Assembly: GCA_003389215.1 (NCBI GenBank)
Contig: QQVP01000019.1
Location: forward strand, 1-64,000
From: Planctomycetota bacterium
GTDB lineage: Bacteria; Planctomycetota; Planctomycetia; Pirellulales; UBA7805
Reading direction: 5' to 3'
Length of the DNA: 64,000 nt
Shown: piece after piece, positions 1 through 64,000 of the stretch
Numbering within the stretch: the first letter of the stretch is position 1
How the letters are laid out: each line of letters begins with the position of its first letter
Program-made: the position numbers and the translations under genes
The notes under the pieces: generated by a model
Database searches by the model: none
What the model saw: only the letters and a program-made list of their open reading frames with translations
What the model was told of the DNA's origin: nothing

Positions 1-320
1 AGTTGTTGGCGCTGCGGGACCGCGGACATCGCCTGGCGGCGTATGGCGCGGCTGCCAAGGGGACGATGCTGCTCAACGCCCTCGATCTGCCGGCCGACAC
101 CTTGGAGTTCGTAGCGGATCGCAATCTCCACAAGCACGGCAAACGCCTGCCGGGCGTCGACTGCCCGATCGTCGATGGCGATCAGTTGTTGGCCCGCCGG
201 CCGGACTATGTCCTGCTGCTCGCCTGGAACCACCACGAGGAGATTCTTCGCCAGCAGGCGGCGTACCGCGCCCAAGGTGGCAAGTTCATCATTCCCCTGC
301 CCCGCTTCGAGATCGTCTAA
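1..320 (+). CDS. C-methyltransferase, C-terminal fragment (cut by window edge)
   Basis: Only the last ~105 residues are inside the window and the frame is open to the left edge, so this is a 5'-truncated view, not a pseudogene. The visible part matches the C-terminal domain of sugar C-methyltransferases, a Rossmann-like domain following the SAM domain. It has a glycine-rich strand-turn (AAYGAAAKG), then an alternating VADRN / LLLAWNH pattern. These enzymes methylate carbon atoms of NDP-sugars or related precursors; the catalytic SAM domain is not visible. The next methyltransferase starts 21 nt downstream on the same strand and ends in the same kind of domain, so the two probably form one transcription unit. 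The family assignment is good; the substrate is unknown. Confidence 0.75.
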   Translation, partial: LLALRDRGHRLAAYGAAAKGTMLLNALDLPADTLEFVADRNLHKHGKRLPGVDCPIVDGDQLLARRPDYVLLLAWNHHEEILRQQAAYRAQGGKFIIPLPRFEIV

Positions 321-341
321 ACGGACGGCACGCGGATAGCC

Positions 342-1583
342 ATGGCCGATAACGGGACGTCCGACGCTGCTGCCGCCGCTCCCCCGCACGACGCCGGCGC
401 CGCCGGGCGATGTCCGGCGTGCCTCTCGGTCGACCTTCGGGGGTTCCTCGAGTACGAGCAGGTTCCGGTCCACGGGGTGCTGCTGATGTATAGCCGAGAG
501 GCGGGGCGAGCGCACCCGCGGGCCGACTTGCAGCTGGCCGTCTGCTCAGCCTGTGGGTTCGTCACGAATGTGCGGTTCGAGGCCGGCCAACACGAGTACG
601 GTCCCGACTACGAAGAGTCGCAACACTGCTCGTCGACCTTCAGTCGTTTCGCCGCTGAGCTCGCACGGCGCCTCGTCGATGATTTCGACTTGCGCGAGAA
701 GTCGATCGTCGAGATCGGCTGCGGCAAGGGAGAGTTCCTCGCCGAATTGTGCCGGGTTGGCAACAACCGCGGTGTGGGCATCGATCCGGCCTGTCGGCCG
801 GAACGGATCGATGCGGCCACGGCCGAGCGGATCGAGTTTCGACCAGAGTTCTACTCTGCGCAGCACGCCGGTCTGGCCGCCGACATGATTTGCTGCCGGC
901 ATACGCTCGAGCACATCCAGCCGGTCCACGAGTTCCTCACGCTGGTGCGTCGCAACATCAAGTCCGGCACGCGGCCAGTTGTCTTCTGCGAGGTCCCGAG
1001 CCTGGAGATCATCGTGCGCGAGGCCCGTTTCTGGGACCTCTACTACGAGCATTGCTCGTACTTCGACCGGGCGTCGCTGGCGACGCTCTTCGAGCGGACC
1101 GGATTCGATGTGCTGGACGTCTGGCTCGACTACGACGAACAGTATTTGTGCCTGACGGCGCGGCCGTCCGATCAAGCGGCCGACGAGCGTCGGGAAAGTC
1201 GAGCCACGGCGAACGCGGATCCGGATGTCGCCTCCCCCATGGCCGACTTCGCCGCGCGTTGCCGAGCAAGTATCACCCAGTGGCGCGAAGTCCTTGCCGC
1301 CTGGAGCGAACAGCAGCTTCGTCCCGTCCTGTGGGGAGCCGGGTCGAAGTGCGTGGCATTCCTGGCGGCCACCGGGCTCGATGAGGAAGTCGAGTACGTG
1401 GTCGACATCAACCCCTACAAGCAAGATCGCTTCCTGCCCGGTACGGGGCACCTTGTCGTCGCCCCCGAATCTTTGCGCGAGTATCGTCCCCGTCGTGTGC
1501 TAGCCATGAACTCCGTCTACCGCCAGGAAATCCAGGCCCAGCTCGATGCGCTCGGCCTGGACGCCGAACTGCACACGCTCTAG
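342..1583 (+). CDS. Class I SAM-dependent C-methyltransferase with zinc-binding N-terminus
   Basis: This 413-residue protein has the three-part layout of sugar C-methyltransferases. A zinc-binding N-terminal domain has cysteine pairs at C24/C27 and C68/C71. A SAM domain follows, with motif I (VEIGCGKG) at about 123-130 and a downstream CRHTLEHI stretch. A C-terminal Rossmann-like domain begins near WGAGSKCVAFL. Such enzymes usually modify NDP-keto-sugars, so it fits a glycan or glycolipid locus. It follows the truncated methyltransferase by 21 nt. Its TAG stop shares the palindrome CTAG with the stop of the convergent exporter gene, so the two genes overlap tail to tail. The start ATG gives a full-length family member. 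Substrate cannot be read from sequence. Confidence 0.85.
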   Translation: MADNGTSDAAAAAPPHDAGAAGRCPACLSVDLRGFLEYEQVPVHGVLLMYSREAGRAHPRADLQLAVCSACGFVTNVRFEAGQHEYGPDYEESQHCSSTFSRFAAELARRLVDDFDLREKSIVEIGCGKGEFLAELCRVGNNRGVGIDPACRPERIDAATAERIEFRPEFYSAQHAGLAADMICCRHTLEHIQPVHEFLTLVRRNIKSGTRPVVFCEVPSLEIIVREARFWDLYYEHCSYFDRASLATLFERTGFDVLDVWLDYDEQYLCLTARPSDQAADERRESRATANADPDVASPMADFAARCRASITQWREVLAAWSEQQLRPVLWGAGSKCVAFLAATGLDEEVEYVVDINPYKQDRFLPGTGHLVVAPESLREYRPRRVLAMNSVYRQEIQAQLDALGLDAELHTL

Positions 1584-3952
1584 CCGGCCCGACGGGTGTC
1601 AGTTTCTGGTTGGGGCTCAGCCGATGCAGGCGGCTCGGTCGACGGCGCACTTCCCGCCTCTACGTCGCCGTGCCCGTCAATTTCCAAGTGATCGTGCGTG
1701 CGTTCCTTGTCGCTGCGAGGGCGAAACGCGCGACCTAGCGGCGAAGCCAGCAATGCCGGAAGCACGATCAGGTCGCCCAGCAAGGCCGCCAACAACAGCC
1801 CGCACATGAGCCAAGCGAATTGTGAGATCGGCACGAATGGACTCGCGGCGAACACAAGCAGACCGAGCCCGCAGATCAGCGTGGTATGGAGCATCGCCGT
1901 CGCGGACGAGGCATAGGCCAGGCGAATCGCGTCGACCTGCGAGCGTCCTTCGAGCAGGCCTCGACGGTACCAGATCAGAAAGTGGGACGTGTCGTCGACG
2001 GCAATGCCGAGGGCCACGCTGGCCGTCATCATGGCCCCGATGTCGACCGCCCGACCGAGCCATCCCATCAAGCCGAACAGTAAGAGCGCCGGTAGCACGT
2101 TGGGCAACATGGAGATCAGGCCCGCCGCAGGACGACCGATAATTACGGTCATGGCGATGGCGATCAGCACGAACGCGGTGAGAAAACTGACCCCCAGATC
2201 CTCCAGCAGTTGTTGCTGCGCGGCGCACACCAGAGGAACGCCCCCGGCGACACGACTGGTCGCCCCCAAGGCCACGGCCTCCGCGTCGGCGGTCAAGAGC
2301 CTATCGACCTGGCTCCGCAGGTCGGCCAGCAGCGCGGGGTAGTCCACATCTCCAAGCGCCGGCACGCGAGCGCTGATGCGCCACAGTTCGGCGTCGTCCT
2401 CTTCGACAAGGAAGCGCAGCTTGTGAAACTCCTCGCGGGACTCTTCCATCCTCCGCTGCACGATCCCGCGGCGGGCGACGTCGCGAACGGAGCGACCCGC
2501 GGGCAACTCGGGTACGAAGGTGGACACCGCCAGCGCGGCCCCGACCTCCGGCCGTTCGGCAATCTCGCGACGGACCCGTTCCAGAATCTTGGCCCTTTGG
2601 AACAGAGGGTATCGCTCTTCCTCGGTGGGTCGATCGAGTTGAATGATGACCTCGACCGGCACCAGCGGACCGATGTTCTCCTCCAGCCAGGCGTAGTTGC
2701 GGATTGGCACCGAATCGCGGTGGAACATGTCACTCAACGTCACCGTGGTGCGAATCTGCGTTACCCCCCAGACCAGGAGAGGAACCAGCGGCAGGATGAC
2801 GACGAGCACGAGGATCCAGCGTCGTGTGGCAAGTCGAAACAAGGGTTGCCACCAGACGCTCGGCGAAGCTTGCGTGCTGGCCACCGCACCGCTCGAGCCC
2901 CGCGGCCATCGTTCCAACAGAGCCGGCCAGAGCAGAAACAGCGCCGCCAGGGCGACCAAGACCCCGACGGAAGAGAAGACTCCGAACTTGACGATCGGTA
3001 CGATCTGGCTGACCGCCAGCGAGCCGAGTCCGATCGCCGTGGTAAACGAGGCCAGTGCACAAGGGACCCAACCGTGACGAATGGCGCGGAGGAGCGCGTC
3101 GTCGTTGTCGCGTTCGCGGAGCGCGTCGGTGTAGTAGCCCGTCATGTGCACGGCGCCCGAGATCGCCAACACGTAGATCAATCCCGGCATCATCAACAGT
3201 ACGGCGTCCATGCGGCTAAACAGATAGACCAGCGAGAGGCTCACCGCCCAGGCGAAGGCCGCCGTGGCAAAGACCGCAGCCACCAGGCGAACACGTCGCA
3301 GGCACAGCCAGGCGAGAAGGAGTCCGCAAAGCGCCGACACCCCGCCCATTTCGAGGAGCCATTTCTCGCTGGCCGCGTTGATGGCGACACTATCGATGGT
3401 CGGCCCCCCCAGGCGCAGCTCGTCTCGAGAAATGCCCAGGTCGTCCGTCACGCGATAGACGGCCGCCACGGCGGCGGCCCGCTCGGGGATCGCTTCGTCT
3501 TTGATCAGGGCGACGGCACAGGTCGTCTTGCCATCCTCGCCGAGCAGCCAACCACGCATTCGCTCCGTGGCGACCCGTCGCGACAGCTCGGCGGGTGGGG
3601 CTCGCAGCTGCGCGAGCGTCTCGCGCCCCGTGAAGACGCGGTCGAAGTAGACCGTGTCGGCCGTGGTGCTGGGATCCTCGACAGGCTCGACCAGACGCTG
3701 GGCGAGGGCATCGAGGCGGGCATCGTCGAGCGTGCACCCCGGCCAGCTGATCATCAACAGCTCGTCGCTGCCGAACCGCTCGCCAAACCACTCCAGATCG
3801 CGATACTCCTGGAAGCCCTTGGGCAGCCAGTCCATGACGTCGTTGGTATTCGACGCCAGGGCCTGTAGGGCCCCGTAGACGAAAACCGGAAAGCAGACCA
3901 GCGCGACCAGGCAGACCCAGGCTCCCGAGCGTCGGTATGATATAGAGCCCAT
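1580..3952 (-). CDS. MMPL/RND-family membrane exporter
   Basis: About 790 residues with the duplicated RND layout: one N-terminal membrane helix, a large periplasmic loop, a block of about five helices (starting near LEMGGVSALCGLLLAWL), a second periplasmic loop and a second helix block near the C-terminus. Two conserved cores, GAVHMTGYYTD and GIAVDDTSHFLIWYRR, mark the paired transmembrane domains. The family uses the proton gradient to move lipids or hydrophobic molecules outward. A TTG lies 9 nt upstream of the chosen ATG; I prefer the ATG (MGSISYRR), which leads straight into the first helix, though neither has a clear Shine-Dalgarno site. A charged 45-residue cytoplasmic tail ends the protein. 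Its neighbours suggest a lipid or glycolipid cargo. Confidence 0.85.
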   Translation of the reverse strand: MGSISYRRSGAWVCLVALVCFPVFVYGALQALASNTNDVMDWLPKGFQEYRDLEWFGERFGSDELLMISWPGCTLDDARLDALAQRLVEPVEDPSTTADTVYFDRVFTGRETLAQLRAPPAELSRRVATERMRGWLLGEDGKTTCAVALIKDEAIPERAAAVAAVYRVTDDLGISRDELRLGGPTIDSVAINAASEKWLLEMGGVSALCGLLLAWLCLRRVRLVAAVFATAAFAWAVSLSLVYLFSRMDAVLLMMPGLIYVLAISGAVHMTGYYTDALRERDNDDALLRAIRHGWVPCALASFTTAIGLGSLAVSQIVPIVKFGVFSSVGVLVALAALFLLWPALLERWPRGSSGAVASTQASPSVWWQPLFRLATRRWILVLVVILPLVPLLVWGVTQIRTTVTLSDMFHRDSVPIRNYAWLEENIGPLVPVEVIIQLDRPTEEERYPLFQRAKILERVRREIAERPEVGAALAVSTFVPELPAGRSVRDVARRGIVQRRMEESREEFHKLRFLVEEDDAELWRISARVPALGDVDYPALLADLRSQVDRLLTADAEAVALGATSRVAGGVPLVCAAQQQLLEDLGVSFLTAFVLIAIAMTVIIGRPAAGLISMLPNVLPALLLFGLMGWLGRAVDIGAMMTASVALGIAVDDTSHFLIWYRRGLLEGRSQVDAIRLAYASSATAMLHTTLICGLGLLVFAASPFVPISQFAWLMCGLLLAALLGDLIVLPALLASPLGRAFRPRSDKERTHDHLEIDGHGDVEAGSAPSTEPPASAEPQPETDTRRAG

Positions 3953-4384
3953 GCACGCCAACCGTGGTGAATTGCCAAACGCGTTTCGAGTCGCTCACGA
4001 CTTGGGTGGTCGAAGAATTGGCAAACGGGCCCAGCCCGAGTTACGGCAGAGTGGTGTCTGCCCAGCGACCGGCCCGATGTCGCGTTCGACAAAGGTCAGT
4101 ATCGCAAGCGACAATTTGAGCGGCAATATCGAGCGCGACGGATGCGTTGGCGACGTCGCCCTGGGGTCCGCCCCCGGAGGCAGCCCGCGTGCCGCAGGTG
4201 AGACGTGAGTGCCGAAGGTGAGACGGGGGAGCCCAGCACCGCAGAGTCTCAGTCTTTGCAGTTCCCCTATTCTCACGATTAGGGCTGACCTCGGGTGCCT
4301 GGCTTGTTATCCTTGGGCTTCGTTTTTCGAGGGAACTTCGTCGTCAAGGCAGTCAATACCAGGGACGAATTCCACAGGCAGGAG
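3953..4384. other. Non-coding gap between divergent exporter and SDR genes
   Basis: This 432-base stretch separates two divergent genes. Open frames inside it (for example on the plus strand up to 4208) lack family features and a Shine-Dalgarno site and are not called. Promoters for both neighbours should lie here, but I cannot point to a convincing -35/-10 pair. A short tandem repeat at 4189-4225 is listed separately. Confidence 0.5.
4189..4225. repeat. Two-copy tandem repeat, 20-nt period
   Basis: GTGCCGCAGGTGAGACG at 4189-4205 recurs as GTGCCGAAGGTGAGACG at 4209-4225, with one mismatch and a 3-nt spacer. It lies about 160 nt upstream of the SDR start, in the divergent gap. It could be a regulator-binding pair or slipped-strand duplication; two copies do not decide. 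Confidence 0.6.
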
Positions 4385-5965
4385 ATGACTTCAACCTATA
4401 CCCTCCTCACCGGCGCAACGGGCCTCGTCGGTCGCTACCTGATTCGTGACCTGCTACTGGAGGGCCAACGACTCGCCCTGCTGGTGCGACGCTCGCGACG
4501 CCAAACCGCCGTCGAGCGCGTCGAGGCGATCCTGCAGCACTGGGAAAAGGACCTCCCGGAACCGCTGCCCCGTCCGGTGGTGCTCGAAGGCAACATCACG
4601 GAAGAACGGCTCGGGCTGTCGAGCGCGTCGACTGCCTGGATCGCGGCCCACTGCTCCCGTGTGATTCACAACGCGGCCACGCTGCAGTTTCACGGTAGTG
4701 ACCGCAGCGGAGAGCCGTGGTCGACCAACCTGGGTGGCACTCGCAATACGCTCGAGCTGTGCCGGGCGACCGGCATCGCCGACTTGCATTACGTCTCGAC
4801 CGCCTACGTCTGCGGAATTCGCGACGACCTGGTCCGCGAGGACGAGCTCGACACCGGCCAGTCGTTTCGCAACGACTACGAACGGAGCAAGTTCGAGGCG
4901 GAGAAATTGGTCCGCGCGGCCGACTTCCTCGAACAGCTGACCGTCTATCGACCCAGCGTGATCGGCGGGGACTCGCGAACGGGCTATACGAGCACCTATC
5001 ACGGGCTGTACCTCTATCTGAGGCTGCTGTCGTTGTTGGTCCATAACGTGCCGCCTGGGCCGGACGGGGTGCGGCATACGCCGATTCAGCTGCCGCTGCG
5101 CGGAGACGAGCCACGGAATCTGGTAGCGGTCGATTGGGTGTCTCGTGTCATTTGTCGCTTGCTTGACACGCCGGCGGCGCACGGCGGCACCTATCACCTG
5201 ACACCCGCACGCGGTGTGACCGCGCGGGACCTGGTTGAGGCCGCCTACGAACACTTCAATTCGCGCGGCGTCGAGTTTGCCGGGGAGCAGGCCGCCCGCG
5301 ATGAAAAGGGGCCGAGCGGGTTCGGCCAGGCCGTATTCGAGAATAAGAGCATTTACGAGGCCTACGAAACGAGCGATCCTCAGTTCGATCGTGCGCAGCT
5401 TCTCCGCTTTGCCGCCGACATTCCCGAACCATGCCTGGGTAAGGACGCCATTCTCAACTACTGGAGATTCGCCGAGGCGGATGACTGGGGCAGGCGACGT
5501 GAACCGGAGCCTGAAGTCCCCTGCTGGATTGCCGATCAGCTGCGACCTTCGACCGTGGAAGCACCGAGTAGCGTCTCGGCCGGCAGCGACACGCCTCCTG
5601 GCGGCACCAACGGCAGCGGCACGCCCGACTCGGCAGGCCCGCGCGTGTTCGGCCTCGATGTCCGCGGTCCCGGTGGCGGCCAGTGGACGGTCCGCCTGGG
5701 TGATGACCGGCACTTCGAAGTCGAGCTCGGCCTGCCGAACGCCGAGGCAGAAGCGGTGCAGATCGACGCCCGTGATTTGGCGGCACGCCTCCAGGCGGGG
5801 GGAGCCGCGGCCAGCGACAGTCAGGTTGCTACCGAAGCCGCGGGCCGTCTACTCGCGGAGCTCGTGAGCGGGGCTATGGAGTCCTCTGGTCCGACCGTCG
5901 ACACCAAAACGGCACCGACCGTCTCGGTCGACCCGCCGGACGAGAGCGTGCTCCGCCTAGAGTGA
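4385..5965 (+). CDS. Thioester-reductase-like SDR (NAD_binding_4 type)
   Basis: A 526-residue extended short-chain dehydrogenase. The nucleotide-binding TGATGLVG motif is at residues 9-16, the catalytic serine region is at STAYVCG, and the Tyr-Lys pair (YERSK) is near residue 165. The fold and spacing match the NAD_binding_4 group, which includes the reductase domains that release acyl thioesters from NRPS/PKS carriers and fatty acyl-CoA reductases. The ~130 residues after the SDR core form a Pro/Ser/Gly-rich linker and a small C-terminal module I do not recognise. I chose the ATG at 4385, directly preceded by AGGAG, over the upstream GTG at 4295. The last 9 nt overlap the convergent glycosyltransferase gene. 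The likely job is reducing a fatty or polyketide acyl chain; this is inference. Confidence 0.75.
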   Translation: MTSTYTLLTGATGLVGRYLIRDLLLEGQRLALLVRRSRRQTAVERVEAILQHWEKDLPEPLPRPVVLEGNITEERLGLSSASTAWIAAHCSRVIHNAATLQFHGSDRSGEPWSTNLGGTRNTLELCRATGIADLHYVSTAYVCGIRDDLVREDELDTGQSFRNDYERSKFEAEKLVRAADFLEQLTVYRPSVIGGDSRTGYTSTYHGLYLYLRLLSLLVHNVPPGPDGVRHTPIQLPLRGDEPRNLVAVDWVSRVICRLLDTPAAHGGTYHLTPARGVTARDLVEAAYEHFNSRGVEFAGEQAARDEKGPSGFGQAVFENKSIYEAYETSDPQFDRAQLLRFAADIPEPCLGKDAILNYWRFAEADDWGRRREPEPEVPCWIADQLRPSTVEAPSSVSAGSDTPPGGTNGSGTPDSAGPRVFGLDVRGPGGGQWTVRLGDDRHFEVELGLPNAEAEAVQIDARDLAARLQAGGAAASDSQVATEAAGRLLAELVSGAMESSGPTVDTKTAPTVSVDPPDESVLRLE

Positions 5966-7219
5966 GGTATGCGGCCCTGACTCGGGTAACGGCGAGTCGG
6001 TATAGGGCCGATACTCGACCAACCGCACGGACCGAGAAGGCGAGATCTCGTAGTCGATGCCGCGCCACTTCACGCGTCGCAGCACCATCAGCCGCGTCAG
6101 AACGGTCGGGTAGAGAACCTGGGTGACGGGCACCGAGATCGCAGTGAGCGCCGCAAGCGCGGGGGTGAACCACCGCGTCGGTTCGCCCCGTGCGCGAACG
6201 ATGCGGCGGACGGCCCACTCCATCGGGGCCAGCAGACCGAGCAACGCCAGGTCGTAGAGCACAAGACCCACAGCCAGCCAGACCAGACTCGTCAGGTCCC
6301 CTTGCAGGCCAGCGGCGATCATGGCCGCGACGGCCGCCGCCGGCACCAGCGCCGTGATGACGGCGTGAAAGACCACCAGCGGCCAGGCGCGGTGGTACAG
6401 CCGCGCGGTGAGCAGCTGCCGGGTGACCCAGGAGAAGAAACCGCCCAACGTACAGGCCTCGCGATTGACCATCATCAGCGAGGGCACGAAGGCGACGCTC
6501 AGACCGGTCGAGCGGAGCACCTGGGGCATCATCGTGTCTTCACAAAAAGCGTGGGCCCAGCGCTCGAGCACGTCAGTTTCCCGCAGCACCCGGGCCTTGA
6601 TCGCCATCGTGCCACCCCAGGGGATGGCGTAGCAGAACATCTGTACGACCGCCGCCGCATTCCAGTGGTAGCGGACCAGTGAGCCGAGTTGCGCCTGTCG
6701 CGGCATGTACCAGCGATTGCCGGTTGCCACGCCTACCGATTCGTCGGCCAAAGCGCCGGCGAATTCCCGCAGCCAGCTGCGGTGTGGAATCGTATCGGCG
6801 TCGAGCAGGGCTACAAAGGCGCACTCGTCCGGGAGCTGGTCGACGGCGGTAAGCAGGCTGCTGCACTTCAGGCTGCACGTCGACCGCCGCTCTGCCAGGG
6901 CGACGATTTCGAACGACGCCGCAGCGTGTCCTGCCGCGATCTGCTGAACCAGCTGCCAGGCTGGATCCTCGCGACTGTCGACCACCACCTGGACCCGGTA
7001 GTTCGGATAGTCGAGCTGCACGAGCGCCGAGAGACAATCCTCCAGAAACGGATCGCGGCCACGCAGACAGAGCACCACGGTGGCCGGCGGGCAGGCCGCA
7101 TCCTCCGGCAGGGGGCGGCGAAACTGCCACAGCGCCCGCACGAACGCCGCCACCAGAAAGCCCTGGCTGATGAAGAGAATGGCGAGCAGCCCGTTGATGC
7201 CGATGACGACGTCATTCAC
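5957..7219 (-). CDS. Family 2 glycosyltransferase, membrane-bound
   Basis: 420 residues with a membrane helix at about 6-30, a GT-A catalytic domain, and three or more helices toward the C-terminus. The catalytic domain shows the strand TVVLCLRGRD, the metal-binding DAD at 140-142, an acidic CEDTMM region near 220 and a WVTRQLL motif like the (Q/R)xxRW of processive GT2 enzymes. This architecture transfers sugars from nucleotide donors to lipid or polysaccharide acceptors at the inner membrane. The start overlaps the end of the condensation-type gene by 4 nt (ATGA), so the two are probably translationally coupled. The acceptor is unknown; the neighbours suggest a lipid. Confidence 0.85.
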   Translation of the reverse strand: MNDVVIGINGLLAILFISQGFLVAAFVRALWQFRRPLPEDAACPPATVVLCLRGRDPFLEDCLSALVQLDYPNYRVQVVVDSREDPAWQLVQQIAAGHAAASFEIVALAERRSTCSLKCSSLLTAVDQLPDECAFVALLDADTIPHRSWLREFAGALADESVGVATGNRWYMPRQAQLGSLVRYHWNAAAVVQMFCYAIPWGGTMAIKARVLRETDVLERWAHAFCEDTMMPQVLRSTGLSVAFVPSLMMVNREACTLGGFFSWVTRQLLTARLYHRAWPLVVFHAVITALVPAAAVAAMIAAGLQGDLTSLVWLAVGLVLYDLALLGLLAPMEWAVRRIVRARGEPTRWFTPALAALTAISVPVTQVLYPTVLTRLMVLRRVKWRGIDYEISPSRSVRLVEYRPYTDSPLPESGPHTSL

Positions 7220-8607
7220 GGTGCCGGTTCCCCTGCGGTCTGGGCGATCGGACGTTTCTTCCCGACGAACCTTCGCTCCGCGTCCGCAGAGCGATGCAGG
7301 CGATCGACGTAGCGGTCGAGCAAGTCGGCCGCCTCGGTCGAGGAGAGGGCCCGTGAATCGTAGTGGAGCGACACACCTAGTCGTCCGGCATAGGTCAGCA
7401 GACTAAACCCGGCACAGGTTTGGGGGCGTAGCGGACCCAGGCCTTCCACGTCCGTCAGCACAGCGTCGCCGATGGTCAGGCGGCCGTCGCTGCCCGTCAG
7501 CGGGGACGTTGCCCAGGGCTCGCCGAGATTGGACAGCGAGGCGGTCGCCACGCAGCGTTCATCCCAGTGGTGCCGCGCCAGGCCGCCGGGCAACATCCGT
7601 GCCACGACCAGCGAAAGGATGTAGGTGAAGCCGAGGTGACGGCGCTTGATCAGATCCATCTGTTCGTGAAGCGAACGGAGGAGGTCCGCTTCGTCGCGGC
7701 CGTCTTCCTTGCGACGATCGAGAAACACCGAACTCACCACGTTCGCTGCCGGCAACTCGACATCTGCCGCCGAGCGCAGGTTCATGGGCACCATGATGCG
7801 CAGCCAGTCCTGCTCATCGCCAATCTTCAGGTCGTGGCGCCACTCGATGAGCGTGACGAACAAATCGCGTAAGGCCAGATCGTTGAGCGTGGCTCCCTGC
7901 TGTCGCGCCGCCGCACGGAACTTCCGCGTGGCGTTCGGATCGAGGTGGGCCGTGAGGGCCGCCGGATAGTCGGGCGCGGGCGACGAGTCGCGGAGGCGAA
8001 GTTCGTGGGGACGCAGCGGTACCGGTTTGCGGGCGAGGAATTCACGCACGCCGAACAGTCCCGATAGCTGTGGGACGAAGAGCCGCAGCACCCGCGTGGC
8101 GGTTAGTCCGAAGCGGTTTCGCCCTGGCAACCTTTGCGAATCGACCGGCGGCAAAGCGGGGGCGGAGCGTTCGCTGGCATACGCCGCGTAGCGGGTGAGC
8201 CACTCCTCCGCGAACTGAAACCCGGCGGCGCCGTCGCAGCAGGCGTGGTGAAACTGGAGAATCAGCTCGGTCCCATCGCCGTCGACGGAGGCCGACACGC
8301 GCAGGCCTGCCTCTTCTTCGATCTTCAGTGGCGAGAGCGTCTCTTCGCGAGCCGCGCGAGGGCCCTCGCTCCACCGCAAGGGGTGAGGCTCGGCCGGGAC
8401 CCAGACGCAGCGACGGTCCTGCAGGCGACTGACGCGTGCTCTTAGCAGTGGATGCCGAGCGACGGAGTCGGCGAGTGCTCGCTCCAGCGGCGAGCGGTGC
8501 AGGCAGCCCGCGAACCGGAGGCGGAGGACGAAGTTCCACGGATACGCAGGACGGTCGTCTTGGACGAGCGACTCCTCGAAGGCGGTCAATCCCAAGGGAT
8601 AGGTCAT
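7216..8607 (-). CDS. Condensation-domain acyltransferase (PapA/WS-DGAT-like)
   Basis: 463 residues with the HHxxxDG active-site signature (H120, H121, D125, G126) of the condensation / wax-ester-synthase / PapA superfamily. The N-terminus (FEESLVQDD) matches the usual first strand, and a second conserved region (VPMNLR) lies about 150 residues after the active site. It is a stand-alone domain with no carrier protein or adenylation domain, which is typical of enzymes that esterify a hydroxyl with an acyl thioester. It is the first gene of a two-gene unit with the glycosyltransferase and reads toward the SDR and exporter. Transfer of an acyl chain onto a glycolipid or diol is the natural reading, but substrate is not visible. 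Confidence 0.8.
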   Translation of the reverse strand: MTYPLGLTAFEESLVQDDRPAYPWNFVLRLRFAGCLHRSPLERALADSVARHPLLRARVSRLQDRRCVWVPAEPHPLRWSEGPRAAREETLSPLKIEEEAGLRVSASVDGDGTELILQFHHACCDGAAGFQFAEEWLTRYAAYASERSAPALPPVDSQRLPGRNRFGLTATRVLRLFVPQLSGLFGVREFLARKPVPLRPHELRLRDSSPAPDYPAALTAHLDPNATRKFRAAARQQGATLNDLALRDLFVTLIEWRHDLKIGDEQDWLRIMVPMNLRSAADVELPAANVVSSVFLDRRKEDGRDEADLLRSLHEQMDLIKRRHLGFTYILSLVVARMLPGGLARHHWDERCVATASLSNLGEPWATSPLTGSDGRLTIGDAVLTDVEGLGPLRPQTCAGFSLLTYAGRLGVSLHYDSRALSSTEAADLLDRYVDRLHRSADAERRFVGKKRPIAQTAGEPAP

Positions 8608-9080
8608 CGGCGTCGGACAAGCTCGTTAAGAGTCATTTCGTGCCATAACGACAGCGGTGGACTGCCCGATTGTGGCACAACGGTTGCGACTCGAACAGCG
8701 GAAAAAAAGCGCGGCTCAATTGACGACGCGGGAGCACCTACCCGAGGCGGCTGACCCGACGGTTTACGATCTTGCTCGACCTGCCGAGGGTCGCGCGAGA
8801 GTCATCGGGTGGGCTCTCGGTGGATGGGCCGAATACGCACCGACACCGGGTTGCCGCGTTGACTTTAAGAAACGTGTGCAGGCAGGGAGCGAAAAAGGCC
8901 TAGAATTCAGGCCGAACCTCGGCCGCTCAAGTGCGCGTGTGCGGGGTGGCACAGCCACGCCCCGCCCCAACAAGACAGGCTAGACTTCAAATGGAGACCT
9001 GAACGTCTCCCGTCTGACGCGTCAGACGCAAGGTGGGGCCCGGCGGGCCCTGCAGGCGAGCGTGAAAGCGAGGTGACACC
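8608..9080. other. Intergenic region and leader upstream of the PilZ gene
   Basis: The 473-base gap separates the divergent condensation and PilZ genes. An open plus frame at 8657-8983 has no recognisable family and is not called. The part nearest the PilZ gene is rich in dyads: a GC-rich stem near 8940-8965, the perfect 18-bp palindrome at 9011-9028 and a GGGCCC-based stem near 9036-9050. A TTGACT (8859-8864) and a TAGAAT (8901-8906) are present but 36 nt apart, too far for one sigma-70 promoter. Confidence 0.5.
9011..9028. promoter_or_regulatory. Perfect 18-bp palindrome upstream of the PilZ gene
   Basis: CGTCTGACGCGTCAGACG reads identically on both strands, with no spacer and no mismatch. 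It ends 52 nt before the PilZ ATG, where an operator or a leader hairpin would sit. An 18-bp exact palindrome is unlikely by chance at one place, though GC-rich sequence raises the background. Confidence 0.55.
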
Positions 9081-9440
9081 ATGAGCAGTACTCCGTTGAC
9101 CGACCTCCGAGAACCAACACGAGCCCGAGCTTCGCAGGCGAGCTCGAGCCATGAGCGAAATTCGCTCGATGAGCGGCGCACCGCCACGCGGATGCAAAAG
9201 ACGCCCGATACCGAGTTCGGGATGATCTGGTCGCGAGTGGGCGAGGCGCTGCCGGCCGAAGTCCACGATGAATCGTTGGGCGGACTGGCTCTGCTTGTCG
9301 ACGACGCGACCGGTTACCGCGTGGGAGGCGAAGTCGAGATCTACTATCAGTCGACCATCTACACCGGCGAGGTGCGACATATTGAGCCGTTAAGTGACGG
9401 CACCTTTCGGGTGGGTTTCGAGTGCCATTCGCAGGACTAA
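9081..9440 (+). CDS. PilZ-domain protein (putative c-di-GMP binder)
   Basis: 119 residues. The N-terminal ~40 are polar and probably disordered. The rest fits a single PilZ domain: an RxxxR motif at R33-R37 and a DxSxxG motif at D63-G68 (DESLGG), followed by hydrophobic strands ending at GFECHSQD. Both motifs contact cyclic di-GMP in known PilZ proteins, so ligand binding is likely. The start ATG has a GAGGTG Shine-Dalgarno 7 nt upstream. It stands alone, with no flagellar, pilus or cellulose genes nearby, so its effector partner is unknown. The upstream palindrome may regulate it. Confidence 0.75.
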   Translation: MSSTPLTDLREPTRARASQASSSHERNSLDERRTATRMQKTPDTEFGMIWSRVGEALPAEVHDESLGGLALLVDDATGYRVGGEVEIYYQSTIYTGEVRHIEPLSDGTFRVGFECHSQD

Positions 9441-9484
9441 GTGGCGCGGTGTGGCATCGCGCGATCGCCCAGCTCCCGCACACT

Positions 9485-9895
9485 TCAGCCGGCCCGTAGC
9501 AGAGCCTCACTACGATCGATGGCCTGGACGCGGAGTTGGTCCATCTCGTCCATCAGCTGTTCGAGCTTTTCCTGATCTTGGCCCGCGCGGCACATCTTGG
9601 CGGTCAGCCTCTCGTAGGCCCGGTTCCAGCTGAGCCACAACATCAGGGCCTCTTGCCAGGCCAAGTCGTCCGCTGTCTTCTCGTCGCCCCGCGGCGATGT
9701 TCCTCTTAGCATTTCCGCCCGGGCTGCCGCCGGCACGTCTTCGAGGGCCAGCCGTGTCTTCGACATGGGGAATCGCTTGTCGCGGCGGTTGTGCATTCCC
9801 TGACGATTACCGCCCCGGGAACCGTTCTGCTGGCGGCTTGTGGCGACTCGGCGAGATGGTTTCGAGACGGCCGCACGACTTGGACGAGACTTCAT
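9485..9895 (-). CDS. Small conserved hypothetical protein
   Basis: 136 residues from the ATG at 9895. The start is set by AGGAGG about 8 nt upstream, which rules out the longer open frame back to 10063. The first ~50 residues are rich in Arg, Ser and Gln; the rest is predicted mostly helical and charged (AWQEALMLWLSWNRAYERL, then a heptad-like QEKLEQLMDEMDQLRVQ), compatible with a short coiled coil. There is no signal peptide or membrane segment. I do not recognise the family. It is convergent with the PilZ gene and divergent from the universal stress gene. Confidence 0.65.
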   Translation of the reverse strand: MKSRPSRAAVSKPSRRVATSRQQNGSRGGNRQGMHNRRDKRFPMSKTRLALEDVPAAARAEMLRGTSPRGDEKTADDLAWQEALMLWLSWNRAYERLTAKMCRAGQDQEKLEQLMDEMDQLRVQAIDRSEALLRAG

Positions 9896-10249
9896 AGCCG
9901 ATCCCTCCTGCCCCAGGATGTCCGCGGCGACGCGGCCGCTGCGCCATGCCCACGGCCCAGCGTCGTGAAAGGGTCCGCCTGCCCGGAGTCGGGCGCGAGA
10001 CGTGTAAGAAGCGGCCCCTCGTGTTCTGTCCGAAATTATTCCCGCGCCGTCGCCGACCGGCAAGCAAGAAATCGGCCGGACGAACGCGATTCTCAGCGAC
10101 CTGCGCCGTCTTTCCGCACGATCGGCCAGCTCCGCCCAGGCGGCATAGTTTCAACCTCGCCGGCCTTCCCATCTGGGGTGCGGCGAAGGCGCTATCTCGC
10201 GATACAATACGAACCGATCAGCCTATGAGTCACTAACGAGGTGCCACGC

Positions 10250-10714
10250 ATGGTGTCGTTCGAACGAATCTTGTTTCCCACCGACTTCAGCGCTTACTCG
10301 GCGGCGGCCCGGGAGTATGCCGGCACGCTTGCCGAGCAGTTCGACGCAGAACTGCACCTGTTGCACGTCTTGGAACAGCACGCCGGCATCGATCCGGTGT
10401 TTGCCGCGGGCCTGGCGATTCCCACGGCAAGTGCCGAGTCTTCAGCCTGGGCCGAGGAGAAGCTCGCGGAAGTTTACACGGCTGCCTGGACGGAGGCGCA
10501 CCGAGTTGTCCGGGCGACCGCGAAGGGCCCGCCGTTCCTCGAGATCCTCCGCTACGCCGAGGAGCATCAGATCGACTTGATCGTGATGGGGACGCACGGT
10601 CGTTCCGGCCTGGCCCATGTGTTGATGGGTAGTGTCGCCGAGCGGGTCGTCCGCAAGTCGCGGTGCCCCGTGTTGACGGTGCGGCCGCAGGAGCACGAAT
10701 TCAGCATGCCGTGA
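10250..10714 (+). CDS. Universal stress protein, UspA family, ATP-binding type
   Basis: 154 residues covering one Usp domain. It opens with the strand ILFPTDFS, whose aspartate contacts the nucleotide. Near the C-terminus it carries the full ATP-binding signature G-2x-G-9x-G-S (GTHGRSGLAHVLMGS), so it belongs to the nucleotide-binding branch. I prefer the ATG at 10250 over the GTG at 10241 because a GAGG site then sits about 8 nt upstream. A TACAAT at 10203-10208 could be the -10 element, but no matching -35 is visible. These are cytoplasmic stress-survival proteins; the gene is monocistronic and convergent with rtcB. Confidence 0.9.
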   Translation: MVSFERILFPTDFSAYSAAAREYAGTLAEQFDAELHLLHVLEQHAGIDPVFAAGLAIPTASAESSAWAEEKLAEVYTAAWTEAHRVVRATAKGPPFLEILRYAEEHQIDLIVMGTHGRSGLAHVLMGSVAERVVRKSRCPVLTVRPQEHEFSMP

Positions 10715-10843
10715 CGACAGCCACCGCGCTGATTGCAAGCCAGGGCCCCACGGACGACAAACGTGGCCCAGGCACGCACTCTTGCTGTTCCGGTGTGCCT
10801 CTTCACCCGCCTGCCGGTCGGCTATCCAAGCGTAACGATCGCC

Positions 10844-12307
10844 CTAGCCCTTGATGACGCCAATCGGGCGCATGCGGGCGACCTTGCGGGCCAGACCGGC
10901 GGCATGAACGACCTCGACCACGTCGTCGACGTTCTTGTACGCGTCGGGCTGTTCTTCGGCCAAACCCTTGCGACTGTGACCCCGCGCGATGACTCCCCGC
11001 TCGGCCAGCTCACGCTGAATGTTCCGCCCGGTCGATTGCCGTACCGCCGCCTTGCGCGAAAGCACGCGGCCGGCACCATGACAGGCACTGCCAAACGTAC
11101 GGGCCATGCTGCCATCGGCACCAGCGAGCACCCAACTGGCCCGGCCCATGTCGCCCGGGATGATCACCGGCTGACCGATCTCGCGGTACATCGGCGCCAC
11201 CTCTTCGTGGCCCGGCGGAAACGCGCGGGTCGCGCCCTTGCGATGTACCCAGAGCCGCTTGCGCGCACCGCCGACATCATGGTCCTCCGGCTTGGCGATG
11301 TTGTGGGCGACGTCGTAGACCAGTTCCATTTCGAGCGCCTGCCAGCTCTCGCCAAACGTCTCGGCAAACACCTCTCGGGCTTGCCACATCAGAAGCTGCC
11401 GATTGCACCAGGCATAATTCGCCGCGGCCCGCATCGAGCCGAGATAGTGTTGGCCCTCGCTGCTTAAAATCGGCGCACAGGCGAGCTGCCGATCGGGCAA
11501 TTCGATGCCGTACTTCTCGGGTACGCCGCGCAGGCGGCGCAGGGCGTCGTCGCAGACTTGATAGCCGAGCCCTCGCGAGCCGGAGTGGATCATCACGCAG
11601 GCCATGCCCTTGGCGAGCTGCATCGCGTTCGCGGCCGTCTGGTCGAAGATCTCGTCAACGATCTGCACTTCGAGAAAATGATTTCCCGAGCCGAGCGTGC
11701 CGCATTGGTTCGCGCCGCGGGCCAGCGCTCGTTCGCTGACCATCTCGGGGCGGGCCTCGGCGAGACAGCCGCCCGCTTCGGTGTGCAAGAGATCCGCTTC
11801 GGTGGCCAGGTCCCAGTCGGCGAGCTGCGCCGGTCCGCGGGCCATGATGCGGCGGAGATCTTCCGGCCCATAGCGGTACTTGCCGCCACGCCCCGTACCC
11901 GCCGGAATCTCGCGGAAGAGATTCTCCATCAGGTGGCGCAGCCGAGGCTTGACGTCCTTGGTGAAGAGATTCGATCGCACCAACCGCACGCCGCAGTTGA
12001 TGTCGTAGCCGACGCCGCCGGGCGAGATGACGCCTCCTTCGTTCGGATCGGTCGCACAGACGCCCCCGATGCAGAAGCCGTAGCCCCAGTGAATGTCCGG
12101 CATCGCCAGGCTCGCCTCTTGAATGCCGGGCAGGAAGGCGACGTTGGCCACCTGCTCGGGAGCCTGGTCTTTGCGAATCGAGTCGAGCAGCTGTTCGTTG
12201 GCGAAGATCAGGCCGTCGACGCGCATGCCCGCCTTGTAGCTGCGGGGAATCCGCCAGCAGCAGTCCCCGGCCGGCTCGAGCGGTCCGTCAAAGCGATTGG
12301 TAACCAT
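10844..12307 (-). CDS. rtcB: RNA-splicing ligase RtcB
   Basis: 487 residues, the normal RtcB length. RtcB joins RNA 2',3'-cyclic-phosphate or 3'-phosphate ends to 5'-OH ends using GTP and Mn2+. All key residues are visible: C105 in GGVGYDINCGVR, H210 in GSGNH, H241 in HSGSRG, H336 in VAHNIAK (metal ligands), and H410 in SACHGAGR, the histidine that becomes guanylylated. I start at the ATG at 12307 (MVTNRFDG); the open frame extends upstream but that part is unlike the family. The activator archease is encoded 5.1 kb upstream on the same strand, with a cytochrome/DUF1501 pair between. There is no RtcA or RtcR gene nearby. Function is secure; the physiological RNA substrate is not known from sequence. 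Confidence 0.95.
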   Translation of the reverse strand: MVTNRFDGPLEPAGDCCWRIPRSYKAGMRVDGLIFANEQLLDSIRKDQAPEQVANVAFLPGIQEASLAMPDIHWGYGFCIGGVCATDPNEGGVISPGGVGYDINCGVRLVRSNLFTKDVKPRLRHLMENLFREIPAGTGRGGKYRYGPEDLRRIMARGPAQLADWDLATEADLLHTEAGGCLAEARPEMVSERALARGANQCGTLGSGNHFLEVQIVDEIFDQTAANAMQLAKGMACVMIHSGSRGLGYQVCDDALRRLRGVPEKYGIELPDRQLACAPILSSEGQHYLGSMRAAANYAWCNRQLLMWQAREVFAETFGESWQALEMELVYDVAHNIAKPEDHDVGGARKRLWVHRKGATRAFPPGHEEVAPMYREIGQPVIIPGDMGRASWVLAGADGSMARTFGSACHGAGRVLSRKAAVRQSTGRNIQRELAERGVIARGHSRKGLAEEQPDAYKNVDDVVEVVHAAGLARKVARMRPIGVIKG

Positions 12308-12459
12308 GAACCGGTCCTCGGTGTCTCTGCGACTCTTCCCCTCCGTGGCCCTCCGCACCTGCGAGCAGCCGGATGCAAGAGCGTCTGCCGCGTTCCCTCT
12401 TAAATACGCCGCAAGAATAGAGAGACACACTTGCAGCGAACGGGTTCACGAGTGCGACG

Positions 12460-13929
12460 TTACGCCAATAGCGGCGAGAGCACCCGGGCCGGCTCGTCGA
12501 CGCCCGTGAGTCGCTGATCGAGTCCTTGGTGCGGATAGACAAATCGCTCGTGGTCGATGCCCATGCAGTGCAGCAGGGTGGCATTGAGATCGCGGACGTG
12601 GACGGGATCTTCGGTGATGTTGTAGCTGTAGTCGTCGGTGGCCCCGTGGACGACGCCGCCCTTGATGCCGCCGCCGGCCAGCCACATCGAATAGCAACGC
12701 CCGTGATGATCGCGACCGTAGACGTTGCGGGTCAGCTTGCCCTGGCAATAGACGGTGCGGCCGAACTCGCCACTCCAGACGACCAGGGTGTCTTCCAGCA
12801 TGCCGCGTTGTTCGAGGTCCATGATCAGGGCGGCCGACGGCTGATCGGTGTCGTTGCACTGCTGCCGGATGCGTCGAGGCAGATTGGAGTGCTGGTCCCA
12901 GCCGCGGTGATAGAGCTGAATGAACCGCACGCCGCGCTCCGCCATGCGCCGCGCGAGCAGGCAGTTTGCCGCGTAGGTGCCCGGCTTCCGCGCCTCGGGA
13001 CCGTAAAGGGCAAAGGTGCTGGCCGACTCGTCCCGCATGTCCATCAAATCGGGAATCGACTTCTGCATGCGGAAGGCCATTTCGTACTGCGCGATGCGCG
13101 TGTCGATCTCAGGATCGCCCTGGCGGGCCGACTTGAGCTCGTTGAGTTGGGCGAGGCCGTCGAGCATGGCGCGGCGACTGTCGCGATCGAGTCCCGGCGG
13201 GTCGGACAGGAAAAGGACCGGGTCCTTGCCGCTGCGGAAGCGAACGCCCTGATAGTCCGAGGGGAGGAAGCCACTGCTCCACAGCCGAGCAAACAGCGGC
13301 TGCGAGATCGTAGCCCCGGTGCCGACCGAGATCATCACGATATACGCGGGCAGATCCTGGCACTCGCTGCCAATGCCGTAGTTCAGCCAGGCACCGAGCG
13401 AAGGCTTGCCGAGCTGTTGCGTCCCGGTGTTGAGCATGGTAACCGCCGGGTCGTGATTGATCGCCTCGGTATGCATCGAGCGAATGATGCTGATCTTGTC
13501 GACGATCTTGGCCGTGTGCGGTAACACCTCGCTGAGCCAGGCGCCCGACTCTCCATATTGCTGGAACGTGAAACGCGACGCGGCGGTGGGGAAGCTCTTC
13601 TGCTTGTGCGTCATCTCGGTAAGCCGCTGACCCTGACGGACCGAATCGGGTAGCTCGCTACCGTGCAGATCGTTGAGCTGCGGCTTGTAGTCGAACAGGT
13701 CCATTTGCGAGGGACCGCCTGACTGGAACAGGTAGATGATTCGCTTGGCCTTGGGCTGGAAGTGGGGCAACGTCGGCAGCCCGAGGGTCGGCGGGGCCTG
13801 TGTCGGCCGGGCGGCCCGCGCATCTTGATTCAGCAACGACGAGAGGGCGATCGCCCCGATGCCGCCGGCGGCTTGCGAAAGCCAGTAGCGACGAGAGATC
13901 GCGGCGGCGTAATCCTGGAACGGGTTCAT
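12460..13929 (-). CDS. DUF1501 protein with twin-arginine leader (first copy)
   Basis: 489 residues of the planctomycete DUF1501 family, related in fold to sulfatases and alkaline phosphatases. The twin arginines at 13-14 (SRRYWLSQ) and following hydrophobic stretch indicate Tat export. Family blocks are visible: [20 protein letters not shown], the [10 protein letters not shown] loop, and the C-terminal [10 protein letters not shown]...GRDHH. The aspartate and histidines in these blocks suggest a metal site, but no enzymatic activity is established for the family. It begins 13 nt after the stop of the PSCyt1/DUF1549 gene, the standard planctomycete pair, and is surely co-transcribed with it. 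Confidence 0.9.
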
Positions 13930-13942
13930 CGCTTCCTCCTAA

Positions 13943-16900
13943 TTACTCCTTCGAGACCGCCTCATCGAGATTCAAGACGGTGCTGGCCACACAGGTCCAG
14001 GCCGCGTGCTCGGCCAGATCGAGCTCGCCATTGCGCGGCGACTCACCCACCGAAAGCAGCTCCTTCGCGGCGCTCTCGTCATTTTGATAGACGTCGAGCT
14101 GTCGCGCGAAGATGCGCCCCAGGATTTGACCCTCCACCTCAAGCGGCTCGCGGGCGAGCACCCGTCGATAGAGCCCGGCGATGCGGGCTTCGGTCGACGC
14201 ATCGCCCTCGAGCATGACGCGCTCGGCCAGGGCGCGCGAAGCCTCGACGAATGTGGGATCATTCAGCAGCACCAGGGCCATCAGCGGTGTATTGGTGCGT
14301 TGGCGGCGGACCGTGCAGGTTTCGCGGTTGGGCGCGTCGAGCGCGGCCAGGTTCGGCGGCGGCACCGCCCGCTTCCAGTAGGTGTACATGCTGCGGCGAT
14401 AGAGCTTCTCGCCCTTGTCTTGTACATAGCCTCGGTTGGAAATCTCGACCCACAGGCCCGGCGGCTGATACGGCTTCACACTCGGACCCCCGATCTTCTC
14501 GACCAGCAGGCCGCTGACGAAGAGTGCATTGTCACGAATCATCTCGGCCGGCAAGCGATAGCGCGGCCCGCGACCGAGCAAGCGGTTTTCCGGGTCGCTC
14601 CGCATCTGCTCCCGGCTCGCCACCGACGACTGCCGATAGGTGGCCGACATGACCAGCCGCTTCATCATCGCCTTGACGTCCCAGCCACTCTCGACGAACT
14701 CGATCGACAGGTAGTCGAGCAGCTCGGGATGCGAGGGGCGCTCGCCCTGGATGCCGAAATCCTCGGAGGTCTTCACCAGCCCAGTGCCAAAGGCAATTTG
14801 CCAGAGGCGATTGACCGTGACGCGGCTAGTGAGCGGATGGGACGGATCGACCAGCCAGCGGGCCAAGCCGAGTCGATTCTGCGGGGCATCTTCCGCCAGC
14901 GGCGGCAAGACGTCGGGCGTGCCAACCTCGACCCGTTCGCCATGCTGATCGTACTGACCGCGGACCAGCACGAACGTGTCGCGCGGGTCCTTCATTTCGT
15001 CCATCACCATGACCGAGGGCAAGCGGGCGATCTCCTCGCGGACCGACTGCTCGAGGCGGCGATGCTCGGCCTGAATCGATCCGTAATTTGGATCGACGTG
15101 GGCCAGATAATATTCGCGCAGCGCTGCTGATTGCTTCTCGGTGCGCTCGTCGGGCGCGATGGCCAGCAGCGGCCCGATTGGATCGCGGCCGGCCAGCTGC
15201 TGAACCTCCGTGGCGCTAATCGCACGGCGGTAGATGCGCAGATCGTCCATTCCCCCGCGAAAACCGAACTTGCCGTGCCGGTGGCCAATCTCCAGCGGCA
15301 TGTCCACCTCAAAATCGCCCTTGAGGCGGTCGTAGCGGGCCTCGACCTCTTGCCGCTCGCCATTGACGTAGAGCTTCACGCCTCGAGCCAGGCCGGAGCC
15401 GTCGTACGTCGCCACGATATGGCTCCACTCGCCCAGCGGAAGCTTGTCCTTGGCGAGCACGCCGACCGCGTTGATCGTCCAGGCGCTGGCCAGCCGCAGG
15501 CTCAGTCGTCCGCCGTCAATCACCAGGTCGTAGCCGCGATAACTCTCCGCTTCATTGGTGCGGCCCAAGATGACTGCGTCCCCCTCGGGGCGAACCCAGG
15601 CGGCCAGCGAGAAGGAGGCCGCGCGGTTCAAACGGGCCAGATCGCTGGTGATCCGGGTGGTGCCGTCGAACTTGAACGCCGCTCCGTCCTGGCCCTCGAA
15701 GGTCGCGGCGGCACCTTCGACAGCGATGTGCGCGACGTTGGCCGAGGCGGCGTCGGAGCCTTTCACCGCGACCTGGCCGTCGGACAGAGTGTCAAAGTCG
15801 ACGTGAACCGCCAGGCCATCGCTCACATTCGGCTGCCAATTCTTGCGATCCCCGAGACCCGCCTCCCAACTCGCCATCCGCGCGGCGGCTTCGTCGCGCT
15901 TGGCGGCAAGCTGGGCCTTCAGCTCCGCGGCGCGTTGGCGATCCTGGTCGAGCTTCGACTGCATCCGCTGCGGAACGACGGGTGCCCGCGGCCGCATGTT
16001 TCCTTCGCCGTTCTCCACACCACGATCGCTGACCGTATTGAAGTAGGCGAAGAAGCGATAAAAGTCCCGCTGCGAAATCGGATCGTACTTGTGGTCGTGA
16101 CACTGGGCACACCCCATGGTCAGGCCGAGAAAGACGGTCGCCGTGGTGCGGGCACGATCGAGCGCGTACTCAACGCGGTATTCCTCCGAGATGCCGGAGG
16201 CGGTAATGCCGTGGTTGCGGCAGAAGCCCGTGGCAACCAGCTGGCGATTTGTGCGGTTGGGGATCAGGTCGCCGGCAATTTGTTCCGTGGCGAACTGGTC
16301 GAACGGCATGTTCTCGTTGAATGCCTGAATGACCCAATCACGCCACGGCCACATATCGCGGTGGTAGTCTTCATGATAGCCGTGAGTATCGGCGTAGCGG
16401 GCGGCGTCGAGCCACTCGAGCGTCATCCGTTCCGCGTAGCGGGTCGTGGCGAGCAGCCGATCGACCACCTTCTCATAGGCCTGCGGACTCTCGTCGGCGA
16501 GAAAGTCGGCGACCTCCTGGGGCGTGGGCGGCAGACCCGTCAAGTCAAACGTCACCCGACGCAACAGCGTGCGGCGATCGGCCTCGGCGCTGGGGGCGGT
16601 TCTCTCACGCTCGAGCCGGGCGAGCACGAAACGATCGAGTTCGTCGCGCGTCCAGTCGGTCCGTTTGACGTCAGGAAGCGCAGGCCGGCGTGGTGCCACA
16701 AAGGCCCAGTGGGGTTCCCAGGCGGCCCCTTCACCGATCCAGCGGGCGATCAGCGCTTTCTCTTCCGCCGTCGGTTGATTGTTGGCGTCGGGCGGCGGCA
16801 TCACGACGTCGTCATCCGTCGCGTTGATGCGGAGGACCAGTTCGCTGGCGGCGGGATCGCCCGGCACGATGGTCGCCTCGCCCGAGTCGCCACCGGCCAG

Positions 16901-17110
16901 GGCACCGCTCTTCAGGTCAAGCCGCAGACCGGCTTGCCGAGCATGTTCATCCGGACCGTGGCACTGGAAGCAATTCCGCGACAAGATCGGACGAATCTGG
17001 CGGTCGAAATCGACGCCGGACGCTTCTTCCGCAACGACCAACGGCGCGGCGAAAAAGAGTGACGCCGCGAATGTGAGAACCGGGAGAGATCGCAAACTGC
17101 GAGCAAGCAT
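13943..17110 (-). CDS. PSCyt1/DUF1549/DUF1553 cytochrome with LamG insert
   Basis: 1055 residues. A signal peptide (about 1-28) precedes a PSCyt1 domain with a heme motif CFQCH at 47-51. DUF1549 (about 150-360) has a second motif, CAQCH, at 334-338. A LamG/concanavalin-like domain (about 430-640, ending DLRIYRRAISATEVQQL) and a long C-terminal DUF1553 region follow. The start at 17110 puts a signal peptide first; the open frame extends 52 codons upstream without family features. Members are exported and assumed to carry heme c; their electron partners are unknown. The LamG insert, absent from the other two DUF1549 proteins here, suggests carbohydrate binding. It is the first gene of the pair with the DUF1501 gene. 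Confidence 0.9.
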   Translation of the reverse strand: MLARSLRSLPVLTFAASLFFAAPLVVAEEASGVDFDRQIRPILSRNCFQCHGPDEHARQAGLRLDLKSGALAGGDSGEATIVPGDPAASELVLRINATDDDVVMPPPDANNQPTAEEKALIARWIGEGAAWEPHWAFVAPRRPALPDVKRTDWTRDELDRFVLARLERERTAPSAEADRRTLLRRVTFDLTGLPPTPQEVADFLADESPQAYEKVVDRLLATTRYAERMTLEWLDAARYADTHGYHEDYHRDMWPWRDWVIQAFNENMPFDQFATEQIAGDLIPNRTNRQLVATGFCRNHGITASGISEEYRVEYALDRARTTATVFLGLTMGCAQCHDHKYDPISQRDFYRFFAYFNTVSDRGVENGEGNMRPRAPVVPQRMQSKLDQDRQRAAELKAQLAAKRDEAAARMASWEAGLGDRKNWQPNVSDGLAVHVDFDTLSDGQVAVKGSDAASANVAHIAVEGAAATFEGQDGAAFKFDGTTRITSDLARLNRAASFSLAAWVRPEGDAVILGRTNEAESYRGYDLVIDGGRLSLRLASAWTINAVGVLAKDKLPLGEWSHIVATYDGSGLARGVKLYVNGERQEVEARYDRLKGDFEVDMPLEIGHRHGKFGFRGGMDDLRIYRRAISATEVQQLAGRDPIGPLLAIAPDERTEKQSAALREYYLAHVDPNYGSIQAEHRRLEQSVREEIARLPSVMVMDEMKDPRDTFVLVRGQYDQHGERVEVGTPDVLPPLAEDAPQNRLGLARWLVDPSHPLTSRVTVNRLWQIAFGTGLVKTSEDFGIQGERPSHPELLDYLSIEFVESGWDVKAMMKRLVMSATYRQSSVASREQMRSDPENRLLGRGPRYRLPAEMIRDNALFVSGLLVEKIGGPSVKPYQPPGLWVEISNRGYVQDKGEKLYRRSMYTYWKRAVPPPNLAALDAPNRETCTVRRQRTNTPLMALVLLNDPTFVEASRALAERVMLEGDASTEARIAGLYRRVLAREPLEVEGQILGRIFARQLDVYQNDESAAKELLSVGESPRNGELDLAEHAAWTCVASTVLNLDEAVSKE

Positions 17111-17450
17111 GACAGCATCCAGGCGGGCGGGGCCACGGCCGCGATCGGCGCGTGGAACGGAGGTGGGTCGACGAACATCGCTGCAACGCCCATTACAGCA
17201 TATCGAACCCGGAAAGTCCAGCAGAACAACCACCTCGGCGCCTGCCTCATCCTGTTGCACCGGCACGGGTTACGCGTCGCGTGAAGGGCTTCGAAGGAGC
17301 AGGCGCGCGGCGGCCGCTGCGGCCCGCCGGGGGATGTGGCCGATGAAGTCGCTAGGGGCGCCTCTGGGCGGCTGCGGCGTCGTGCTGCCAGTCGTGCTGC
17401 CAGGTGACCTGACGCGCCGCCCGGCCAGATGACGCGCGGCCCGCCTAGAT
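17111..17450. other. Gap between archease and PSCyt1 genes
   Basis: A 340-base stretch on the leading side of the cytochrome gene. It includes the upstream open extension of that gene, judged untranslated, a perfect 12-nt tandem duplication at 17379-17402, and GC-rich imperfect dyads around 17410-17445. No protein or RNA gene is seen. The cytochrome promoter should be here, but I see no clear -35/-10 pair. Confidence 0.5.
17379..17402. repeat. Perfect 12-nt tandem duplication
   Basis: GTCGTGCTGCCA occurs twice head to tail at 17379-17390 and 17391-17402 with no mismatch. It sits between the stop of the archease gene and the cytochrome gene. Two copies are too few for a functional claim. Confidence 0.6.
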
Positions 17451-17861
17451 CTAGATATCGAGGATCACTTCCGCCAACCAACCCCCGTCGACTTGCTCGA
17501 CGAGGAGCCCATGGTAGGTGATCGCCTTGACCTCGTTCTGCAGCTGATGGCGAGCCGGATTGAGCTCTTCGCCGGCGACCGTGGCCGTTAGTTCGCCATC
17601 GGCAATGGAGACTTGGAAGTCAGTCAACACAATTTGCCGCGACTCGAACAGGAACAACAATTCGCTCAACCAGTCCTGCAACAGCAAGGGATGCTCGTCG
17701 AAGGAGACGTGTAGCGTGACGCGCTGGCGGAGCTCGACCTTGCCGAGGTCTGCCACGATCACGGAGAAAAGTGCCCGGCCGGCCTCGGCCATGAGTGTGG
17801 GCAGGTCGCCGGCCCGAATCCGCAGGCCGAGATCGGCGGTATGCTCGAACACCTCAAACAT
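17451..17861 (-). CDS. Archease, RtcB cofactor
   Basis: 136 residues, the usual archease length. The N-terminus (MFEVFEHTADLGLRI) is the family hallmark: the histidine and aspartate bind the metal that activates RtcB. The C-terminal LNPARHQLQNEVKAITYHG block and final ILDI strand also fit; the terminal aspartate is a conserved metal ligand. Archease speeds RtcB guanylylation and allows multiple turnover. The ATG at 17861 gives the canonical start; a longer frame reaches 17966 but adds a non-homologous leader. It lies upstream of rtcB on the same strand, separated by the cytochrome/DUF1501 pair, and is divergent from the second DUF1501 gene. Confidence 0.92.
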   Translation of the reverse strand: MFEVFEHTADLGLRIRAGDLPTLMAEAGRALFSVIVADLGKVELRQRVTLHVSFDEHPLLLQDWLSELLFLFESRQIVLTDFQVSIADGELTATVAGEELNPARHQLQNEVKAITYHGLLVEQVDGGWLAEVILDI

Positions 17862-17927
17862 ATGGCCACTTGCTGATTGGTGGTGCTTCCGACAGGGTTC
17901 TATTTGGTCGCAAAGCGGCCAAATCAT

Positions 17928-17948
17928 CGCAAAATGAGGTGTTTTGCG
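17928..17948. promoter_or_regulatory. Inverted repeat, possible operator for archease
   Basis: CGCAAAA (17928-17934) and TTTTGCG (17942-17948) form a perfect 7-bp inverted repeat with a 7-nt spacer, 67 nt upstream of the archease ATG in the divergent gap. The size and AT-rich core suit a dimeric regulator. No binding protein can be named. Confidence 0.4.
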
Positions 17949-17972
17949 GCCCGGACCGGGGACCAAGCGATT

Positions 17973-18001
17973 TTGACAGCGGACACTCGATCTGTTAGCG
18001 T
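17973..18001 (+). promoter_or_regulatory. Putative sigma-70-type promoter for the second DUF1501 gene
   Basis: A perfect TTGACA at 17973-17978 is followed after 17 nt by TAGCGT at 17996-18001, which keeps only the key T, A and final T of the -10 consensus. Transcription would start near 18008, leaving a leader of about 210 nt before the ATG at 18222. The rest of the 360-base gap from 17862 to 18221 shows no gene. Confidence 0.4.
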
Positions 18002-18221
18002 AACGGCCTACGGCTGAACAAGATATGCGGCTTTGAACGAGATTTCAGCGCGGCCCACCTCCACGCCTGCCTTCGCCCCACCCCACGAAATTTGATCCCA
18101 CCTCTCGCGTTACCGTGACGCGACTTTCCCAAGACAGCGGGTGCTAGTACCCGGTTCGCGCCGGAGAAACGCCGCGTCAGGGCCCTTAGGGAACGGACTT
18201 CCTTCGCCAGGAGAGACGGAC

Positions 18222-19526
18222 ATGAAGTGTATGGGAAACAGTATTTCCCGTCGCGGTTTCTTGCACGCCGGCATGGTCGGGGGTATCGGCCTGACGCTGG
18301 CGGACTATCTGAGACTTCAGGAAGTCCAGGCCGCCGAAACCGGTCGGCAGCCGAATGGCCCTGCCAAGTCGATCATCTACATCTTCCTGCAAGGGGGAAT
18401 TGCCCAGCAGGAGAGCTGGGATCCCAAGCCGCACGCCCCCGAAGAGTATCGTGGCGCCTTTGGCAGCATCGGCACCGCCCTGGCTGGCATCCGCTTCAAC
18501 GAGCTGATGCCCCACTCGGCCAAGATCGCCGACAAGCTCTGTGTCTGCCGGTCGATGTCGCACGGCGACGCCGATCACGATCGCAGCACCTACATCATGT
18601 TCACCGGCTACAAGCCAACGCCGGCGATCCAACATCCCAGTTTCGGCAGTGTGGTCGCCCACGAATATGGCCCGCAGAATCAACTGCCGCCCTACATCAC
18701 CATTCCCAATCAGCTGGACGACAGCGGCGGACCGGGCTATCTCAGTTCGGCGTTCAACAGCTTCAGTCTGGGAGCGAACCCGTCGGCCAAGAATTTTCGC
18801 GTTCGCGATTTGGAACTTCCCGGCGGCGTCGACCAGCCTCGGTTTGCCCGCCGACGTCGTCTGCTCGACGCGGTGAACGACCACTTCCGCGCTCTGGAGG
18901 AGTCGGACGCGCTGGAGGCGGTCGACAGCTTCTACCAACGGGCCTACGCGATGATCAGCTCGGAGAAGGCCCGCGAGGCCTTCGACCTGAGCAAGGAAGA
19001 TCCGAAGTTGCGGGAAGAGTACGGCCTCAACGAGGCGGGCGCTCGATTCCTGTTGGCGCGACGTCTTGTCGAGGCCGGCGTGCCCTTCGTCACGACGCTC
19101 TACGGAGCCTGGGACCATCACACGGAGATCGTGCCGGGCGTCAAGAAGTTGGTTCCGAACTTCGATCAGGCGTTTGCCGCCCTGATTCGCGATCTTGATC
19201 AACGCGGACTGCTGGAGTCGACGCTCGTCTGTGCCTCGACGGAATTCGGCCGCACGCCGAAGATCAACACCACGGCCGGTCGCGACCACTGGGGCAAGGT
19301 CTTCAGCATCGCGATGGCCGGGGGTGGCATTCAGTCGGGAATCGTCCACGGCGCGTCGGACGCGATCGCCGCCGAGCCGGCTGCCGACATGCTCAGCGTC
19401 GAGGACTGGGCGACCACGATGTACCACTGCCTGGGCATCGACGCGCACAAATCGCTGATGGCCCCCGGCGGTCGGCCCATCGAGATCATCCGCGGCGGCA
19501 AAGTCCGTCGCCAGCTACTCGTTTGA
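18222..19526 (+). CDS. DUF1501 protein with twin-arginine leader (second copy)
   Basis: 434 residues. The Tat leader is clear (twin arginines at 10-11, SISRRGFLHAG, then a hydrophobic stretch). Family blocks are present: SIIYIFLQGGIAQQESWDPKP, the MSHGDADHDRS loop, and CASTEFGRTPKIN...GRDHWGK. The ATG at 18222 has AGGAGA upstream; the longer frame from 18141 would bury the Tat motif. It heads a plus-strand run of five exported planctomycete genes that continues to 30342. Export and family are secure; biochemical function is not. Confidence 0.9.
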   Translation: MKCMGNSISRRGFLHAGMVGGIGLTLADYLRLQEVQAAETGRQPNGPAKSIIYIFLQGGIAQQESWDPKPHAPEEYRGAFGSIGTALAGIRFNELMPHSAKIADKLCVCRSMSHGDADHDRSTYIMFTGYKPTPAIQHPSFGSVVAHEYGPQNQLPPYITIPNQLDDSGGPGYLSSAFNSFSLGANPSAKNFRVRDLELPGGVDQPRFARRRRLLDAVNDHFRALEESDALEAVDSFYQRAYAMISSEKAREAFDLSKEDPKLREEYGLNEAGARFLLARRLVEAGVPFVTTLYGAWDHHTEIVPGVKKLVPNFDQAFAALIRDLDQRGLLESTLVCASTEFGRTPKINTTAGRDHWGKVFSIAMAGGGIQSGIVHGASDAIAAEPAADMLSVEDWATTMYHCLGIDAHKSLMAPGGRPIEIIRGGKVRRQLLV

Positions 19527-19587
19527 TCCGGAACCACATCGGTCCGCTGCTTTGCCGTCGCCGGCGACGCCCCGCGGTCAGGTCCTT

Positions 19588-22191
19588 ATGCCGTATAACT
19601 CGACATCCCGCGCATTGCTGCTTGCTGCGGCAATTTGGCTGCTGGCCCCGACTCCGGCCGACGCCTTCTCGCCGCGCGTCCAGCGCATCCTGCCGGGCGG
19701 CATCCAGCGCGGGGCCATCGGCGAGTTGATCTTCGAGGGCGAGCGACTCCACGATGCCGAAGAAGTTCTCTTCTTCGACGAAGGCTTCGAGGTGCTCAAG
19801 ATCGAGCCGATCGAAGGCTACGAAGTGCCGCCCGACGAATCGCTCGAAGGCGACCAGAAGAAGAAGCGCGAAGAGCGAGAGTATCAAGCAGTGCGGGCCA
19901 CGATTCGCGTCGCGGACGACTGCCGGCTGGGAGAGCATGTCGCCCATCTGCGGACTCGCGGCGGCGTGAGTGAGTTTCGCACCTTCTTCGTCGAGCCGCT
20001 GCCTGGCATCTATGAGCACGAGCCGAACGATGAGCTTGAGGCGGCCCAACAGATCGAGCGCAACGTGGTCGTGGCGGGCGTCGTCAAGAAGGGTGACGAA
20101 GACTTCTTCGCCGTCGAGATGCAGCAGGGCGAACGACTCTCGGTCGAGATCGTGGCGATGCGGCTTGGCACCCACACGTTCGACTCCCACATCGCCGTTC
20201 TCGGACCCGACGGCGAAGAACTTGCCTCCGCCAAGGGCTCGGCTTTCGGTGTGCAGGACGGCATCCTCTCGCTGATGGCTCCGTCGACGGGGCGCTACGT
20301 CATCCGAGTTCGTGAAGACACCGGCGGCGGCACGAGCGTCTCGACGTACCGACTCCACGTCGGCACCTTTCCGCGACCGACGGCGATTTACCCTGCCGGC
20401 GGCCAGCGGGACACGACGATTAACGCCCGTTGTATCGGCGATATCGGAGGTGAATTCAACCAGACTTTCGCCTTGCCTGCCGAATACGATCCCGAGTTTG
20501 CCGTCTCCCCGAGCGACTCCGGCGGCAAGGTGCCGACGCCGATCCCGTTTCGGCTGTTCGATCACGGCAACGCCCTGGAAGCGGAGCCCAACGACGAGTT
20601 GGCGGCCGCCACGCGGGTCGAGTTGCCGTTGGCGTTCAACGGCATCATCGAGCGCCCCGGCGACGTCGATCATTTCCGTTTCACCGCCCAGAAGGGTGCC
20701 GTCTACGAAGTCGAATGTTACGCGCGTCGCGTCCGCTCGGAGCTCGACTCCGTGATGGAGCTCTACAACGCCGAGGGCAAGCGAATCCAAAGAAACGACG
20801 ATGGCGGCAAGGTGACCGATAACCTCGACGCCGAAACGCGGGGCAGCGACAGCTACTTCCGTTTCGAAGTGCCCGAGGACGGCGAGTACGTCTTGCGGAT
20901 TCGCGATTTGATGGACCGTGGCGGGCCGGGCTTCGTCTACCGTGTCGAGTTCTCGCCCGTGCAGCCGTGGCTGCTGATCCGCTTGCCACGAGCGGAAGAT
21001 CCCAACGACCTCTACGGACAGTATCGCCAACAGATCTTTGTGGCCCGCGGCAACTACTTTGGCTGCATCGTCGACGCGCGTCGCAAGAATCATCGCGGCC
21101 CGGTCATCCTCGAGGCCCCGAACCTGCCCGAGGGTGTGACGATGCGGGCGATCACGATTCCCGCGGCCGGCGGTCGTGTTGCGGCGGTGTTCCACGCGGC
21201 CGAGGACGCACCGTTGGGTGGGGAGCTTGTCCGCTTTCACGGGCGCGATCCCAATCCCGACCTCGATCTCCGCGGTGCGTTTCGTAATCAGGCCGAGCTG
21301 CTACGCTCGCGACCCGGGCTGGCCATCCTGAAGACCAAGGCCGTCGATCGCCTGGCCGTCGTGGTGACCGAAGAGGTACCGTTCCGACTGGAAGTCGAAC
21401 AGCCCGAGTTGACGTTGCTGCAGGGCGGCCGGCTCGACCTGAAGGTCAAGGTGATCCGCGCGGAGGGCTTCGACGAAGAAGTTGTGCTGACCATGCCCTA
21501 CCTGCCCCGCAACGTGGGCACGCTGGCCAACGTCAAGGTGGCGGGCGACCAAACCGAAGCGATCTTTCCGCTCAGCGCACGCGAGAATACCGCGCCGCTG
21601 CCCTGGGATATCTTCGTGCTGGGCTCGGCGGGCAAACAAGATTTGAAGTGGGCCTCGACGCGGCCGCTACCGCTGCAGATCGCTCGTCGCTTCGTGACGG
21701 CCACCCTGCCCGAGGTCACGCTGCGGCAAGGCGAGAGCAACACTCTCGTCGCCAATCTAACGCAGGTGACTCCTTTCGCCGGACAGGCCACCGCCGTACT
21801 TGATGGTCTGCCCGCGGGCGTCACCGTGGAGCCGGTCACGTTCGACGCCGACGCGTCGACCATCACGTTTCCGTTGCGGGCCGAGTCGACGGCTCCTCCG
21901 GGACGCCATGCCGGCTTGAGGTGCGACGTTACGGTCGAGCAGGAAGGACAACCGCTGACGGCCCTGGCTGGCAAGGGCGTGCTCAAACTCGAGGCGGCGA
22001 CTACGGACGCACTGGCCAGTGCCGAGCCGCCGCCATCCAACTCGCAGGAGGGCGATGCCAACGCCTCAGGGGCACCCGACGGGGCGCACGTGGCGGACAA
22101 GCCTGCTTCGCGTTTGGAGCGTCTTCGGCGGGCCGCGCAGGAGCGAACCGCCCGGCGACGTGCGACCTCTGGTCAACTTGATATGCCATAG
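19588..22191 (+). CDS. Exported PPC-domain (pre-peptidase C-terminal) protein
   Basis: 867 residues with a signal peptide (about 1-25, ending ADAFS). Two regions match PPC beta-sandwich domains, each opening with an EPND motif followed by a D-x-D/F strand: EHEPNDELEAAQQIE...GDEDFF near 155-185 and EAEPNDELAAATRVE...GDVDHFRF near 330-365. The last 350 residues are beta-rich repeats (Ig/CARDB-like), then a low-complexity Ser/Ala/Arg tail. No protease or other catalytic domain is present, so it is probably a surface binding or scaffold protein. The ATG at 19588 is chosen because it starts the signal peptide. It follows the DUF1501 gene by 61 nt and precedes the DUF1549 protein by 16 nt, so it is part of the same operon. 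Confidence 0.8.
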   Translation: MPYNSTSRALLLAAAIWLLAPTPADAFSPRVQRILPGGIQRGAIGELIFEGERLHDAEEVLFFDEGFEVLKIEPIEGYEVPPDESLEGDQKKKREEREYQAVRATIRVADDCRLGEHVAHLRTRGGVSEFRTFFVEPLPGIYEHEPNDELEAAQQIERNVVVAGVVKKGDEDFFAVEMQQGERLSVEIVAMRLGTHTFDSHIAVLGPDGEELASAKGSAFGVQDGILSLMAPSTGRYVIRVREDTGGGTSVSTYRLHVGTFPRPTAIYPAGGQRDTTINARCIGDIGGEFNQTFALPAEYDPEFAVSPSDSGGKVPTPIPFRLFDHGNALEAEPNDELAAATRVELPLAFNGIIERPGDVDHFRFTAQKGAVYEVECYARRVRSELDSVMELYNAEGKRIQRNDDGGKVTDNLDAETRGSDSYFRFEVPEDGEYVLRIRDLMDRGGPGFVYRVEFSPVQPWLLIRLPRAEDPNDLYGQYRQQIFVARGNYFGCIVDARRKNHRGPVILEAPNLPEGVTMRAITIPAAGGRVAAVFHAAEDAPLGGELVRFHGRDPNPDLDLRGAFRNQAELLRSRPGLAILKTKAVDRLAVVVTEEVPFRLEVEQPELTLLQGGRLDLKVKVIRAEGFDEEVVLTMPYLPRNVGTLANVKVAGDQTEAIFPLSARENTAPLPWDIFVLGSAGKQDLKWASTRPLPLQIARRFVTATLPEVTLRQGESNTLVANLTQVTPFAGQATAVLDGLPAGVTVEPVTFDADASTITFPLRAESTAPPGRHAGLRCDVTVEQEGQPLTALAGKGVLKLEAATTDALASAEPPPSNSQEGDANASGAPDGAHVADKPASRLERLRRAAQERTARRRATSGQLDMP

Positions 22192-22207
22192 AAGCGCGAC
22201 CACGAAT

Positions 22208-24721
22208 ATGAACCACCGACTCGACAACGCGAACCTTCACATCCTGCCTTCCGCTTGGCGATGGGCGCTCGCCGTCGTGCTCACGGGGGTGCTCGCGTCT
22301 GCTGGCGATGCTCGCGGCGAGACCAATCGGGGTGGGCCCGCGGACAACGCTCATCGGATCGCGTCGCTGGTCATCTATCCCGGCGAGATTCACCTCACCC
22401 ATGCGGGTGCGCAGCAGCCGCTCGTCGTTCAGGCAACGCGCGAGGACGGCGTGACGCTCGACGTGACGGACCGCGTGGAGCTGCACGTCGAGAACGGACA
22501 GCTCGCCCACCTGGCCAACGCGACGTTGTTCGCGGACCAGGATGGCGACACCCGGCTCGTCGCGCGGCTCGCCGGACGAGTGGCGCACGCGGCGGTCCGC
22601 ATCCGGGACACGCATCAGCCCCGCGACCTCAGCTTCCGCAACGATGTCATTCCGGTGCTCTCGAAGGTCGGTTGTAGTTCTGGGGCTTGCCACGGCGCGT
22701 CACGCGGCAAGGACGGCTTCAACCTTTCCCTGCTGGGTTACGATCCGGCCGGCGACCACTTTCGTCTCACGCGTGAGATCAGCGGGCGCCGCATCAACCT
22801 GGCGCTGCCTCGCGAGAGCCTGCTCTTGGAGAAGGCAACGGGCAACGTGCCCCACACCGGCGGAAGGCTGCTCGCCTCCGGCGACCCGCATTATCGCATG
22901 CTCGAGGCCTGGCTACGTGAAGGAGCTCCCAACGACGCGGAGACCGCCGCGCAGGTCGACTCTATCAAACTGTATCCGCCTGCCGCGGTCCTGGAGGGCG
23001 CAGGATCGCGACAGCGGCTGCGCGTTCTAGCCACCTACAGCGACGGCACGCGCCGCGACGTGACGACGTTGACTCGCTTCGAAACCAGCAACGAGTTCGC
23101 CGCGGAACTTGACGCCGAACTCGACGAGGGGGCGGTCGTGCGTGCCAAGGGGCACGGTGAGGCTTTCCTTACGGCGCATTTCGACGTCCACTCCGTTGGC
23201 ATGCGGGTCCTCACGCTACCGGCCGACCTGGAGTTTGCCTGGCCAGAAGTGCCGGAGCACAACTTCATCGACACGCACGTATTCAACAAATTAAAGAAGC
23301 TCCGCATCGCTCCGTCGGAGCTGGCCAGCGATGCGGTGTTTCTGCGGCGCGTGATGCTCGATTTGTGCGGACGACTGCCGACGGCGGACGAGCATCGCTC
23401 GTTTGTCGCCGATGAAAGCTCGACCAAGCGAGCGGCGTTAATCGACGAGCTTCTCGAGAGTCCGGAGTTCCACGATCTGTGGGTGATGAAGTGGTCCGAG
23501 CTGCTGCAGATGCGCACCGGACCGAAGATCACCAAGAAGGCCCTGATGCGCTATTACAACTGGCTCCGCGATCAGATCGAAGGCGACGTCCCCGTCGACC
23601 GCATGGTCTATGAGCTGGTGGCGGCCAGCGGCGGCACGTTTGCTCACGCCCCGACGAACTTTTACCAGTCGGAACCGGAAATCGCCAAGACGGCCGAGAA
23701 CACCGCCCAGCTGTTTTTGGGAATCCGCCTGCAGTGTGCCCAGTGCCATAACCACGTCTTCGACCGCTGGACGATGGACGACTACTACGGCTATGCCGCG
23801 TTCTTCGCCCGCGTGGGCCGCAAGCCGGGCGAGGACCCCCGCGAGACGGTCATCTTCAACCGACCGGCCGGCGAAATGAAGCATCCGGTCGACAAGCGCA
23901 AGATGCCGCCGCGATTCTTGGGCGGCGAGCTGGCCGACATCGGCGAGGAAGACCGTCGTGTGGTGCTGGCCCGTTGGATGACCGCTGCCGAGAATCCTTA
24001 CTTCGCCCGGCACATGGCGAACCTCGTTTGGGCTCACTTCTTCGGCCAGGGAATCGTCGAGCCGGTCGACGACGTGCGGGTGAGCAATCCGCCGGTGAAC
24101 CCCGAGTTGCTCGACGCGTTGGCCGCCCGGTTCGTGGAGCACGACTTCCGTCTCAAGGAGTTGGTTCGCGATATCTGTAATTCACGCACCTACCAGCTTA
24201 GCGCGTTGCCCAACGAGACCAACGCAACGGACGAGCACAACTTTGCCCGCGCGAAGTTGCGACGACTGCCGGCCGCGGTGATGCTCGATGTGATCAACCA
24301 GGTCACCGAGACGACCAGCAAGTTCAAAGACGTCGAAGAAGGCGGTCGGGCGGTCGAGATCCCGGACGGCGCTACGACCAACTATTTCCTAGTCACCTTC
24401 GGACGCTCGGCCCGAGAGACGGTCTGCACCTGCGAGACGCGCCGCGAGCCGAACCTCTCGCAGGCCCTGCATCTGATCAACGGCGCGACCGTTCACCACA
24501 AGATCCGCCAAGGTAAGGTTGTGCGGCGGATGCTCGAAGACAACAAGTCGCCGGCGGAAGTCGCGGAAGCGCTTTACGTGCGCTGCTTGGGACGCGCACC
24601 GACCGAGCGCGAGCGGACCGCCATCGACGATGAGCTGGCGGCCGCGGAAAAGCCGCGCGAGGTGCTGCACGACGTCTTTTGGGCCCTGCTCAATTCGCAG
24701 GAGTTTCTCTTCAATCACTAG
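22208..24721 (+). CDS. DUF1549/DUF1553 protein with Ig-like domains and atypical heme motif
   Basis: 837 residues. A signal peptide (about 1-38) is followed by a bacterial Ig-like (BIG2-type) domain at about 50-135, then a cytochrome-like segment in which the usual CxxCH is replaced by C-x4-CH (C156, C161, H162 in GCSSGACHG). A second Ig-like domain (about 255-335), DUF1549 with a normal CAQCH at 510-514, and DUF1553 at the C-terminus follow. I start at the ATG at 22208, giving the signal peptide; the upstream frame overlaps the previous gene. It belongs to the 18222-30342 operon. Redox function is inferred from the motifs. Confidence 0.85.
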   Translation: MNHRLDNANLHILPSAWRWALAVVLTGVLASAGDARGETNRGGPADNAHRIASLVIYPGEIHLTHAGAQQPLVVQATREDGVTLDVTDRVELHVENGQLAHLANATLFADQDGDTRLVARLAGRVAHAAVRIRDTHQPRDLSFRNDVIPVLSKVGCSSGACHGASRGKDGFNLSLLGYDPAGDHFRLTREISGRRINLALPRESLLLEKATGNVPHTGGRLLASGDPHYRMLEAWLREGAPNDAETAAQVDSIKLYPPAAVLEGAGSRQRLRVLATYSDGTRRDVTTLTRFETSNEFAAELDAELDEGAVVRAKGHGEAFLTAHFDVHSVGMRVLTLPADLEFAWPEVPEHNFIDTHVFNKLKKLRIAPSELASDAVFLRRVMLDLCGRLPTADEHRSFVADESSTKRAALIDELLESPEFHDLWVMKWSELLQMRTGPKITKKALMRYYNWLRDQIEGDVPVDRMVYELVAASGGTFAHAPTNFYQSEPEIAKTAENTAQLFLGIRLQCAQCHNHVFDRWTMDDYYGYAAFFARVGRKPGEDPRETVIFNRPAGEMKHPVDKRKMPPRFLGGELADIGEEDRRVVLARWMTAAENPYFARHMANLVWAHFFGQGIVEPVDDVRVSNPPVNPELLDALAARFVEHDFRLKELVRDICNSRTYQLSALPNETNATDEHNFARAKLRRLPAAVMLDVINQVTETTSKFKDVEEGGRAVEIPDGATTNYFLVTFGRSARETVCTCETRREPNLSQALHLINGATVHHKIRQGKVVRRMLEDNKSPAEVAEALYVRCLGRAPTERERTAIDDELAAAEKPREVLHDVFWALLNSQEFLFNH

Positions 24722-24890
24722 GCGGCGATCCCGATCGGTGGTCGCGACGGCTCCGGGTCAGGAACCCCGGCCTGACAGATCGGATGTGCGGCCCGCAGGT
24801 GACCATCGCTGGCAGGTCGATTTCGTTTAAAATGAAGCGTCGAGTGGTGAGAGCTCACCGTATCCATCAAGAGCGACGAGGGCGTCGGAT

Positions 24891-26978
24891 ATGTTCGACA
24901 GCATTCCATTTTGGCAGCGAACCCTGACCGTGATGGTCTGCGCCGCGGCCTGCCTGTTGCCGCTGGCGGTCCGTGCAGAGGACGAGACGCCCAAGCGCGT
25001 CACCTACGACGACCACATCAAGTCGCTTCTGCGGGCCAAGTGCTTTTCCTGCCACAACGCGGACGACCGCAAGGGCGAACTCGATCTGTCGAGTTATGCG
25101 GCCACACGGGAGGGCGGCGCTTCGGGCGAAGTGGTCGTGCCAGGCGATTCGCTCAACAGCCTTCTGTTTGCGCTGGTGGCCCACACGGACGAGCCGGCGA
25201 TGCCGCCGGAGTCGCCCAAGCTGGCCGAGGATAGCATCGAGCTGATCAAAGCGTGGGTCGATGGCGGGGCGCTGGAAAATGCCGGCAGTCGCGTCGCGCG
25301 GGCCGAGCCAGTGGGCCTTCCGCCCGAGCTGACGGCGACTCCCACGGACGCCCCCAAGTCCGCGCCGATGCCGCCACGGTTGAGCCTCCAACCGCTGGTG
25401 CACACCGAGCGGGCGGACGTGGTCCGCGCATTGGCTGTTAGTCCCTGGTCGCCGCTGCTGGCCGTGGCGGCTCCCAAGCAGGTGCTCCTCTTTCACACGG
25501 AGAGTCTGCAGCTCCTCGGCGTTCTCCCCTTCCCCGAAGGCATGCCTGAGGTGCTGCGGTTCAGTCGCAACGGCGCGGTGCTGCTGGCGGGTGGCGGTCG
25601 GGGCGGACTCGCGGGGCATACGGTGGCGTGGAACGTCACGACCGGCGAGCGTCTCGTGCAGCTGGGCGATGAACTCGACACCGTCCTGGCCGCCGACATC
25701 AGTGCAGACCATGCCCTGGTGGCTCTAGGAGGTCCGAAGCGGGTGGTGCGGGTCTTCTCGGCCGACGATGGGCGACAAATGTACGAAATGCGAAAGCATG
25801 TCGAGTGGATATACGACGTGCGGTTCAGCCCCGACGCGGCTCTGTTGGCGAGCGCCGACCGCAGCGGGGCCGTACGCGTCTCGGAGGCCTGGACGGGCGA
25901 CGAATATCTCGCCCTGAAAGGCCATGAGCCCGGTCGCGTGTCGCTGGCGTGGCGGGCGGACTCAAACTTGCTGGCCTCCTGCGGCGCCGACGGTGCGGTG
26001 CGTTTCTGGGAGATGGAAAAGGGCGAGCAGGTCGCGAAATGGGATGCGCACCAAGGGGGTGCGACCAGTCTCGCGTTTACCTCCGACGGTCGCTTGGTCA
26101 CCTGCGGCAAAGATGGCACGACCAAATTGTGGAGCGGACAGGGCAAGTTGCTCCGCACGTTCGAGACGCTGGCCGACGAGCCTTTGCGAACCGTCTACTG
26201 TGAACAGAGCGGTCGAGTACTGACTGGCAACTTCGTCGGCGAGGTGATCGCCTGGGACGCGACCTCCGGCGACCGAAAAGGAAGGCTCACCAACAATCCA
26301 CCCACGTTGCAGTCCCGAGTCGAGGCGTCGCAGCAGCGACTTCACGAACTCCAGACGCTCATTGCAGCGCTGGCCCGCGAGCAACGCGTCGCCGAAGACA
26401 CAGCGGCCGCGGCCGCTGAGCTGGCCAAGCGTCACGAGCAGCTCGACGATGCCCAGCGGCGCGCCGATGCCGCTCGCACGGTGGCCCGACTCGTTGAGCG
26501 GGACCGGGACCGGCTGGACGGCGAGATCGGGCGCATCGAGGCGCGCGTGCGGCGGCTGGAGACGGGTCTGCCCAACCTTCAGGAAGCCGTCCGTCGCGCC
26601 GACCGCTCCGTGCGTGAGCTGGGCGGTGATGAAGAAGTTCGCCGGCTCGAACAACAGCTGCGCACGCTCGCCCGTCGCCGCCAGGGCCAACTGAATGGCG
26701 CCAAGGCACAATTGGCCGATCGTCAGGCCAAGCGACGGGCGCTGCAACCAGAGATTGCCAAGGCGGAGGCGGAACTGGCCGCGGCCTCCGCCGCGCTCGA
26801 GACCTTGCGGGCCGAATTTGAGCCCTATCGACAGGAAGTCGAGCGGCGGCAGGCGGCGCTGGCAGCCGCCCGCGCGTCTCTCGCTGCGGCCGAAGCGCAG
26901 CTCGAAGAGGCGGAGGCCGAGGTCGTGCGTTGGCAGGAGGAATTGGCCTTCGCCAGGCTTCCGACCGCGCAGGAATAG
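24891..26978 (+). CDS. Exported cytochrome-like domain fused to WD40 propeller and coiled coil
   Basis: 695 residues in three parts. After a signal peptide (about 1-30) comes a PSCyt1-type domain with heme motif CFSCH at 51-55 and the usual MPPESPKL distal segment. Residues about 165-480 hold WD40-type repeats (blocks such as VRFSPDAALLASADRSGAVRV). Residues about 480-690 are an Ala/Arg/Glu/Leu-rich coiled coil with no prolines for long stretches. It is followed after 7 nt by the PVC-type CxxCH gene, so the two are co-translated. A TAAAAT at 24828-24833 could serve as a local -10. The coiled coil suggests assembly into a larger periplasmic complex; that is inference. Confidence 0.82.
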   Translation: MFDSIPFWQRTLTVMVCAAACLLPLAVRAEDETPKRVTYDDHIKSLLRAKCFSCHNADDRKGELDLSSYAATREGGASGEVVVPGDSLNSLLFALVAHTDEPAMPPESPKLAEDSIELIKAWVDGGALENAGSRVARAEPVGLPPELTATPTDAPKSAPMPPRLSLQPLVHTERADVVRALAVSPWSPLLAVAAPKQVLLFHTESLQLLGVLPFPEGMPEVLRFSRNGAVLLAGGGRGGLAGHTVAWNVTTGERLVQLGDELDTVLAADISADHALVALGGPKRVVRVFSADDGRQMYEMRKHVEWIYDVRFSPDAALLASADRSGAVRVSEAWTGDEYLALKGHEPGRVSLAWRADSNLLASCGADGAVRFWEMEKGEQVAKWDAHQGGATSLAFTSDGRLVTCGKDGTTKLWSGQGKLLRTFETLADEPLRTVYCEQSGRVLTGNFVGEVIAWDATSGDRKGRLTNNPPTLQSRVEASQQRLHELQTLIAALAREQRVAEDTAAAAAELAKRHEQLDDAQRRADAARTVARLVERDRDRLDGEIGRIEARVRRLETGLPNLQEAVRRADRSVRELGGDEEVRRLEQQLRTLARRRQGQLNGAKAQLADRQAKRRALQPEIAKAEAELAAASAALETLRAEFEPYRQEVERRQAALAAARASLAAAEAQLEEAEAEVVRWQEELAFARLPTAQE

Positions 26979-26985
26979 ACCGCGC

Positions 26986-29900
26986 ATGATATTCGTCCGT
27001 CTGTTGTATCTTCCCCGCGTCGGCCTGATCGTGGCAACCGTTGCCGTGTTGCTGCTGGCAGCAATTCGGTCTGTGCAGGCGGAAGAGGTGGCCCTCGAGC
27101 CGCCGGACGCCCCGCAGATTGCGGAGGCTTCGCCCGAGGCGGAACGGGCCATGGCAGGCTTTAACTATCCGGAGGGCTGGAAAGTTCACCTTTTTGCCGC
27201 CGAACCGCTCTTGGCCAATCCTGTCGCCTTCCACATCACCGACCAGGGCCACATCTACGTCTGCGAGTCATATCGCCAGTCGGCAGGGGTCGAAGACAAC
27301 CGCGATCATCCCTACTGGGTCGATGACGATCTGGCGGCGCGGACCGTGGCCGATCGGCGGGCGTTCATTCTCAAACACCACGGCAACGACCAGCGACGTT
27401 TCACGCGGCACGGAGAACGCTTGCGTCTGCTCGTCGATGAGGATGCCGATGGGCGCGCCGATCGCTCGACGGTCTTCGCCAACGGTTTCAATGACGTCGT
27501 TTCCGGCACGGGCGCGGGCGCCCTGCAGCGGGGCCGGCACGTCTACTATGCCTGTGTGCCCGATCTGTGGCGTCTGGAAGATCGTGACGGCGACGGAAAG
27601 AGCGACGTCCGCGAGTCGCTGTTGCACGGATTCGGCGTGCACTTCGCTTACAAGGGACACGATCTGCACGGCTTGACCGTCGGCCCCGACGGCCGGCTTT
27701 ACTTCACGATGGGCGATCGCGGCCTCCACGTCGAGACGACGGAAGGCGCCCTCGCGAACATCGACAGCGGTGCCGTTTTGCGATGCCATTGGGATGGCAC
27801 GGGGCTGGAGCTACTACACGTCGGCTTACGAAATCCGCAGGAGCTGGTCTTCGACGACTTTGGCAACTTGTTCGTGGCCGACAACGAGTCGGATAGCTGG
27901 GACGAGTCGCGGTTGATTCCCATCGTCGCGGGCGGCGACAGCGGCTGGAGAATGCACTTTCAGTACCTCGACGACCGCGGCCCTTTCTTTCGCGAGCGGC
28001 TCTGGCACACGTACGGCGTCGAGTTGCCGGCCTATCTCACCCCGGCCTTTGCCCACGTCGGTACCGGCCCGGCCGGATTGGCGAGCTACCCGGGCACGGG
28101 ATTGGGTGACGAATATCGGGGTCGCTTCTTTCTTTGCGAGTTTCGTGGTGGCCCGAAGGGGAGCGGGGTCGATACGTTTCGCGTCCAGGGGGACGGTGCC
28201 TTCTACAAGATGACCGACCGGCGGCGAACGATCGACAACGTGCTGGCCACCGATGTCGACTTCGGCCCCGACGGCGCGGTGTATGTGAGCGATTGGGTCG
28301 AGGGCTGGCGGGGCGAGGGCAAAGGACGCATCTATCGGTTTGCCGACGTGGCCCGTGCCGCGCAGGCCGACGTGCTGCAGGTTCGCGACATGTTGCGTGT
28401 GGGCCTGGCCGAACAGACGGAATCGGAACTCCAGTCATTGCTCGGACACGTCGACCGCAGAATTCGCCAGGCCGCCCAGTTCGAGTTGGTGCGGCGTGCG
28501 CCGGCTTCCGCCCTGGCCCAAGTGGCCCATGAGGCAGAGAGCCAGCGAGCCCGGCTACACGCGATTTGGGGCTTGGGCCAATTGGCCGCGGATCGGAGCC
28601 GCCGCGAGGCGGTGGCCAACCATCTACGCCCGCTGCTGACCGACGAAGACGCCGAAGTTCGGGCGCAGGCGGCCCGCGTGGCCGGCGAGGCGCGGCTCGC
28701 CGAACTTCGCTCGCTGGTGCGAGAACGCGTCGCGGACGACAGCCCGCGCGTCCGCTTTCAGGCGGCGATGAGCCTGAGCCGGCTGGGGTCGCCGGATGAC
28801 GGTGCGGCGGCGATCACCTTGCTGGCCGAAAACGCCGATCGCGATCCCCTGCTCCGCCACGCCGGAATCATGATGCTCGCCCGGTTGGGCGACGCGGTGA
28901 CGTACCGTGCCGCGATGTCGCACGAGTCGGTGCCGGTCCGCCGTGCGTTGGCCGTGGCGATGCGGAAGCGGCGCGATCCACACATCGCCGAGCTATTGCA
29001 CGACAAGGACCCGCGCGTCGTCGACGAGGCCGCGAGGGCCATCCATGACGTACCGATTCCGGAAGCGGCGGCGGCCCTGGCTCAGCTGCTTGACGAGGAT
29101 GCCTCTCTACTGGAAGGCCTTCACGAGGAGACGCTCCGTCGCGCGCTGAACGAGAATTATCGCGGCGGCGAGGCGCGGCACGCCGAACGGATCGCACGAT
29201 TCGCCACCACCTCCGACATGCCGCAACATCTCCGCGTGGAGGCCCTGCAGATGCTGGCCGCCTGGAAGGCACCGAGTTCGCGCGACCGCGTCCTCTCGTC
29301 GTGGCGGCCGCTCCCGCAGCGATCGCCCGGTCCGGCTTCCCAAGCATTGGCGAGTGTGCTCGATCGCGTCCTCGCAGGCCCTGGCCCCGTCCGCGGCGCG
29401 GCCCTTCGCGCGGCGGCCGCCCTCGAGGTGCCCGCGGCGATCGGTGTCCTCACGCGTCTGGTGCGCGACACGGACCAAAATGCCGACGTCCGCGCCGACA
29501 GCCTCGAGGCCCTGGGTGACTACGGCGACGAGGGTCTCGCGCCGTTGGCGCGCGAGATGGCTTACGATGACGAGGTCCGCGTGCGGATGATCGCGCGACG
29601 CCTGCTGGTGCGGCTCGACCCCGCAGCGGCGGTGACGGAGCTGGCGATCGGTGTCGAAGCCGAGGATCAGCAGGAACGGCAAGCTGCCTGGCAACTGTTG
29701 GGCACTTTGGAATTGACCGCGGCGGAGGAATTGCTCGCGGCCGGCCTGCGCGACCTGGCGGCAGGTAAGATCCCCGCCGATACCCGACTCGACGTTCTCC
29801 TGGCGGCCCGCCGGTTTTCTTCGCGCAAGTTGAGTCGCCTGCTCGCCGATTATGAGGATGCCCGGGATCCGACCGACCCGCTGGCGGCCTATCGAGAAAC

Positions 29901-30342
29901 CTTGCTCGGTGGAGACGCGTCCGCCGGTCGGGGCATCTTCTTCTCGCACCGGCAGGTCGCCTGCTTGCGTTGTCACAAAGTGGACGGTCGCGGTGGCGTT
30001 GTGGGGCCCGAGCTGTCGCGTATCGGGGCGGACAAGACGCGCGAATACCTGCTTGAATCGCTCGTCACGCCGAATCGCAAGATCGCGAAGGGCTACGAAC
30101 TTGTGGTGGTGATTACGGGGGCGGGACGAATCGAGGCAGGCGTCGTGGCTGAAGAAGACGATCAGCGGCTACGCCTGGTGACGGTCGATGGCGAGTCCCT
30201 CGAATTCAACCAACAGGACATCGAAGATCGCTGGTCGGGACCCTCGGCCATGCCACCCGATGCCGCCCGCAAACTGAATCTCCGCGAACTGCGCGATCTG
30301 ATTGAGTTTCTGGCCAGCTTGCGCGGCAGCAAAGACGAGTGA
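26986..30342 (+). CDS. PVC-type heme-binding CxxCH protein (propeller + HEAT repeats + cytochrome c)
   Basis: 1118 residues. A signal peptide (about 1-32) precedes a six-bladed propeller related to sugar dehydrogenases (about 45-450, with motifs such as HGLTVGPDGRLYFTMGDRG). A long alpha-helical HEAT-like region (about 470-900) and a C-terminal cytochrome c domain with CLRCH at 993-997 (downstream VGPELSRIG) follow. This is the characteristic planctomycete/Verrucomicrobia family thought to be periplasmic dehydrogenases, though substrates are mostly unknown. The ATG at 26986 begins the signal peptide; the frame is open far upstream only because it overlaps the previous gene. It is the last gene of the plus-strand operon and is convergent with a DUF1501 gene. 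Confidence 0.88.
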   Translation: MIFVRLLYLPRVGLIVATVAVLLLAAIRSVQAEEVALEPPDAPQIAEASPEAERAMAGFNYPEGWKVHLFAAEPLLANPVAFHITDQGHIYVCESYRQSAGVEDNRDHPYWVDDDLAARTVADRRAFILKHHGNDQRRFTRHGERLRLLVDEDADGRADRSTVFANGFNDVVSGTGAGALQRGRHVYYACVPDLWRLEDRDGDGKSDVRESLLHGFGVHFAYKGHDLHGLTVGPDGRLYFTMGDRGLHVETTEGALANIDSGAVLRCHWDGTGLELLHVGLRNPQELVFDDFGNLFVADNESDSWDESRLIPIVAGGDSGWRMHFQYLDDRGPFFRERLWHTYGVELPAYLTPAFAHVGTGPAGLASYPGTGLGDEYRGRFFLCEFRGGPKGSGVDTFRVQGDGAFYKMTDRRRTIDNVLATDVDFGPDGAVYVSDWVEGWRGEGKGRIYRFADVARAAQADVLQVRDMLRVGLAEQTESELQSLLGHVDRRIRQAAQFELVRRAPASALAQVAHEAESQRARLHAIWGLGQLAADRSRREAVANHLRPLLTDEDAEVRAQAARVAGEARLAELRSLVRERVADDSPRVRFQAAMSLSRLGSPDDGAAAITLLAENADRDPLLRHAGIMMLARLGDAVTYRAAMSHESVPVRRALAVAMRKRRDPHIAELLHDKDPRVVDEAARAIHDVPIPEAAAALAQLLDEDASLLEGLHEETLRRALNENYRGGEARHAERIARFATTSDMPQHLRVEALQMLAAWKAPSSRDRVLSSWRPLPQRSPGPASQALASVLDRVLAGPGPVRGAALRAAAALEVPAAIGVLTRLVRDTDQNADVRADSLEALGDYGDEGLAPLAREMAYDDEVRVRMIARRLLVRLDPAAAVTELAIGVEAEDQQERQAAWQLLGTLELTAAEELLAAGLRDLAAGKIPADTRLDVLLAARRFSSRKLSRLLADYEDARDPTDPLAAYRETLLGGDASAGRGIFFSHRQVACLRCHKVDGRGGVVGPELSRIGADKTREYLLESLVTPNRKIAKGYELVVVITGAGRIEAGVVAEEDDQRLRLVTVDGESLEFNQQDIEDRWSGPSAMPPDAARKLNLRELRDLIEFLASLRGSKDE

Positions 30343-30396
30343 TCGGCACCGGCCGGCGGGCCTGACGTGGCAATCGTGCCTCGACGTCACCCGACC

Positions 30397-31872
30397 TCAG
30401 CTGACGAGGTCTTCGACGACGTGTCCGTGTACATCGGTCAGGCGGAAGTGGCGGCCCTGGAAGAAGTAGGTCAGCCGTTCGTGGTCGATGCCCAAGAGGT
30501 GCATCACGGTGGCCTGGAAATCGTGGACATGCACGGGATTCTCGGCCACATTGATGCCCAGGTCGTCGGAGGATCCATAGCTCAGACCCGGCTTGGCCCC
30601 GCCGCCGGCCATCCATAGCGTGAACGCATAGGGGTGATGATCGCGCCCCCACCGAGGCCGATTGCTCATGTCGCCTTGCAGAAAGGGCGTGCGGCCAAAT
30701 TCGCCGCCCCAAATGACCAACGTGTCGTCGAGCAGCCCCCGCTGCTTCAGGTCCTTGACCAGGGCGGCCGACGGTTGGTCGGTGTCGCTGCACTGCGTGT
30801 AGAGTTCGGTCGTCAGACTGCTGTGCTGGTCCCAGCCGGCATGCATGATTTGGACAAAGCGGACGCCCCGCTCGACCAGTCGACGCGCCATCAGGCAATT
30901 GTAGGCGTAGGTACCCGGCTCGCGGGCCTGGGGACCGTACATGTCGATGACGTGCTTCGGTTCCTGCGAGAGGTCGGTCAGCTCGGGCACGCTGGCCTGC
31001 ATGCGATAGCCCATCTCGTATTGGGCAATCCGCGTTTCGATTTCCGGATCGCCCAGTCGCTCGAGATTGATCTGATTCAGCCGGGCCAGGTCGTCCAACA
31101 ACGCGCGGCGAACCTCGCGGCTCATTCCGTCAGGATTGGAAAGGTAGAGCACCGGATCCTTGGCCCCGCGAAACTGCACGCCCTGGAACCGCGACGGCAG
31201 GAAGCCACTTTCCCAGTAGTAGTCGTAGAAGATCTGGCCGCAGGTCGAGCCCTTGCTGATCGAAGTCATCACGACGAAGCCGGGCAGATCGCGGGTTTCG
31301 GTGCCGAGTCCGTAGGTGAGCCAGGCACCCATTGTGGGGCGGCCTGGCATCTCGGCGCCGCTGAGAAAGAACGAGATGGCGGGCGAGTGATTGACCGCCT
31401 CGGTATACATGCTCTTGATGTAACACAAGTCGTCGGAGATGGCGGCCGTGTAGGGAATCAGTTCGCTGGCCCAGGCCCCGCTTTCGCCGTGTCGCGCAAA
31501 GGGCTCGAGCGGGGCAAGCATCTTCTTGCCGGTCGGGTCGCCCGTCATCGTGCTGAACCGCTTGTTCTGCAAGTAGCTCATCGGCACGGGCGTGCCGTGA
31601 AGCTCGGCCAGGCGGGGCTTGTAGTCGAACAGGTCGACGTGGGTGGGGGCTCCGTTCTGGAAGAGATAGATGACGTTCTTGGCCCGCGGCGCAAAGTGCG
31701 GCAGCTCGGGCAAACCACCCGCCGACTTGGCCGGCGCGGCCGGCTGGCTGCTCCGGTTGGCCGACGTCTCGTCCACCAGCGAGGCCAACGCGACCGCCCC
31801 GATGCCGGTGGCACCCTGGGCGAACAGTTGCCGCCGCGTGAGCAATCGTTGGGCTTCGAGAATCGGGTCCAT
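30397..31872 (-). CDS. DUF1501 protein with twin-arginine leader (third copy)
   Basis: 491 residues. The leader has twin arginines at 13-14 (TRRQLFAQ) followed by a hydrophobic stretch. The blocks VIYLFQNGAPTHVDLFDYKP, YTEAVNHSPA and VIWGGEFGRTP...GRDHHP match the first DUF1501 copy (12460-13929) closely, so these two are nearer to each other than to the copy at 18222. It follows the PSCyt1/DUF1549 gene by 40 nt and is co-transcribed with it. Export is expected; function is unknown. Confidence 0.9.
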   Translation of the reverse strand: MDPILEAQRLLTRRQLFAQGATGIGAVALASLVDETSANRSSQPAAPAKSAGGLPELPHFAPRAKNVIYLFQNGAPTHVDLFDYKPRLAELHGTPVPMSYLQNKRFSTMTGDPTGKKMLAPLEPFARHGESGAWASELIPYTAAISDDLCYIKSMYTEAVNHSPAISFFLSGAEMPGRPTMGAWLTYGLGTETRDLPGFVVMTSISKGSTCGQIFYDYYWESGFLPSRFQGVQFRGAKDPVLYLSNPDGMSREVRRALLDDLARLNQINLERLGDPEIETRIAQYEMGYRMQASVPELTDLSQEPKHVIDMYGPQAREPGTYAYNCLMARRLVERGVRFVQIMHAGWDQHSSLTTELYTQCSDTDQPSAALVKDLKQRGLLDDTLVIWGGEFGRTPFLQGDMSNRPRWGRDHHPYAFTLWMAGGGAKPGLSYGSSDDLGINVAENPVHVHDFQATVMHLLGIDHERLTYFFQGRHFRLTDVHGHVVEDLVS

Positions 31873-31912
31873 GGCTGAGCGTGGTGGTTCAAGTGTGGGC
31901 GCGCAGGCCGGT

Positions 31913-34450
31913 CTACTTGTTGAGGGCCTCGTCGAGATTCAGAATCGCTAAACACACACTACTGTAGGCGGCGTGTTCGGCAACATCGAGCGTCTCATCC
32001 CGCGGCGAGTCGCCGACGCTGACCAGCTTCGTGGCGGCCTCGGCATGGGCGGCAAAGTGCCGTTGCAGCTCCGTCAGCCGCGACGTCAAGACAGCCAACT
32101 CTTCCGGCTCCGGACGCCGCGACGTGACCAGGCGAAAGGCCCTCGTCAGGCGTGCATCGGGCGCCCGCTCGGCTTCTTGCATCACTCGCTGGGCCAGCAC
32201 TCGAGCCGCTTCCACGAACGTAGTGTCGTTCAAAGTCACCAACGTGTGCAGGGGCGAATTCGTCCGCGAGGGACGCACGACGCAGGTCTGTCGCTTGGCC
32301 GTGTCGAAGAACATCGTCGGCCCGATAATCCGCCGCCAATAGGTGTAGAGACTCCGCCGGTAGAGGTTGTCCCCGCTGTCCTTGCGATAGACCTTGCGGC
32401 CGAAGGTCGCTTCGGTCCAAAGCCCGGGCGGCTGATACGGTTTCACTGGGGGACCGCCCATGGTACGCACCAACAGTCCACTCGCCGCCAGGGCCTGATC
32501 GCGCATCATCCAGCTGGGCATGCGAAAGCGTGGTCCGCGACCGTAGAGGCGATTCTCGGCATCTCGCTGTTGCAGCTCCGGCCGCGTGGCGGCACTTTGG
32601 CGATACGTCGCGCTGGTGACGATCAGGCGGTGCAGCTGCTTGACGTTCCAGTCGCTTTCCATGAACCGACGGGCCAGGTAGTCGAGTAGCGCGGGGTGCG
32701 TGGGCCGCGTGCCCTGCGAGCCGAGGTTCTCGGAGGTCTTTACCAGGGCATTGCCGAAGAAGAGCTGCCAATAGCGATTCACCGTGACCCGCGCGGTCAG
32801 CGGGTTTTGTTCGTCGATCAGCCAGCGCGCGACGGTCAGCCGGTTGGCCGGAGCCGACGCATCGACGCCAGGCATCGCGCTCGGCAGGGCCGCGGTAACC
32901 TCGTCGGTGCGCTGATTGTAGAGTCCCCGCGTGAGCACAAACGTCGATCGTGGTTCCCCTCGGTCCTGCATAATCATCACCCGCGGGATGTTGCTCTGCA
33001 GCTTCTCACGGGCGGCCAGCGGTGCGTGCAGCTTCTGCACCTCCGCGGCGTACTCGGGCGCGATCTTCTCGAACGTCTTGACCAGGCCCCGCAGATGGCC
33101 CGCGTCGCGGTCGACGACCGGTTTGTTGAGCACGGCCTTGATGTAGTCGGAATGTTTAGCGACCTTCGGCGTGTCGGAGAGCTTTTGGCCATCTTCAGGA
33201 GCGAAGAAGGTCTGCTCGAAGGCGGCCAGGGCCACCCGGGCCGGTTCGATTTCGGCCGTCAACTCGGTGCGTTGTTCCGCTTGCTCGGGTGTGATGATCT
33301 CGAGTACCGGAGGCGTCTGCGGATCGCGACCACGACCGGTGACCGGCGTCTGATTGAAGTAGGCGAAGAACTGGTAGTACTCGCGTTGCGAGATCGGATC
33401 GAACTTGTGATCGTGACAGCGGGCGCAGTTCATGGTCAGGCCAAGCCATACGGTGCCCACCGTTTCGATCTGATCGAAGATGTACTCGACGCGATTCTCT
33501 TCGTGAATGCGTCCCCCTTCGCCGTTGATCATGTGATTGCGGCAAAAGGCGGTGGCCAGTCGCTGCTCGTCGGTCGCCTCGGGCAACAAATCGCCGGCCA
33601 CCTGCTCAACGGTAAACTGGTCGTACGGCATGTTCGCGTTGAGGGCCTTCACCACCCAGTCGCGCCACGGCCACATGGTGCGTTCGCGATCGTCCTGGTA
33701 GCCGTTCGTGTCGGCATAGCGGGCCGCGTCGAGCCACGGCCAGGCCATCCGCTCGCCATAGGCCGCGGAATCGAGCAGGCGGTCGACGACGCGCTCGTAA
33801 GCCCCGGGTGACTTGTCTTCCAGAAAGGCGTCGATCTCCGCAAGCGTCGGGGGAAGGCCGGTCAGGTCGAGCGTCACGCGGCGCAGCAGCCGCTCGCGAT
33901 CTGCCTCCTCCGAGGGCGCTAGGCCAGCTTGCTCGAGACGGGCGAGCACAAAATGATCGATCGGGTTCTCGGGCCAATCGCGGAGCGTGACGGACGGTGG
34001 CGACGGCTTTTGGGGAGGAATGAAGGCCCAGTGTCGCTGCCAGGGTGCCCCGGCTTCGACCCATCGCACCAACGTCGTGATCTCCGCCGCACTCAGCTTG
34101 CGGTGAGCGTCGGGGGGCGGCATCTGTTCATCTTCATCGACGCTGGTGACGCGACGGATCAGCTCGCTATCGTCAGGATCGCCGGGCGTGACCACGCCCC
34201 CCTCGCCGTCGGCACCGAGCAGCCCTTCGTGGGTGTCGAGCCTCAAATCGGCCTCGCGCGACGCTTCGTCGGGGCCGTGACAGTTGTAGCAGCTATCGCT
34301 GAGGATCGGTCGTACGTCGACGTCGAAGCGAATGTCGTCGGCGTCGAGTCGGCCGCCGGGAAGAAGTCCGGCCAAGATCGCGACAGCGAGACAAATCGCC
34401 CCGCCGACACGGCGCACAGACGTCGACGTTTTGGGAGGGCGGGAGTGCAT
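31913..34450 (-). CDS. PSCyt1/DUF1549/DUF1553 cytochrome (no LamG)
   Basis: About 845 residues. A hydrophobic leader (about 13-34) precedes a PSCyt1 domain with CYNCH at 54-58. DUF1549 follows with a second motif, CARCH, in the block NCARCHDHKFDPISQ, then DUF1553 to the C-terminus. Compared with the LamG-bearing relative at 13943-17110 it is ~200 residues shorter because the insert is missing. The start is uncertain: the ATG at 34450 gives a clean leader, an ATG at 34489 would add 13 residues, and the frame reaches 34603; none has a Shine-Dalgarno site. It is paired with the downstream DUF1501 gene and divergent from the TPR-like gene. Confidence 0.87.
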   Translation of the reverse strand: MHSRPPKTSTSVRRVGGAICLAVAILAGLLPGGRLDADDIRFDVDVRPILSDSCYNCHGPDEASREADLRLDTHEGLLGADGEGGVVTPGDPDDSELIRRVTSVDEDEQMPPPDAHRKLSAAEITTLVRWVEAGAPWQRHWAFIPPQKPSPPSVTLRDWPENPIDHFVLARLEQAGLAPSEEADRERLLRRVTLDLTGLPPTLAEIDAFLEDKSPGAYERVVDRLLDSAAYGERMAWPWLDAARYADTNGYQDDRERTMWPWRDWVVKALNANMPYDQFTVEQVAGDLLPEATDEQRLATAFCRNHMINGEGGRIHEENRVEYIFDQIETVGTVWLGLTMNCARCHDHKFDPISQREYYQFFAYFNQTPVTGRGRDPQTPPVLEIITPEQAEQRTELTAEIEPARVALAAFEQTFFAPEDGQKLSDTPKVAKHSDYIKAVLNKPVVDRDAGHLRGLVKTFEKIAPEYAAEVQKLHAPLAAREKLQSNIPRVMIMQDRGEPRSTFVLTRGLYNQRTDEVTAALPSAMPGVDASAPANRLTVARWLIDEQNPLTARVTVNRYWQLFFGNALVKTSENLGSQGTRPTHPALLDYLARRFMESDWNVKQLHRLIVTSATYRQSAATRPELQQRDAENRLYGRGPRFRMPSWMMRDQALAASGLLVRTMGGPPVKPYQPPGLWTEATFGRKVYRKDSGDNLYRRSLYTYWRRIIGPTMFFDTAKRQTCVVRPSRTNSPLHTLVTLNDTTFVEAARVLAQRVMQEAERAPDARLTRAFRLVTSRRPEPEELAVLTSRLTELQRHFAAHAEAATKLVSVGDSPRDETLDVAEHAAYSSVCLAILNLDEALNK

Positions 34451-34592
34451 GAGGCGGGAGGGCGTGGGGGAGGACGTCGAGTACTTCATTATAGCCGCAA
34501 ATAGGGTCAGGAATGAACGTCCGCACGACGGCCGGTGTGTCGCTGCGGCACGTTTCATAAACCGTTGACGATTCAAGCCGTGGCGTCCTAAG

Positions 34593-35321
34593 ATGCCCTC
34601 CATGAGCTGTCTACGTGTTGTCTCGCTCCGTCGTTTCGCGGCCCTGTTCGTGCTGCCTTATCTGCTGTCGGTGGGCGACACGATCGCGGCGACGCCCCGA
34701 GAGCAAGTTGCCGAAGGGATGCGGCGATTCGTGGCCGGCGATGTGGCGGGCTCGATCGAGGCCTTCGACGCCGCCGCCGCGGCCGATGAGTCGATGGTGC
34801 CCCGGCTCTGGCAGCGGGGTATCAGCTACTACTATGCCGGCGAGTTCGCCAAGGGCCGCGACCAGTTCGTGGTGCATAAGACCGTCAACCCGCACGACGT
34901 CGAGAATGCCGCCTGGCACTACCTCTGCGTCGCACGAATCGACGGGGTCGAAGCAGCCCGGCAGGCCCTCCTCGAGATTGATACGCGGCGCGATACCCGC
35001 GTGCCGCTGGCCGAGGTGTACCGCCTTTACGCCGGAGAAGGCACGGTCGCCTTGGTCCTGGCTGCCGCCGAAGCGGACGGTACGCCGCGGGCCGAGATGT
35101 ATGCACAGCTTTACCTCGGTCTCTATTACGAGGCGGCCGGCCAGACGAACCTGGCCCGCGAGCACCTCGTGCGGGCAGCGGCCGTCGATCTACCGGACCA
35201 CTACATGCGCAATGTGGCCCGCGTGCACGTAAACGAGCGGGGCTGGGGTGATCGTGATGGGCGCGCTCGGGAAGAGGGCGAGGCCGATTCGACGGATGCC
35301 GAAGAGGCCGGCGAAGCGTGA
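34593..35321 (+). CDS. Exported TPR-like protein
   Basis: 242 residues with a signal peptide (about 1-33, ending near IAAT) and helical pairs typical of tetratricopeptide repeats (GMRRFVAGDVAGSIEAFDAA; LYLGLYYEAAGQTNLAREHL). The last ~25 residues are acidic and low-complexity. Two in-frame ATGs (34593 and 34602) are both possible starts. Such proteins serve as binding scaffolds; no partner can be named. It stands alone, convergent with the CoA-ligase gene with a 7-nt gap. Confidence 0.7.
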   Translation: MPSMSCLRVVSLRRFAALFVLPYLLSVGDTIAATPREQVAEGMRRFVAGDVAGSIEAFDAAAAADESMVPRLWQRGISYYYAGEFAKGRDQFVVHKTVNPHDVENAAWHYLCVARIDGVEAARQALLEIDTRRDTRVPLAEVYRLYAGEGTVALVLAAAEADGTPRAEMYAQLYLGLYYEAAGQTNLAREHLVRAAAVDLPDHYMRNVARVHVNERGWGDRDGRAREEGEADSTDAEEAGEA

Positions 35322-35328
35322 GCCGCGC

Positions 35329-37404
35329 TCATGCCTCGGCGCGCGGTGGCTCCAAGAGCTGAGCGCGCAGCTTGCGCCGCATCACCTTGTTCGAGGCGGT
35401 CCGCGGCAGCTCGTCAACCGGTATCACGCGGGCGATCTTGAATAACGGGTTGAGCTGGCTGCGAATCTGCTGGTTCATAGCCTGCCGCAGCGACTGCTGG
35501 TCGTTGGCCTGGCTGGCCGCCACGACGAACACGACGAGCTCGTCCGGTCCGCCCGCCGCGTTGCCGACGGCCACGGCCGCCGTCTCGTAAACGCCGGGCA
35601 GTGTGTTCAGCACGCGTTCGATCTCGGCCGAGCTGATCTTGATGCCGCCCAGGTTCATGGTGTCGTCGACTCGCCCGCCCGCGATATAGCCGCCATCGGG
35701 CAAGCGCCGAAGATAGTCGCCATGTCGCCGCAGAGTGCGACAGTGTGCATCTTCCGGAACGCCTTCATAATAGGTCGACACGTGGTCGCGGTTCAGCAGT
35801 TCGCTGGAGAGCCCGATCGACGGCGGCACCAAAAACAGTTCGCCCTCTTCGCTCTCCTGCCCTTGCTCGTCACAGATCGTGAAGTCGAGGCCCATCGCCG
35901 GCGTGGTGAAGACCGACGGGGCATTCGCTTCGACGACGGTGGAAGTGATGTAGCCACCTCCGATCTCCGTGCCTCCGCAATACTCGATCACCGGCCGCAT
36001 GTTGGCCAGCGACGAGAGGTAAAACATCTTCTCGGCGGCCGACGCTTCGCCGGTCGAGCTGAAGGTGCGAAGACGACTCCAATCGCACGACTCCATGCAG
36101 CCGCTCTCCTGCCAGCTGGCGACCAGAGTCGGCACGACGCCCAGCATGGTGACCTCGGCCTCTTCCACGAAGCGGCCGAACTCCGCTCCGCTGGGGGCGT
36201 CTTCGAACAGCGCCAGCGTGGCGCGATTCAGCAGGGCGGCAAAGATCAGCCAGGGCCCCATCATCCAGCCCAGGTTCGTGGGCCACGCCAACACATCGCC
36301 GCGGTGAACGTCTTGATGCAGCAGGGCATCTGCCGCACACTTCAAGGGCGTGGTGTGATTCCAGGGAATCGCCTTCGGCTCGCCCGTCGTGCCCGAGGAG
36401 AACAGCACGTTGATGGCGTCGGACGCAGCGGCGATGTGCGGCGAGAACTCGGGCGTCTCGTCCGCGCGATCGAGGAAGTCCGACCAGGTCACGTCGCCCT
36501 CGCGCAGGGAGCCCGGGGTCGCGGCAGCGGAGGGGCCTTCTGGAGTCAGCACGATCGTCCTCGGCGGCCCACTCTCCACGACGCGACGATAGAGCTCGAT
36601 ACGCTTGCCGGCCCTCTGCAAATGCTCATACGTGAAGACGGCTTTGGCCTTCGCGATACCCAGCCGGGTGGCGATTTGCGGGACGGCAAAACTGTCGGCG
36701 ATCGAGACGACCACACAGCCGGCCGCCACGATGCCGAGATAGATGGCGACCGCCTCGCTCGTCATCGGCAGCACCACCGCAATTGCATCACCCGCGTGGA
36801 AGCCAGAGTTGCGCAGGGCGGACGCGACCTGGGCAACGCGGTGGCGAAGTTCGCCGTACGATGTTCGCCGCAGCGGCCTGCCTGGGCCGCCGGAGATCAC
36901 GGCCACCTGTTCGGCGTCGTTCTGGAAACAGCTCTCGACGATATTCAGGCGGGCCCCGGTTAGCCACCGCGCGGCGGCCGGCCCGTCGCTCTCATCGAGC
37001 ACTGCCGAGGGTGGCTCACAAAAGACGATTGCGAGTTCGTCGATGACCTTTTGCCAAAACGCCTCCCGCTGTTCGACCGACCAGCGATGCAGTTGCGGAT
37101 AGCTTTGGCATCCCTGTTCGCTCATCCAGCGCGTCAGGTTGGCCTCCGCGAGATCCTGTTCCGCAGGGAGCCACATCGGTCGCGATTCCGAAGTGCCGGC
37201 ATTGGCACCGTCAAAGATAGCGTCCCAGAGGGCTCGATAGCCCGCCGGCGAGCACGTCGAGCGATCGAGTCGATCGATGATCTCACGCCAGAGCCGCGCG
37301 GGCTCTCGCATAGAATCGCTCTTCAGGTCCGCCAGGCGCGACTCGAGCAGGGCCCGATCCGCGGCCGACATCTCGACGTCTACGAGATCTTTGAGAATCG
37401 TCAT
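35329..37404 (-). CDS. Acyl-CoA synthetase, acetoacetyl-CoA-synthetase-like
   Basis: 691 residues of the adenylate-forming ligase family. An ACAS_N-type N-terminal segment (SYPQLHRWSVEQREAFW) is followed by the phosphate-binding loop SSGTTGEPKAIPW, the YCGGTEIGGG motif, the hinge aspartate in GGRVDDTMNLGGIKIS, and the catalytic lysine K673 in PRTASNKVMRRK. The N-terminal segment and length fit acetoacetate-CoA ligase. The context supports it: the gene ends the operon that degrades tyrosine to fumarate and acetoacetate, and activating acetoacetate would complete the pathway. Acetate or another short acid is the alternative. It follows the flavin-reductase gene by 64 nt. Confidence 0.8.
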   Translation of the reverse strand: MTILKDLVDVEMSAADRALLESRLADLKSDSMREPARLWREIIDRLDRSTCSPAGYRALWDAIFDGANAGTSESRPMWLPAEQDLAEANLTRWMSEQGCQSYPQLHRWSVEQREAFWQKVIDELAIVFCEPPSAVLDESDGPAAARWLTGARLNIVESCFQNDAEQVAVISGGPGRPLRRTSYGELRHRVAQVASALRNSGFHAGDAIAVVLPMTSEAVAIYLGIVAAGCVVVSIADSFAVPQIATRLGIAKAKAVFTYEHLQRAGKRIELYRRVVESGPPRTIVLTPEGPSAAATPGSLREGDVTWSDFLDRADETPEFSPHIAAASDAINVLFSSGTTGEPKAIPWNHTTPLKCAADALLHQDVHRGDVLAWPTNLGWMMGPWLIFAALLNRATLALFEDAPSGAEFGRFVEEAEVTMLGVVPTLVASWQESGCMESCDWSRLRTFSSTGEASAAEKMFYLSSLANMRPVIEYCGGTEIGGGYITSTVVEANAPSVFTTPAMGLDFTICDEQGQESEEGELFLVPPSIGLSSELLNRDHVSTYYEGVPEDAHCRTLRRHGDYLRRLPDGGYIAGGRVDDTMNLGGIKISSAEIERVLNTLPGVYETAAVAVGNAAGGPDELVVFVVAASQANDQQSLRQAMNQQIRSQLNPLFKIARVIPVDELPRTASNKVMRRKLRAQLLEPPRAEA

Positions 37405-37468
37405 CGCCCGGCCTTTCGCCCCGACAACCCTGATATTTCAGCAAGAGCGAGCAACGCCCCAACCGTGC

Positions 37469-38077
37469 CTACTTCAGCCGCGGCATGTCGAAACGCTCGC
37501 GGGTCGTCGTATAGGACGCCCCGCCGAGACGCCCGATCGTGTCGATCTTGGCGGGGTCGATCTGACCCTCACCGTCGAGAATGTCGTCCGCCACGTGCAT
37601 CAGCTCGATCTTGCCGATGATCAGATTCGCCGCCAAGGGACCTTCGCCAATGTGGACGATCTGAAGCAAGGTACACTCCATTTGGATCGGCGACTCGGCC
37701 AGCCGCGGTGCACGCACACGCTGCGAGTCGATCGGCGTCAAGCCACACTCGGCAAACTCGCTCAGCTCCGGTGCGAAGGTCGCGGACGTCGCATTCATCG
37801 CTTCGGCCAGCTGATGTGGCACGACGTTGACGACGAACTCCCGCGTCGCCTCGATGTTCAACACCGTGTCCTTCTTCGATCCGTCCCGGCGATTCACCGG
37901 CGAGAACACCACGCTGGGCGGATTTGCGCTCACGCCATTGAAAAAGCTGTACGGAGCCAGGTTCGCCACCCCCTCGGCCGAGATCGTGGAAACCCAGGCA
38001 ATCGGTCGCGGCGTGATGGCCCGCACCATATGCAGGTACATGTCGCGAGGCGAGATTTCGGCAGGATCGATGAGCAT
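37469..38077 (-). CDS. Flavin-reductase-like (flavoredoxin-type) FMN-binding protein
   Basis: 202 residues, one flavin-reductase-like split-barrel domain. Conserved features are PRPIAWVSTISAEGVANLAPYSFF near the N-terminus and FVVNVV in the middle, both flavin-contact regions. Family members reduce or bind FMN and often serve a partner oxygenase. The gene sits between hmgA (45 nt upstream) and the CoA-ligase gene (64 nt downstream) on one operon, yet no standard step of tyrosine degradation needs it. Its partner is therefore unknown. No signal peptide: cytoplasmic. Confidence 0.82.
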   Translation of the reverse strand: MLIDPAEISPRDMYLHMVRAITPRPIAWVSTISAEGVANLAPYSFFNGVSANPPSVVFSPVNRRDGSKKDTVLNIEATREFVVNVVPHQLAEAMNATSATFAPELSEFAECGLTPIDSQRVRAPRLAESPIQMECTLLQIVHIGEGPLAANLIIGKIELMHVADDILDGEGQIDPAKIDTIGRLGGASYTTTRERFDMPRLK

Positions 38078-38122
38078 GAGCTGTTCGTAGTTGGGGGTGT
38101 CGCCAGGAAGTGGGCGATCGAG

Positions 38123-39298
38123 TCAATCGAGCCAGCTCGTTGGGTACTCGGGATCGTCGATTGCCATCGCCTGGGCGGTCAGCTTCAGGGGCCGGAAGGT
38201 GTCGAACATGACGGCCATCTCTTCGGTACGTGTGGCGGCCTCGCTGGCCTTGATCGTGCCGGGATGCGGCCCGTGAGGAATCCCGCCCGGATGCAGCGTC
38301 AGGGAACCAACGTCAACGCCGCGACGCGAGTTGAAATTGCCCTCGACATAGAAGAGGACCTCGTCCGCCTCGACGTTACTGTGGGCGTAGGGAACCTTGA
38401 TCGCCTCGGGGTGGTGATCGAGATGCCTGGGAGCGAACGTGCAGATCACAAAGCCCCCGCACTCGAACGTCTGCTGGTAGGGTGGCGGCAGGTGCACTGT
38501 GCCCGTCAGCGGTTCGAAGTCCCAGGCATTAAACGTATAGGGATAGGTAAACCCGTCCCAGCCGACGACATCGAACGGATGGTGCGCCATCACGACGCGG
38601 GACAGACGCGGCCCGTCCTTGATGAGGATCGGCGTATCGCTGGCATCGTCCACGGTGACGAGTTCCGCCGGGCTGTGGAAATCGCGCTCGTAATACGGCG
38701 CGCCGAGCAGGAGTTGCCCGTCTTCATTTTGGTAGCGGGCCGGGATCCGCACCGGACTGAACACCTCCAGCACGAGATGATCTTCCCGCTCGATCGCTTC
38801 GCTCACGATCCGGTACGTCACGGTGCGTGGAATCACCACGTAGTCGCCGCGACGATAGGGAAGCCGGCCAAAGGGCGTCTCGACAACACCGCGACCTTCG
38901 TTGACGAAGATGACCTCGTCCGCCGCGCCATTTCGATAGAGTTCCTTTTGCGGCTCCTGCGGCAGCGCTCGATAGCAAACCAGATCGTCATTGAAGAGCA
39001 ACGGAACCCGACCGACGATGGGGTCGCCTTCGCGAGGCAACTGGCCGGCCCGCAGATGGTGATGCCTCAACGGCTGATCTTCCGCCGCCTGCGGTTCGAC
39101 CCGCTCGACCAACTCAACCTGCCGGACGCGTGTGGGAGGCCGCAGATGATAGAGAATCGAATAGGCCCGCTCGAAGCCCTCCGTGGTGACGACGTGCTCG
39201 TAGTAGAGCCCTTCGCCGAGATGGCTTTCCTCGACGTCGCGGGCGAGGCGCGTATGCCGCTTCGGCGGCAGCGTTCCGAGTTGGCGATAGCTGGGCAT
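38123..39298 (-). CDS. hmgA: Homogentisate 1,2-dioxygenase
   Basis: 391 residues, the short bacterial form. The enzyme opens the ring of homogentisate with O2 using a non-heme iron, giving maleylacetoacetate. The cupin halves are visible, and the C-terminal block with iron-ligand candidates is present (YVEGNFNSRRGVDVGSLTLH, then GGIPHGPHPG). The ATG at 39298 (MPSYRQLG) avoids overlap with the upstream hydrolase gene; the longer frame to 39427 would overlap it. It sits exactly where expected in the hppD / fumarylacetoacetase-family / hmgA operon. Confidence 0.88.
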   Translation of the reverse strand: MPSYRQLGTLPPKRHTRLARDVEESHLGEGLYYEHVVTTEGFERAYSILYHLRPPTRVRQVELVERVEPQAAEDQPLRHHHLRAGQLPREGDPIVGRVPLLFNDDLVCYRALPQEPQKELYRNGAADEVIFVNEGRGVVETPFGRLPYRRGDYVVIPRTVTYRIVSEAIEREDHLVLEVFSPVRIPARYQNEDGQLLLGAPYYERDFHSPAELVTVDDASDTPILIKDGPRLSRVVMAHHPFDVVGWDGFTYPYTFNAWDFEPLTGTVHLPPPYQQTFECGGFVICTFAPRHLDHHPEAIKVPYAHSNVEADEVLFYVEGNFNSRRGVDVGSLTLHPGGIPHGPHPGTIKASEAATRTEEMAVMFDTFRPLKLTAQAMAIDDPEYPTSWLD

Positions 39299-39345
39299 AG
39301 ATCGACTCCGTCCGGGATGCGGGACTGCGGCAAACGCCGGAGTCA

Positions 39346-40137
39346 CTAGGGGCGGTCGACGATATGTGTCGTGAGGGTGCCGAGCCGCTCGACCTCGAGC
39401 TCGACGACGCGACCGGGCGTCAGCCACCCGCCCGTGTTCTCCGGACGCAATTCCAATATACAGCCCGTGCCCACGGTTCCACTACCAAGCAGATCGCCGG
39501 GGTACAACGTGGCATCGCGCGAGGCGTGTGCGATCAGTTGCGACCAACTGAAGTACATCGACCGCGCGTTGCCGCGGGACAGTTCTTGGCCGTCGACCCG
39601 CGCGACCATCTCCAGGTCGAGGCGGTCGTCGTCGCCGATGCGGTCGCGAAGCGAATCCAAAGGCACAATACGCGGACCCACGGCCGTGGCAAAATCCTTG
39701 CCCTTCGCCGGTCCCAGACCGACCTTCATCTCGCGTCGCTGAAGATCTCGGGCGCTCAAATCGTTGACGATCGTGAAGCCGAGCACGTGGTTCCACGCTT
39801 CTTCTACCGAAATGTCGCGGCCCGCACGCCCGATGACGAGCCCCAACTCCAATTCATAGTCCAGCTCCTCGCACTCCGCCGGGGCGCACACCTCCGCTCC
39901 GTCACCAACTAACGAATCGGGGTTGGAAAAGTAGAACACCGGCACCTCGTACCAGGCGGGCACCATTTCCTGGCCCCGCTGCGCACGGCACGTCGCCACA
40001 TGTTGCTCGAAGGCGTAGAAGTCGCGAAAGCTGCGCAAGCGCGGTGCGACCTTGCCCTCGGACGCGGCAGAATCGGCCTCAGCCATTCGAGCCGTGGCAT
40101 TCTCGCCGGGCAGCAGTATGGGTAGCGTGGCGGCCAT
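39346..40137 (-). CDS. Fumarylacetoacetase-family hydrolase
   Basis: 263 residues of the FAH fold. The metal-binding acidic set is visible: E and E in EELDYELELGLVIG, then D in FTIVNDLSARDLQ, and the GPAKGKDF loop. The C-terminal GSGTVGTGC block follows the family pattern. In this operon it would cleave fumarylacetoacetate, or maleylacetoacetate-derived product, to fumarate and acetoacetate. The family also contains decarboxylases and hydratases of other aromatic pathways, so the exact reaction rests on context. It begins 17 nt after hppD and precedes hmgA by 47 nt. No separate maleylacetoacetate isomerase gene is in the window. Confidence 0.82.
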   Translation of the reverse strand: MAATLPILLPGENATARMAEADSAASEGKVAPRLRSFRDFYAFEQHVATCRAQRGQEMVPAWYEVPVFYFSNPDSLVGDGAEVCAPAECEELDYELELGLVIGRAGRDISVEEAWNHVLGFTIVNDLSARDLQRREMKVGLGPAKGKDFATAVGPRIVPLDSLRDRIGDDDRLDLEMVARVDGQELSRGNARSMYFSWSQLIAHASRDATLYPGDLLGSGTVGTGCILELRPENTGGWLTPGRVVELEVERLGTLTTHIVDRP

Positions 40138-40154
40138 GCAACCTCGCGCAGCGG

Positions 40155-41261
40155 TTAGAGCGACCCGCGCAGCTCCTGCTCGCGCTCGATCGCCTCGAAG
40201 AGGGCCTGAAAATTCCCCTCGCCAAAGCCGACGGAATTGCCGTGGCGCTGAATGATCTCATAGAACAGCGTCGGCCGCTCGAAGACCGGCCGCGTAAACA
40301 GCTGCAGCAGATAGCCGTCGACCCGATCGCGATCGACCAGAATCTTCGCACTTTGCAAACTCTCCACCGATTCGTGGATCTCGCCGACGCGGTCGAGCAG
40401 CGTGTCATAATAGGTGTCAGGCACCGGCAGGAAATCGACGCCTCGCTCGCGCATCGTGTTAACGCTGCGAATGATGTTCGACGTCAGCAGGGCGATGTGC
40501 TGCACGCCCGGACCGTTGAACTCGTCGAGAAACTCCTGGATCTGCGAATTGCTGCTCGAAGGCTCATTGATCGGCAAGCGAATATAGCCGTCCGTGTCCC
40601 CCACCACCTTGCTCATCAACGAGCTGCGACCGGTGTTGATGTCGAAGTGCGCCGTCTCTTCGAAGCCAAAGACTTCGTCGTAGAAGCGGACCCACTCCTC
40701 CATGCGTTCGACGTTCGCCACGACGTGGTCGATCATCATGATGTGGATGTCGTCCGCTTCAACGCCACCGGCGGCGTCCACGTAGCTGGGGGCGAAGGTG
40801 CGCGTGTTCTGGCGGTGGATAAACGTGTGAATCGTGTCGCCATAGGCGGCGATCGAGCCCGCCGTAAAGCCCTCCTGATCGTCGAGCGGTCGAATCACCG
40901 TCGCGCCACGGGCTTCCGCCTCGCGAAGGGCGTGGGCCACGTCGTCGACGCGGAAGGCAATGTCATGCACCCCGCAGCCGTGCTTGTCCACGAAGGCGCG
41001 GATCTGTTGCGCCTTCTCGCTCTCGCCCTGGGCCTCGGCAAACAGGAAGGTGACGCGCCCCTGGCCCGAGACGATCGCCCGCCGGCCTTCCAGTCCCGTC
41101 GAGGCGTCGCCGTGTGCCCGCCGGTAAAGGCCCAGCTTCTCTTCGTGGAAGTCGGCCCACTTCTCGACGTCGTCGACGTAGAACTCGAGATGGTCGATCG
41201 CGCGAACGCCGAGCGGATTGTGTTCGGTAGCGCGATGTTGGTCGGAGGTGGCACTCGACAT
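40155..41261 (-). CDS. hppD: 4-hydroxyphenylpyruvate dioxygenase
   Basis: 368 residues with two vicinal-oxygen-chelate domains. The iron ligands are placed as in the family: a histidine in GCGVHDIAFRV, a second in GPGVQHIALLT, and a glutamate in TLFYEIIQRHG near the C-terminus. The enzyme converts 4-hydroxyphenylpyruvate to homogentisate with O2, losing CO2. The ATG at 41261 (MSSATSDQ) is preferred over upstream in-frame codons, which encode sequence unlike the family. It is the first gene of the catabolic operon and divergent from phenylalanine hydroxylase. On its strand a TAGAAT (41370 to 41365) could be a -10, with a weak -35. Confidence 0.92.
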   Translation of the reverse strand: MSSATSDQHRATEHNPLGVRAIDHLEFYVDDVEKWADFHEEKLGLYRRAHGDASTGLEGRRAIVSGQGRVTFLFAEAQGESEKAQQIRAFVDKHGCGVHDIAFRVDDVAHALREAEARGATVIRPLDDQEGFTAGSIAAYGDTIHTFIHRQNTRTFAPSYVDAAGGVEADDIHIMMIDHVVANVERMEEWVRFYDEVFGFEETAHFDINTGRSSLMSKVVGDTDGYIRLPINEPSSSNSQIQEFLDEFNGPGVQHIALLTSNIIRSVNTMRERGVDFLPVPDTYYDTLLDRVGEIHESVESLQSAKILVDRDRVDGYLLQLFTRPVFERPTLFYEIIQRHGNSVGFGEGNFQALFEAIEREQELRGSL

Positions 41262-41644
41262 AGAGGCTCGCATTTCTGCTGGCGGACAGCGGGGCGTGGA
41301 ACATCGTGGGATCGGGACGAGGCGTGCCCGTGAAGTTCTCTGGAACGTCACGGCGGCAATGGTAATTCTATGCCGAAATCGCAGGCGGGAAAGACGCAAT
41401 CGCGCGCTAAAGCGACGCGTCTGTCGATGCGTGCCCCACCGTCACGCGCGAGACTTCGGTCTGCGTAACTTATGCCGTTCCGCACGCTTGTTGCCCTTGA
41501 GCCCAGCGCCCCGGACGGCGCGGGTGTTGCCGTGGGCCGGCCAGTTTTTTATCATTTCTATTGGATTTCGGGCAGCTCATCGAGCCGCTTTGTTGCGATA
41601 GCTTGCCTTCCACTTCGCGCGCCTGGACAGGAGCCAGTTGCATC
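41262..41644. other. Divergent regulatory gap of the Phe/Tyr module
   Basis: This 383-base gap separates hppD and phhA and must carry the control region for both directions. A good promoter for phhA is at 41527-41555 (listed separately). No gene is seen, and no regulator is encoded next to the module, so control must come from elsewhere. Confidence 0.55.
41527..41555 (+). promoter_or_regulatory. Putative sigma-70 promoter of phhA
   Basis: TTGCCG at 41527-41532 and TATCAT at 41550-41555 are separated by 17 nt. The -10 matches five of six consensus bases and the -35 four of six. Transcription would start near 41562, giving a leader of about 83 nt. Confidence 0.55.
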
Positions 41645-42598
41645 ATGACCGTGCAGGGACTCACGACGACGGAAGCCCCGTTCATCGAGAATGCACAACG
41701 TAATGGGGAGCTGTTCATTCAGCAGCCCTACGAGCTGTATAGCGACGAGAACCAGGACACCTGGCAGCGACTCTACCGGCTGATCCACCCGAAGTGGGAA
41801 CGATACGCGGCAGCGGAGTTCTTGGCCGGCGTCGAGAAGCTGCGACTTGGGCCCGATGCGATTCCGCGGCTGGAAGACATCAATCGCTTTCTCGATCCGC
41901 TCAGCGGCTTTAGCGCCCGCGCCGTTTCGGGATACGTCCCCGCGTACATCTTCTTCGACTGCCTGCGACAACGGGCGTTTCCGACGACGATCACGATCCG
42001 CAGCGGCAAGCGGCTCGAGTATCTGCCCGAGCCCGATATCTTTCACGACGTGGCCGGACATGTGCCGATGCACACCGACCGCAAGTTTGCGGACATCCTC
42101 GTTCGCTTCGGCGAAGTAGCCCGCCGGGCCGCGGCCCGCAGTCGCGAAATGGAGGCGGTCGACGGCAGCGACGACAAACAAGATCGCCTGAATGCCGTGC
42201 GGAACACGATTAAGGCCATGGCCCGCTTTTTCTGGTTCACGGTCGAGTTCGGCATTATGCGGCAGGGTCGCGACATCAAGGTCTATGGCAGCGGCCTGTT
42301 GAGTTCCGCGGGCGAAATCGAGTACAGCATCGAGTCCGCCGATGTCCAGCGATATCCGTTGCAGCTTGAATGGGTGATCAACCAGTACTTCGAGATCGAT
42401 CACTATCAGCCGCTCTTGTTCGTGGCCGATTCGTACGAGCACGTCTTCGACCTCGTCGAACAGCTCGAGACGTGGATGGATGCGGGCCGACTCGACAACG
42501 TCGCCCCCGGCGAGCCGCACATCAACGAGGAGGACCTGAAGTCCTTCCTGGCCGCAGGCATCGAAGCGAAGCAGCAACCGGTACCTCAACCGACTTAG
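41645..42598 (+). CDS. phhA: Phenylalanine 4-hydroxylase (pterin-dependent)
   Basis: 317 residues, the catalytic core of aromatic amino-acid hydroxylases without the regulatory ACT domain of animals. The iron ligands are H134 and H139 (FHDVAGHVPMH) and E201 (FWFTVEFGI). The enzyme makes tyrosine from phenylalanine with O2 and a tetrahydropterin. The ATG at 41645 has AGGAG about 12 nt upstream; a longer frame from 41561 exists but overlaps the likely transcription start. The next plus-strand genes are an SDR and a pyruvoyl-tetrahydropterin synthase, which suggests local cofactor supply. Tyrosine or tryptophan hydroxylation is possible, but the divergent tyrosine-degradation operon favours phenylalanine. 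Confidence 0.9.
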   Translation: MTVQGLTTTEAPFIENAQRNGELFIQQPYELYSDENQDTWQRLYRLIHPKWERYAAAEFLAGVEKLRLGPDAIPRLEDINRFLDPLSGFSARAVSGYVPAYIFFDCLRQRAFPTTITIRSGKRLEYLPEPDIFHDVAGHVPMHTDRKFADILVRFGEVARRAAARSREMEAVDGSDDKQDRLNAVRNTIKAMARFFWFTVEFGIMRQGRDIKVYGSGLLSSAGEIEYSIESADVQRYPLQLEWVINQYFEIDHYQPLLFVADSYEHVFDLVEQLETWMDAGRLDNVAPGEPHINEEDLKSFLAAGIEAKQQPVPQPT

Positions 42599-42749
42599 GC
42601 GTCGCGGTGCGTGGCACCGTGGTTCGCCATGGGTTGGCCGTTTCCCTCTCTTGTCATGAGCATGCGCGGGACATCGCGTCTGCTAGAATGGATGCCGTTC
42701 CGCGGCCAGCAGACTCGTCCGCGGAGGTGATTCGCTCGGGGAAAAATCG

Positions 42750-43463
42750 TTGCAAGATACCGCGTCGAAGCTTCGCGTTTGCGTCGTCACGGGGGGAAGT
42801 TCCGGAATCGGTCTCGCCACCGCCCGGCGGTTTGCTGCGGATGGCTATGCCCTGGTGATCTGCGGACGCGACGAGCAACGCCTTGCCGCCGCGGCGGGCG
42901 AGCTTCGTGCCGGCGATGCGGCGGTGGTTACCCTGGCAGTCGATCTCGCCGAGCGTGACGCCGGCGGCCGACTAATCGACTTTGCGGTCGATGAGTTCGA
43001 TCGGGTCGATGTCTTGGTGAACAACGCGGGTATTGCCCCGCTGTCCGCGGCCCACGCGATGAGCGATGAAGACTTCGAGAGCCTGATGGCGACCAACGTG
43101 CGGGGCGTGTTCGCCACCACGAAGGCCGTCTGGCCCGTCATGCGGCGGCAGGGCGGCGGCGCGATCGTGAATATTTCGTCGCTCTCGGCGCGCGACCCGT
43201 TCGCCGGGCTGGGCGTGTACGGTGCCAGCAAGGCCTGGGTCGAACTGTTCACAAAAGCCACGGCCGCCGAGGGACGCGAACACGCGATTCGCGTCTTTGG
43301 AGTGGCCCCGGGCGCGGTCGATACCCCGCTGCTCGAGCGGCTGTTTCCGGACATTCCAGCCGAGGCGCGATTGCAGCCCGAGGCGGTTGCCGAGCTGATC
43401 TATCGGCTGGCCGATCAACGTCTGGCCGATGCCACCGGACAAACGGTGGTGATTCGCAAGTAA
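42750..43463 (+). CDS. Classical short-chain dehydrogenase (candidate pterin reductase)
   Basis: 237 residues with every classical SDR motif: TGGSSGIG near the N-terminus, NNAG, a catalytic serine in ISSLS, and YxxxK (YGASK). It likely uses NADPH, given the CGRDEQR basic pair after strand 2. The start is a TTG at 42750, preceded by a GGGGAAA site; no ATG lies upstream of the Rossmann motif. It is encoded between phhA and the pyruvoyl-tetrahydropterin synthase, so sepiapterin-reductase or dihydropteridine-reductase activity is an attractive reading. Sequence alone supports only a generic SDR. Confidence 0.8.
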   Translation: MQDTASKLRVCVVTGGSSGIGLATARRFAADGYALVICGRDEQRLAAAAGELRAGDAAVVTLAVDLAERDAGGRLIDFAVDEFDRVDVLVNNAGIAPLSAAHAMSDEDFESLMATNVRGVFATTKAVWPVMRRQGGGAIVNISSLSARDPFAGLGVYGASKAWVELFTKATAAEGREHAIRVFGVAPGAVDTPLLERLFPDIPAEARLQPEAVAELIYRLADQRLADATGQTVVIRK

Positions 43464-43537
43464 CGACGCCCTTCGCGTTCCGCGGCAACACGACGGGTTT
43501 CACTAGTACGCGACGCGAGCCGCAACGAGACCGCCAG

Positions 43538-44320
43538 ATGATCCGCCTGACTCGAGAAATTCGCTTTTCGCTGGTCGACCGTGAGATCGACTCTCCGATG
43601 ACGAATTCCTGGGGCGGTTGGCCAAGTGCGACGGTGCTCGCGCCTTATCTGCGCTTGCAATGCACGGTCGAAGGCGAGCCGGAGACGTCCGTCGGATATG
43701 TCTGTAACGTGAAGGACATCGACATTGCCGTGCGGCGCGTGGCACTGCCGACCGCGCTGGACCTCTACCATCGCGAGGGGAATTCCCTGAAGGCTGAGCG
43801 ACTCTGCGTGGCCCTGGCCGAGGCCTTGCGAAGAGAGCTGCCCTTGCCGCTGGCCCGCCTGGAGTTGGTCACCACGCCCACCCTCCGTTATGCGCTGGAT
43901 ATGGAGAAGCCCGACATGATCTCTATGACGCAACAGTTCGAGTTCTCAGCCGCTCATCGCCTGCACTGCGCGGAATTGAGCGATGAAGAGAATCGGCAGC
44001 AGTTCGGCAAGTGCAACAACGAGAACGGCCACGGCCACAACTATCGACTCGATGTGACCATCGCCCAGCCGCACGACGAGTCTCGCGAGCGGCTTTCGCT
44101 GATCGATGTCGAGGCTATCGTCAAACGTCAGGTCGTCGACCGCTTCGATCACAAGCACTTGAACGAAGATACGGAGGAGTTCCGCGCGTTGAATCCAACC
44201 ATCGAGAACATCGCGGTCATCATCTGGCGTCTGCTGGCCGACGAACTGGCTCCGGCCCGCCTGGAAGTCGTGCGGGTTTACGAAACGCCCAAGACGTGGG
44301 CCGAGTGTCGCGGTGGGTAG
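43538..44320 (+). CDS. 6-pyruvoyl-tetrahydropterin synthase-like, tandem T-fold
   Basis: 260 residues. The second half is a complete synthase domain: FEFSAAHRL (zinc ligand H140), FGKCNNENGHGHNY (catalytic C159, zinc ligands H165 and H167), FDHKHLN, PTIENIAV and a late YETPKTW glutamate. This motif set is closest to the eukaryotic-type enzyme that makes 6-pyruvoyl-tetrahydropterin for BH4. The first ~120 residues resemble a second T-fold copy without the Cys and His residues. The gene follows phhA and an SDR, consistent with cofactor supply. A QueD-type role in queuosine synthesis is the alternative, but no que genes are nearby. Confidence 0.85.
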   Translation: MIRLTREIRFSLVDREIDSPMTNSWGGWPSATVLAPYLRLQCTVEGEPETSVGYVCNVKDIDIAVRRVALPTALDLYHREGNSLKAERLCVALAEALRRELPLPLARLELVTTPTLRYALDMEKPDMISMTQQFEFSAAHRLHCAELSDEENRQQFGKCNNENGHGHNYRLDVTIAQPHDESRERLSLIDVEAIVKRQVVDRFDHKHLNEDTEEFRALNPTIENIAVIIWRLLADELAPARLEVVRVYETPKTWAECRGG

Positions 44321-44356
44321 GACGCACACTCGTGGCGCCCTGAGCAAGGCGCCGCC

Positions 44357-45661
44357 CTAAATGCGAATAAAGATCTTCCGCCGGTACATCCAGAGCAGGA
44401 TCAGGAACACGACCGTCAGGCGGACGAGATTTTGCAAGATGGGGGCATAGAGCGGCGCGTAGATCGGCCCGAACGGAATCTCGAAGATGCTGGGCGTCGA
44501 CTCATGTTGCAGCACCAGCACGTGCTTGTTGATGAGGAACGCCACGTAGCGGGTGTGCACGTCGATCATCCTCACGATCCAGCCGCGTAGCAATTCGTTG
44601 ATCACGTAGGCCGTAATCGGGTTCATCCCGATCACCACGCTGGGGAAGGCCCAACGGCGATAGCCGGCCATTTCGATGACGGCGAAGAAGGCGGCCATGA
44701 ACAAGGTGGCCCAACCACTACTGTAAATGGCCCAACTCGGCGTCCAGGCCTTCTTGACGATCGGACAGATGCCGAGTGATTGAATCAACAGTCCGCCCAT
44801 GACCCCGACCAGCCCCCACACGACGAGCCGGACCAATTTGTCGCGATCGCTCCGCTCGCTGCGCAGCAGGCCGCCCACCAGCAGGCCGAAAATCATCGTC
44901 GCCAACGAGGGCACAAAGTTCAGTGTGGCGTATTCGTGCCGCGGCGCTACATGATTGAGCGACTCGGGAAACCGTTCCCAGAACCAGAGGTCGATCTCCG
45001 CGCCCGCGTTCGTGCCCCGGTTCCAGTGAGCCCAGAAGCCCTCGAAGGTCTGCTTTTGCCAGTTGAGGGCCTCGTAATCGAAATCGGCGGGCACGGGCCA
45101 CAGCGCGAACAGGACCCAATAGCCGACCAGGATCGCCGCGGCCGCGATCCACTGAAAGCGGACACTCCTGTTCCAGAGCAGGAACAGAAAGACGTAGCCC
45201 AAACCGATCTGCGACAAGACGTCCTCGAAGGTCCAATAGGTGGTGCTAACCCCAGGCTTCGAAGAGCGCAGAAAGACGCCCAGCAGAACGAGGATCACGG
45301 CTCGACCGATGGCATGCCGCAGCAGCTGGCCATAAGAGTCGCCCCGGGCTGCCCGCTTCGCATACGAGTAGGCCATCGAAGTGCCGACCAGAAACATGAA
45401 CGACGGTTGGACCAGATCCCAAAGGCTGCACCCGAGCCAGTCGACGTGGCGGAACTGGAAGTTCATCACCTCCCAGAAGCCGTGCCAGACGCTGTCGGGA
45501 GCGACCAGACTGAGTCCGGTTTCTGGATCACGTCGCAGCCCGTTCTCGGCCGCCTGGCGGAGACCAAATCCACCGGCCACCAGCATCAACATCGTGAAGC
45601 CACGATAGGCGTCCAGCGACATCAGGCGTTCGGGCGTTTTGGCGGCGGGCTGTTCGCTCAT
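44357..45661 (-). CDS. DUF5009 / HGSNAT-like multi-spanning membrane acyltransferase
   Basis: 434 residues with about 10-12 membrane helices. The N-terminal signature RLMSLDAYRGFTMLMLV is typical of the DUF5009 group, related to the catalytic part of heparan-alpha-glucosaminide N-acetyltransferase. Such proteins are thought to move acetyl groups across the membrane onto sugars. The start overlaps the end of apbE by ATGA, so it is translationally coupled as the second gene of that unit. The link with a flavin transferase is unexplained. It ends convergent with the pterin synthase gene. Confidence 0.8.
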   Translation of the reverse strand: MSEQPAAKTPERLMSLDAYRGFTMLMLVAGGFGLRQAAENGLRRDPETGLSLVAPDSVWHGFWEVMNFQFRHVDWLGCSLWDLVQPSFMFLVGTSMAYSYAKRAARGDSYGQLLRHAIGRAVILVLLGVFLRSSKPGVSTTYWTFEDVLSQIGLGYVFLFLLWNRSVRFQWIAAAAILVGYWVLFALWPVPADFDYEALNWQKQTFEGFWAHWNRGTNAGAEIDLWFWERFPESLNHVAPRHEYATLNFVPSLATMIFGLLVGGLLRSERSDRDKLVRLVVWGLVGVMGGLLIQSLGICPIVKKAWTPSWAIYSSGWATLFMAAFFAVIEMAGYRRWAFPSVVIGMNPITAYVINELLRGWIVRMIDVHTRYVAFLINKHVLVLQHESTPSIFEIPFGPIYAPLYAPILQNLVRLTVVFLILLWMYRRKIFIRI

Positions 45662-46728
45662 TTCGCAATCGTCGTGGTCGTTTGTTGAAGGTACTGGGCA
45701 AAGTTGTCGGTGGCGCGAGCCTGCGTTCGATCCTCTTCGTCGATCCAGACAAAGCGGCAGGCCGCCCGCGGCGTCTGGCGCACGAGTTCCAATCCCCGCT
45801 CGGCCCCCAACACGCTGACCGCCGAGGCGAGGCTGTCGGCCGTGATGCCATCGGGGGCAATTACCGTCACGCTACTCGGCCCAGGCAACCCCAAGCCCGT
45901 GCGCGGATCGATAATGTGTGAATAGCGTCGGCCGTCTACTTCAAGGTACTGGTAGAGATCGCCGGACGTGGCGACCGCCGCATCCTCGAGCAACAGCTGC
46001 GGCGTCGGCGTCGCCTGCTCTTCGTCCGCTTCTACCACTTCGGCAATGGCGACGTGCCACGTCGCTCGCCCAGGTGGAGGCGCGCCCGCGACGACGTCCC
46101 CGCCGGCGTCGACGAGGGCCGCCGTGATACCGTGTTTGCGAAGCACCGCCAATGCCTCGTCGGCCGCGTAGCCCTTGGCGATGCCGCCCAGGTCGAGCCG
46201 CATCCGCTCGGCCAGCAAGGAAACCGACTGGCGACACTCGTGCAAACGGAGCTTCTCGTAGCCGACGGCGGCCGCGGCCTGCTCGAGCAGTTCCGACTCG
46301 GGAACTGCCCGCCTCCGCCGCGCTCGTCGCCACAAGCGGCTATACGGCCCGACGGTCACATCAAAGGCGCCATCGGTTGCGCGGGCCAGTCGCTGCGCGT
46401 GCCGCAAGACCCGCCACAAGTCGTCACCCACGGCCAGCGGCTCGGGGGTCGGCGACGCAGCACCCAGACGGCTCAGTTCGCTCTCGGGCAAGTAGTCGCT
46501 GAGCGATCCGTTCAGCTCGGCTACGCGAGAGAAAGCCGCCGTGGCGGCTTTGTTTGCGAGGGTTTCGGTATCGGCGTAAAATACAAGTCGAAACGGCGTC
46601 CCCATATGCACTTCGGCACGTTCGAAGCGCTGCGGGGTCGCGCCACTTTCACCCGCCTGTGCGCTTGCCAGCGCGCTCCAGGTCGCCCCCAGCGCGACTC
46701 CCGCCAGCAAGAGGTCTCGTGTCGTCAT
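45658..46728 (-). CDS. apbE: FAD:protein FMN transferase (ApbE family)
   Basis: 356 residues. A signal peptide (about 1-24) is followed by the ApbE domain, with the family landmarks MGTPFRLVFYAD, LDLGGIAKGYAAD, ATSGDLYQY and SHIIDPRTG. The enzyme transfers FMN from FAD to a threonine of target proteins such as Nqr/Rnf subunits. No obvious target gene is in the window. The ATG at 46728 begins the signal peptide and overlaps, in the tetramer CATG, the ATG of the divergent SUMF1-like gene. It is coupled downstream to the DUF5009 gene. Confidence 0.9.
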   Translation of the reverse strand: MTTRDLLLAGVALGATWSALASAQAGESGATPQRFERAEVHMGTPFRLVFYADTETLANKAATAAFSRVAELNGSLSDYLPESELSRLGAASPTPEPLAVGDDLWRVLRHAQRLARATDGAFDVTVGPYSRLWRRARRRRAVPESELLEQAAAAVGYEKLRLHECRQSVSLLAERMRLDLGGIAKGYAADEALAVLRKHGITAALVDAGGDVVAGAPPPGRATWHVAIAEVVEADEEQATPTPQLLLEDAAVATSGDLYQYLEVDGRRYSHIIDPRTGLGLPGPSSVTVIAPDGITADSLASAVSVLGAERGLELVRQTPRAACRFVWIDEEDRTQARATDNFAQYLQQTTTTIAK

Positions 46729-47938
46729 GCAACGGCTGCGGACTAAGGGATTCGATGTCGAGGACGCTTCTAGCGTAATCGTCCCGACTGCGTCCGTCCA
46801 CCGCGAGACAGGTGGTCGCTGCGGCAGATCGGCCACTTCCGACCGGCTGGTTTGCCGCTGGAAGTGGCTGGCGCTCGTGCTGATCTTGTTGTCCGTCGGC
46901 GCCTCCCGAGCCGCCCGCGCGGAGGCGGACGACGACGCTCAGACGGAAGCCGACGGCGCTGCCGCCGCCAAGGTCGACATGCAACGTTACACCGTCGAGA
47001 TCGCCCACACTGGCGCGAAGTTCACGATGGTTCCCATTCCCGGTGGCGAGTTTTTCATGGGAAGCCCGGCCGCCGAGCCGCGCCGCCGCGACGACGAGGG
47101 CCCGCAACATCGGGTACGGGTCGAGCCGTTTTGGATGGGCGAGCGCGAGGTGACGTGGGACGAGTACGAACCGTTTATGCTCTGCCTCGATATCCGGCGA
47201 CGTCAGTTACAGCGGGCCGAACCAGACACTCGCGAGCAGGCCGCCGATGCCGTCGCGCGACCGACCAAACCGTATACCGACATGACCTTTGGCATGGGCA
47301 AGCGAGGATATCCGGCGATCTGCATGACCCAGCTGGCCGCGCGGATGTATTGTCGTTGGCTAAGCGTGAAGACGGGCGACTACTACCGACTGCCGACCGA
47401 GGCAGAGTGGGAGTATGCCTGTCGGGCGGGAAGCAACACCGCTTACCATTTCGGGGACGACGCGAGCCAGCTCGACGAGTACGCCTGGCATCGCGACAAC
47501 AGCGACTACACGTATCACAAGGTCGGCCAGAAGAAGCCCAACCCCTGGGGCCTTTACGATATGCACGGCAACGTCGCCGAGTGGGTGCTCGACCAATACT
47601 CGAAGAATCACTACGCGCAGTTCCGCGACCGCCTCGCCCGTCAGACGCTGGCGATTCCCAAGGATCTCTATCCTCGCGTCGTGCGGGGTGGCTCCTGGGA
47701 CGACGCCGCCGCGGATCTTCGCTCGGCAGCTCGGGCTGCTTCGACCGAAGACTGGAAGGCTCAGGATCCCCAGCTCCCCCAGAGCATCTGGTATCATACG
47801 GATGCCCTGCACGTGGGGTTCCGGGTGGTTCGGCCGTTGCGCGAACCTGGCGACCAAGAAAAGGCCGAATACTGGGACGCCGGCACCCCAATGCCCGCCG
47901 AACTGCCGCCTGAGAAACTCGGCTGCAATCATGAGTAA
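46727..47938 (+). CDS. SUMF1/formylglycine-generating-enzyme-like exported protein
   Basis: 403 residues. A cytoplasmic stretch of about 40 residues precedes one hydrophobic segment (WKWLALVLILLSVGA), then an FGE/SUMF1 domain: MVPIPGGEFFMGSP, WMGEREVTWDEYEPF, YRLPTEAEWEYACRAG, GLYDMHGNVAEWVLD and VVRGGSWDD. True formylglycine generators need a cysteine pair near the C-terminus; I see only isolated cysteines, so this is probably one of the many FGE-fold proteins of other or unknown role. The start is the ATG at 46727, whose first two bases overlap the divergent apbE start; I find no later ATG before the hydrophobic segment. Confidence 0.8.
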   Translation: MQRLRTKGFDVEDASSVIVPTASVHRETGGRCGRSATSDRLVCRWKWLALVLILLSVGASRAARAEADDDAQTEADGAAAAKVDMQRYTVEIAHTGAKFTMVPIPGGEFFMGSPAAEPRRRDDEGPQHRVRVEPFWMGEREVTWDEYEPFMLCLDIRRRQLQRAEPDTREQAADAVARPTKPYTDMTFGMGKRGYPAICMTQLAARMYCRWLSVKTGDYYRLPTEAEWEYACRAGSNTAYHFGDDASQLDEYAWHRDNSDYTYHKVGQKKPNPWGLYDMHGNVAEWVLDQYSKNHYAQFRDRLARQTLAIPKDLYPRVVRGGSWDDAAADLRSAARAASTEDWKAQDPQLPQSIWYHTDALHVGFRVVRPLREPGDQEKAEYWDAGTPMPAELPPEKLGCNHE

Positions 47939-48086
47939 TCGGGATCGATTTCGTGTCCCCGCCGACATGGGGCGGAGAGTGTTCAGTAGCCCAGACCATC
48001 CTGCAAATAGCCAACCACCGCGGCCTCGTCGTCGCACGCCGAGAACGAGAATGAGTACGTTTGCACCCTCGCGAGGAGATTAAAGG

Positions 48087-49463
48087 ATGACGCAGCTTCC
48101 CACCCGCCCGACGACCGACGTCAAGAAGACCTCCACCGGTCGCCGCACTTTCCTGAAGGCCGCCACGGCGGCCGCCGCCGCGAGCACGCTAACTCCCGCC
48201 TTGAGCCTGGCCCGCTCTGCCCACAGCTACGGCAGCGACGAGATCAAGATTGTGGTGATCGGCGCCGGCGGACGTGGATCGGGCGCGGTGCTCGACGCAC
48301 TGCACACGGCCGGTCCAGTACGCGTTGTCGCCGTGGCCGATGCCTTTGAGGACGTGGTCCGCCGTTGTGTCTCCGTATTGTCGAAGCGGCTCGAACGAGC
48401 GAAGTCGAGGAGCACGCAGTTCGCCGACAAGACCTTCGACGTCCCGCCCGAACGCCAGTTTTTCGGATTCGACGCCTACAAGAAGGCACTCGCCACGGAT
48501 TGCGATCTGGTGATCTTGACGACCCCACCAGGCTTTCGGCCGCTACACTTTGCCGCCGCTGTGGCCGCGGGCAAGCACGTCTTCATGGAGAAGCCGGTGG
48601 CGACGGACGCCAAGGGCATTCGCGAGGTGCTCGCCGCCACCCGCAGCGCCAAGGAAAAGAATCTTGCCGTCGGTGTCGGACTGCAGCGGCGCCACGAACG
48701 CCGTTACCAGGCCACCATCGAACGCCTTCAAGACGGCGCGATCGGCGACATCCTTCTGACCCGCGCGTACTGGAACGGCACGACGCCGTGGGTGCGGCCG
48801 CGCAAGGACGGTCAAACCGAGATGGAGTACCAGATGCGAAACTGGTACTACTTCAACTGGCTCTGCGGCGACCACATCGTCGAGCAGCACATTCACAATC
48901 TCGACGTGATCAACTGGCTCAAGGGTGGTTACCCTGTCGAAGGCAACGGCATGGGCGGCTGCCAGGTCCGCAAGGGCCGAGATTTTGGCGAGACGTTCGA
49001 CCACCACTTTATCGAATTCACCTACGCCGACGGCTCGAAGATGTATAGCCAATGTCGGCACATCCCCGGCTGCTACAACGAGGTCTCCGAGCACGCTCAC
49101 GGTACGAAGGGCTACTGCAACATCTCGGGCGCGGCGATCCACGATCACAGCGGCAGTCTGATCTGGGAGTTCGGCCGTGGGGGCGGCGGAGGCCACCAGC
49201 AAGAGCATCACGATCTATTCGCCGACCTGCGGGCGGGCAGGATTCCCAACGAAGGCGAATACGGCGCGCTCAGCACCATGACCGCCATTTTCGGCCGGAT
49301 GCTTACCTACAGCGGCCAAAAGCTCACGTGGGACCAGGCTCTCAACTCGCAGGTCGAGCTGGGCGTTCGCGACTTCGCCAGCTTCGACGAGGCGCCGCCC
49401 GTATTGCCCGACGCGGACGGCAAGTATGCTCTGCCGGTGCCGGGACGGACGAAGGTCGTGTAG
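48087..49463 (+). CDS. Gfo/Idh/MocA-family oxidoreductase with Tat leader
   Basis: 458 residues. Twin arginines (GRRTFLKAAT) and a following alanine-rich stretch form a Tat leader, usual for planctomycete members. The NAD(P)-binding Rossmann strand IKIVVIGAGGRGSG follows, then EKPVATD, the conserved lysine motif, and a long C-terminal domain. They are thought to oxidise or reduce sugars or inositols outside the cytoplasm. The ATG has GAGGAG about 8 nt upstream. It follows the SUMF1-like gene by 148 nt on the same strand and is convergent with the peptidase gene. Substrate unknown. Confidence 0.88.
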   Translation: MTQLPTRPTTDVKKTSTGRRTFLKAATAAAAASTLTPALSLARSAHSYGSDEIKIVVIGAGGRGSGAVLDALHTAGPVRVVAVADAFEDVVRRCVSVLSKRLERAKSRSTQFADKTFDVPPERQFFGFDAYKKALATDCDLVILTTPPGFRPLHFAAAVAAGKHVFMEKPVATDAKGIREVLAATRSAKEKNLAVGVGLQRRHERRYQATIERLQDGAIGDILLTRAYWNGTTPWVRPRKDGQTEMEYQMRNWYYFNWLCGDHIVEQHIHNLDVINWLKGGYPVEGNGMGGCQVRKGRDFGETFDHHFIEFTYADGSKMYSQCRHIPGCYNEVSEHAHGTKGYCNISGAAIHDHSGSLIWEFGRGGGGGHQQEHHDLFADLRAGRIPNEGEYGALSTMTAIFGRMLTYSGQKLTWDQALNSQVELGVRDFASFDEAPPVLPDADGKYALPVPGRTKVV

Positions 49464-49480
49464 AAGATCGCCCCCGCGAG

Positions 49481-51109
49481 TTACTCTGCTTCCGTTTTGG
49501 CTTCCGTTTCGCCGACTTCTCCGGCGGGCGCGGCGGTGGCAGGGTCTTCCACCGGCTCGCGCAATGGTGGCACGTCCAGCGTGAGCGTCTGCAGGTATCC
49601 TTCTCGCTCGACGAGCAAGGGGATCGGCGAAGGCAGCGTGTTCACAAGGTTCAGAAATTCGGCGCGATCGGCAAACGTTCGCTCTCCCACCCGATAAATG
49701 CGGTCACGGAGCTTCAGTCCCGCGCGCGCCGCGGGCGACCCCGCCGTGACGCGATTGACGATCATCTCACCCGGCGACGCCTCGTCCGTGCGGAACGAGA
49801 TGCCCAGCCGCACCGGGGGCCCGTCGAGATTGACGCTGAGAAGCTGCGGTTCGGCCCCCTCGCCCCGCACGAAGCGCACCGCCACCGGACTCGTGGCCCA
49901 CAGAATCAAGCCGCGAAATTGTAGTCCGCTGGTGACCCTCTCGCCGGCAAATTCGAGGACACGATCGCCGGTGCGCAGCCCCTCTCGATACGCCGCGTAT
50001 CCGGGGACGACCTCGGTCAGCACCAGGCCCTCTTTCAGCTCCACATTCTCGTCGTCATCGGACCACCGCACACCCAGCCGCGGAGCCGCCGGTGCGAGCC
50101 GTCTGGCCGCGCGGCGTCGCTGCCACTCCGACTCGCCCCGGGCCGCGGCCCGAAAGCCAGGCAGCGATTCGCGAGTTGCCAACTCGTGCGTAAGGGCAAA
50201 GAGCAGCCGCGCCGCTTGCTCGATGCCGTCCAGGTTGAGCTTGTCCGCGTCGTCACTGGGGCGGTGATAGTCGTCGTGCAATCCCGTGTGCAGCATAAGA
50301 AAGGGAATGTTCCGCTCGAAGAAGGGATAGTGGTCGCTATTGGCGCGGTTCTTCCAGGTGAAATCGATCCGCAGATCGGCGTGTGGATTCTGTCGGCTTA
50401 CGATCTGACGGAGACCGGCCGCCGAACGGGTCCCGTGCACCGTCAGACGTTGCTCGCGGAGGCGGCCCACCATGTCGACGTTCACCATCACGGGAATCTT
50501 CTCGAGCGGTACGGTTGGCTGGCCGACCCAGTGCTTCGAGCCGAGCAGCCCCTGCTCTTCCGCGTCAAAGAAGACAAACAGCAACGATCGCCGCGGCCGA
50601 ATGCCCGAGGCACTGAAAGCCTCGATCACTTCCAATAATGCGGCGGTCCCACTGGCGTTGTCGTCGGCTCCATTGTGAATGTAGCCCGTCGGACCGTAGC
50701 TGTTCCGACTGTTGCCATAGCCGACGTGATCGTAGTGCGCGCTCACCACGATCCACTCCTTCGCCAGCTCCGCATCGGCGCCGTCGATGGCCACCAAGAT
50801 GTTGCGATAGTTGCCCCCAAAAGGTTGATAGTATTCGTCGGTCGTGCCGGCCGGCCGCACGTCGAGTTGCTTGAGTTGATCGACCAGGTAACCTGCCGCC
50901 GCTCGGCCGCCACGAGCCCCTGCCTCGCGTCCTTCGAAGATATCATCGGCCAGGGCCTCGACGAGGACCTTGGCCTCGTCACGGGTAATCGAACTGAGCG
51001 CGGCCTCGAACGCGGCATTCTCTGCCGCCGAGCCACCTTGCATGTGAGCGAAAAGCAACAGCAGCGTGGCGGGCAGCGTGCGGAATCGCAGAGCATAGTA
51101 CCTTGGCAT
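49481..51109 (-). CDS. M28-family zinc aminopeptidase with PDZ domains
   Basis: 542 residues. A signal peptide (about 1-27) is followed by a protease-associated-like region and an M28 peptidase domain. The zinc ligands are visible: H in VSAHYDHVG, D in NGADDNASG, the EE pair in FFDAEEQGLLG, D in VNVDMVGR, and a late H in HDDYHRPSDD. The C-terminal ~200 residues hold two PDZ-like domains (GDRVLEFAGERVTS; LRDRIYRVGERTFA). The ATG at 51109 begins the signal peptide; the longer frame to 51346 runs into the tRNA leader. It acts outside the cytoplasm. It is the last chromosomal gene before the tRNA and island. Confidence 0.87.
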   Translation of the reverse strand: MPRYYALRFRTLPATLLLLFAHMQGGSAAENAAFEAALSSITRDEAKVLVEALADDIFEGREAGARGGRAAAGYLVDQLKQLDVRPAGTTDEYYQPFGGNYRNILVAIDGADAELAKEWIVVSAHYDHVGYGNSRNSYGPTGYIHNGADDNASGTAALLEVIEAFSASGIRPRRSLLFVFFDAEEQGLLGSKHWVGQPTVPLEKIPVMVNVDMVGRLREQRLTVHGTRSAAGLRQIVSRQNPHADLRIDFTWKNRANSDHYPFFERNIPFLMLHTGLHDDYHRPSDDADKLNLDGIEQAARLLFALTHELATRESLPGFRAAARGESEWQRRRAARRLAPAAPRLGVRWSDDDENVELKEGLVLTEVVPGYAAYREGLRTGDRVLEFAGERVTSGLQFRGLILWATSPVAVRFVRGEGAEPQLLSVNLDGPPVRLGISFRTDEASPGEMIVNRVTAGSPAARAGLKLRDRIYRVGERTFADRAEFLNLVNTLPSPIPLLVEREGYLQTLTLDVPPLREPVEDPATAAPAGEVGETEAKTEAE

Positions 51110-51170
51110 GGCGGGGTCTCGGGGCCGAAAGCTGACAATTGGTGGGCAAGGCGTCGTGGGGCAGACTATC

Positions 51171-51198
51171 TTGCCACAGCGGGCGGAAAATCTACAAT
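51171..51198 (+). promoter_or_regulatory. Putative sigma-70 promoter of the tRNA-Ser gene
   Basis: TTGCCA at 51171-51176 and TACAAT at 51193-51198 are separated by 16 nt on the plus strand. Transcription would start near 51205 and run through the tRNA at 51351. No protein gene intervenes. The leader of about 145 nt contains the direct repeat at 51244-51277. Confidence 0.5.
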
Positions 51199-51243
51199 GG
51201 TGACTTGGCTGGCGGGGCGAATTTGCCCGGCGAGCCTTGTCGG

Positions 51244-51277
51244 TCCGAATGGGCACTTCGTCGTTCCGAACGGGCAC
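51244..51277. repeat. Short direct repeat upstream of tRNA-Ser
   Basis: TCCGAATGGGCAC (51244-51256) recurs as TCCGAACGGGCAC (51265-51277), with one mismatch at a 21-nt period. It lies in the tRNA leader, on the chromosome side of the island boundary. Its meaning is unknown. Confidence 0.5.
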
Positions 51278-51350
51278 ATATTTGTCCGATGGGAGGGAGC
51301 TGCCCATCGGCCGGAAGTGGCTGTCGAGGCGGACGTGTCGCGTCATCTTG

Positions 51351-51437
51351 GGAGAGGTGGCTGAGTGGTCGAAAGCGCGGGTTTGCTAAATCCGTGACCG
51401 GGCAACCGGTCCGCAGGTTCGAATCCTGTCCTCTCCG
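51351..51437 (+). tRNA. tRNA-Ser (anticodon GCU)
   Basis: The acceptor arm GGAGAGG (51351-51357) pairs perfectly with CCTCTCC (51430-51436), followed by discriminator G. The anticodon loop TTGCTAA has GCT at 51385-51387, reading serine AGC/AGU codons. The long variable arm (GACCGGGCAACCGGTC) is diagnostic of serine tRNA. The T-arm shows GGTTCGAATCC. CCA is not encoded. The 3' half is the probable integration target of the adjacent recombinase. Confidence 0.95.
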
Positions 51438-51449
51438 CTTCACGATTTT

Positions 51450-51501
51450 GGCTCTTCCCAACCTGCGGTTTAATAACAGGTTGCGAAGAGCCGGTTTTTT
51501 T
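51450..51501 (+). terminator. Intrinsic terminator after tRNA-Ser
   Basis: GGCTCTTCCCAACCTG (51450-51465) and CAGGTTGCGAAGAGCC (51477-51492) form a 16-bp stem with one mismatch and an 11-nt loop, followed by GG and seven T residues (51495-51501). It is placed to end tRNA-Ser transcription and so marks the inner limit of the chromosomal unit. Confidence 0.85.
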
Positions 51502-51532
51502 GACACAGCCGATTGTGTCAAGGTTGTGTCAA
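51500..51532. repeat. Repeat cluster TTGTGTCAA, possible recombinase arm sites
   Basis: TTGTGTCAA occurs at 51513-51521 and again at 51524-51532, separated by GG. An inverted copy, TTGACACA, is at 51500-51507. The three copies lie just beyond the tRNA terminator and in front of the recombinase gene's end. Short direct and inverted repeats here fit arm-type binding sites of a tyrosine recombinase or its excisionase. The rest of 51533-51667 shows no gene. Confidence 0.5.
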
Positions 51533-51667
51533 ACCGGACAGTTCTGTCCTCGCAAAGGACACGACCGATTCGCTGTGGCCGTGGCATCGCAGGCGTACAA
51601 TCCGATTCGACGATCACGTTTGTTACTTCCTCCCTGGTGGTCTGATACCTCAGGATCCCCAGTAACG

Positions 51668-51699
51668 AAAAACGGTCCGACGACTACGATGCGTCGGAC
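51668..51699 (-). terminator. Intrinsic terminator of the recombinase gene
   Basis: On the minus strand GTCCGACG and CGTCGGAC (51699-51692 and 51682-51675) form a perfect 8-bp stem with a 9-nt loop, followed by CG and five T residues (51672-51668). The first arm lies inside the last codons of the recombinase gene. The hairpin therefore ends recombinase transcription before the attachment region. Confidence 0.7.
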
Positions 51700-53300
51700 T
51701 CACCAATAAAGTCTAATTCTTGCATTTGTGATTGGGATTCCTTGTCGAATACGTGGTAGTAGCGTTGCACCATGAGGCTGCTGCGGTGGCCCAGCCATCG
51801 CATCAACAATTGCTCGGGTATACCACTGTTCGCGCATCGCGAACAGAAATAGTGCCTAAACGAATGGAGTCGTCCGTTCTTGAATCCGATCTCGTCATCG
51901 GCCGAAGGAAATTGCTCTCTTAGTGAATCAATTACGCGCGTGACGAGAAAATGACGCACGTTATCTGGGCGAAGAACTCCGCCTTTCATTGCGCGGACAA
52001 CTCGGCCATCTGTACCTCGCCGATCTAGTGAGTCCAGCACCGTGCGGAGGTCTGGGTGAATCGGAAAGGATCGTGTGCGACGGTTTTTGATCGACCGCGA
52101 ATTGGTCCTCTTTGCCCGTCGACTTCTCGTCTCGTCGATCAACGTGATGACATTGGCATCGAAGTCAACGTCAGTCCATCTCAGTCCGGCCAATTCCGAA
52201 ATGCGAAGACCAGTGCAACACAACGCGACGATTACGTCTGCGAGCCAGTGAAGACTGGGGTCCATTCGACAGAATGCGATCATCGCACTCACTTCTTCCG
52301 GCCGGTAACAGTACGTATCTGTGTCGGTTGGCTTGGCCATCGGAAGTTTAATCTTGCATGTGGGTGGCAGTCGTTCGGAATCAATCAGATAGTTGACGAG
52401 CTGCTTAAGCGTCGTCAGCTCGAGGAACTCGGTGGCGTATGCATAGCTTTCGCCGTCCAGCCACGCAGCGTACGCCTCCAGGTGCGATTTGGAGACTTGA
52501 TTCCAGAGAGTTACGTTGCGGCCGACGAGGAACGGAACAGCCTTATCAAAGACAGCCTTGTAGCGACTCAACGACTTCTCCGTGATACCGCCGACGACAG
52601 CCGGCCGCCGGCAATGTTCCAGATATAGCTCAACGCCTTCCGCCAACGTCACGCTCGGCGACCGCCCATGATCAGTGGGCGGCGGTTCGGCCACACCGTG
52701 CTGAACCGCGATCCTCAAATCGAGTTGCTTTAGGTTCTCGATTGCCTCAGTACGGTCGGACGTACGTAGTGTATGCCGACCGACTGGAGTTGAATTTGAT
52801 CGTCCATCGGCCCAGAAGACACTGCCGCGCTTGAAGAGCTTCCATTTATAGTATTGGCCGACGACAACTTCGTTCTTTTTCGTTTGGTGAACCTCCGATT
52901 CGTTAGTTAGTTGTTGATGATGAGCCGCGGCAAGTGTTTGCGGCTCCTGTAGCTCGAGTGAGTCGTCAGATATGCCGACGACATGTGTGGAACTATCATC
53001 GACGTCTGGCGACGAGTTGTCCTTTCGATTGATCGCAAAAACATGGGAGCTCTGTCGGGCTGCTGAGCAGCGTTCCAATGCGTCGGGCTCAAACATCATC
53101 TTCGAGCCCGGGCCAGCTATCTGAATCACCGGCAGAATGCCAGCGCGCTTCCACCGATACAGAGTAGAAACGGGAATGCTGCTGCGAGTGCTCAGCTCGC
53201 CGATGGTGAGCAGCTTCTGGCTAGGCTGAGCGCCGTTAGGATCCGTCGCTGAATCGGCGAGGTCCATCGGAGCGGCGATTGGAGAGCAGCCGTCGAGCAT
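51684..53300 (-). CDS. Tyrosine recombinase/integrase with N-terminal excisionase-like HTH
   Basis: 538 residues. The first ~80 contain a MerR/excisionase-type helix-turn-helix ([23 protein letters not shown]). A linker with a second domain that matches SAM-like core binding (about 215-320) follows, then the catalytic domain. The catalytic set is present: Arg in [14 protein letters not shown]479 and R482 in HSFRHYF, H505 in WLGHRS, and nucleophile Y514. It should catalyse integration and excision at the tRNA-Ser 3' end. The HTH fusion may combine integrase and excisionase roles or autoregulate. The ATG at 53300 is taken, with 53267 as an alternative; neither has a Shine-Dalgarno site. Confidence 0.9.
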
Positions 53301-53404
53301 CGGTCAGCAATTGGTTCGAGTGTGTTTGCGACGGCGTCGCCGCAACGTGTAAACCAATTGTCGCCGATGAGGTCACCGCAAAACTATTTGAGAACGCTTT
53401 GAGT

Positions 53405-53995
53405 TCACTTTGCGTTGCGGCGATGCCAATGGATGTATTTACCGCTCTTGCGATTGGAGAAGCGAATCTCCAATAGATGCTTGTTTAGCGAAAACAGGGT
53501 TTGATCTAACTTTAGCGGATCAATTTCTCGATTTTCGAGTACGATTGGCCAGTCAGCGTCCTGGAAGGCATCAAGGATTGTTTGAATGGGGGTTGGAGTC
53601 TCGTAAATTTTCACTTTCCGAATTGTCTTTCCCTCGTACGACAGGATCCCGCTCCGTCGATCCCACGATGGCCGCTCGTCGCCCAGTGCCGTGGTGGAAA
53701 GACCAGATTCTGAGCGAAGCCAATCGGCGTAGGTGGAGTCTATGAAGCCAATCCTCACTGCTGCCTCAATTAGACCGGCAATCGGAGCTTGGCCGAATTT
53801 GCGAATCCATATCTCCAGGACCTGTTCGCCGTTCGCCCGATCACGGATTAGTTGTGTACGTTCCTCGCTTGGGAACTGACGACGCAGCAATCGCATGAGT
53901 CCTGTGTAACTCGTAATCTCGCGGTACAGACGACCAAGTTCCGCCCGTACGTCTTGGGGGATGTCGTCTACGCACAGCTGCGAATCGCTGAACAT
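53405..53995 (-). CDS. Protein with death-fold-like N-terminus and winged-helix-like C-terminus
   Basis: 196 residues, start fixed by GGAGGT 6 nt before the ATG at 53995. Residues about 12-95 are predicted as five or six helices; the pattern VLEIWIRKFGQAPIAGLIEAAVRIG matches the W-x(4)-G-x(2)-P/A-x(3)-L spacing of death-fold domains and the related effector-associated domains of bacterial conflict systems. Residues about 108-196 (WDRRSGILSYEGKTIRKV, ILDAFQDADWP, LFSLNKHLLEIRF) resemble a winged-helix-like module common in planctomycetes and fused to many partners. No enzyme domain is present, so an adaptor or sensor role is the best guess. It lies next to the recombinase, on the same strand. 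The death-fold assignment is by eye only. Confidence 0.6.
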   Translation of the reverse strand: MFSDSQLCVDDIPQDVRAELGRLYREITSYTGLMRLLRRQFPSEERTQLIRDRANGEQVLEIWIRKFGQAPIAGLIEAAVRIGFIDSTYADWLRSESGLSTTALGDERPSWDRRSGILSYEGKTIRKVKIYETPTPIQTILDAFQDADWPIVLENREIDPLKLDQTLFSLNKHLLEIRFSNRKSGKYIHWHRRNAK

Positions 53996-54163
53996 CGTGG
54001 ACCTCCGTTTCGTTTTCGGCTCCTGATGTACCCCTCAATTCACCGTGACGAATTGACCTTCAGAATGCAAACAATTCTGCCGCCGTGCTGAAGGAGTGTC
54101 GTTAAAGCGTCACCGGTCTTGAGGTTACGTCATCTGATCGTCGCCAGTCGCGGGCAACACGCG

Positions 54164-54814
54164 CTATCGCGGAAACCGCGACCAGCGGGGCAAATGACCG
54201 TTCGACCCACGGGAATCAGATGGATCTGGGCGACTGTCCTCGCTGGACCCAGACTCCGTCGGCTGGTCGGTCGCCGGTCGCTCGACATTGACCATCCGGG
54301 TGAATTCACGATGCCATTCGGTATGGCTGGACCCTGTAAACGGCGCACTGTATTCGATTGCCGTGGACACGGGGAGCGACAAGTGGTGGCCGTCAACCAA
54401 GTCAAATGCCGCGGAATGCTGTCCATTGATACCGATGGTGTAAGTCACCGTCCACCGGGGACGGCCGGCGAGTCTCGCCAGCATCTGGAATGGTGGATCG
54501 ACGATCATGGATGTGGGTGTCCAATTAAGGTGCAGTCGTATTCGCGTGAATTGGTTAGGAGTCCTCCCAGCGCCCAACTGCGATCTGGCGAACCGTTCAA
54601 CGCCTTGTTGGTCAACATGCACATGATGGCCACGACATGTTTGCTTCAGTACGATGACGCTCGTGGTCAACAGAGGGTCGCTGGGAGGAGAAATACCACA
54701 GCAAACCACATTTACGTGGCTTACTCGTCGCAGGAAGTCGATCTTTGCCCACGCGTCTGGCGAGAATCGAATGGAAGTAATCCGCTGTCCTTGTGGCTCG
54801 TGCGCCTCAGCCAC
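54164..54814 (-). CDS. Degenerate JAB/MPN-domain-like protein
   Basis: 216 residues, GTG start at 54814, 42 nt after the 261-residue protein. The pattern IRFSPDAWAKI, CCGISPPSDPLL, GRTPNQFTRIRLH, and late RWTVTYTIG...PVSTAIEYSAPF matches a planctomycete JAB/MPN group known for the IWLHTHPGxSxxPSGxD metal site. Here the site reads RIRLHLNWTPTSMIVD: one histidine remains, and the second histidine, serine and spacing are lost. The upstream glutamate (normally TEIGGFGIS) is replaced by NVVCCGIS. It should be catalytically dead if it is a JAMM protein. The C-terminal ~50 residues are Ser/Arg/Pro-rich and disordered. An antisense frame of similar length on the plus strand is rejected. Confidence 0.55.
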   Translation of the reverse strand: MAEAHEPQGQRITSIRFSPDAWAKIDFLRRVSHVNVVCCGISPPSDPLLTTSVIVLKQTCRGHHVHVDQQGVERFARSQLGAGRTPNQFTRIRLHLNWTPTSMIVDPPFQMLARLAGRPRWTVTYTIGINGQHSAAFDLVDGHHLSLPVSTAIEYSAPFTGSSHTEWHREFTRMVNVERPATDQPTESGSSEDSRPDPSDSRGSNGHLPRWSRFPR

Positions 54815-54856
54815 TTCGATAGGCTTCTTTAGACCAGCTGGCCAGCAGCATCTTCA

Positions 54857-55642
54857 TCAAGCAACGCGAATCGAGGTTGAGACCGGCTGACGTGAAGAGA
54901 ATGGCATGTCGAATCGACTGTTGAAAAAGTCGAAATGCGACGCGCCTCGATAACCACAGAGGTCAGTCGACGGGTCTGAGAGTTGGAAGACCTGCTTGGT
55001 TGGAAACCGCCGCATGTCCGCAAATACGGCGACTGCCTTCTCCCAGTGTTGGCTCACCCAGTCAAGTGGATAGAGCACCAGGCCCGAGTACGAACGGCAA
55101 AGCCGGTTCATCATTTTTTGTGGCGAGACGCGAGCACGCTCCGCTACGACATCCAGCTCAGGGCCACTGCCATTAAGGAAGAGCGCGTCTTTGGCGCGAA
55201 AACCTGCCCACAGGTTGGGCAGACGCAGGACACGCGCCTTCGGTTGGTCGACATAGTACGCCAGTCGATCGAGGTTAAGGGCCAGGCGGAGCATGGTTTT
55301 GTTGGCCGGATCGATAAATGGACCATGCCCTCCGTCTCGCGGCTTCAGGCTGAGGTCCTTGCAGAAGCGACTATTCTCGCGACTGCCCCATTGCACTCCC
55401 CAAGGAACACGAGATGCGACGTAGCCGGCTAGGCGAATGCTTTGACCGCGTGGGTCGCTCGGGTGGTCATGTAGTACGACAATTACAAGGTTCTGAACCT
55501 CAATGAATCCGTCGACGATGGGGCCGCAGGTCACATAACTCAGGGCGCCTCTGTGGCGTGGATGTTGATATGTGCTGAGGTTTCGACGACGGACAATCTG
55601 TCGTCGCCAACGAGAGAGCAAATTTGTGTGAGACGTGATCAT
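54857..55642 (-). CDS. Hypothetical protein, third gene of a four-gene operon
   Basis: 261 residues, not recognised. The ATG at 55642 has AAAGGAG about 9 nt upstream and overlaps the end of the 73-residue gene by ATGA, so start and coupling are well supported. The N-terminal part is basic (LLSRWRRQIVRRRN). A strand-rich middle holds VIVVLHDHPSDPRG, and the C-terminal half has ALNLDRLAYYV and YSGLVLYPLDWVSQHW. There are no membrane segments or signal peptide, and no catalytic motif I can defend. The HDHP cluster resembles a JAMM histidine pair, but the aspartate that should follow is absent. Its role is tied to the downstream degenerate-JAB protein by operon context. Confidence 0.65.
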   Translation of the reverse strand: MITSHTNLLSRWRRQIVRRRNLSTYQHPRHRGALSYVTCGPIVDGFIEVQNLVIVVLHDHPSDPRGQSIRLAGYVASRVPWGVQWGSRENSRFCKDLSLKPRDGGHGPFIDPANKTMLRLALNLDRLAYYVDQPKARVLRLPNLWAGFRAKDALFLNGSGPELDVVAERARVSPQKMMNRLCRSYSGLVLYPLDWVSQHWEKAVAVFADMRRFPTKQVFQLSDPSTDLCGYRGASHFDFFNSRFDMPFSSRQPVSTSIRVA

Positions 55643-55860
55643 GTTGGGCGACTCCTTTTTACTGAGACAAGAGTGTGGACACGGGCTGGACGTATGGGCG
55701 GTGGGAATAGAACGGATCGCTGGGCGTCGAGTTCATCCCAGTCGACGACGAGCGGTGGTCGCTCTTGCTGAATGTCAGGGCCATTGCTTGAGTCGGTCGC
55801 CGATTCGGCGTTGAAGAAGTCAACAATTGGAGGTCGGAACTGTTGATGTGTTTGCGTCAT
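55639..55860 (-). CDS. Small hypothetical protein, second gene of the operon
   Basis: 73 residues, ATG at 55860 with AAAGGA about 11 nt upstream. Polar and proline-rich (PPLVVDWDELDAQRS, LFPPPIRPARV), likely largely unstructured; no match known to me. It overlaps the next gene by 4 nt. The overlap and Shine-Dalgarno site are the evidence that it is real. Confidence 0.55.
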   Translation of the reverse strand: MTQTHQQFRPPIVDFFNAESATDSSNGPDIQQERPPLVVDWDELDAQRSVLFPPPIRPARVHTLVSVKRSRPT

Positions 55861-55987
55861 CAGTACGGTTTTCCTTTCTGAAAGTTGCGTCGCGGGCGAT
55901 GCAACGTGAGCGCAAAGAATAGGCCCAGGGTCTCATTTTCTGAGAGACACTGGGCCGGTGGAGGATCCCACGTAGTAGGTTTACGTG

Positions 55988-56176
55988 TCAGATAGCGGCA
56001 TCCAAATCGTCTTCGGGTTGCCGGTCCGTGGCAGGGGCGGAAGAATCACGCTGCTGACGAAGCCAATGCAATGCCATTGCGTGGGCGATGCAATCGATGA
56101 AATCGTCGAGGGCGTTCGCCGCGACATCGTGTTCATCGGTGCTCGTCGTTCTTGGTGGCTCAGCCTTCAGGTTCAC
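55988..56176 (-). CDS. Small hypothetical protein, first gene of the operon
   Basis: 62 residues. The start is a GTG at 56176 with AAAGGAG exactly 6 nt upstream, a strong site that decides the frame. The middle (ALDDFIDCIAHAMALHWLRQQR) is amphipathic helix; both ends are polar. No known family. It is followed after 127 nt by the 73-residue gene on the same strand, so membership in the operon is likely. Confidence 0.5.
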   Translation of the reverse strand: MNLKAEPPRTTSTDEHDVAANALDDFIDCIAHAMALHWLRQQRDSSAPATDRQPEDDLDAAI

Positions 56177-56261
56177 AGTGGGCTCCTTTGATATTGAAAA
56201 AGGTCGATGCCCTAATTGTCTTCACCTTAAGATGACACGTTTCCCGCAGTTGTTTAGCGCG

Positions 56262-56546
56262 TTATTGGAACGCACGACTGCATGCCAGAAGCCAGGATTG
56301 GGCCGTATGCAACGACGGGCGGCGACGGTCTGATGCCACGTCGAGGCCGGTCGAAAAAGTCTTTGTCGGGATCTGAGCCAACCATAGGAGCAGGTGCGGC
56401 GGAAAGCCGCATGTCGGACAGGTGTGCGTAAACCACAGCAAAGAGACGCCCAAGTGCACAGCGCAGCCGAGAATGAAGAGAATAGCCATCGCGGCAGCGA
56501 GCAAGAGAAGCAACAGCCGACGAATGTTTTTCAGCCAGTCTGTCAT
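56262..56546 (-). CDS. Small membrane protein with CPTC motif
   Basis: 94 residues from the ATG at 56546 (MTDWLKNIRR). Two hydrophobic segments (LLLLLLAAAMAILFILG and HLLLWLAQI) flank a CPTCGF motif that could bind zinc or form a disulfide. Shine-Dalgarno evidence is weak. An overlapping frame at 56254-56598 competes for the same stretch but is charged and shows no domain. It may be the promoter-proximal partner of the small operon, or unrelated. Confidence 0.4.
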   Translation of the reverse strand: MTDWLKNIRRLLLLLLAAAMAILFILGCAVHLGVSLLWFTHTCPTCGFPPHLLLWLAQIPTKTFSTGLDVASDRRRPSLHTAQSWLLACSRAFQ

Positions 56547-56648
56547 GCAGGCGGCCGTCAGCTCTGCCACCATTGTAGTGAGTTAATTGGTCGGTCATGA
56601 TATCTCTAGTGAATCGATCCTGCCGACCTGTCTATTTGAGGGCACAAG

Positions 56649-58004
56649 ATGACAACCGCTGCGCTCGATTTCACGTATAAGTACGCGTTCCCGTCGGCTG
56701 TAGGCGAAACGCAAAGCGGTTTCGGACTGCGGTTGGCGACCTGTGGCGCGAAGCAACAGCAGCCGCACTTCTTCGATGGCAAATTGCTCGCCCCGCGCGA
56801 AATGGGTGAGATGCTGCTTGTGCTAAGCAACGTCGTGCGTACACATTTCTTCCTGCCCCGGCCTGCTCTACTTGATCCGGTCGTTACCACCAACGAAGCC
56901 GTCATCCGCTTCGAGGGATTCAGCGGTTGTTGTGGTGTTTATGCACGGGTCGATCTGCCGGCTGAGGCGTTTCAGAGCGATCACCTTGGTCGCGGCACGA
57001 CGAATGTAGACTTCAACGATCCGATGCGAGCTGCCCTTTCGCGTTTGCGCGATCACGACGATGCCAGGCTGGCCGTTGGCGCTGACGGCGTTGAACTGAG
57101 CAAGAATAACGAGACGGTGGTCGAGAAAAAGGTCAGACTGCCGATCCGCTGGATCAAGGGTTTCAGCGAAGTGCAACTCTATCAGCCAGCAATGCAAATC
57201 AAGCTGGAGTCGTCCGGCAATGAAGCACGACAGTTTGTTCGCAGTCTTCCCCGGGCTGGCGCACCGAAGCGCCCCTCCTACGTCACGCAAACAGGCAAGG
57301 CACTTCGGCTAAGTCAGCGAGCAAGCAAGGGGGCTGTCAAGTTTTTGGGTACGCACCGCGTTCGCGTACTCGAACCGCTCATGAATACCGCGAAGACATT
57401 GCGCGTATGGGCCGACGAAGATTCCGGTTCCACCGCATGGGAAGTCATTCTGCGAGCGGGTCGGTTCTTTCTCATGCTCAGCCCAGAGGTCTATCGCGGT
57501 TTTTCCGGCGAAGGCCAGGCTCTGGAGAAGCTCGCCGGTCACGACTGGCAGGATGCCCTCTCGCAAGTGCAAGACCAGCTTAAGTGGCAAGCGCAGCTCG
57601 ATGTCGACGACATCGCTGGCGAAACCGGGCTGGCGGAGAAGCAAGTCAACGCGGCGCTCGCGGTTCTCGGGTCGCGTGGATTAGCCGGATACGATGCGGG
57701 CCGCGAAGCCTATTTTCATCGCGAACTGCCGTTTGATCTTGCACAGGTCGAAGAGCTGCAGCCGCGACTCAAGGCCGCGCGAAAACTGCTCGATGGCGCC
57801 GGCGTGCGCGTGCTGCAGCAGGCCGTCGCCGATGAGCAGGACGTCGAGGTTGACGGCACGGACGTCAAACATCTTGTGCGTTTGCGGCCTTCAGGCGACA
57901 AGTGTTCCTGCCCCTGGTTCAGCAAGCATCTCGGACAGCGCGGGCCGTGCAAACACATTCTGGCTGCGCGAATTTTCACTGACGATGACGAATCACTCGA
58001 ATGA
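56649..58004 (+). CDS. SWIM zinc-finger protein
   Basis: 451 residues, ATG at 56649 with GAGGG about 7 nt upstream. The C-terminus carries a SWIM motif: C419, C421, C434 and H436 (CSC ... GPCKH). SWIM fingers bind DNA or proteins. The N-terminal 200 residues form a beta-rich domain I do not recognise; the middle (KTLRVWADEDSGSTAWEVILRAGRFFLMLSPEVYRGFSGEG) and a winged-helix-like stretch (IAGETGLAEKQVNAALAVLGSRGLAGYDA) fit the SWIM proteins found beside MoxR-ATPase and VWA genes. The DUF6493 gene follows within 24 nt, so the two act together. No MoxR or VWA gene is visible. Confidence 0.8.
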   Translation: MTTAALDFTYKYAFPSAVGETQSGFGLRLATCGAKQQQPHFFDGKLLAPREMGEMLLVLSNVVRTHFFLPRPALLDPVVTTNEAVIRFEGFSGCCGVYARVDLPAEAFQSDHLGRGTTNVDFNDPMRAALSRLRDHDDARLAVGADGVELSKNNETVVEKKVRLPIRWIKGFSEVQLYQPAMQIKLESSGNEARQFVRSLPRAGAPKRPSYVTQTGKALRLSQRASKGAVKFLGTHRVRVLEPLMNTAKTLRVWADEDSGSTAWEVILRAGRFFLMLSPEVYRGFSGEGQALEKLAGHDWQDALSQVQDQLKWQAQLDVDDIAGETGLAEKQVNAALAVLGSRGLAGYDAGREAYFHRELPFDLAQVEELQPRLKAARKLLDGAGVRVLQQAVADEQDVEVDGTDVKHLVRLRPSGDKCSCPWFSKHLGQRGPCKHILAARIFTDDDESLE

Positions 58005-58028
58005 TCGTCTGTGAGTAGGGGTACCGTG

Positions 58029-61000
58029 ATGTCACCAGAAGATCTGGAAAAATTTGTTGCTACGGCCGATTCCACGGGCCTCGCGGACGCAACGGCCAAC
58101 CTCACGGAAGCGGAGCGACGAAAGCTCTCCAAAACCGCCCAATCGCTGAAGCGCGAAATCGAGAGTGTCCGCTGGACGAATACCGGCACGCGCCGTGAGC
58201 CTCTCGATCGTTTGATGGGCTACCTCGGCCTTAAGAAGCTCAAGAAAAAAGTCGAGTTGTGGGACCAGTTGCGAACGGCGGATCTGGCACTGCTGGCCGT
58301 CGGTCCGCGCTCGGCTATCAAAAAGACCGGGATCCGTCGACCGTACGGCGAGTCCTTCGATCAGGAGTACGTTGGCGTGCGGATCCTCTGCGATCGAAGG
58401 CCCGAATGGATCGACGAACTGATCGACGACTTACTTTCTGGTGATCTCTGGACCATCGATTGGGACACACTCAGGCAGCTCATTAAGAAGGACGTTTGTC
58501 GAAAGCCGACTTCCGACGGCTACTACCGCCTGTTGACCCAAATGTCGTCGCATCGGCGTTACGAAAACAAGAACGTTACGCTTAGCGAGGAACTAGCCGC
58601 CGAGCCGGAGCTACTCGATGACCTGTGGAAATTTTTCGAGGTTGATACCGATGCGTTCGCGTACGAATGGGATCATCGTGCTGACAGCACATTTGAAAGC
58701 TGGCCCACCGCTTTTCGCAACCTTGCCGCGAGCGGCCACCTGGACCGCGCGCGTCTGCTCGACGCGACGCTCGCCGGTCTGACCACCGGTTTCAAACAGA
58801 ATATTCTTTCCGGGTTCGCGCGGCTCCATGAATCACTTGAGCCAACGGGCGACGAAATGGCGGCACGGCAAATGACCTATAGCGATCTGATCTCCTCGCC
58901 CGTGTCGCAAGTGGTGAGCTTCACAATCAAAATGATCAAGAAGCTGGACAAGGAAGCACAGCTCGACGACGAGGCGCTGGTGCTGTCAGCCGGCCGGGTG
59001 TTCGATGTGCGGACCAAGGGTCCGCCGAAATCCGTTATCACGCTTTTCAAAAAAGTTGCCAGGCGCCGGCCGAACCTGGCGCGACAAGTCGGCCGCGCGC
59101 TCGTGCCCGCGCTCGACCATCCGGCTGAAGACGTTCAAAGCGCCGCCATCGATCTGCTGGCAACCTTGGCGGATAAACTCGATACCAGTCTGGCCAGCCA
59201 AATCTACGATCGTCTGGACAGTCTACCCGCCACGATTCGTCCCCAAGCGGCTCAGCTTGTCGGGAAGCTAGGCGGAACGGTCGAAGATGCCCCAGTGGCC
59301 GAATCGACCGTCGACGTCGGCGCTGCTTTGGCCGAATGTCGCGAAAGGGCCGCGGCTCTCGATCCGCGCTGGCGGAAACTGGCTGGAATTGACGACGCGA
59401 TTGCCGCGGTGGAATCTTCTACCTGGGCTGGACCGCTAGACTTTGAAATGACGGATGTCCCGCTGCTCTCGGCCGTCGACTCGGTCGAACCGATCGAGTC
59501 GATGGAACAATTGATCGATGAAGTGGCGCACGCCCTCGAGTCGGTTGAATCGGCCATCAACGTCGAACGAATACTCGATGGCATGAGCCGCCTATCCGAT
59601 CAGCGCACCGATGACTTTGAGTGTCGCGTTGCCCCGTTGGTGAAGCGAGCTGCCAAAATTGCCAACGCCGAAGCGCGTGGGATTGCAAATCAATCCTTCA
59701 TGTTCCCACAGCTATCGCATCTGTTGGGCGTTTGGCTCGCCGACTCGCCCGATCGCGTGCTACCGGATTACCGCTATCATCGAGATCCAGAGCCCGTCTG
59801 CGATTTCATTAACGCCCGTCTTGAAGCGCTGTGTGTACAACTTGAGAGCCGCCGGGCAGCGCCGCTACTAGCAATGCCGACGCACGAGCGAGGCTGGATT
59901 GAGCCCACCGCGATTGTCGCCCGCTGGCAAGAAATCGAGAATCGCGATCTTGAGCCGAATCGATACGATCTGATGCAGGCGTTGCTACGCATGGCTCCCG
60001 AGGGACGAGATGTCGCGCTGACTGAGGCTGCGAAGCTGGCGCACCCCTGGGCGCGGCCTTTGCGATGGGCGCTCGGAAGCGACGACGCGCCGCAAACATC
60101 GGACGAACGATCGGCCGATGTTTGGCTCACAGCTGGCCGTTGTCGCTCGCCTTACGCCCGACTCAATGAACTGGTCGACCTCAAACTCGAAGACGCTGGG
60201 CCGGACGCGGTCGAGCCGGCACAATACCACTGGTCTGCCAAAATCCGCGAGACACATCATCAGGACGAAACCTATCGTCATGCCGTTATGACGGTGGACG
60301 TTCGCCCCGACATCAGCAAAAAGATGGCCAAACAGTGGTATTTCCCCACCGTCGGCATGCATGCGCCTACCCTAGGCTACTCGCCATATGGAGCAAATGG
60401 GGCGTGGATTTACGATTGGGTCAGCCTCGTCTGGCCAGCCAAGCTCGACGGCGTATTTGCCAACGCCATTCGTGCGATGATGAAGCGGATTGACGACACA
60501 AGCTCGACGCTCGACCCGAATCACGAGTTTCTCAATCCGCTCTTCGACGCCGATCGACCGCTAAGCAAGATCGCCCGACTGATGGCAGTGATTGGTATCG
60601 CTGGTCGCGATCAGGACGTTCGCGGCCTGGCAATCGATGCGGTTGTGGAAACGATTGCCGATGGTCGTTTACATCCCGACCAACTCGGCGAAACGCTCAC
60701 CACGCTCACGACGCGGTACTGGCTCAAGCTCAATCGCCTTTCGGAAACGCTTGCGGAGGTCGCGCGTGTTTCGCCACTGCACGCCTGGACGACGATGATC
60801 GCACTCGACCGACTTCTCGCAAGTTATGATGAATTACCGCGCGACGCCCATTACCTGCTGGCGCTGTTGCAGCAGCTTCATGCACAGTTTGGTTTGCCGC
60901 TGGTGCCCGAAGCGGCAAACATACTCGAGGGTGTTAAAGGTGCAAGCAAAACGGCAAAGCTGGCCAAGGCGCTCAACGGCTTCGCGCCGGCGGAACCGAC

Positions 61001-61097
61001 TGCCGCATGCGATGAAGCACGGCTGGCGAAACTCGAATCGCGGCTGACTCGCGCCGAGCGCTGGGCAGGCGTGTGCGCCATGTCGGACACCGTTTGA
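58029..61097 (+). CDS. DUF6493-family protein (HEAT-like repeats)
   Basis: 1022 residues from the ATG at 58029, preferred because AGGGG lies about 8 nt upstream; a GTG at 58011 would add six codons. The N-terminal region matches DUF6493: a helical stretch, CDRRPEWIDELIDDLLSG, then ESWPTAFRNLAASGHLDRARLLDATLAGL and ARLHESLEPTGDEMAARQ. HEAT-like helical repeats follow (VGRALVPALDHPAEDVQSAAIDLLATLAD), and a variable C-terminal half. The family is often encoded next to SWIM proteins; molecular function is not established. The size and repeats suggest a scaffold that binds other proteins. Confidence 0.75.
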   Translation: MSPEDLEKFVATADSTGLADATANLTEAERRKLSKTAQSLKREIESVRWTNTGTRREPLDRLMGYLGLKKLKKKVELWDQLRTADLALLAVGPRSAIKKTGIRRPYGESFDQEYVGVRILCDRRPEWIDELIDDLLSGDLWTIDWDTLRQLIKKDVCRKPTSDGYYRLLTQMSSHRRYENKNVTLSEELAAEPELLDDLWKFFEVDTDAFAYEWDHRADSTFESWPTAFRNLAASGHLDRARLLDATLAGLTTGFKQNILSGFARLHESLEPTGDEMAARQMTYSDLISSPVSQVVSFTIKMIKKLDKEAQLDDEALVLSAGRVFDVRTKGPPKSVITLFKKVARRRPNLARQVGRALVPALDHPAEDVQSAAIDLLATLADKLDTSLASQIYDRLDSLPATIRPQAAQLVGKLGGTVEDAPVAESTVDVGAALAECRERAAALDPRWRKLAGIDDAIAAVESSTWAGPLDFEMTDVPLLSAVDSVEPIESMEQLIDEVAHALESVESAINVERILDGMSRLSDQRTDDFECRVAPLVKRAAKIANAEARGIANQSFMFPQLSHLLGVWLADSPDRVLPDYRYHRDPEPVCDFINARLEALCVQLESRRAAPLLAMPTHERGWIEPTAIVARWQEIENRDLEPNRYDLMQALLRMAPEGRDVALTEAAKLAHPWARPLRWALGSDDAPQTSDERSADVWLTAGRCRSPYARLNELVDLKLEDAGPDAVEPAQYHWSAKIRETHHQDETYRHAVMTVDVRPDISKKMAKQWYFPTVGMHAPTLGYSPYGANGAWIYDWVSLVWPAKLDGVFANAIRAMMKRIDDTSSTLDPNHEFLNPLFDADRPLSKIARLMAVIGIAGRDQDVRGLAIDAVVETIADGRLHPDQLGETLTTLTTRYWLKLNRLSETLAEVARVSPLHAWTTMIALDRLLASYDELPRDAHYLLALLQQLHAQFGLPLVPEAANILEGVKGASKTAKLAKALNGFAPAEPTAACDEARLAKLESRLTRAERWAGVCAMSDTV

Positions 61098-61316
61098 CTT
61101 TTTCAAAAGACACGCGTCGCGATTGGCGAGTGCACTGCTCGTTCCCTGGCCGTTGGGACTTACAAGAAAATACGTGCAACACTAGCGCGCACAGATGAGG
61201 GCGATTTAGGCAGCCTGTCGACGGCCCGGTAGCACGCACGACTCGGAAGGCGCCTTGTTACTGCCACCCCAGACGTAGCTCGACCTGCGTCAACGATGTA
61301 AAATCTATTTCGTGCC

Positions 61317-61745
61317 ATGAATGAGTTCCGGGCATTTCCGGGGCAGCTCAAGATGCCATTTCCCGTTGACATCAAGTACGTCACCGAGACCGAACGCAAG
61401 CTGGGCGTGAAGTTTCCGCCGTCGTATGTCACACGAATAGTGAAGTCGAACGGCGGAGAGGTGGAGGCTCCGCCGGATGTATGGTCGCTCTACCCAATCT
61501 ACGACACAAGTGACAAGAAACGCCTTAAGCGTACCTGCAATGACGTCGTGCGTGAGACGAAAGCCGCGAAAGAGTGGCCCGACTTTCCGCCGGCTGCGGT
61601 CGCGATTGGCGCGAACGGATGTGGCGATCAACTTGTCCTTATCCCGCAGGCTGACGCTCCAGACATTCTCGGCAGCGAAGTCTATTGGTGGGACCACGAG
61701 ACGGGAGAATTGAATAAAGTGGCGGATGACCTGGCCGACCTATGA
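61317..61745 (+). CDS. SMI1/KNR4 (SUKH) family protein, likely immunity protein
   Basis: 142 residues. The signature at about 18-40 (TETERKLGVKFPPSYVTRIV) and the later VYWWDHETGEL fit SUKH domains, which are best known as immunity proteins against polymorphic toxins. A TAAAAT at 61299-61304 could be a -10 element. It starts the plus-strand run of small genes after a 219-nt gap. No toxin gene is next to it, so the cognate toxin is unknown. Confidence 0.75.
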   Translation: MNEFRAFPGQLKMPFPVDIKYVTETERKLGVKFPPSYVTRIVKSNGGEVEAPPDVWSLYPIYDTSDKKRLKRTCNDVVRETKAAKEWPDFPPAAVAIGANGCGDQLVLIPQADAPDILGSEVYWWDHETGELNKVADDLADL

Positions 61746-61794
61746 CGTCAGCGTCCCCGTATCCCAGCCCTTAACGGGCGATCAAGACGGGACA

Positions 61795-62067
61795 ATGAAA
61801 ATGCGACAACCTGGCACGCACCAACACGAAATCCACGCGACGATTCAATCACTCATCTCGAATAACTACCCAGGCTGTTCTGCCGAATTTATCGGTGACC
61901 CAACTGGCAACATTCGACGCCGTTCGTTCGGATTCCGTATCGTTGACTCCAAGGGCCAACATCGAACCGAGACGATCTGGGTAGGACCGTCGTTTTATAA
62001 ACTGCCGAACAAACAGTGGCTGGCGGAAGAAGTCAAGCGAGCCCACGGTACATTCTCCGATTGCTAA
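61795..62067 (+). CDS. Hypothetical protein in the immunity-like array
   Basis: 90 residues from the ATG at 61795; an ATG at 61801 is an alternative. It has a helix-strand beginning (HEIHATIQSLISNNYPGCSAEF), then two likely strands (SFGFRIVDSKG, TETIWVGPSFYKL) and a helical end. No family is recognised. It sits 49 nt after the SUKH gene. Confidence 0.5.
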   Translation: MKMRQPGTHQHEIHATIQSLISNNYPGCSAEFIGDPTGNIRRRSFGFRIVDSKGQHRTETIWVGPSFYKLPNKQWLAEEVKRAHGTFSDC

Positions 62068-62106
62068 CATCGCCCAACAGATTCGGACAACTGGGTCCTT
62101 CGAGAA

Positions 62107-62508
62107 ATGCTGCGAGATCAAATCCAATCAATTCTGAAGGAACGATACGGTTCCATCTCGTTCGAGTTTGGTGGCCCGTCAGAGTCAGTTGTGCGGGTCG
62201 CTTCTTGCTGCCAGGATATTGGCGAACTTCAGATCTACGACGACGGCGACGAAGCAACTATCTACGTCACGGAAGTTACTCACGGCCACTTCAACCCATA
62301 CGATGCAACGCAAGGTGAAGCCGAGCTTGTACAGTGGATCGTTGATGAAGTCGTAGAGTTCCTTGACGCGCTCTTTGAGGACCGTGTTCTGCTTTACCGA
62401 TCGCCTGACCGTGGAATGGGCGGGTGGATCATGTTCGACGACGCGATCGACAAGTCGGAGATGGTAGCTGGGAGAGAATATTTCGTGTGGTCAGGTCCGG
62501 TAGCCTAG
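62107..62508 (+). CDS. Hypothetical protein in the immunity-like array
   Basis: 133 residues, ATG at 62107. An N-terminal helix (LRDQIQSILKERYG) precedes strands ELQIYDDGDEATIYVT, an acidic helix (AELVQWIVDEVVEFLDALFED) and a strand-rich end rich in aromatic residues. The acidic, compact design is typical of immunity proteins. No named family fits. It is 39 nt after the previous gene. Confidence 0.55.
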   Translation: MLRDQIQSILKERYGSISFEFGGPSESVVRVASCCQDIGELQIYDDGDEATIYVTEVTHGHFNPYDATQGEAELVQWIVDEVVEFLDALFEDRVLLYRSPDRGMGGWIMFDDAIDKSEMVAGREYFVWSGPVA

Positions 62509-62527
62509 ACGCAACATAGGAATGCCG

Positions 62528-62827
62528 ATGCGTTGGGAAACTAGCCGAGGCGATGAATGGTGGTGCGAAACTGCGTCAGGCAGCTTTCTCGGTGTTGGAC
62601 AAGTATCTGGTGCCTTCCTTATCGAGTTAGCTAGCGGTACGTCACAATCGGTGGCGAAGCTCGTAATTGAGCAAGCATTTGAGCAGTTTCCCGAGGCGGA
62701 GATCCGACTCTACATCACTCGCGCAAGTCAGGCGGTAGCTGAGTCCTTGTGCGACTGTGGACTTGAGTTCGTAGACACCGACAATCCCAAGCACCTCCGC
62801 GTCATCGCGAGAGATTCAGCGGGATAG
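62528..62827 (+). CDS. Hypothetical protein in the immunity-like array
   Basis: 99 residues. The ATG at 62528 has AGGA 6 nt upstream; an ATG at 62522 would add two residues but would touch the AGGA. It has a strand-rich start (WWCETASGSFLGVG) and one long helix (SVAKLVIEQAFEQF), then a strand-helix-strand end. No family recognised. It starts 19 nt after the preceding stop. Confidence 0.5.
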   Translation: MRWETSRGDEWWCETASGSFLGVGQVSGAFLIELASGTSQSVAKLVIEQAFEQFPEAEIRLYITRASQAVAESLCDCGLEFVDTDNPKHLRVIARDSAG

Positions 62828-62877
62828 GCGAAGTACTCAAGTGATTACGGGACATCCTATTGATCACCAAATCACAA

Positions 62878-63309
62878 ATGATGCCGCTGCTCGTTGAGGC
62901 GTGTCCGTCGTATGCGGAGCGCTTTCGCCGGTATCTGGCCGACAACTACGACGCAGGGGATGAACGACTCCCGTACTGCGAGCTGGGTGACCTAGTGTCT
63001 CACCTCTGTGATCAACTCGAAAAGCGGGATACGTCGGAGTTCGCCGACGTATTCCGAGTTGTTGAGCGACTTCATGTCGATGGCGACTCTTACGTAAAGG
63101 AGGCGGCAACGATCGGCCTGTTGGAAGGCATCCAGAATGTGGCGTCACATTGCGACACGATTTCCCCCGATCAGTTTGAGACGTACCTCGGGACTGTAAG
63201 CCGCCGGTGGTGGCATGAGCTGAATGCCTTCTGGCAGGGCAAGCGCAAACACCTGGGTGAGGGATTGGAAAAGTCCGAGAATGAACCGCCGGCCGGTCCA
63301 GCGACTTAG
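62878..63309 (+). CDS. DUF7674-like protein in the immunity-like array
   Basis: About 143 residues, helical. The pattern LLVEACPSYAERFRRYL, YCELGDLVSHLCDQLEK, FRVVERLHVDGD and IGLLEGIQNVA fits the small helical DUF7674-type proteins seen in immunity neighbourhoods; I am moderately sure of the match. The start is uncertain: ATG 62878 is chosen, but a TTG at 62860 would add six residues. The C-terminal ~20 residues are polar. Confidence 0.55.
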   Translation: MMPLLVEACPSYAERFRRYLADNYDAGDERLPYCELGDLVSHLCDQLEKRDTSEFADVFRVVERLHVDGDSYVKEAATIGLLEGIQNVASHCDTISPDQFETYLGTVSRRWWHELNAFWQGKRKHLGEGLEKSENEPPAGPAT

Positions 63310-63361
63310 AATTGCTGGGCAAAACGGCGAGTGAACTATCGATAAACTGCAAACACATAAC

Positions 63362-63811
63362 ATGTTCGACGAATCCTGTTCTGACAGCCCGGACTCACGG
63401 CACTTCGCAATTCTGACCTACGCGGGCGAAATCCGGTTCGGCCCAGCCTATTTCACACTTTCAATCGACGGCCGCTCTTTCGGCGAGCGGCTATTCGGCC
63501 ATGGAGTACTATGGTCACCGGATAGTGCGATCGTCTGCGTAACCGAGTGGCACACGATCGACTACGAGGCTGGGCCAATAACGTCGCTATTGCTAATTCG
63601 TCCTGGTGACTGGACATACTATTCCTTTCCTCGTGTGACCAAGGGCTTCGCGTCACCCAATTACTTTATTGATGATTCGCTCGTATTGTGTCACACGGAC
63701 CTGCATCACGGTGGTAGCGTTCATGCGAACGTCGAATTGGAAACCGACCTAGGCAAAATTGAAGACTGGCAACCGATTGAGTGGCCGGATCTGCCGACAC
63801 GCGTATCGTGA
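63362..63811 (+). CDS. Hypothetical beta-rich protein in the immunity-like array
   Basis: 149 residues, ATG at 63362. Many short strands separated by turns (FAILTYAGEIRFG, YFTLSIDGRSFG, VLWSPDSAIVCVTEW, TSLLLIRPGDWTYYSF) suggest a small beta-propeller-like or sandwich fold. No signal peptide and no known family. It is 52 nt after the preceding gene. Confidence 0.5.
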   Translation: MFDESCSDSPDSRHFAILTYAGEIRFGPAYFTLSIDGRSFGERLFGHGVLWSPDSAIVCVTEWHTIDYEAGPITSLLLIRPGDWTYYSFPRVTKGFASPNYFIDDSLVLCHTDLHHGGSVHANVELETDLGKIEDWQPIEWPDLPTRVS

Positions 63812-63817
63812 ATCCCG

Positions 63818-64000
63818 ATGCGAAATTACTTTCGTGTGGTTGACAAGTCGAACGAGCCAGGAATCGAAAATGTCGCGGCAGTCGTTCGCGCGCTGATCGA
63901 GTCGAATCCCACCATCTCCGAGCTTCGGCCACCGGAGCGACAACCGCGAGGCGGCTACTCGCTGCTTCTTGACGTTCCAGACGAAGACGTGGAGGTCGTA
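63818..64000 (+). CDS. Partial hypothetical protein at the right edge
   Basis: An open frame starts at the ATG at 63818, 6 nt after the previous stop, and runs to the window edge (61 codons, no stop). The visible part begins MRNYFRVVDKSNEPGIENV and has a helix (AAVVRALIESN) then an acidic stretch. It continues the array. No family is recognised; the C-terminal end is outside the window. Confidence 0.45.
   Translation, partial: MRNYFRVVDKSNEPGIENVAAVVRALIESNPTISELRPPERQPRGGYSLLLDVPDEDVEVV

Follow-up and report, generated by a model that had tools for sequence, protein, structure and literature searches.

The first 8,607 nucleotides of a planctomycete contig (the 64,000-nucleotide stretch that was analysed is called the window) raise the question of whether one gene cluster encodes the production and export of an acylated glycolipid. 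A first-pass annotation had proposed such a locus, analogous to mycobacterial PapA/MmpL systems, on finding genes for two sugar C-methyltransferases, an MMPL exporter, a thioester-reductase-like SDR, a membrane GT2 glycosyltransferase and a stand-alone condensation-fold acyltransferase (called COND). ORF calls and family profile searches recovered this entire gene set as described (Table 1), and the HHxxxDG motif of COND lies exactly at H120–G126, as claimed. We assign a probability of roughly one-half to the reading that these genes are the core and right half of an acylated-glycolipid locus with a variable (here C-methylated) sugar and MMPL export, a function that is predicted.

Table 1 Features of the locus (window coordinates unless a contig is named)
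Feature	Coordinates	Strand	Evidence
N-terminal rest of the cut C-methyltransferase, fused to an NDP-sugar epimerase/dehydratase-like SDR	contig C126, L008:3-2282	-	Epimerase, Methyltransf_13, _23, _14
Sugar C-methyltransferase, C-terminal part (Methyltransf_14)	3..320	+	PF08484 4.4e-36; truncated by contig end
Second C-methyltransferase-type protein	342..1583	+	Methyltransf_23 and Methyltransf_14
MMPL/RND-type transporter, HAE3-like	1580..3952	-	PF03176 61.5 bits (gathering score 20.5)
MMPL–SDR intergenic region, genes divergent	3953..4384		Gene geometry
Stand-alone thioester/acyl reductase-like SDR	4295..5965	+	NAD_binding_4 2.4e-44
Membrane GT2 glycosyltransferase, HpnI/ceramide-glucosyltransferase-like	5957..7219	-	PF13641 3.6e-16
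Stand-alone condensation-fold acyltransferase (COND)	7216..8607	-	PF00668 2.5e-7; HHACCDG at 120-126

The longest ORF of the MMPL gene spans 1580–3961, with the ATG at 3952 as its likely start, and homologues of the SDR begin near 4385 (residue 31), downstream of the ORF start at 4295. The divergent MMPL/SDR arrangement recurs in three related loci (L060, L092 and L197), and its geometry makes the intergenic stretch a possible shared control region. The end of the COND gene overlaps the start of the GT2 gene by 4 nt.

Protein families of the locus

COND resembles PapA5 (phthiocerol dimycocerosyl transferase, PDB 1q9j), which is among its PDB profile matches, and WS/DGAT enzymes in fold (Z 28.9 and 26.2, respectively), in the HHxxxDG motif and in stand-alone size. 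It differs from them in its low identity to PapA5 (16%) and in scores far under the family cut-offs, namely 26.6 bits for the PapA5 model NCBIfam PRK09294 (cut-off 396) and 50.5 bits for the WS/DGAT model TIGR02946 (cut-off 309.95). Of the solved structures, the nearest is AzeD (8s6l, a dehydratase by title; Z 36.0), not PapA5; the accessible portion of PMC10880069 contains nothing on AzeD enzymology. The PF00668 score of 30.2 bits falls just under the cut-off of 30.6. An AF2 model of COND has a pLDDT of 90.4, residues H120, H121, D125, N242, R270 and N360 are invariant in 28/28 sequences, HHxxxD[GA] is present in 56 of 58 relatives, and TIGR02946 is matched at E ≤ 0.01 by all 28 of the 28 relatives searched.

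The SDR has the extended-SDR fold of thioester reductase (R) domains, and its TGxxGxxG, S168 and Y195xxxK199 signatures are invariant in 16/16 members. Its fold is much nearer to R domains (Z 33.1) than to sugar epimerases (about 26), and its sequence matches the MxaA R domain at 1.7e-42. The likeness to R domains (MxaA, the S. coelicolor PKS reductase, PDB 4u7w and 8v1x) extends to 27–28% identity and the catalytic S/Y/K residues, although the 131.8 bits scored against the thioester reductase model TIGR01746 are under its curated cut-off of 213.35. Unlike terminal R domains, the SDR lacks a fused carrier protein or synthase and has an extra C-terminal module (450-530), which may be SCP2-like, judging from its predicted strands and helices; no Pfam family matched this module in any of the 16 members. 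The SDR also matches Epimerase (7.4e-17). Rossmann SDRs are promiscuous, and therefore this enzyme could also take a sugar substrate.

With its predicted membrane segments, the GT2 shares the family (GT21-like GT2), the DxD and ED motifs and membrane anchoring with HpnI and ceramide glucosyltransferase. Residues D140xD142, D228 and R267-Q268 are invariant in 13/13 sequences. The match to the HpnI model (1.8e-25; score 89.6) is below its cut-off of 310 and that to ceramide glucosyltransferase is at 3.7e-4. The transporter belongs to the MMPL/RND family, exceeding the Pfam gathering score (Table 1). It matches TIGR00921 at 3.8e-34, under the cut-off, and scores 44.5 bits against the 874.7 bits set for the actinobacterial-type MmpL subfamily TIGR00833; a phmmer search of PDB sequences returned no match. 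Its own genome has two more MMPL sites in a first DNA search (C13 and C103), both lacking the other proteins of the locus, and six MMPL matches in a later protein search.

These family matches bear on whether the genes instead form a hopanoid or other triterpenoid or carotenoid glycoside locus, with an HpnI-like GT2, an HpnA-like SDR, an HpnN-like MMPL and an acyl ester added by COND. HpnI, HpnA and HpnN models are indeed matched, but every score is far under its cut-off, and the SDR is R-domain-like. Mariniblastus-type loci have the SDR–GT2 pair near squalene/phytoene synthase and LytB genes; the neighbouring genes there alternate in strand, however, and therefore do not form one operon. The window's own genome has no squalene/phytoene synthase, and its matches to squalene-hopene cyclase domains are partial and weak (the best has 39.4 bits over 125/319 positions). 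With neither the Hpn cut-offs reached nor squalene synthesis present, we rejected assignment to an hpn locus, and a triterpenoid or carotenoid product seems very improbable.

Leftward extension, sugar genes and the search for a PKS

The locus runs on leftward onto contig C126, which shares 127 identical nucleotides with the window start at the contig ends; C126 terminates in a 35-nt dispersed repeat, where the assembly stops. Extension in this direction, recommended by the first-pass annotation to look for PKS, FAS-like or acyl-ligase genes, led to sugar-nucleotide genes and a second GT2. The sugar genes are a glucose-1-phosphate cytidylyltransferase (scoring 307.1, above its curated cut-off of 300.25) and an NDP-sugar SDR fused to the C-methyltransferase that the window start interrupts. 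Sugar genes are exchanged among relatives, with different cassettes next to conserved SDR, GT2 and MMPL genes. Where the present locus has the cytidylyltransferase and the Epimerase/C-methyltransferase fusion, L120 has RmlB-like, NTP_transferase, DegT aminotransferase and GT28 genes, L117 has RmlB-like, pyruvyl transferase and FrhB genes, and L118 has a methyltransferase.

A cell-surface polysaccharide or glycan locus would also fit the sugar-nucleotide genes, which lie both on C126 and in relatives (where pyruvyl transferase and FrhB genes occur), and the Epimerase match of the SDR. In such a locus, the SDR would modify a sugar, GT2 would be a polysaccharide synthase, COND a sugar O-acyltransferase and MMPL merely a neighbour. 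The R-domain likeness of the SDR in both sequence and fold argues against this, as do the PKS genes that adjoin related SDRs, the closeness of GT2 to lipid glycosyltransferases, and the absence of a polymerase or flippase among the family-scanned genes from C126 to COND. We therefore consider a glycan locus unlikely.

Mycobacterial PapA/MmpL surface-lipid loci include PKS and fatty-acyl-AMP ligase genes. Neither occurs in positions 1–10800 of the window or on C126, and we recognised neither an acyl donor gene nor an ACP within the locus. The claim that the window holds no PKS or fatty acyl ligase stands for that interval; farther away, at 35329–37404, there is an AMP-binding ligase (ACAS_N, acetyl-CoA-synthetase type). 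For this assembly we rejected a leftward PKS: the window contig and C126 have none, and nowhere in the assembled genome is a multidomain PKS encoded, its six KS matches never lying in a frame of more than 468 amino acids.

The product could still come from a PKS, as a polyketide or very long chain lipid like mycobacterial PDIM/PGL/LOS or the heterocyst glycolipids, if the PKS lay elsewhere or were missing from the assembly, which is 92.9% complete. Relatives of the SDR and COND do lie beside KS-AT-ACP-KR-DH synthases in L090, L094, L096 and L104, accompanied by a PPTase, an enoyl reductase, a Rieske enzyme, an aminotransferase and an AMP ligase, and in L060 and L092 SDR relatives directly adjoin a PKS, with MMPL alongside. 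Nevertheless, in a tree of the window SDR and 99 distinct SDR rows from 159 loci (weak, short or identical rows dropped), 8/8 PKS-linked rows fall in one 12-row branch and none in the 88-row branch holding the window. Together with the short KS frames, this makes a PKS-derived product improbable.

Gene linkage in related planctomycetes

Linkage was surveyed in 146 genomes of the order, leaving out matches of the window's own genome, and chance expectation was computed with a 5-Mb genome and random placement. The SDR and COND lie within 15 kb of each other at 35 of 71 SDR sites, in 32 of the 49 genomes that have both (0.58 sites expected), and the SDR and GT2 do so at 18/71 sites, in 18/25 genomes with both (0.32 expected). 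COND and GT2 occur together in 10 of 29 genomes, always within 1 kb (0.4 expected); at 10 distinct loci COND is followed by GT2 in the same direction, and the two usually form an operon. MMPL linkage, counted within retrieved loci, puts this gene beside the SDR at 16 distinct loci in relatives. Because SDR–COND and SDR–GT2 linkage is far above chance, the possibility raised by the first-pass annotation that related genomes keep none of these genes together does not hold: COND, the SDR, GT2 and MMPL are retained jointly far beyond chance.

The full four-gene set is not the norm. Besides the window, it is found at five distinct loci (L045/L186, L086/L195, L197, L209 and L212). Among the best 80 of 239 SDR loci (44 of the 80 span 18 kb or more), GT2 is present in 43, MMPL in 16, COND in 8, all three in 5 and none in 32. 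The commonest pair is SDR with GT2, and COND and MMPL are optional partners of the SDR. Some partner-less SDR loci are on short contigs, yet one 20-row tree branch consistently lacks the partners. In G001, a genome of the same family, a single contig carries SDR, MMPL and COND, with no GT2 match.

Optional partners, and the many SDR loci without them, are what would be expected if these were neighbours without shared function, separate genes for lipids and for sugars that stay adjacent through lineage synteny. However, the association of these gene families persists in several taxonomic families of the order despite changes in gene order and strand, and COND and GT2 overlap here. Mere synteny is accordingly quite improbable.

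Distinct counts exclude, by hand, loci in which one contig was retrieved twice, as judged by its length (L045=L186, L086=L195, L117=L178, L119=L175, L120=L144, L121=L151, L122=L167, L123=L163 and others). Flanks were inspected for 60 of 104 COND sites, L077 covering two. The simple ORF picker overlooked some genes or fused them wrongly (as in L078, L083 and L087), and tblastn positions were therefore preferred.

Comparison with known systems

As in mycobacterial PapA/MmpL loci, a condensation-fold acyltransferase and an MMPL transporter occur here together with lipid genes. The proposed analogy is upheld by the retained gene combination, the PapA5 profile match and the leftward sugar-nucleotide genes, but not at the level of strict protein likeness, given the PapA5 and MMPL-subfamily scores and the precedence of AzeD over PapA5. 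Our best reading is that the locus would work like mycobacterial LOS/PapA-MmpL loci, yet is no member of them, its function being predicted.

According to the accessible part of PMC12507525, the Mycobacterium marinum LOS locus with MmpL12 likewise unites glycosyltransferases (including GT2-family enzymes), acyl-transfer genes and MmpL in one cluster, its sugars vary by glycolipid form, and export by MmpL was demonstrated by mutant. That system has an acyltrehalose core and an actinobacterial envelope, whereas the present locus has a stand-alone R-domain-like reductase in a Gram-negative planctomycete, and curated scores indicate only a remote relationship to the Pap and MMPL proteins.

The heterocyst glycolipid (hgl) island, as far as the available text of PMC11804610 describes it, shares a stand-alone thioester reductase, a glycosyltransferase, an epimerase-dehydratase and an exporter, and its genes surround a reduced long-chain alcohol. 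The island includes PKS genes and exports through an ABC system; the present locus has MMPL in its place, no PKS was found, and the condensation-fold acyltransferase and sugar C-methylation genes are additional. An hglE-type PKS is absent from the window's own genome and its SDR branch. Lipid-type synthases are known in the same phylum from secondary-lipid and hglE-KS clusters (PMC3098273, PMC13190842), and SDR and COND relatives adjoin such synthases; the window's branch is without PKS, and the accessible parts of those two papers do not describe the present gene set.

A predicted glycolipid pathway

In the acylated-glycolipid reading, the cytidylyltransferase and NDP-sugar SDR would make a CDP-sugar, which the two Methyltransf_14-type enzymes may C-methylate to a branched (deoxy)sugar. 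The stand-alone reductase would then convert an acyl thioester (acyl-CoA or acyl-ACP), presumably from normal fatty acid synthesis because no PKS was found, to an aldehyde or alcohol. One or both GT2 enzymes could attach the sugar to this lipid at the membrane, COND, coupled to GT2 translation, would add a further acyl group in ester linkage to a hydroxyl, and MMPL would extract the product from the inner membrane. The data establish the gene content, the fold and family of the proteins, the conservation of catalytic residues and of linkage, and the exchange of sugar cassettes; we infer each substrate, the order of these steps, the direction of export and the surface location that would make the product a surface lipid.

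More tentatively, planctomycetes may own a widespread PKS-free surface-glycolipid system, a counterpart of mycobacterial LOS whose sugar cassette is swapped between lineages like an antigen; we regard this broader proposal as possible rather than probable. Chains from ordinary fatty acid synthesis would be reductively released by the free-standing R-domain enzyme, GT21-like enzymes would add species-specific (C-methylated, amino or pyruvylated) sugars, and the acyltransferase would cap the product before MMPL exports it. Our searches of an open-access library found no paper on a planctomycete glycolipid or gene set of this kind. If the proposal is true, planctomycetes would have a variable surface lipid comparable to mycobacterial LOS, built around a conserved reductase–GT2 core, with the acyltransferase and MMPL as optional additions and the sugar genes interchangeable. 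Deletion targets exist in a named organism, Bythopirellula polymerisocia Pla144, whose locus L151 has the SDR, two GT2 genes and MMPL; another SDR–MMPL site lies elsewhere on that contig.

A second allele of the locus lies on contig C120, with 91% nucleotide identity over 5.1 kb. Its dN/dS values relative to the window (0.23 for the second methyltransferase, 0.13 for MMPL and 0.14 for the first 279 amino acids of the SDR) indicate that these three genes are under purifying selection.

Gene content and conserved linkage of the locus

The genes that the first-pass annotation had read as a possible exported (glyco)lipid locus were all recovered in place, at the left end of the window (G000:C15:1-64000; draft genome of 5.55 Mb in 135 contigs, 92.9% complete). 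The gene for the condensation-fold protein (COND) lies upstream of the membrane glycosyltransferase (GT2) gene in the same direction, with a 4-nt overlap (GTGA). To the right are a universal stress protein gene (10241-10714) and RtcB, DUF1501 and Planctomycete cytochrome genes, all of which look unrelated to the locus. The approximately 1.2 kb at 8907-10063 holds two minus-strand open reading frames with weak coding bias and no Pfam family match, and is possibly intergenic. An AMP ligase of the acetyl-CoA-synthetase type (ACAS_N) is encoded at 35329-37404.

Genes of the locus and sugar genes of related loci
Feature	Position	Strand	Remark
C-methyltransferase, end part	3-320	+	cut by contig end
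Second C-methyltransferase-type protein	342-1583	+	
MMPL transporter	1580-3952	-	
Thioester-reductase-like protein (SDR)	4295-5965	+	divergent from MMPL; homologues begin near 4385
GT2	5957-7219	-	
COND	7216-8607	-	
N-terminal part of the cut C-methyltransferase	contig C126		fused behind epimerase/dehydratase-like SDR
Glucose-1-phosphate cytidylyltransferase	contig C126		TIGR02623, 307.1 bits (cut-off 300.25)
Second GT2	contig C126		HpnI-like
Sugar genes, window locus			cytidylyltransferase, epimerase, C-methyltransferases
Sugar genes, locus L120			RmlB-like, NTP_transferase, DegT aminotransferase, GT28
Sugar genes, locus L117			RmlB-like, pyruvyl transferase, FrhB
Sugar gene, locus L118			methyltransferase

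We searched for SDR, COND and GT2 across 146 genomes of the order, excluding own-genome matches from linkage counts. No more than 15 kb separates SDR and COND at 35 of 71 SDR sites and in 32 of the 49 genomes that carry both (0.58 sites expected); for SDR and GT2 this applies at 18 of 71 sites and in 18 of 25 genomes (0.32 expected). Linkage of COND to GT2, every time within 1 kb, occurs in 10 of 29 genomes (0.4 expected), and 10 distinct loci place COND ahead of GT2 on the same strand. All three lie close together in eight genomes. Among the best 80 of 239 named SDR loci, all titled as Planctomycetota taxa, 43 carry GT2, 16 MMPL and 8 COND; five have all of these, and 32 have none. MMPL belongs to a large family, with at least one relative in 127 of the 146 genomes.

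Within one genus that includes Bythopirellula polymerisocia, the genes of respiratory complex I are interrupted between those for the 49-kDa subunit and NADHdh by the MMPL-SDR-GT2 cluster (L119, L120 and L121). At Mariniblastus-type loci (L145, L148, L160, L165 and similar), the SDR-GT2 pair adjoins 3-keto-disaccharide hydrolase, LytB and squalene/phytoene synthase genes on alternating strands.

Predicted protein functions

The SDR belongs to the NAD_binding_4 family, and its TGxxGxxG, S168 and Y195xxxK199 are invariant in 16 of 16 relatives. Its closest solved relative by profile search is the terminal thioester reductase (R) domain of MxaA (1.7e-42). The predicted model (mean pLDDT 76.3) scores higher against R domains (Z 33.1, rmsd 3.2-3.8 across 334-344 residues) than against sugar epimerases (Z about 26).

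COND residues H120, H121, D125, N242, R270, R278, T355 and N360 are invariant in 28 of 28 relatives, and HHxxxD[GA] is present in 56 of 58. The predicted model has a pLDDT of 90.4. The top solved match by both sequence (6.6e-19) and fold (Z 36.0) is AzeD (8s6l), deposited as a dehydratase, yet with its chain named after PapA5. Together with the matches to PapA5 itself (5.9e-12, Z 28.9) and a wax-ester synthase (Z 26.2), this establishes the fold and makes acyl transfer likely.

In GT2, the DxD motif (140-142), D228 and R267-Q268 are invariant in 13 of 13 relatives; the nearest named families are HpnI (score below cut-off) and ceramide glucosyltransferase. The transporter matches Pfam MMPL far above threshold and an HAE3-like model below cut-off, phmmer found no PDB relative, and D653-D654 and H269 are invariant in 13 of 13.

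Protein family membership suggests a pathway for the locus. A C-methylated, CDP-derived sugar would be produced, and reduction of an acyl thioester supplied by ordinary fatty acid synthesis would yield an aldehyde or alcohol. The reduced product would then be glycosylated at the membrane by GT2 enzymes, given an acyl ester by COND and moved outward by MMPL.

A PKS-free locus type

Loci of a first type (L090, L094, L096 and L104) combine an SDR relative and COND with a multidomain PKS (KS-AT-ACP-KR-DH), a PPTase, a Rieske enzyme, an enoyl reductase, a class-III aminotransferase and an AMP ligase, a conserved cluster that possibly makes an amino lipid. At L060 and L092, also of this type, the PKS adjoins SDR directly, with MMPL and COND near. 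In the SDR tree, all eight PKS-linked rows fall in one fully supported 12-row branch, whereas none of the other 88 rows, the window included, lies beside a PKS. The PKS that the first-pass annotation suggested might lie to the left is not borne out in this assembly. The window represents a second, PKS-free type: SDR and GT2, in many cases joined by MMPL and COND, plus sugar genes that vary by genome. The window's methyltransferase, cytidylyltransferase and epimerase-methyltransferase did not come out as best hit at any of the 80 fetched loci of the order or the 80 named loci.

The proposed pathway resembles two published systems. In the Mycobacterium marinum lipooligosaccharide (LOS) locus, glycosyltransferases and acyl-transfer genes cluster with MmpL12, which exports LOS (PMC12507525). 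In heterocyst glycolipid (hgl) islands, a thioester reductase and a glycosyltransferase work on a long-chain alcohol (PMC11804610). The window locus belongs to neither, because it has no PKS, only remote Pap and MmpL scores, and no ABC exporter; those scores also speak against the close mycobacterial likeness originally suggested. The surface-lipid idea itself was soundly drawn and is strengthened by the conserved linkage. The locus is real and conserved and, judged from sequence, of lipid type, built from known kinds of enzymes and undescribed in the literature searched.

Left continuation and a second allele

The window begins at the end of its contig, and its first 127 nt are common to contig C126, which carries the locus onward. 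C126 terminates in a 35-nt dispersed repeat (L008:4352-4386), which also occurs three times on contig C38 and in contigs C39 and C89.

Contig C120 (L007) is a second allele of the methyltransferase-MMPL-SDR part (window 1-5132): its two ends are identical to window 1-127 and 5006-5132 over 127 nt each, and the sequence between them is 91% identical. Codon changes between the alleles give dN/dS values of 0.23, 0.13 and 0.14, which indicates purifying selection on this part. The own-genome assembly holds no second copy of window 5-24 kb. The two alleles may stem from local hyperdivergence at a putative surface-lipid locus or be a leftover of strain mixing.

On a further own-genome contig, C103 (L010:1007-7075), a FabF-like ketosynthase gene adjoins genes for an MMPL paralogue of 1039 aa and a BBP7 beta-barrel porin.

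Follow-up and report, generated by a model that had tools for sequence, protein, structure and literature searches.

The SWIM-DUF6493 gene pair of a planctomycete mobile element and the kinship, by sequence, of its SWIM protein to that of type XIII retrons

What is a gene for a SWIM zinc-finger protein doing beside a gene for a very large DUF6493 protein, with no other recognisable partner, on a mobile element? A sequence-only reading of this locus had stated that SWIM proteins of this kind are commonly encoded together with a MoxR ATPase and VWA proteins, as in the neighbourhood of E. coli yehQ, and had proposed that the two genes could be a minimal version of that system with a role in defence or competition. 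The locus lies in a window of 64,000 nucleotides, the whole stretch of DNA analysed, which covers positions 1 to 64,000 of contig QQVP01000019.1 of a Planctomycetota bacterium (GCA_003389215.1). We know of no reported function for DUF6493; we found no paper that names it, and the SWIM-DUF6493 pair is undescribed as far as we searched.

A gene pair on a tRNA-Ser element

The SWIM protein gene (56649..58004, forward strand) encodes 451 amino acids and matches PF04434 (E 3.3e-6). It is followed by the DUF6493 protein gene (58029..61097, forward strand), which encodes 1022 amino acids and matches PF20103 (2.7e-30), PF25148 (8.5e-25) and PF25149 (7.9e-13). The open reading frame of the latter opens at GTG 58011. 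Since relatives begin at the residue encoded by ATG 58029, we place the start there, which gives the gap of 24 nucleotides between the two genes that had been described. At its end the DUF6493 gene has a terminator-like stem, a kind of site that is no commoner than in shuffled sequence. The roughly 2.6 kb upstream of the SWIM gene (53996-56648) hold weak open reading frames only, without a reverse transcriptase (RT) or an Rfam match, and are possibly decayed sequence. Just 3' of the pair, at 61317-63811, stands a series of short genes, including a SUKH (SMI1/KNR4) protein, a DUF7674 protein and small unassigned open reading frames, which looks like an immunity-gene array.

The pair sits on a mobile element that has integrated at a tRNA gene, so that the island setting first proposed for it is borne out. 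The integration target is tRNA-Ser(GCT) (51351..51438, forward strand; found by ARAGORN and by the Rfam tRNA model, the sole Rfam match at 51000-64000 in a search without a type XIII RNA model). A 17-nucleotide direct repeat of the tRNA 3' end, the near att core (51424..51440, forward strand), has an exact far copy outside the window, at contig positions 89625-89641, which sets the size of the element at about 38.2 kb. Few 17-letter repeats occur in this contig, and chance alone would not be expected to produce one beginning at the 3' end of a tRNA. Just inside the element, on the reverse strand, lies the gene for a tyrosine integrase with an N-terminal helix-turn-helix (51684..53300; PF00589, 6.8e-21), and at the tRNA-Ser the G+C content drops from about 0.64 outside to about 0.55-0.58 within the element. 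The contig ends at 89845, just past the far repeat copy, and the far flank is beyond it.

The lack of MoxR and VWA partners also stands when the view is extended to the right as far as the contig end. In profile searches of the whole host genome (5.55 Mb in 135 contigs), MoxR (PF07726), VWA (PF13519) and reverse transcriptase (PF00078) were all absent from the contig of the pair; MoxR and VWA genes are present in the genome on other contigs only. To the right of the window, at contig 71021-79555 (L005:11021-19555), the element also carries an RNA-repair cassette of Hen1, two RlaP-type nucleotidyltransferase-like genes, Thg1 and the kinase-phosphatase-ligase Pnkp, which adjoins tRNA-Arg(TCG) and a second odd tRNA (L005:10551-10745). 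This mobile set is suggested to serve in tRNA repair or as a decoy. Within it a DUF5677 protein (L005:12475-13995) matches PADLOC DitA with E 2.1e-50.

The two-gene form among relatives

When GTDB genomes were scanned with the SWIM alignment, at least 579 relatives were confirmed; the best 80 of them, which are the nearest relatives rather than a random sample, were read. DUF6493 is adjacent to the SWIM gene in 77 of these best 80 (73 downstream, 2 upstream and 2 divergent), while two of the remaining three lie at a contig edge and one is interrupted by an integrated element. This last one is a Myxococcales locus (L059:2339-5445) in which only a short start of DUF6493 remains, with an integrase and tRNA-Leu after it. 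The hosts of the best 80 belong to at least eight phyla: Pseudomonadota, Planctomycetota, Actinomycetota, Myxococcota, Melainabacteria/Cyanobacteriota, Gemmatimonadota, Lentisphaerota and Rhodothermota. Given that each gene has a match among curated families and that the linkage holds in nearly all of these relatives, across many phyla, the pairing is far beyond chance. The two-gene form is the normal form across phyla, and the idea that such SWIM proteins commonly travel with MoxR and VWA genes does not hold. Clustering of neighbouring genes, taken from open reading frames, gave scattered or generic groups only, with no conserved third gene. The commonest spacing of the two genes among relatives is a 4-nucleotide overlap, which suggests that they are translationally coupled. 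Two tandem DUF6493 genes are present in four of the loci read.

The spread of the pair is patchy. DUF6493 was found in 11 of 392 Planctomycetota genomes, in all 10 others of which a SWIM homologue is directly adjacent, and other phyla are represented among the relatives closest in the tree. The survey of pairs that had been called for also turned up copies on plasmids, in an alphaproteobacterium, a betaproteobacterium and actinomycetes, which are annotated by domain name only, and on integrated elements. The plasmid pairs of Asticcacaulis, Diaphorobacter and Streptomyces consist of the same two genes in the same order as here, in hosts of other phyla; the Diaphorobacter plasmid, unlike this locus, carries a second DUF6493 gene in tandem with the first. 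DUF6493 is missing beside a divergent SWIM gene on one Streptomyces plasmid. An integrase was detected near only 3 of about 95 other loci screened, an undercount, as three integrase queries were used. The mobile setting is therefore real at this locus but does not define the pair. Phage records gave no match to the SWIM gene. A 74-kb IMG/VR viral contig holds a weak partial relative (L145:8001-8615) that is 25% identical across the winged helix and the finger. A genome scan by peptide patterns from DUF6493 alone gave no matches because the family is too divergent for such patterns, whereas the SWIM alignment succeeded.

Predicted folds and kinship to type XIII retrons

The confident structure model of the SWIM protein (pLDDT 89.5, pTM 0.87) predicts, unexpectedly, a two-domain clamp fold of the PCNA type, followed by a winged helix and a zinc finger. 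The 50 best PDB matches of the first 280 or so residues, found by Foldseek, were all sliding clamps, with E-values that start at 4.6e-10, TM-scores of about 0.55-0.68 relative to the target length and rmsd values mostly of 5-7 Å, and a viral structure library independently returned PCNA and DnaN clamps. The predicted clamp region (about residues 40-280; 56766..57488, forward strand) has the strand and helix order of PCNA, with four beta-alpha-beta3 units. The predicted winged helix (about residues 300-360; 57546..57728, forward strand) draws on weak profile matches to winged-helix regulators and on the helices of the model. In the SWIM finger of the form CxC...CxH (residues 410-440; 57876..57968, forward strand), C419, C421, C434 and H436 are invariant in the 80 sequences, as are many residues of the clamp region, for example D76, R87, E89, C94, E159, R167 and W168. 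Unlike PCNA and DnaN, the putative clamp is fused to a winged helix and a finger, and the model has a helix where PCNA has its interdomain loop. Sequence searches matched the protein to no clamp and to no convincing solved structure. Given this, and the no more than mildly basic character of the candidate inner helices, a trimeric ring round DNA is put forward as a possibility. The DUF6493 model is a HEAT-type alpha solenoid with one long beta hairpin, and its Foldseek matches are HEAT proteins.

A reduced yeh-type system is refuted as far as can be judged from sequence. Although E. coli yehLMPQ (MoxR, YehM, VWA and SWIM) contains a SWIM-finger protein, the likeness to YehQ (hhalign probability 1.4) is confined to the Cys/His finger, and no relation of DUF6493 to YehM or YehI was seen. 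Nor do the 80 loci contain any homologue of YehL, YehM, YehP, YehQ or YehI.

A closer relative lies elsewhere. Retrons are defined by their reverse transcriptase, and those of type XIII are predicted anti-phage systems; we know of no mechanism reported for them. The make-up of type XIII is used here as it follows from the PADLOC model names and from the loci that we read. The PADLOC model SWIM_XIII matches all 80 SWIM proteins of the alignment, the one described here with E 2.4e-59, and its scores separate RT-linked proteins (about 440-785 bits) from the DUF6493-linked branch (about 178-199 bits). A search of Myxococcota with this model gave two score classes, of about 440-785 and about 178-192 bits, from which 10 loci were read. 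In all eight high-scoring loci a retron-type RT directly follows the SWIM gene, and RT_XIII was the best match of all three RTs scanned from this class; four of five scanned proteins upstream of a retron-branch SWIM gene match HEAT-ARM_XIII or WGR_XIII. The two low-scoring loci lack an RT and carry DUF6493. In one Myxococcus genome, G394, two type XIII SWIM-RT loci and one SWIM-DUF6493 pair occur together (L135, L136 and L137).

The two SWIM branches align over their full length (hhalign, 443 columns, probability 100, E 1.5e-49), and the split between them is fully supported in the tree. An RT profile found no RT in any of the related SWIM-DUF6493 loci searched, about 9 kb to each side where contigs allow. 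On these comparisons the SWIM gene of this locus belongs to an RT-free sister branch of the type XIII retron SWIM protein, and the retron proteins, being homologous over the same stretch, should share the predicted clamp fold. In both systems a SWIM protein is paired with a HEAT-type protein. The differences are nonetheless clear: the retrons have an RT and the pair has none, so that msDNA is not expected from it; their SWIM proteins form a separate clade and are longer (about 550 against about 455 amino acids); their gene order is HEAT-SWIM-RT, whereas here it is usually SWIM and then HEAT; and their partner is HEAT-ARM_XIII or WGR_XIII, whereas DUF6493 is not recognisably HEAT-ARM_XIII. DUF6493 proteins matched no PADLOC model, those of HEAT-ARM_XIII and WGR_XIII included, and against a profile of the retron HEAT partners they showed no sequence relation, the two sharing the same general fold class only. 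The combination of SWIM-clamp protein and HEAT-type partner is seen with an RT and also without, and we suggest from this that SWIM protein and solenoid may be the working core and the RT an addition.

Proposed action and competing explanations

We believe, tentatively, that the most likely explanation is an RT-independent branch of the clamp and scaffold pair of type XIII retrons: a self-contained and tightly coupled module of a clamp-winged helix-SWIM protein and a HEAT solenoid, sister to the retron SWIM protein, that would act on DNA, probably in defence. The SWIM protein would bind DNA through its PCNA-like region, its winged helix and its finger. The DUF6493 solenoid would bind the SWIM protein and either keep it inactive or place it on DNA. 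When foreign DNA, or a replication or recombination structure, is sensed, the complex may settle on the DNA, whereupon replication of the invader would be blocked or the cell stopped. Four observations favour defence: the SWIM homologue is a retron component, the distribution is patchy (11/392 genomes of the phylum), other phyla are found among the nearest relatives, and plasmids and islands carry copies. The defence role raised at the outset thus gains indirect support, through kinship to a retron component. Against it count the lack of a detected integrase at most loci and of a phage record with the SWIM gene; against the explanation as a whole, that the clamp is a fold match only and that by sequence DUF6493 has no kinship to the retron HEAT partners.

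The main rival, which we consider unlikely, is that the pair assists DNA replication or recombination, as a clamp-like processivity factor or a recombination mediator with a HEAT partner, and is cargo or chromosomal with no part in defence. The clamp fold and the SWIM finger would suit such a helper, as would the many ordinary chromosomal settings in which no integrase was detected, and the eukaryotic SWIM proteins Shu2 and SWS1 act in recombination. Its patchy distribution, its copies on plasmids and integrated elements, and the presence of a related SWIM protein inside type XIII retrons argue the other way. Still less probable is a large pair of the toxin-antitoxin kind, in which one protein is toxic, perhaps through a catalytic site of the clamp-like region that has gone unrecognised, and is held in check by the other. 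Retrons generally are tripartite toxin systems, and strict pairing, overlapping genes and the many invariant residues of the clamp-like region are consistent with this idea, but the large size of both genes counts against it, and neither showed a catalytic fold.

That this locus is a type XIII retron that has decayed and lost its RT would account for the SWIM_XIII homology and for a contig without an RT. We regard it as very improbable, given that both genes are intact, that the RT profile found no RT in any SWIM-DUF6493 locus searched and that the RT-free loci make up a widespread branch with a partner of its own, DUF6493; as a local decay it is rejected on the tree, where that branch is a separate clade. 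Least credible of all is the minimal yehQ-type MoxR/VWA/SWIM system proposed in the sequence-only reading: a SWIM finger is common to both kinds of system, but there is no homology outside it, no partner is shared and the contig carries neither MoxR nor VWA.

There is also a wider reading, which we think doubtful: a bacterial DNA-guarding machine of PCNA fold, winged helix and SWIM finger, run by a HEAT solenoid, may stand alone in at least eight phyla, and type XIII retrons may be the version to which an RT was added as a sensor or switch. The PCNA-type fold is normally archaeal, eukaryotic or viral, and its prediction here suggests that it has a broad bacterial branch, not remarked on until now, that lies outside replication. 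The link to retrons gives both DUF6493 and type XIII retrons a testable shape, namely a predicted clamp-like DNA-binding protein and a solenoid partner, with and without an RT. A comparison of the RT and RT-free forms would reveal the contribution of the retron part, and Myxococcus G394, which holds both, is a good strain for it.
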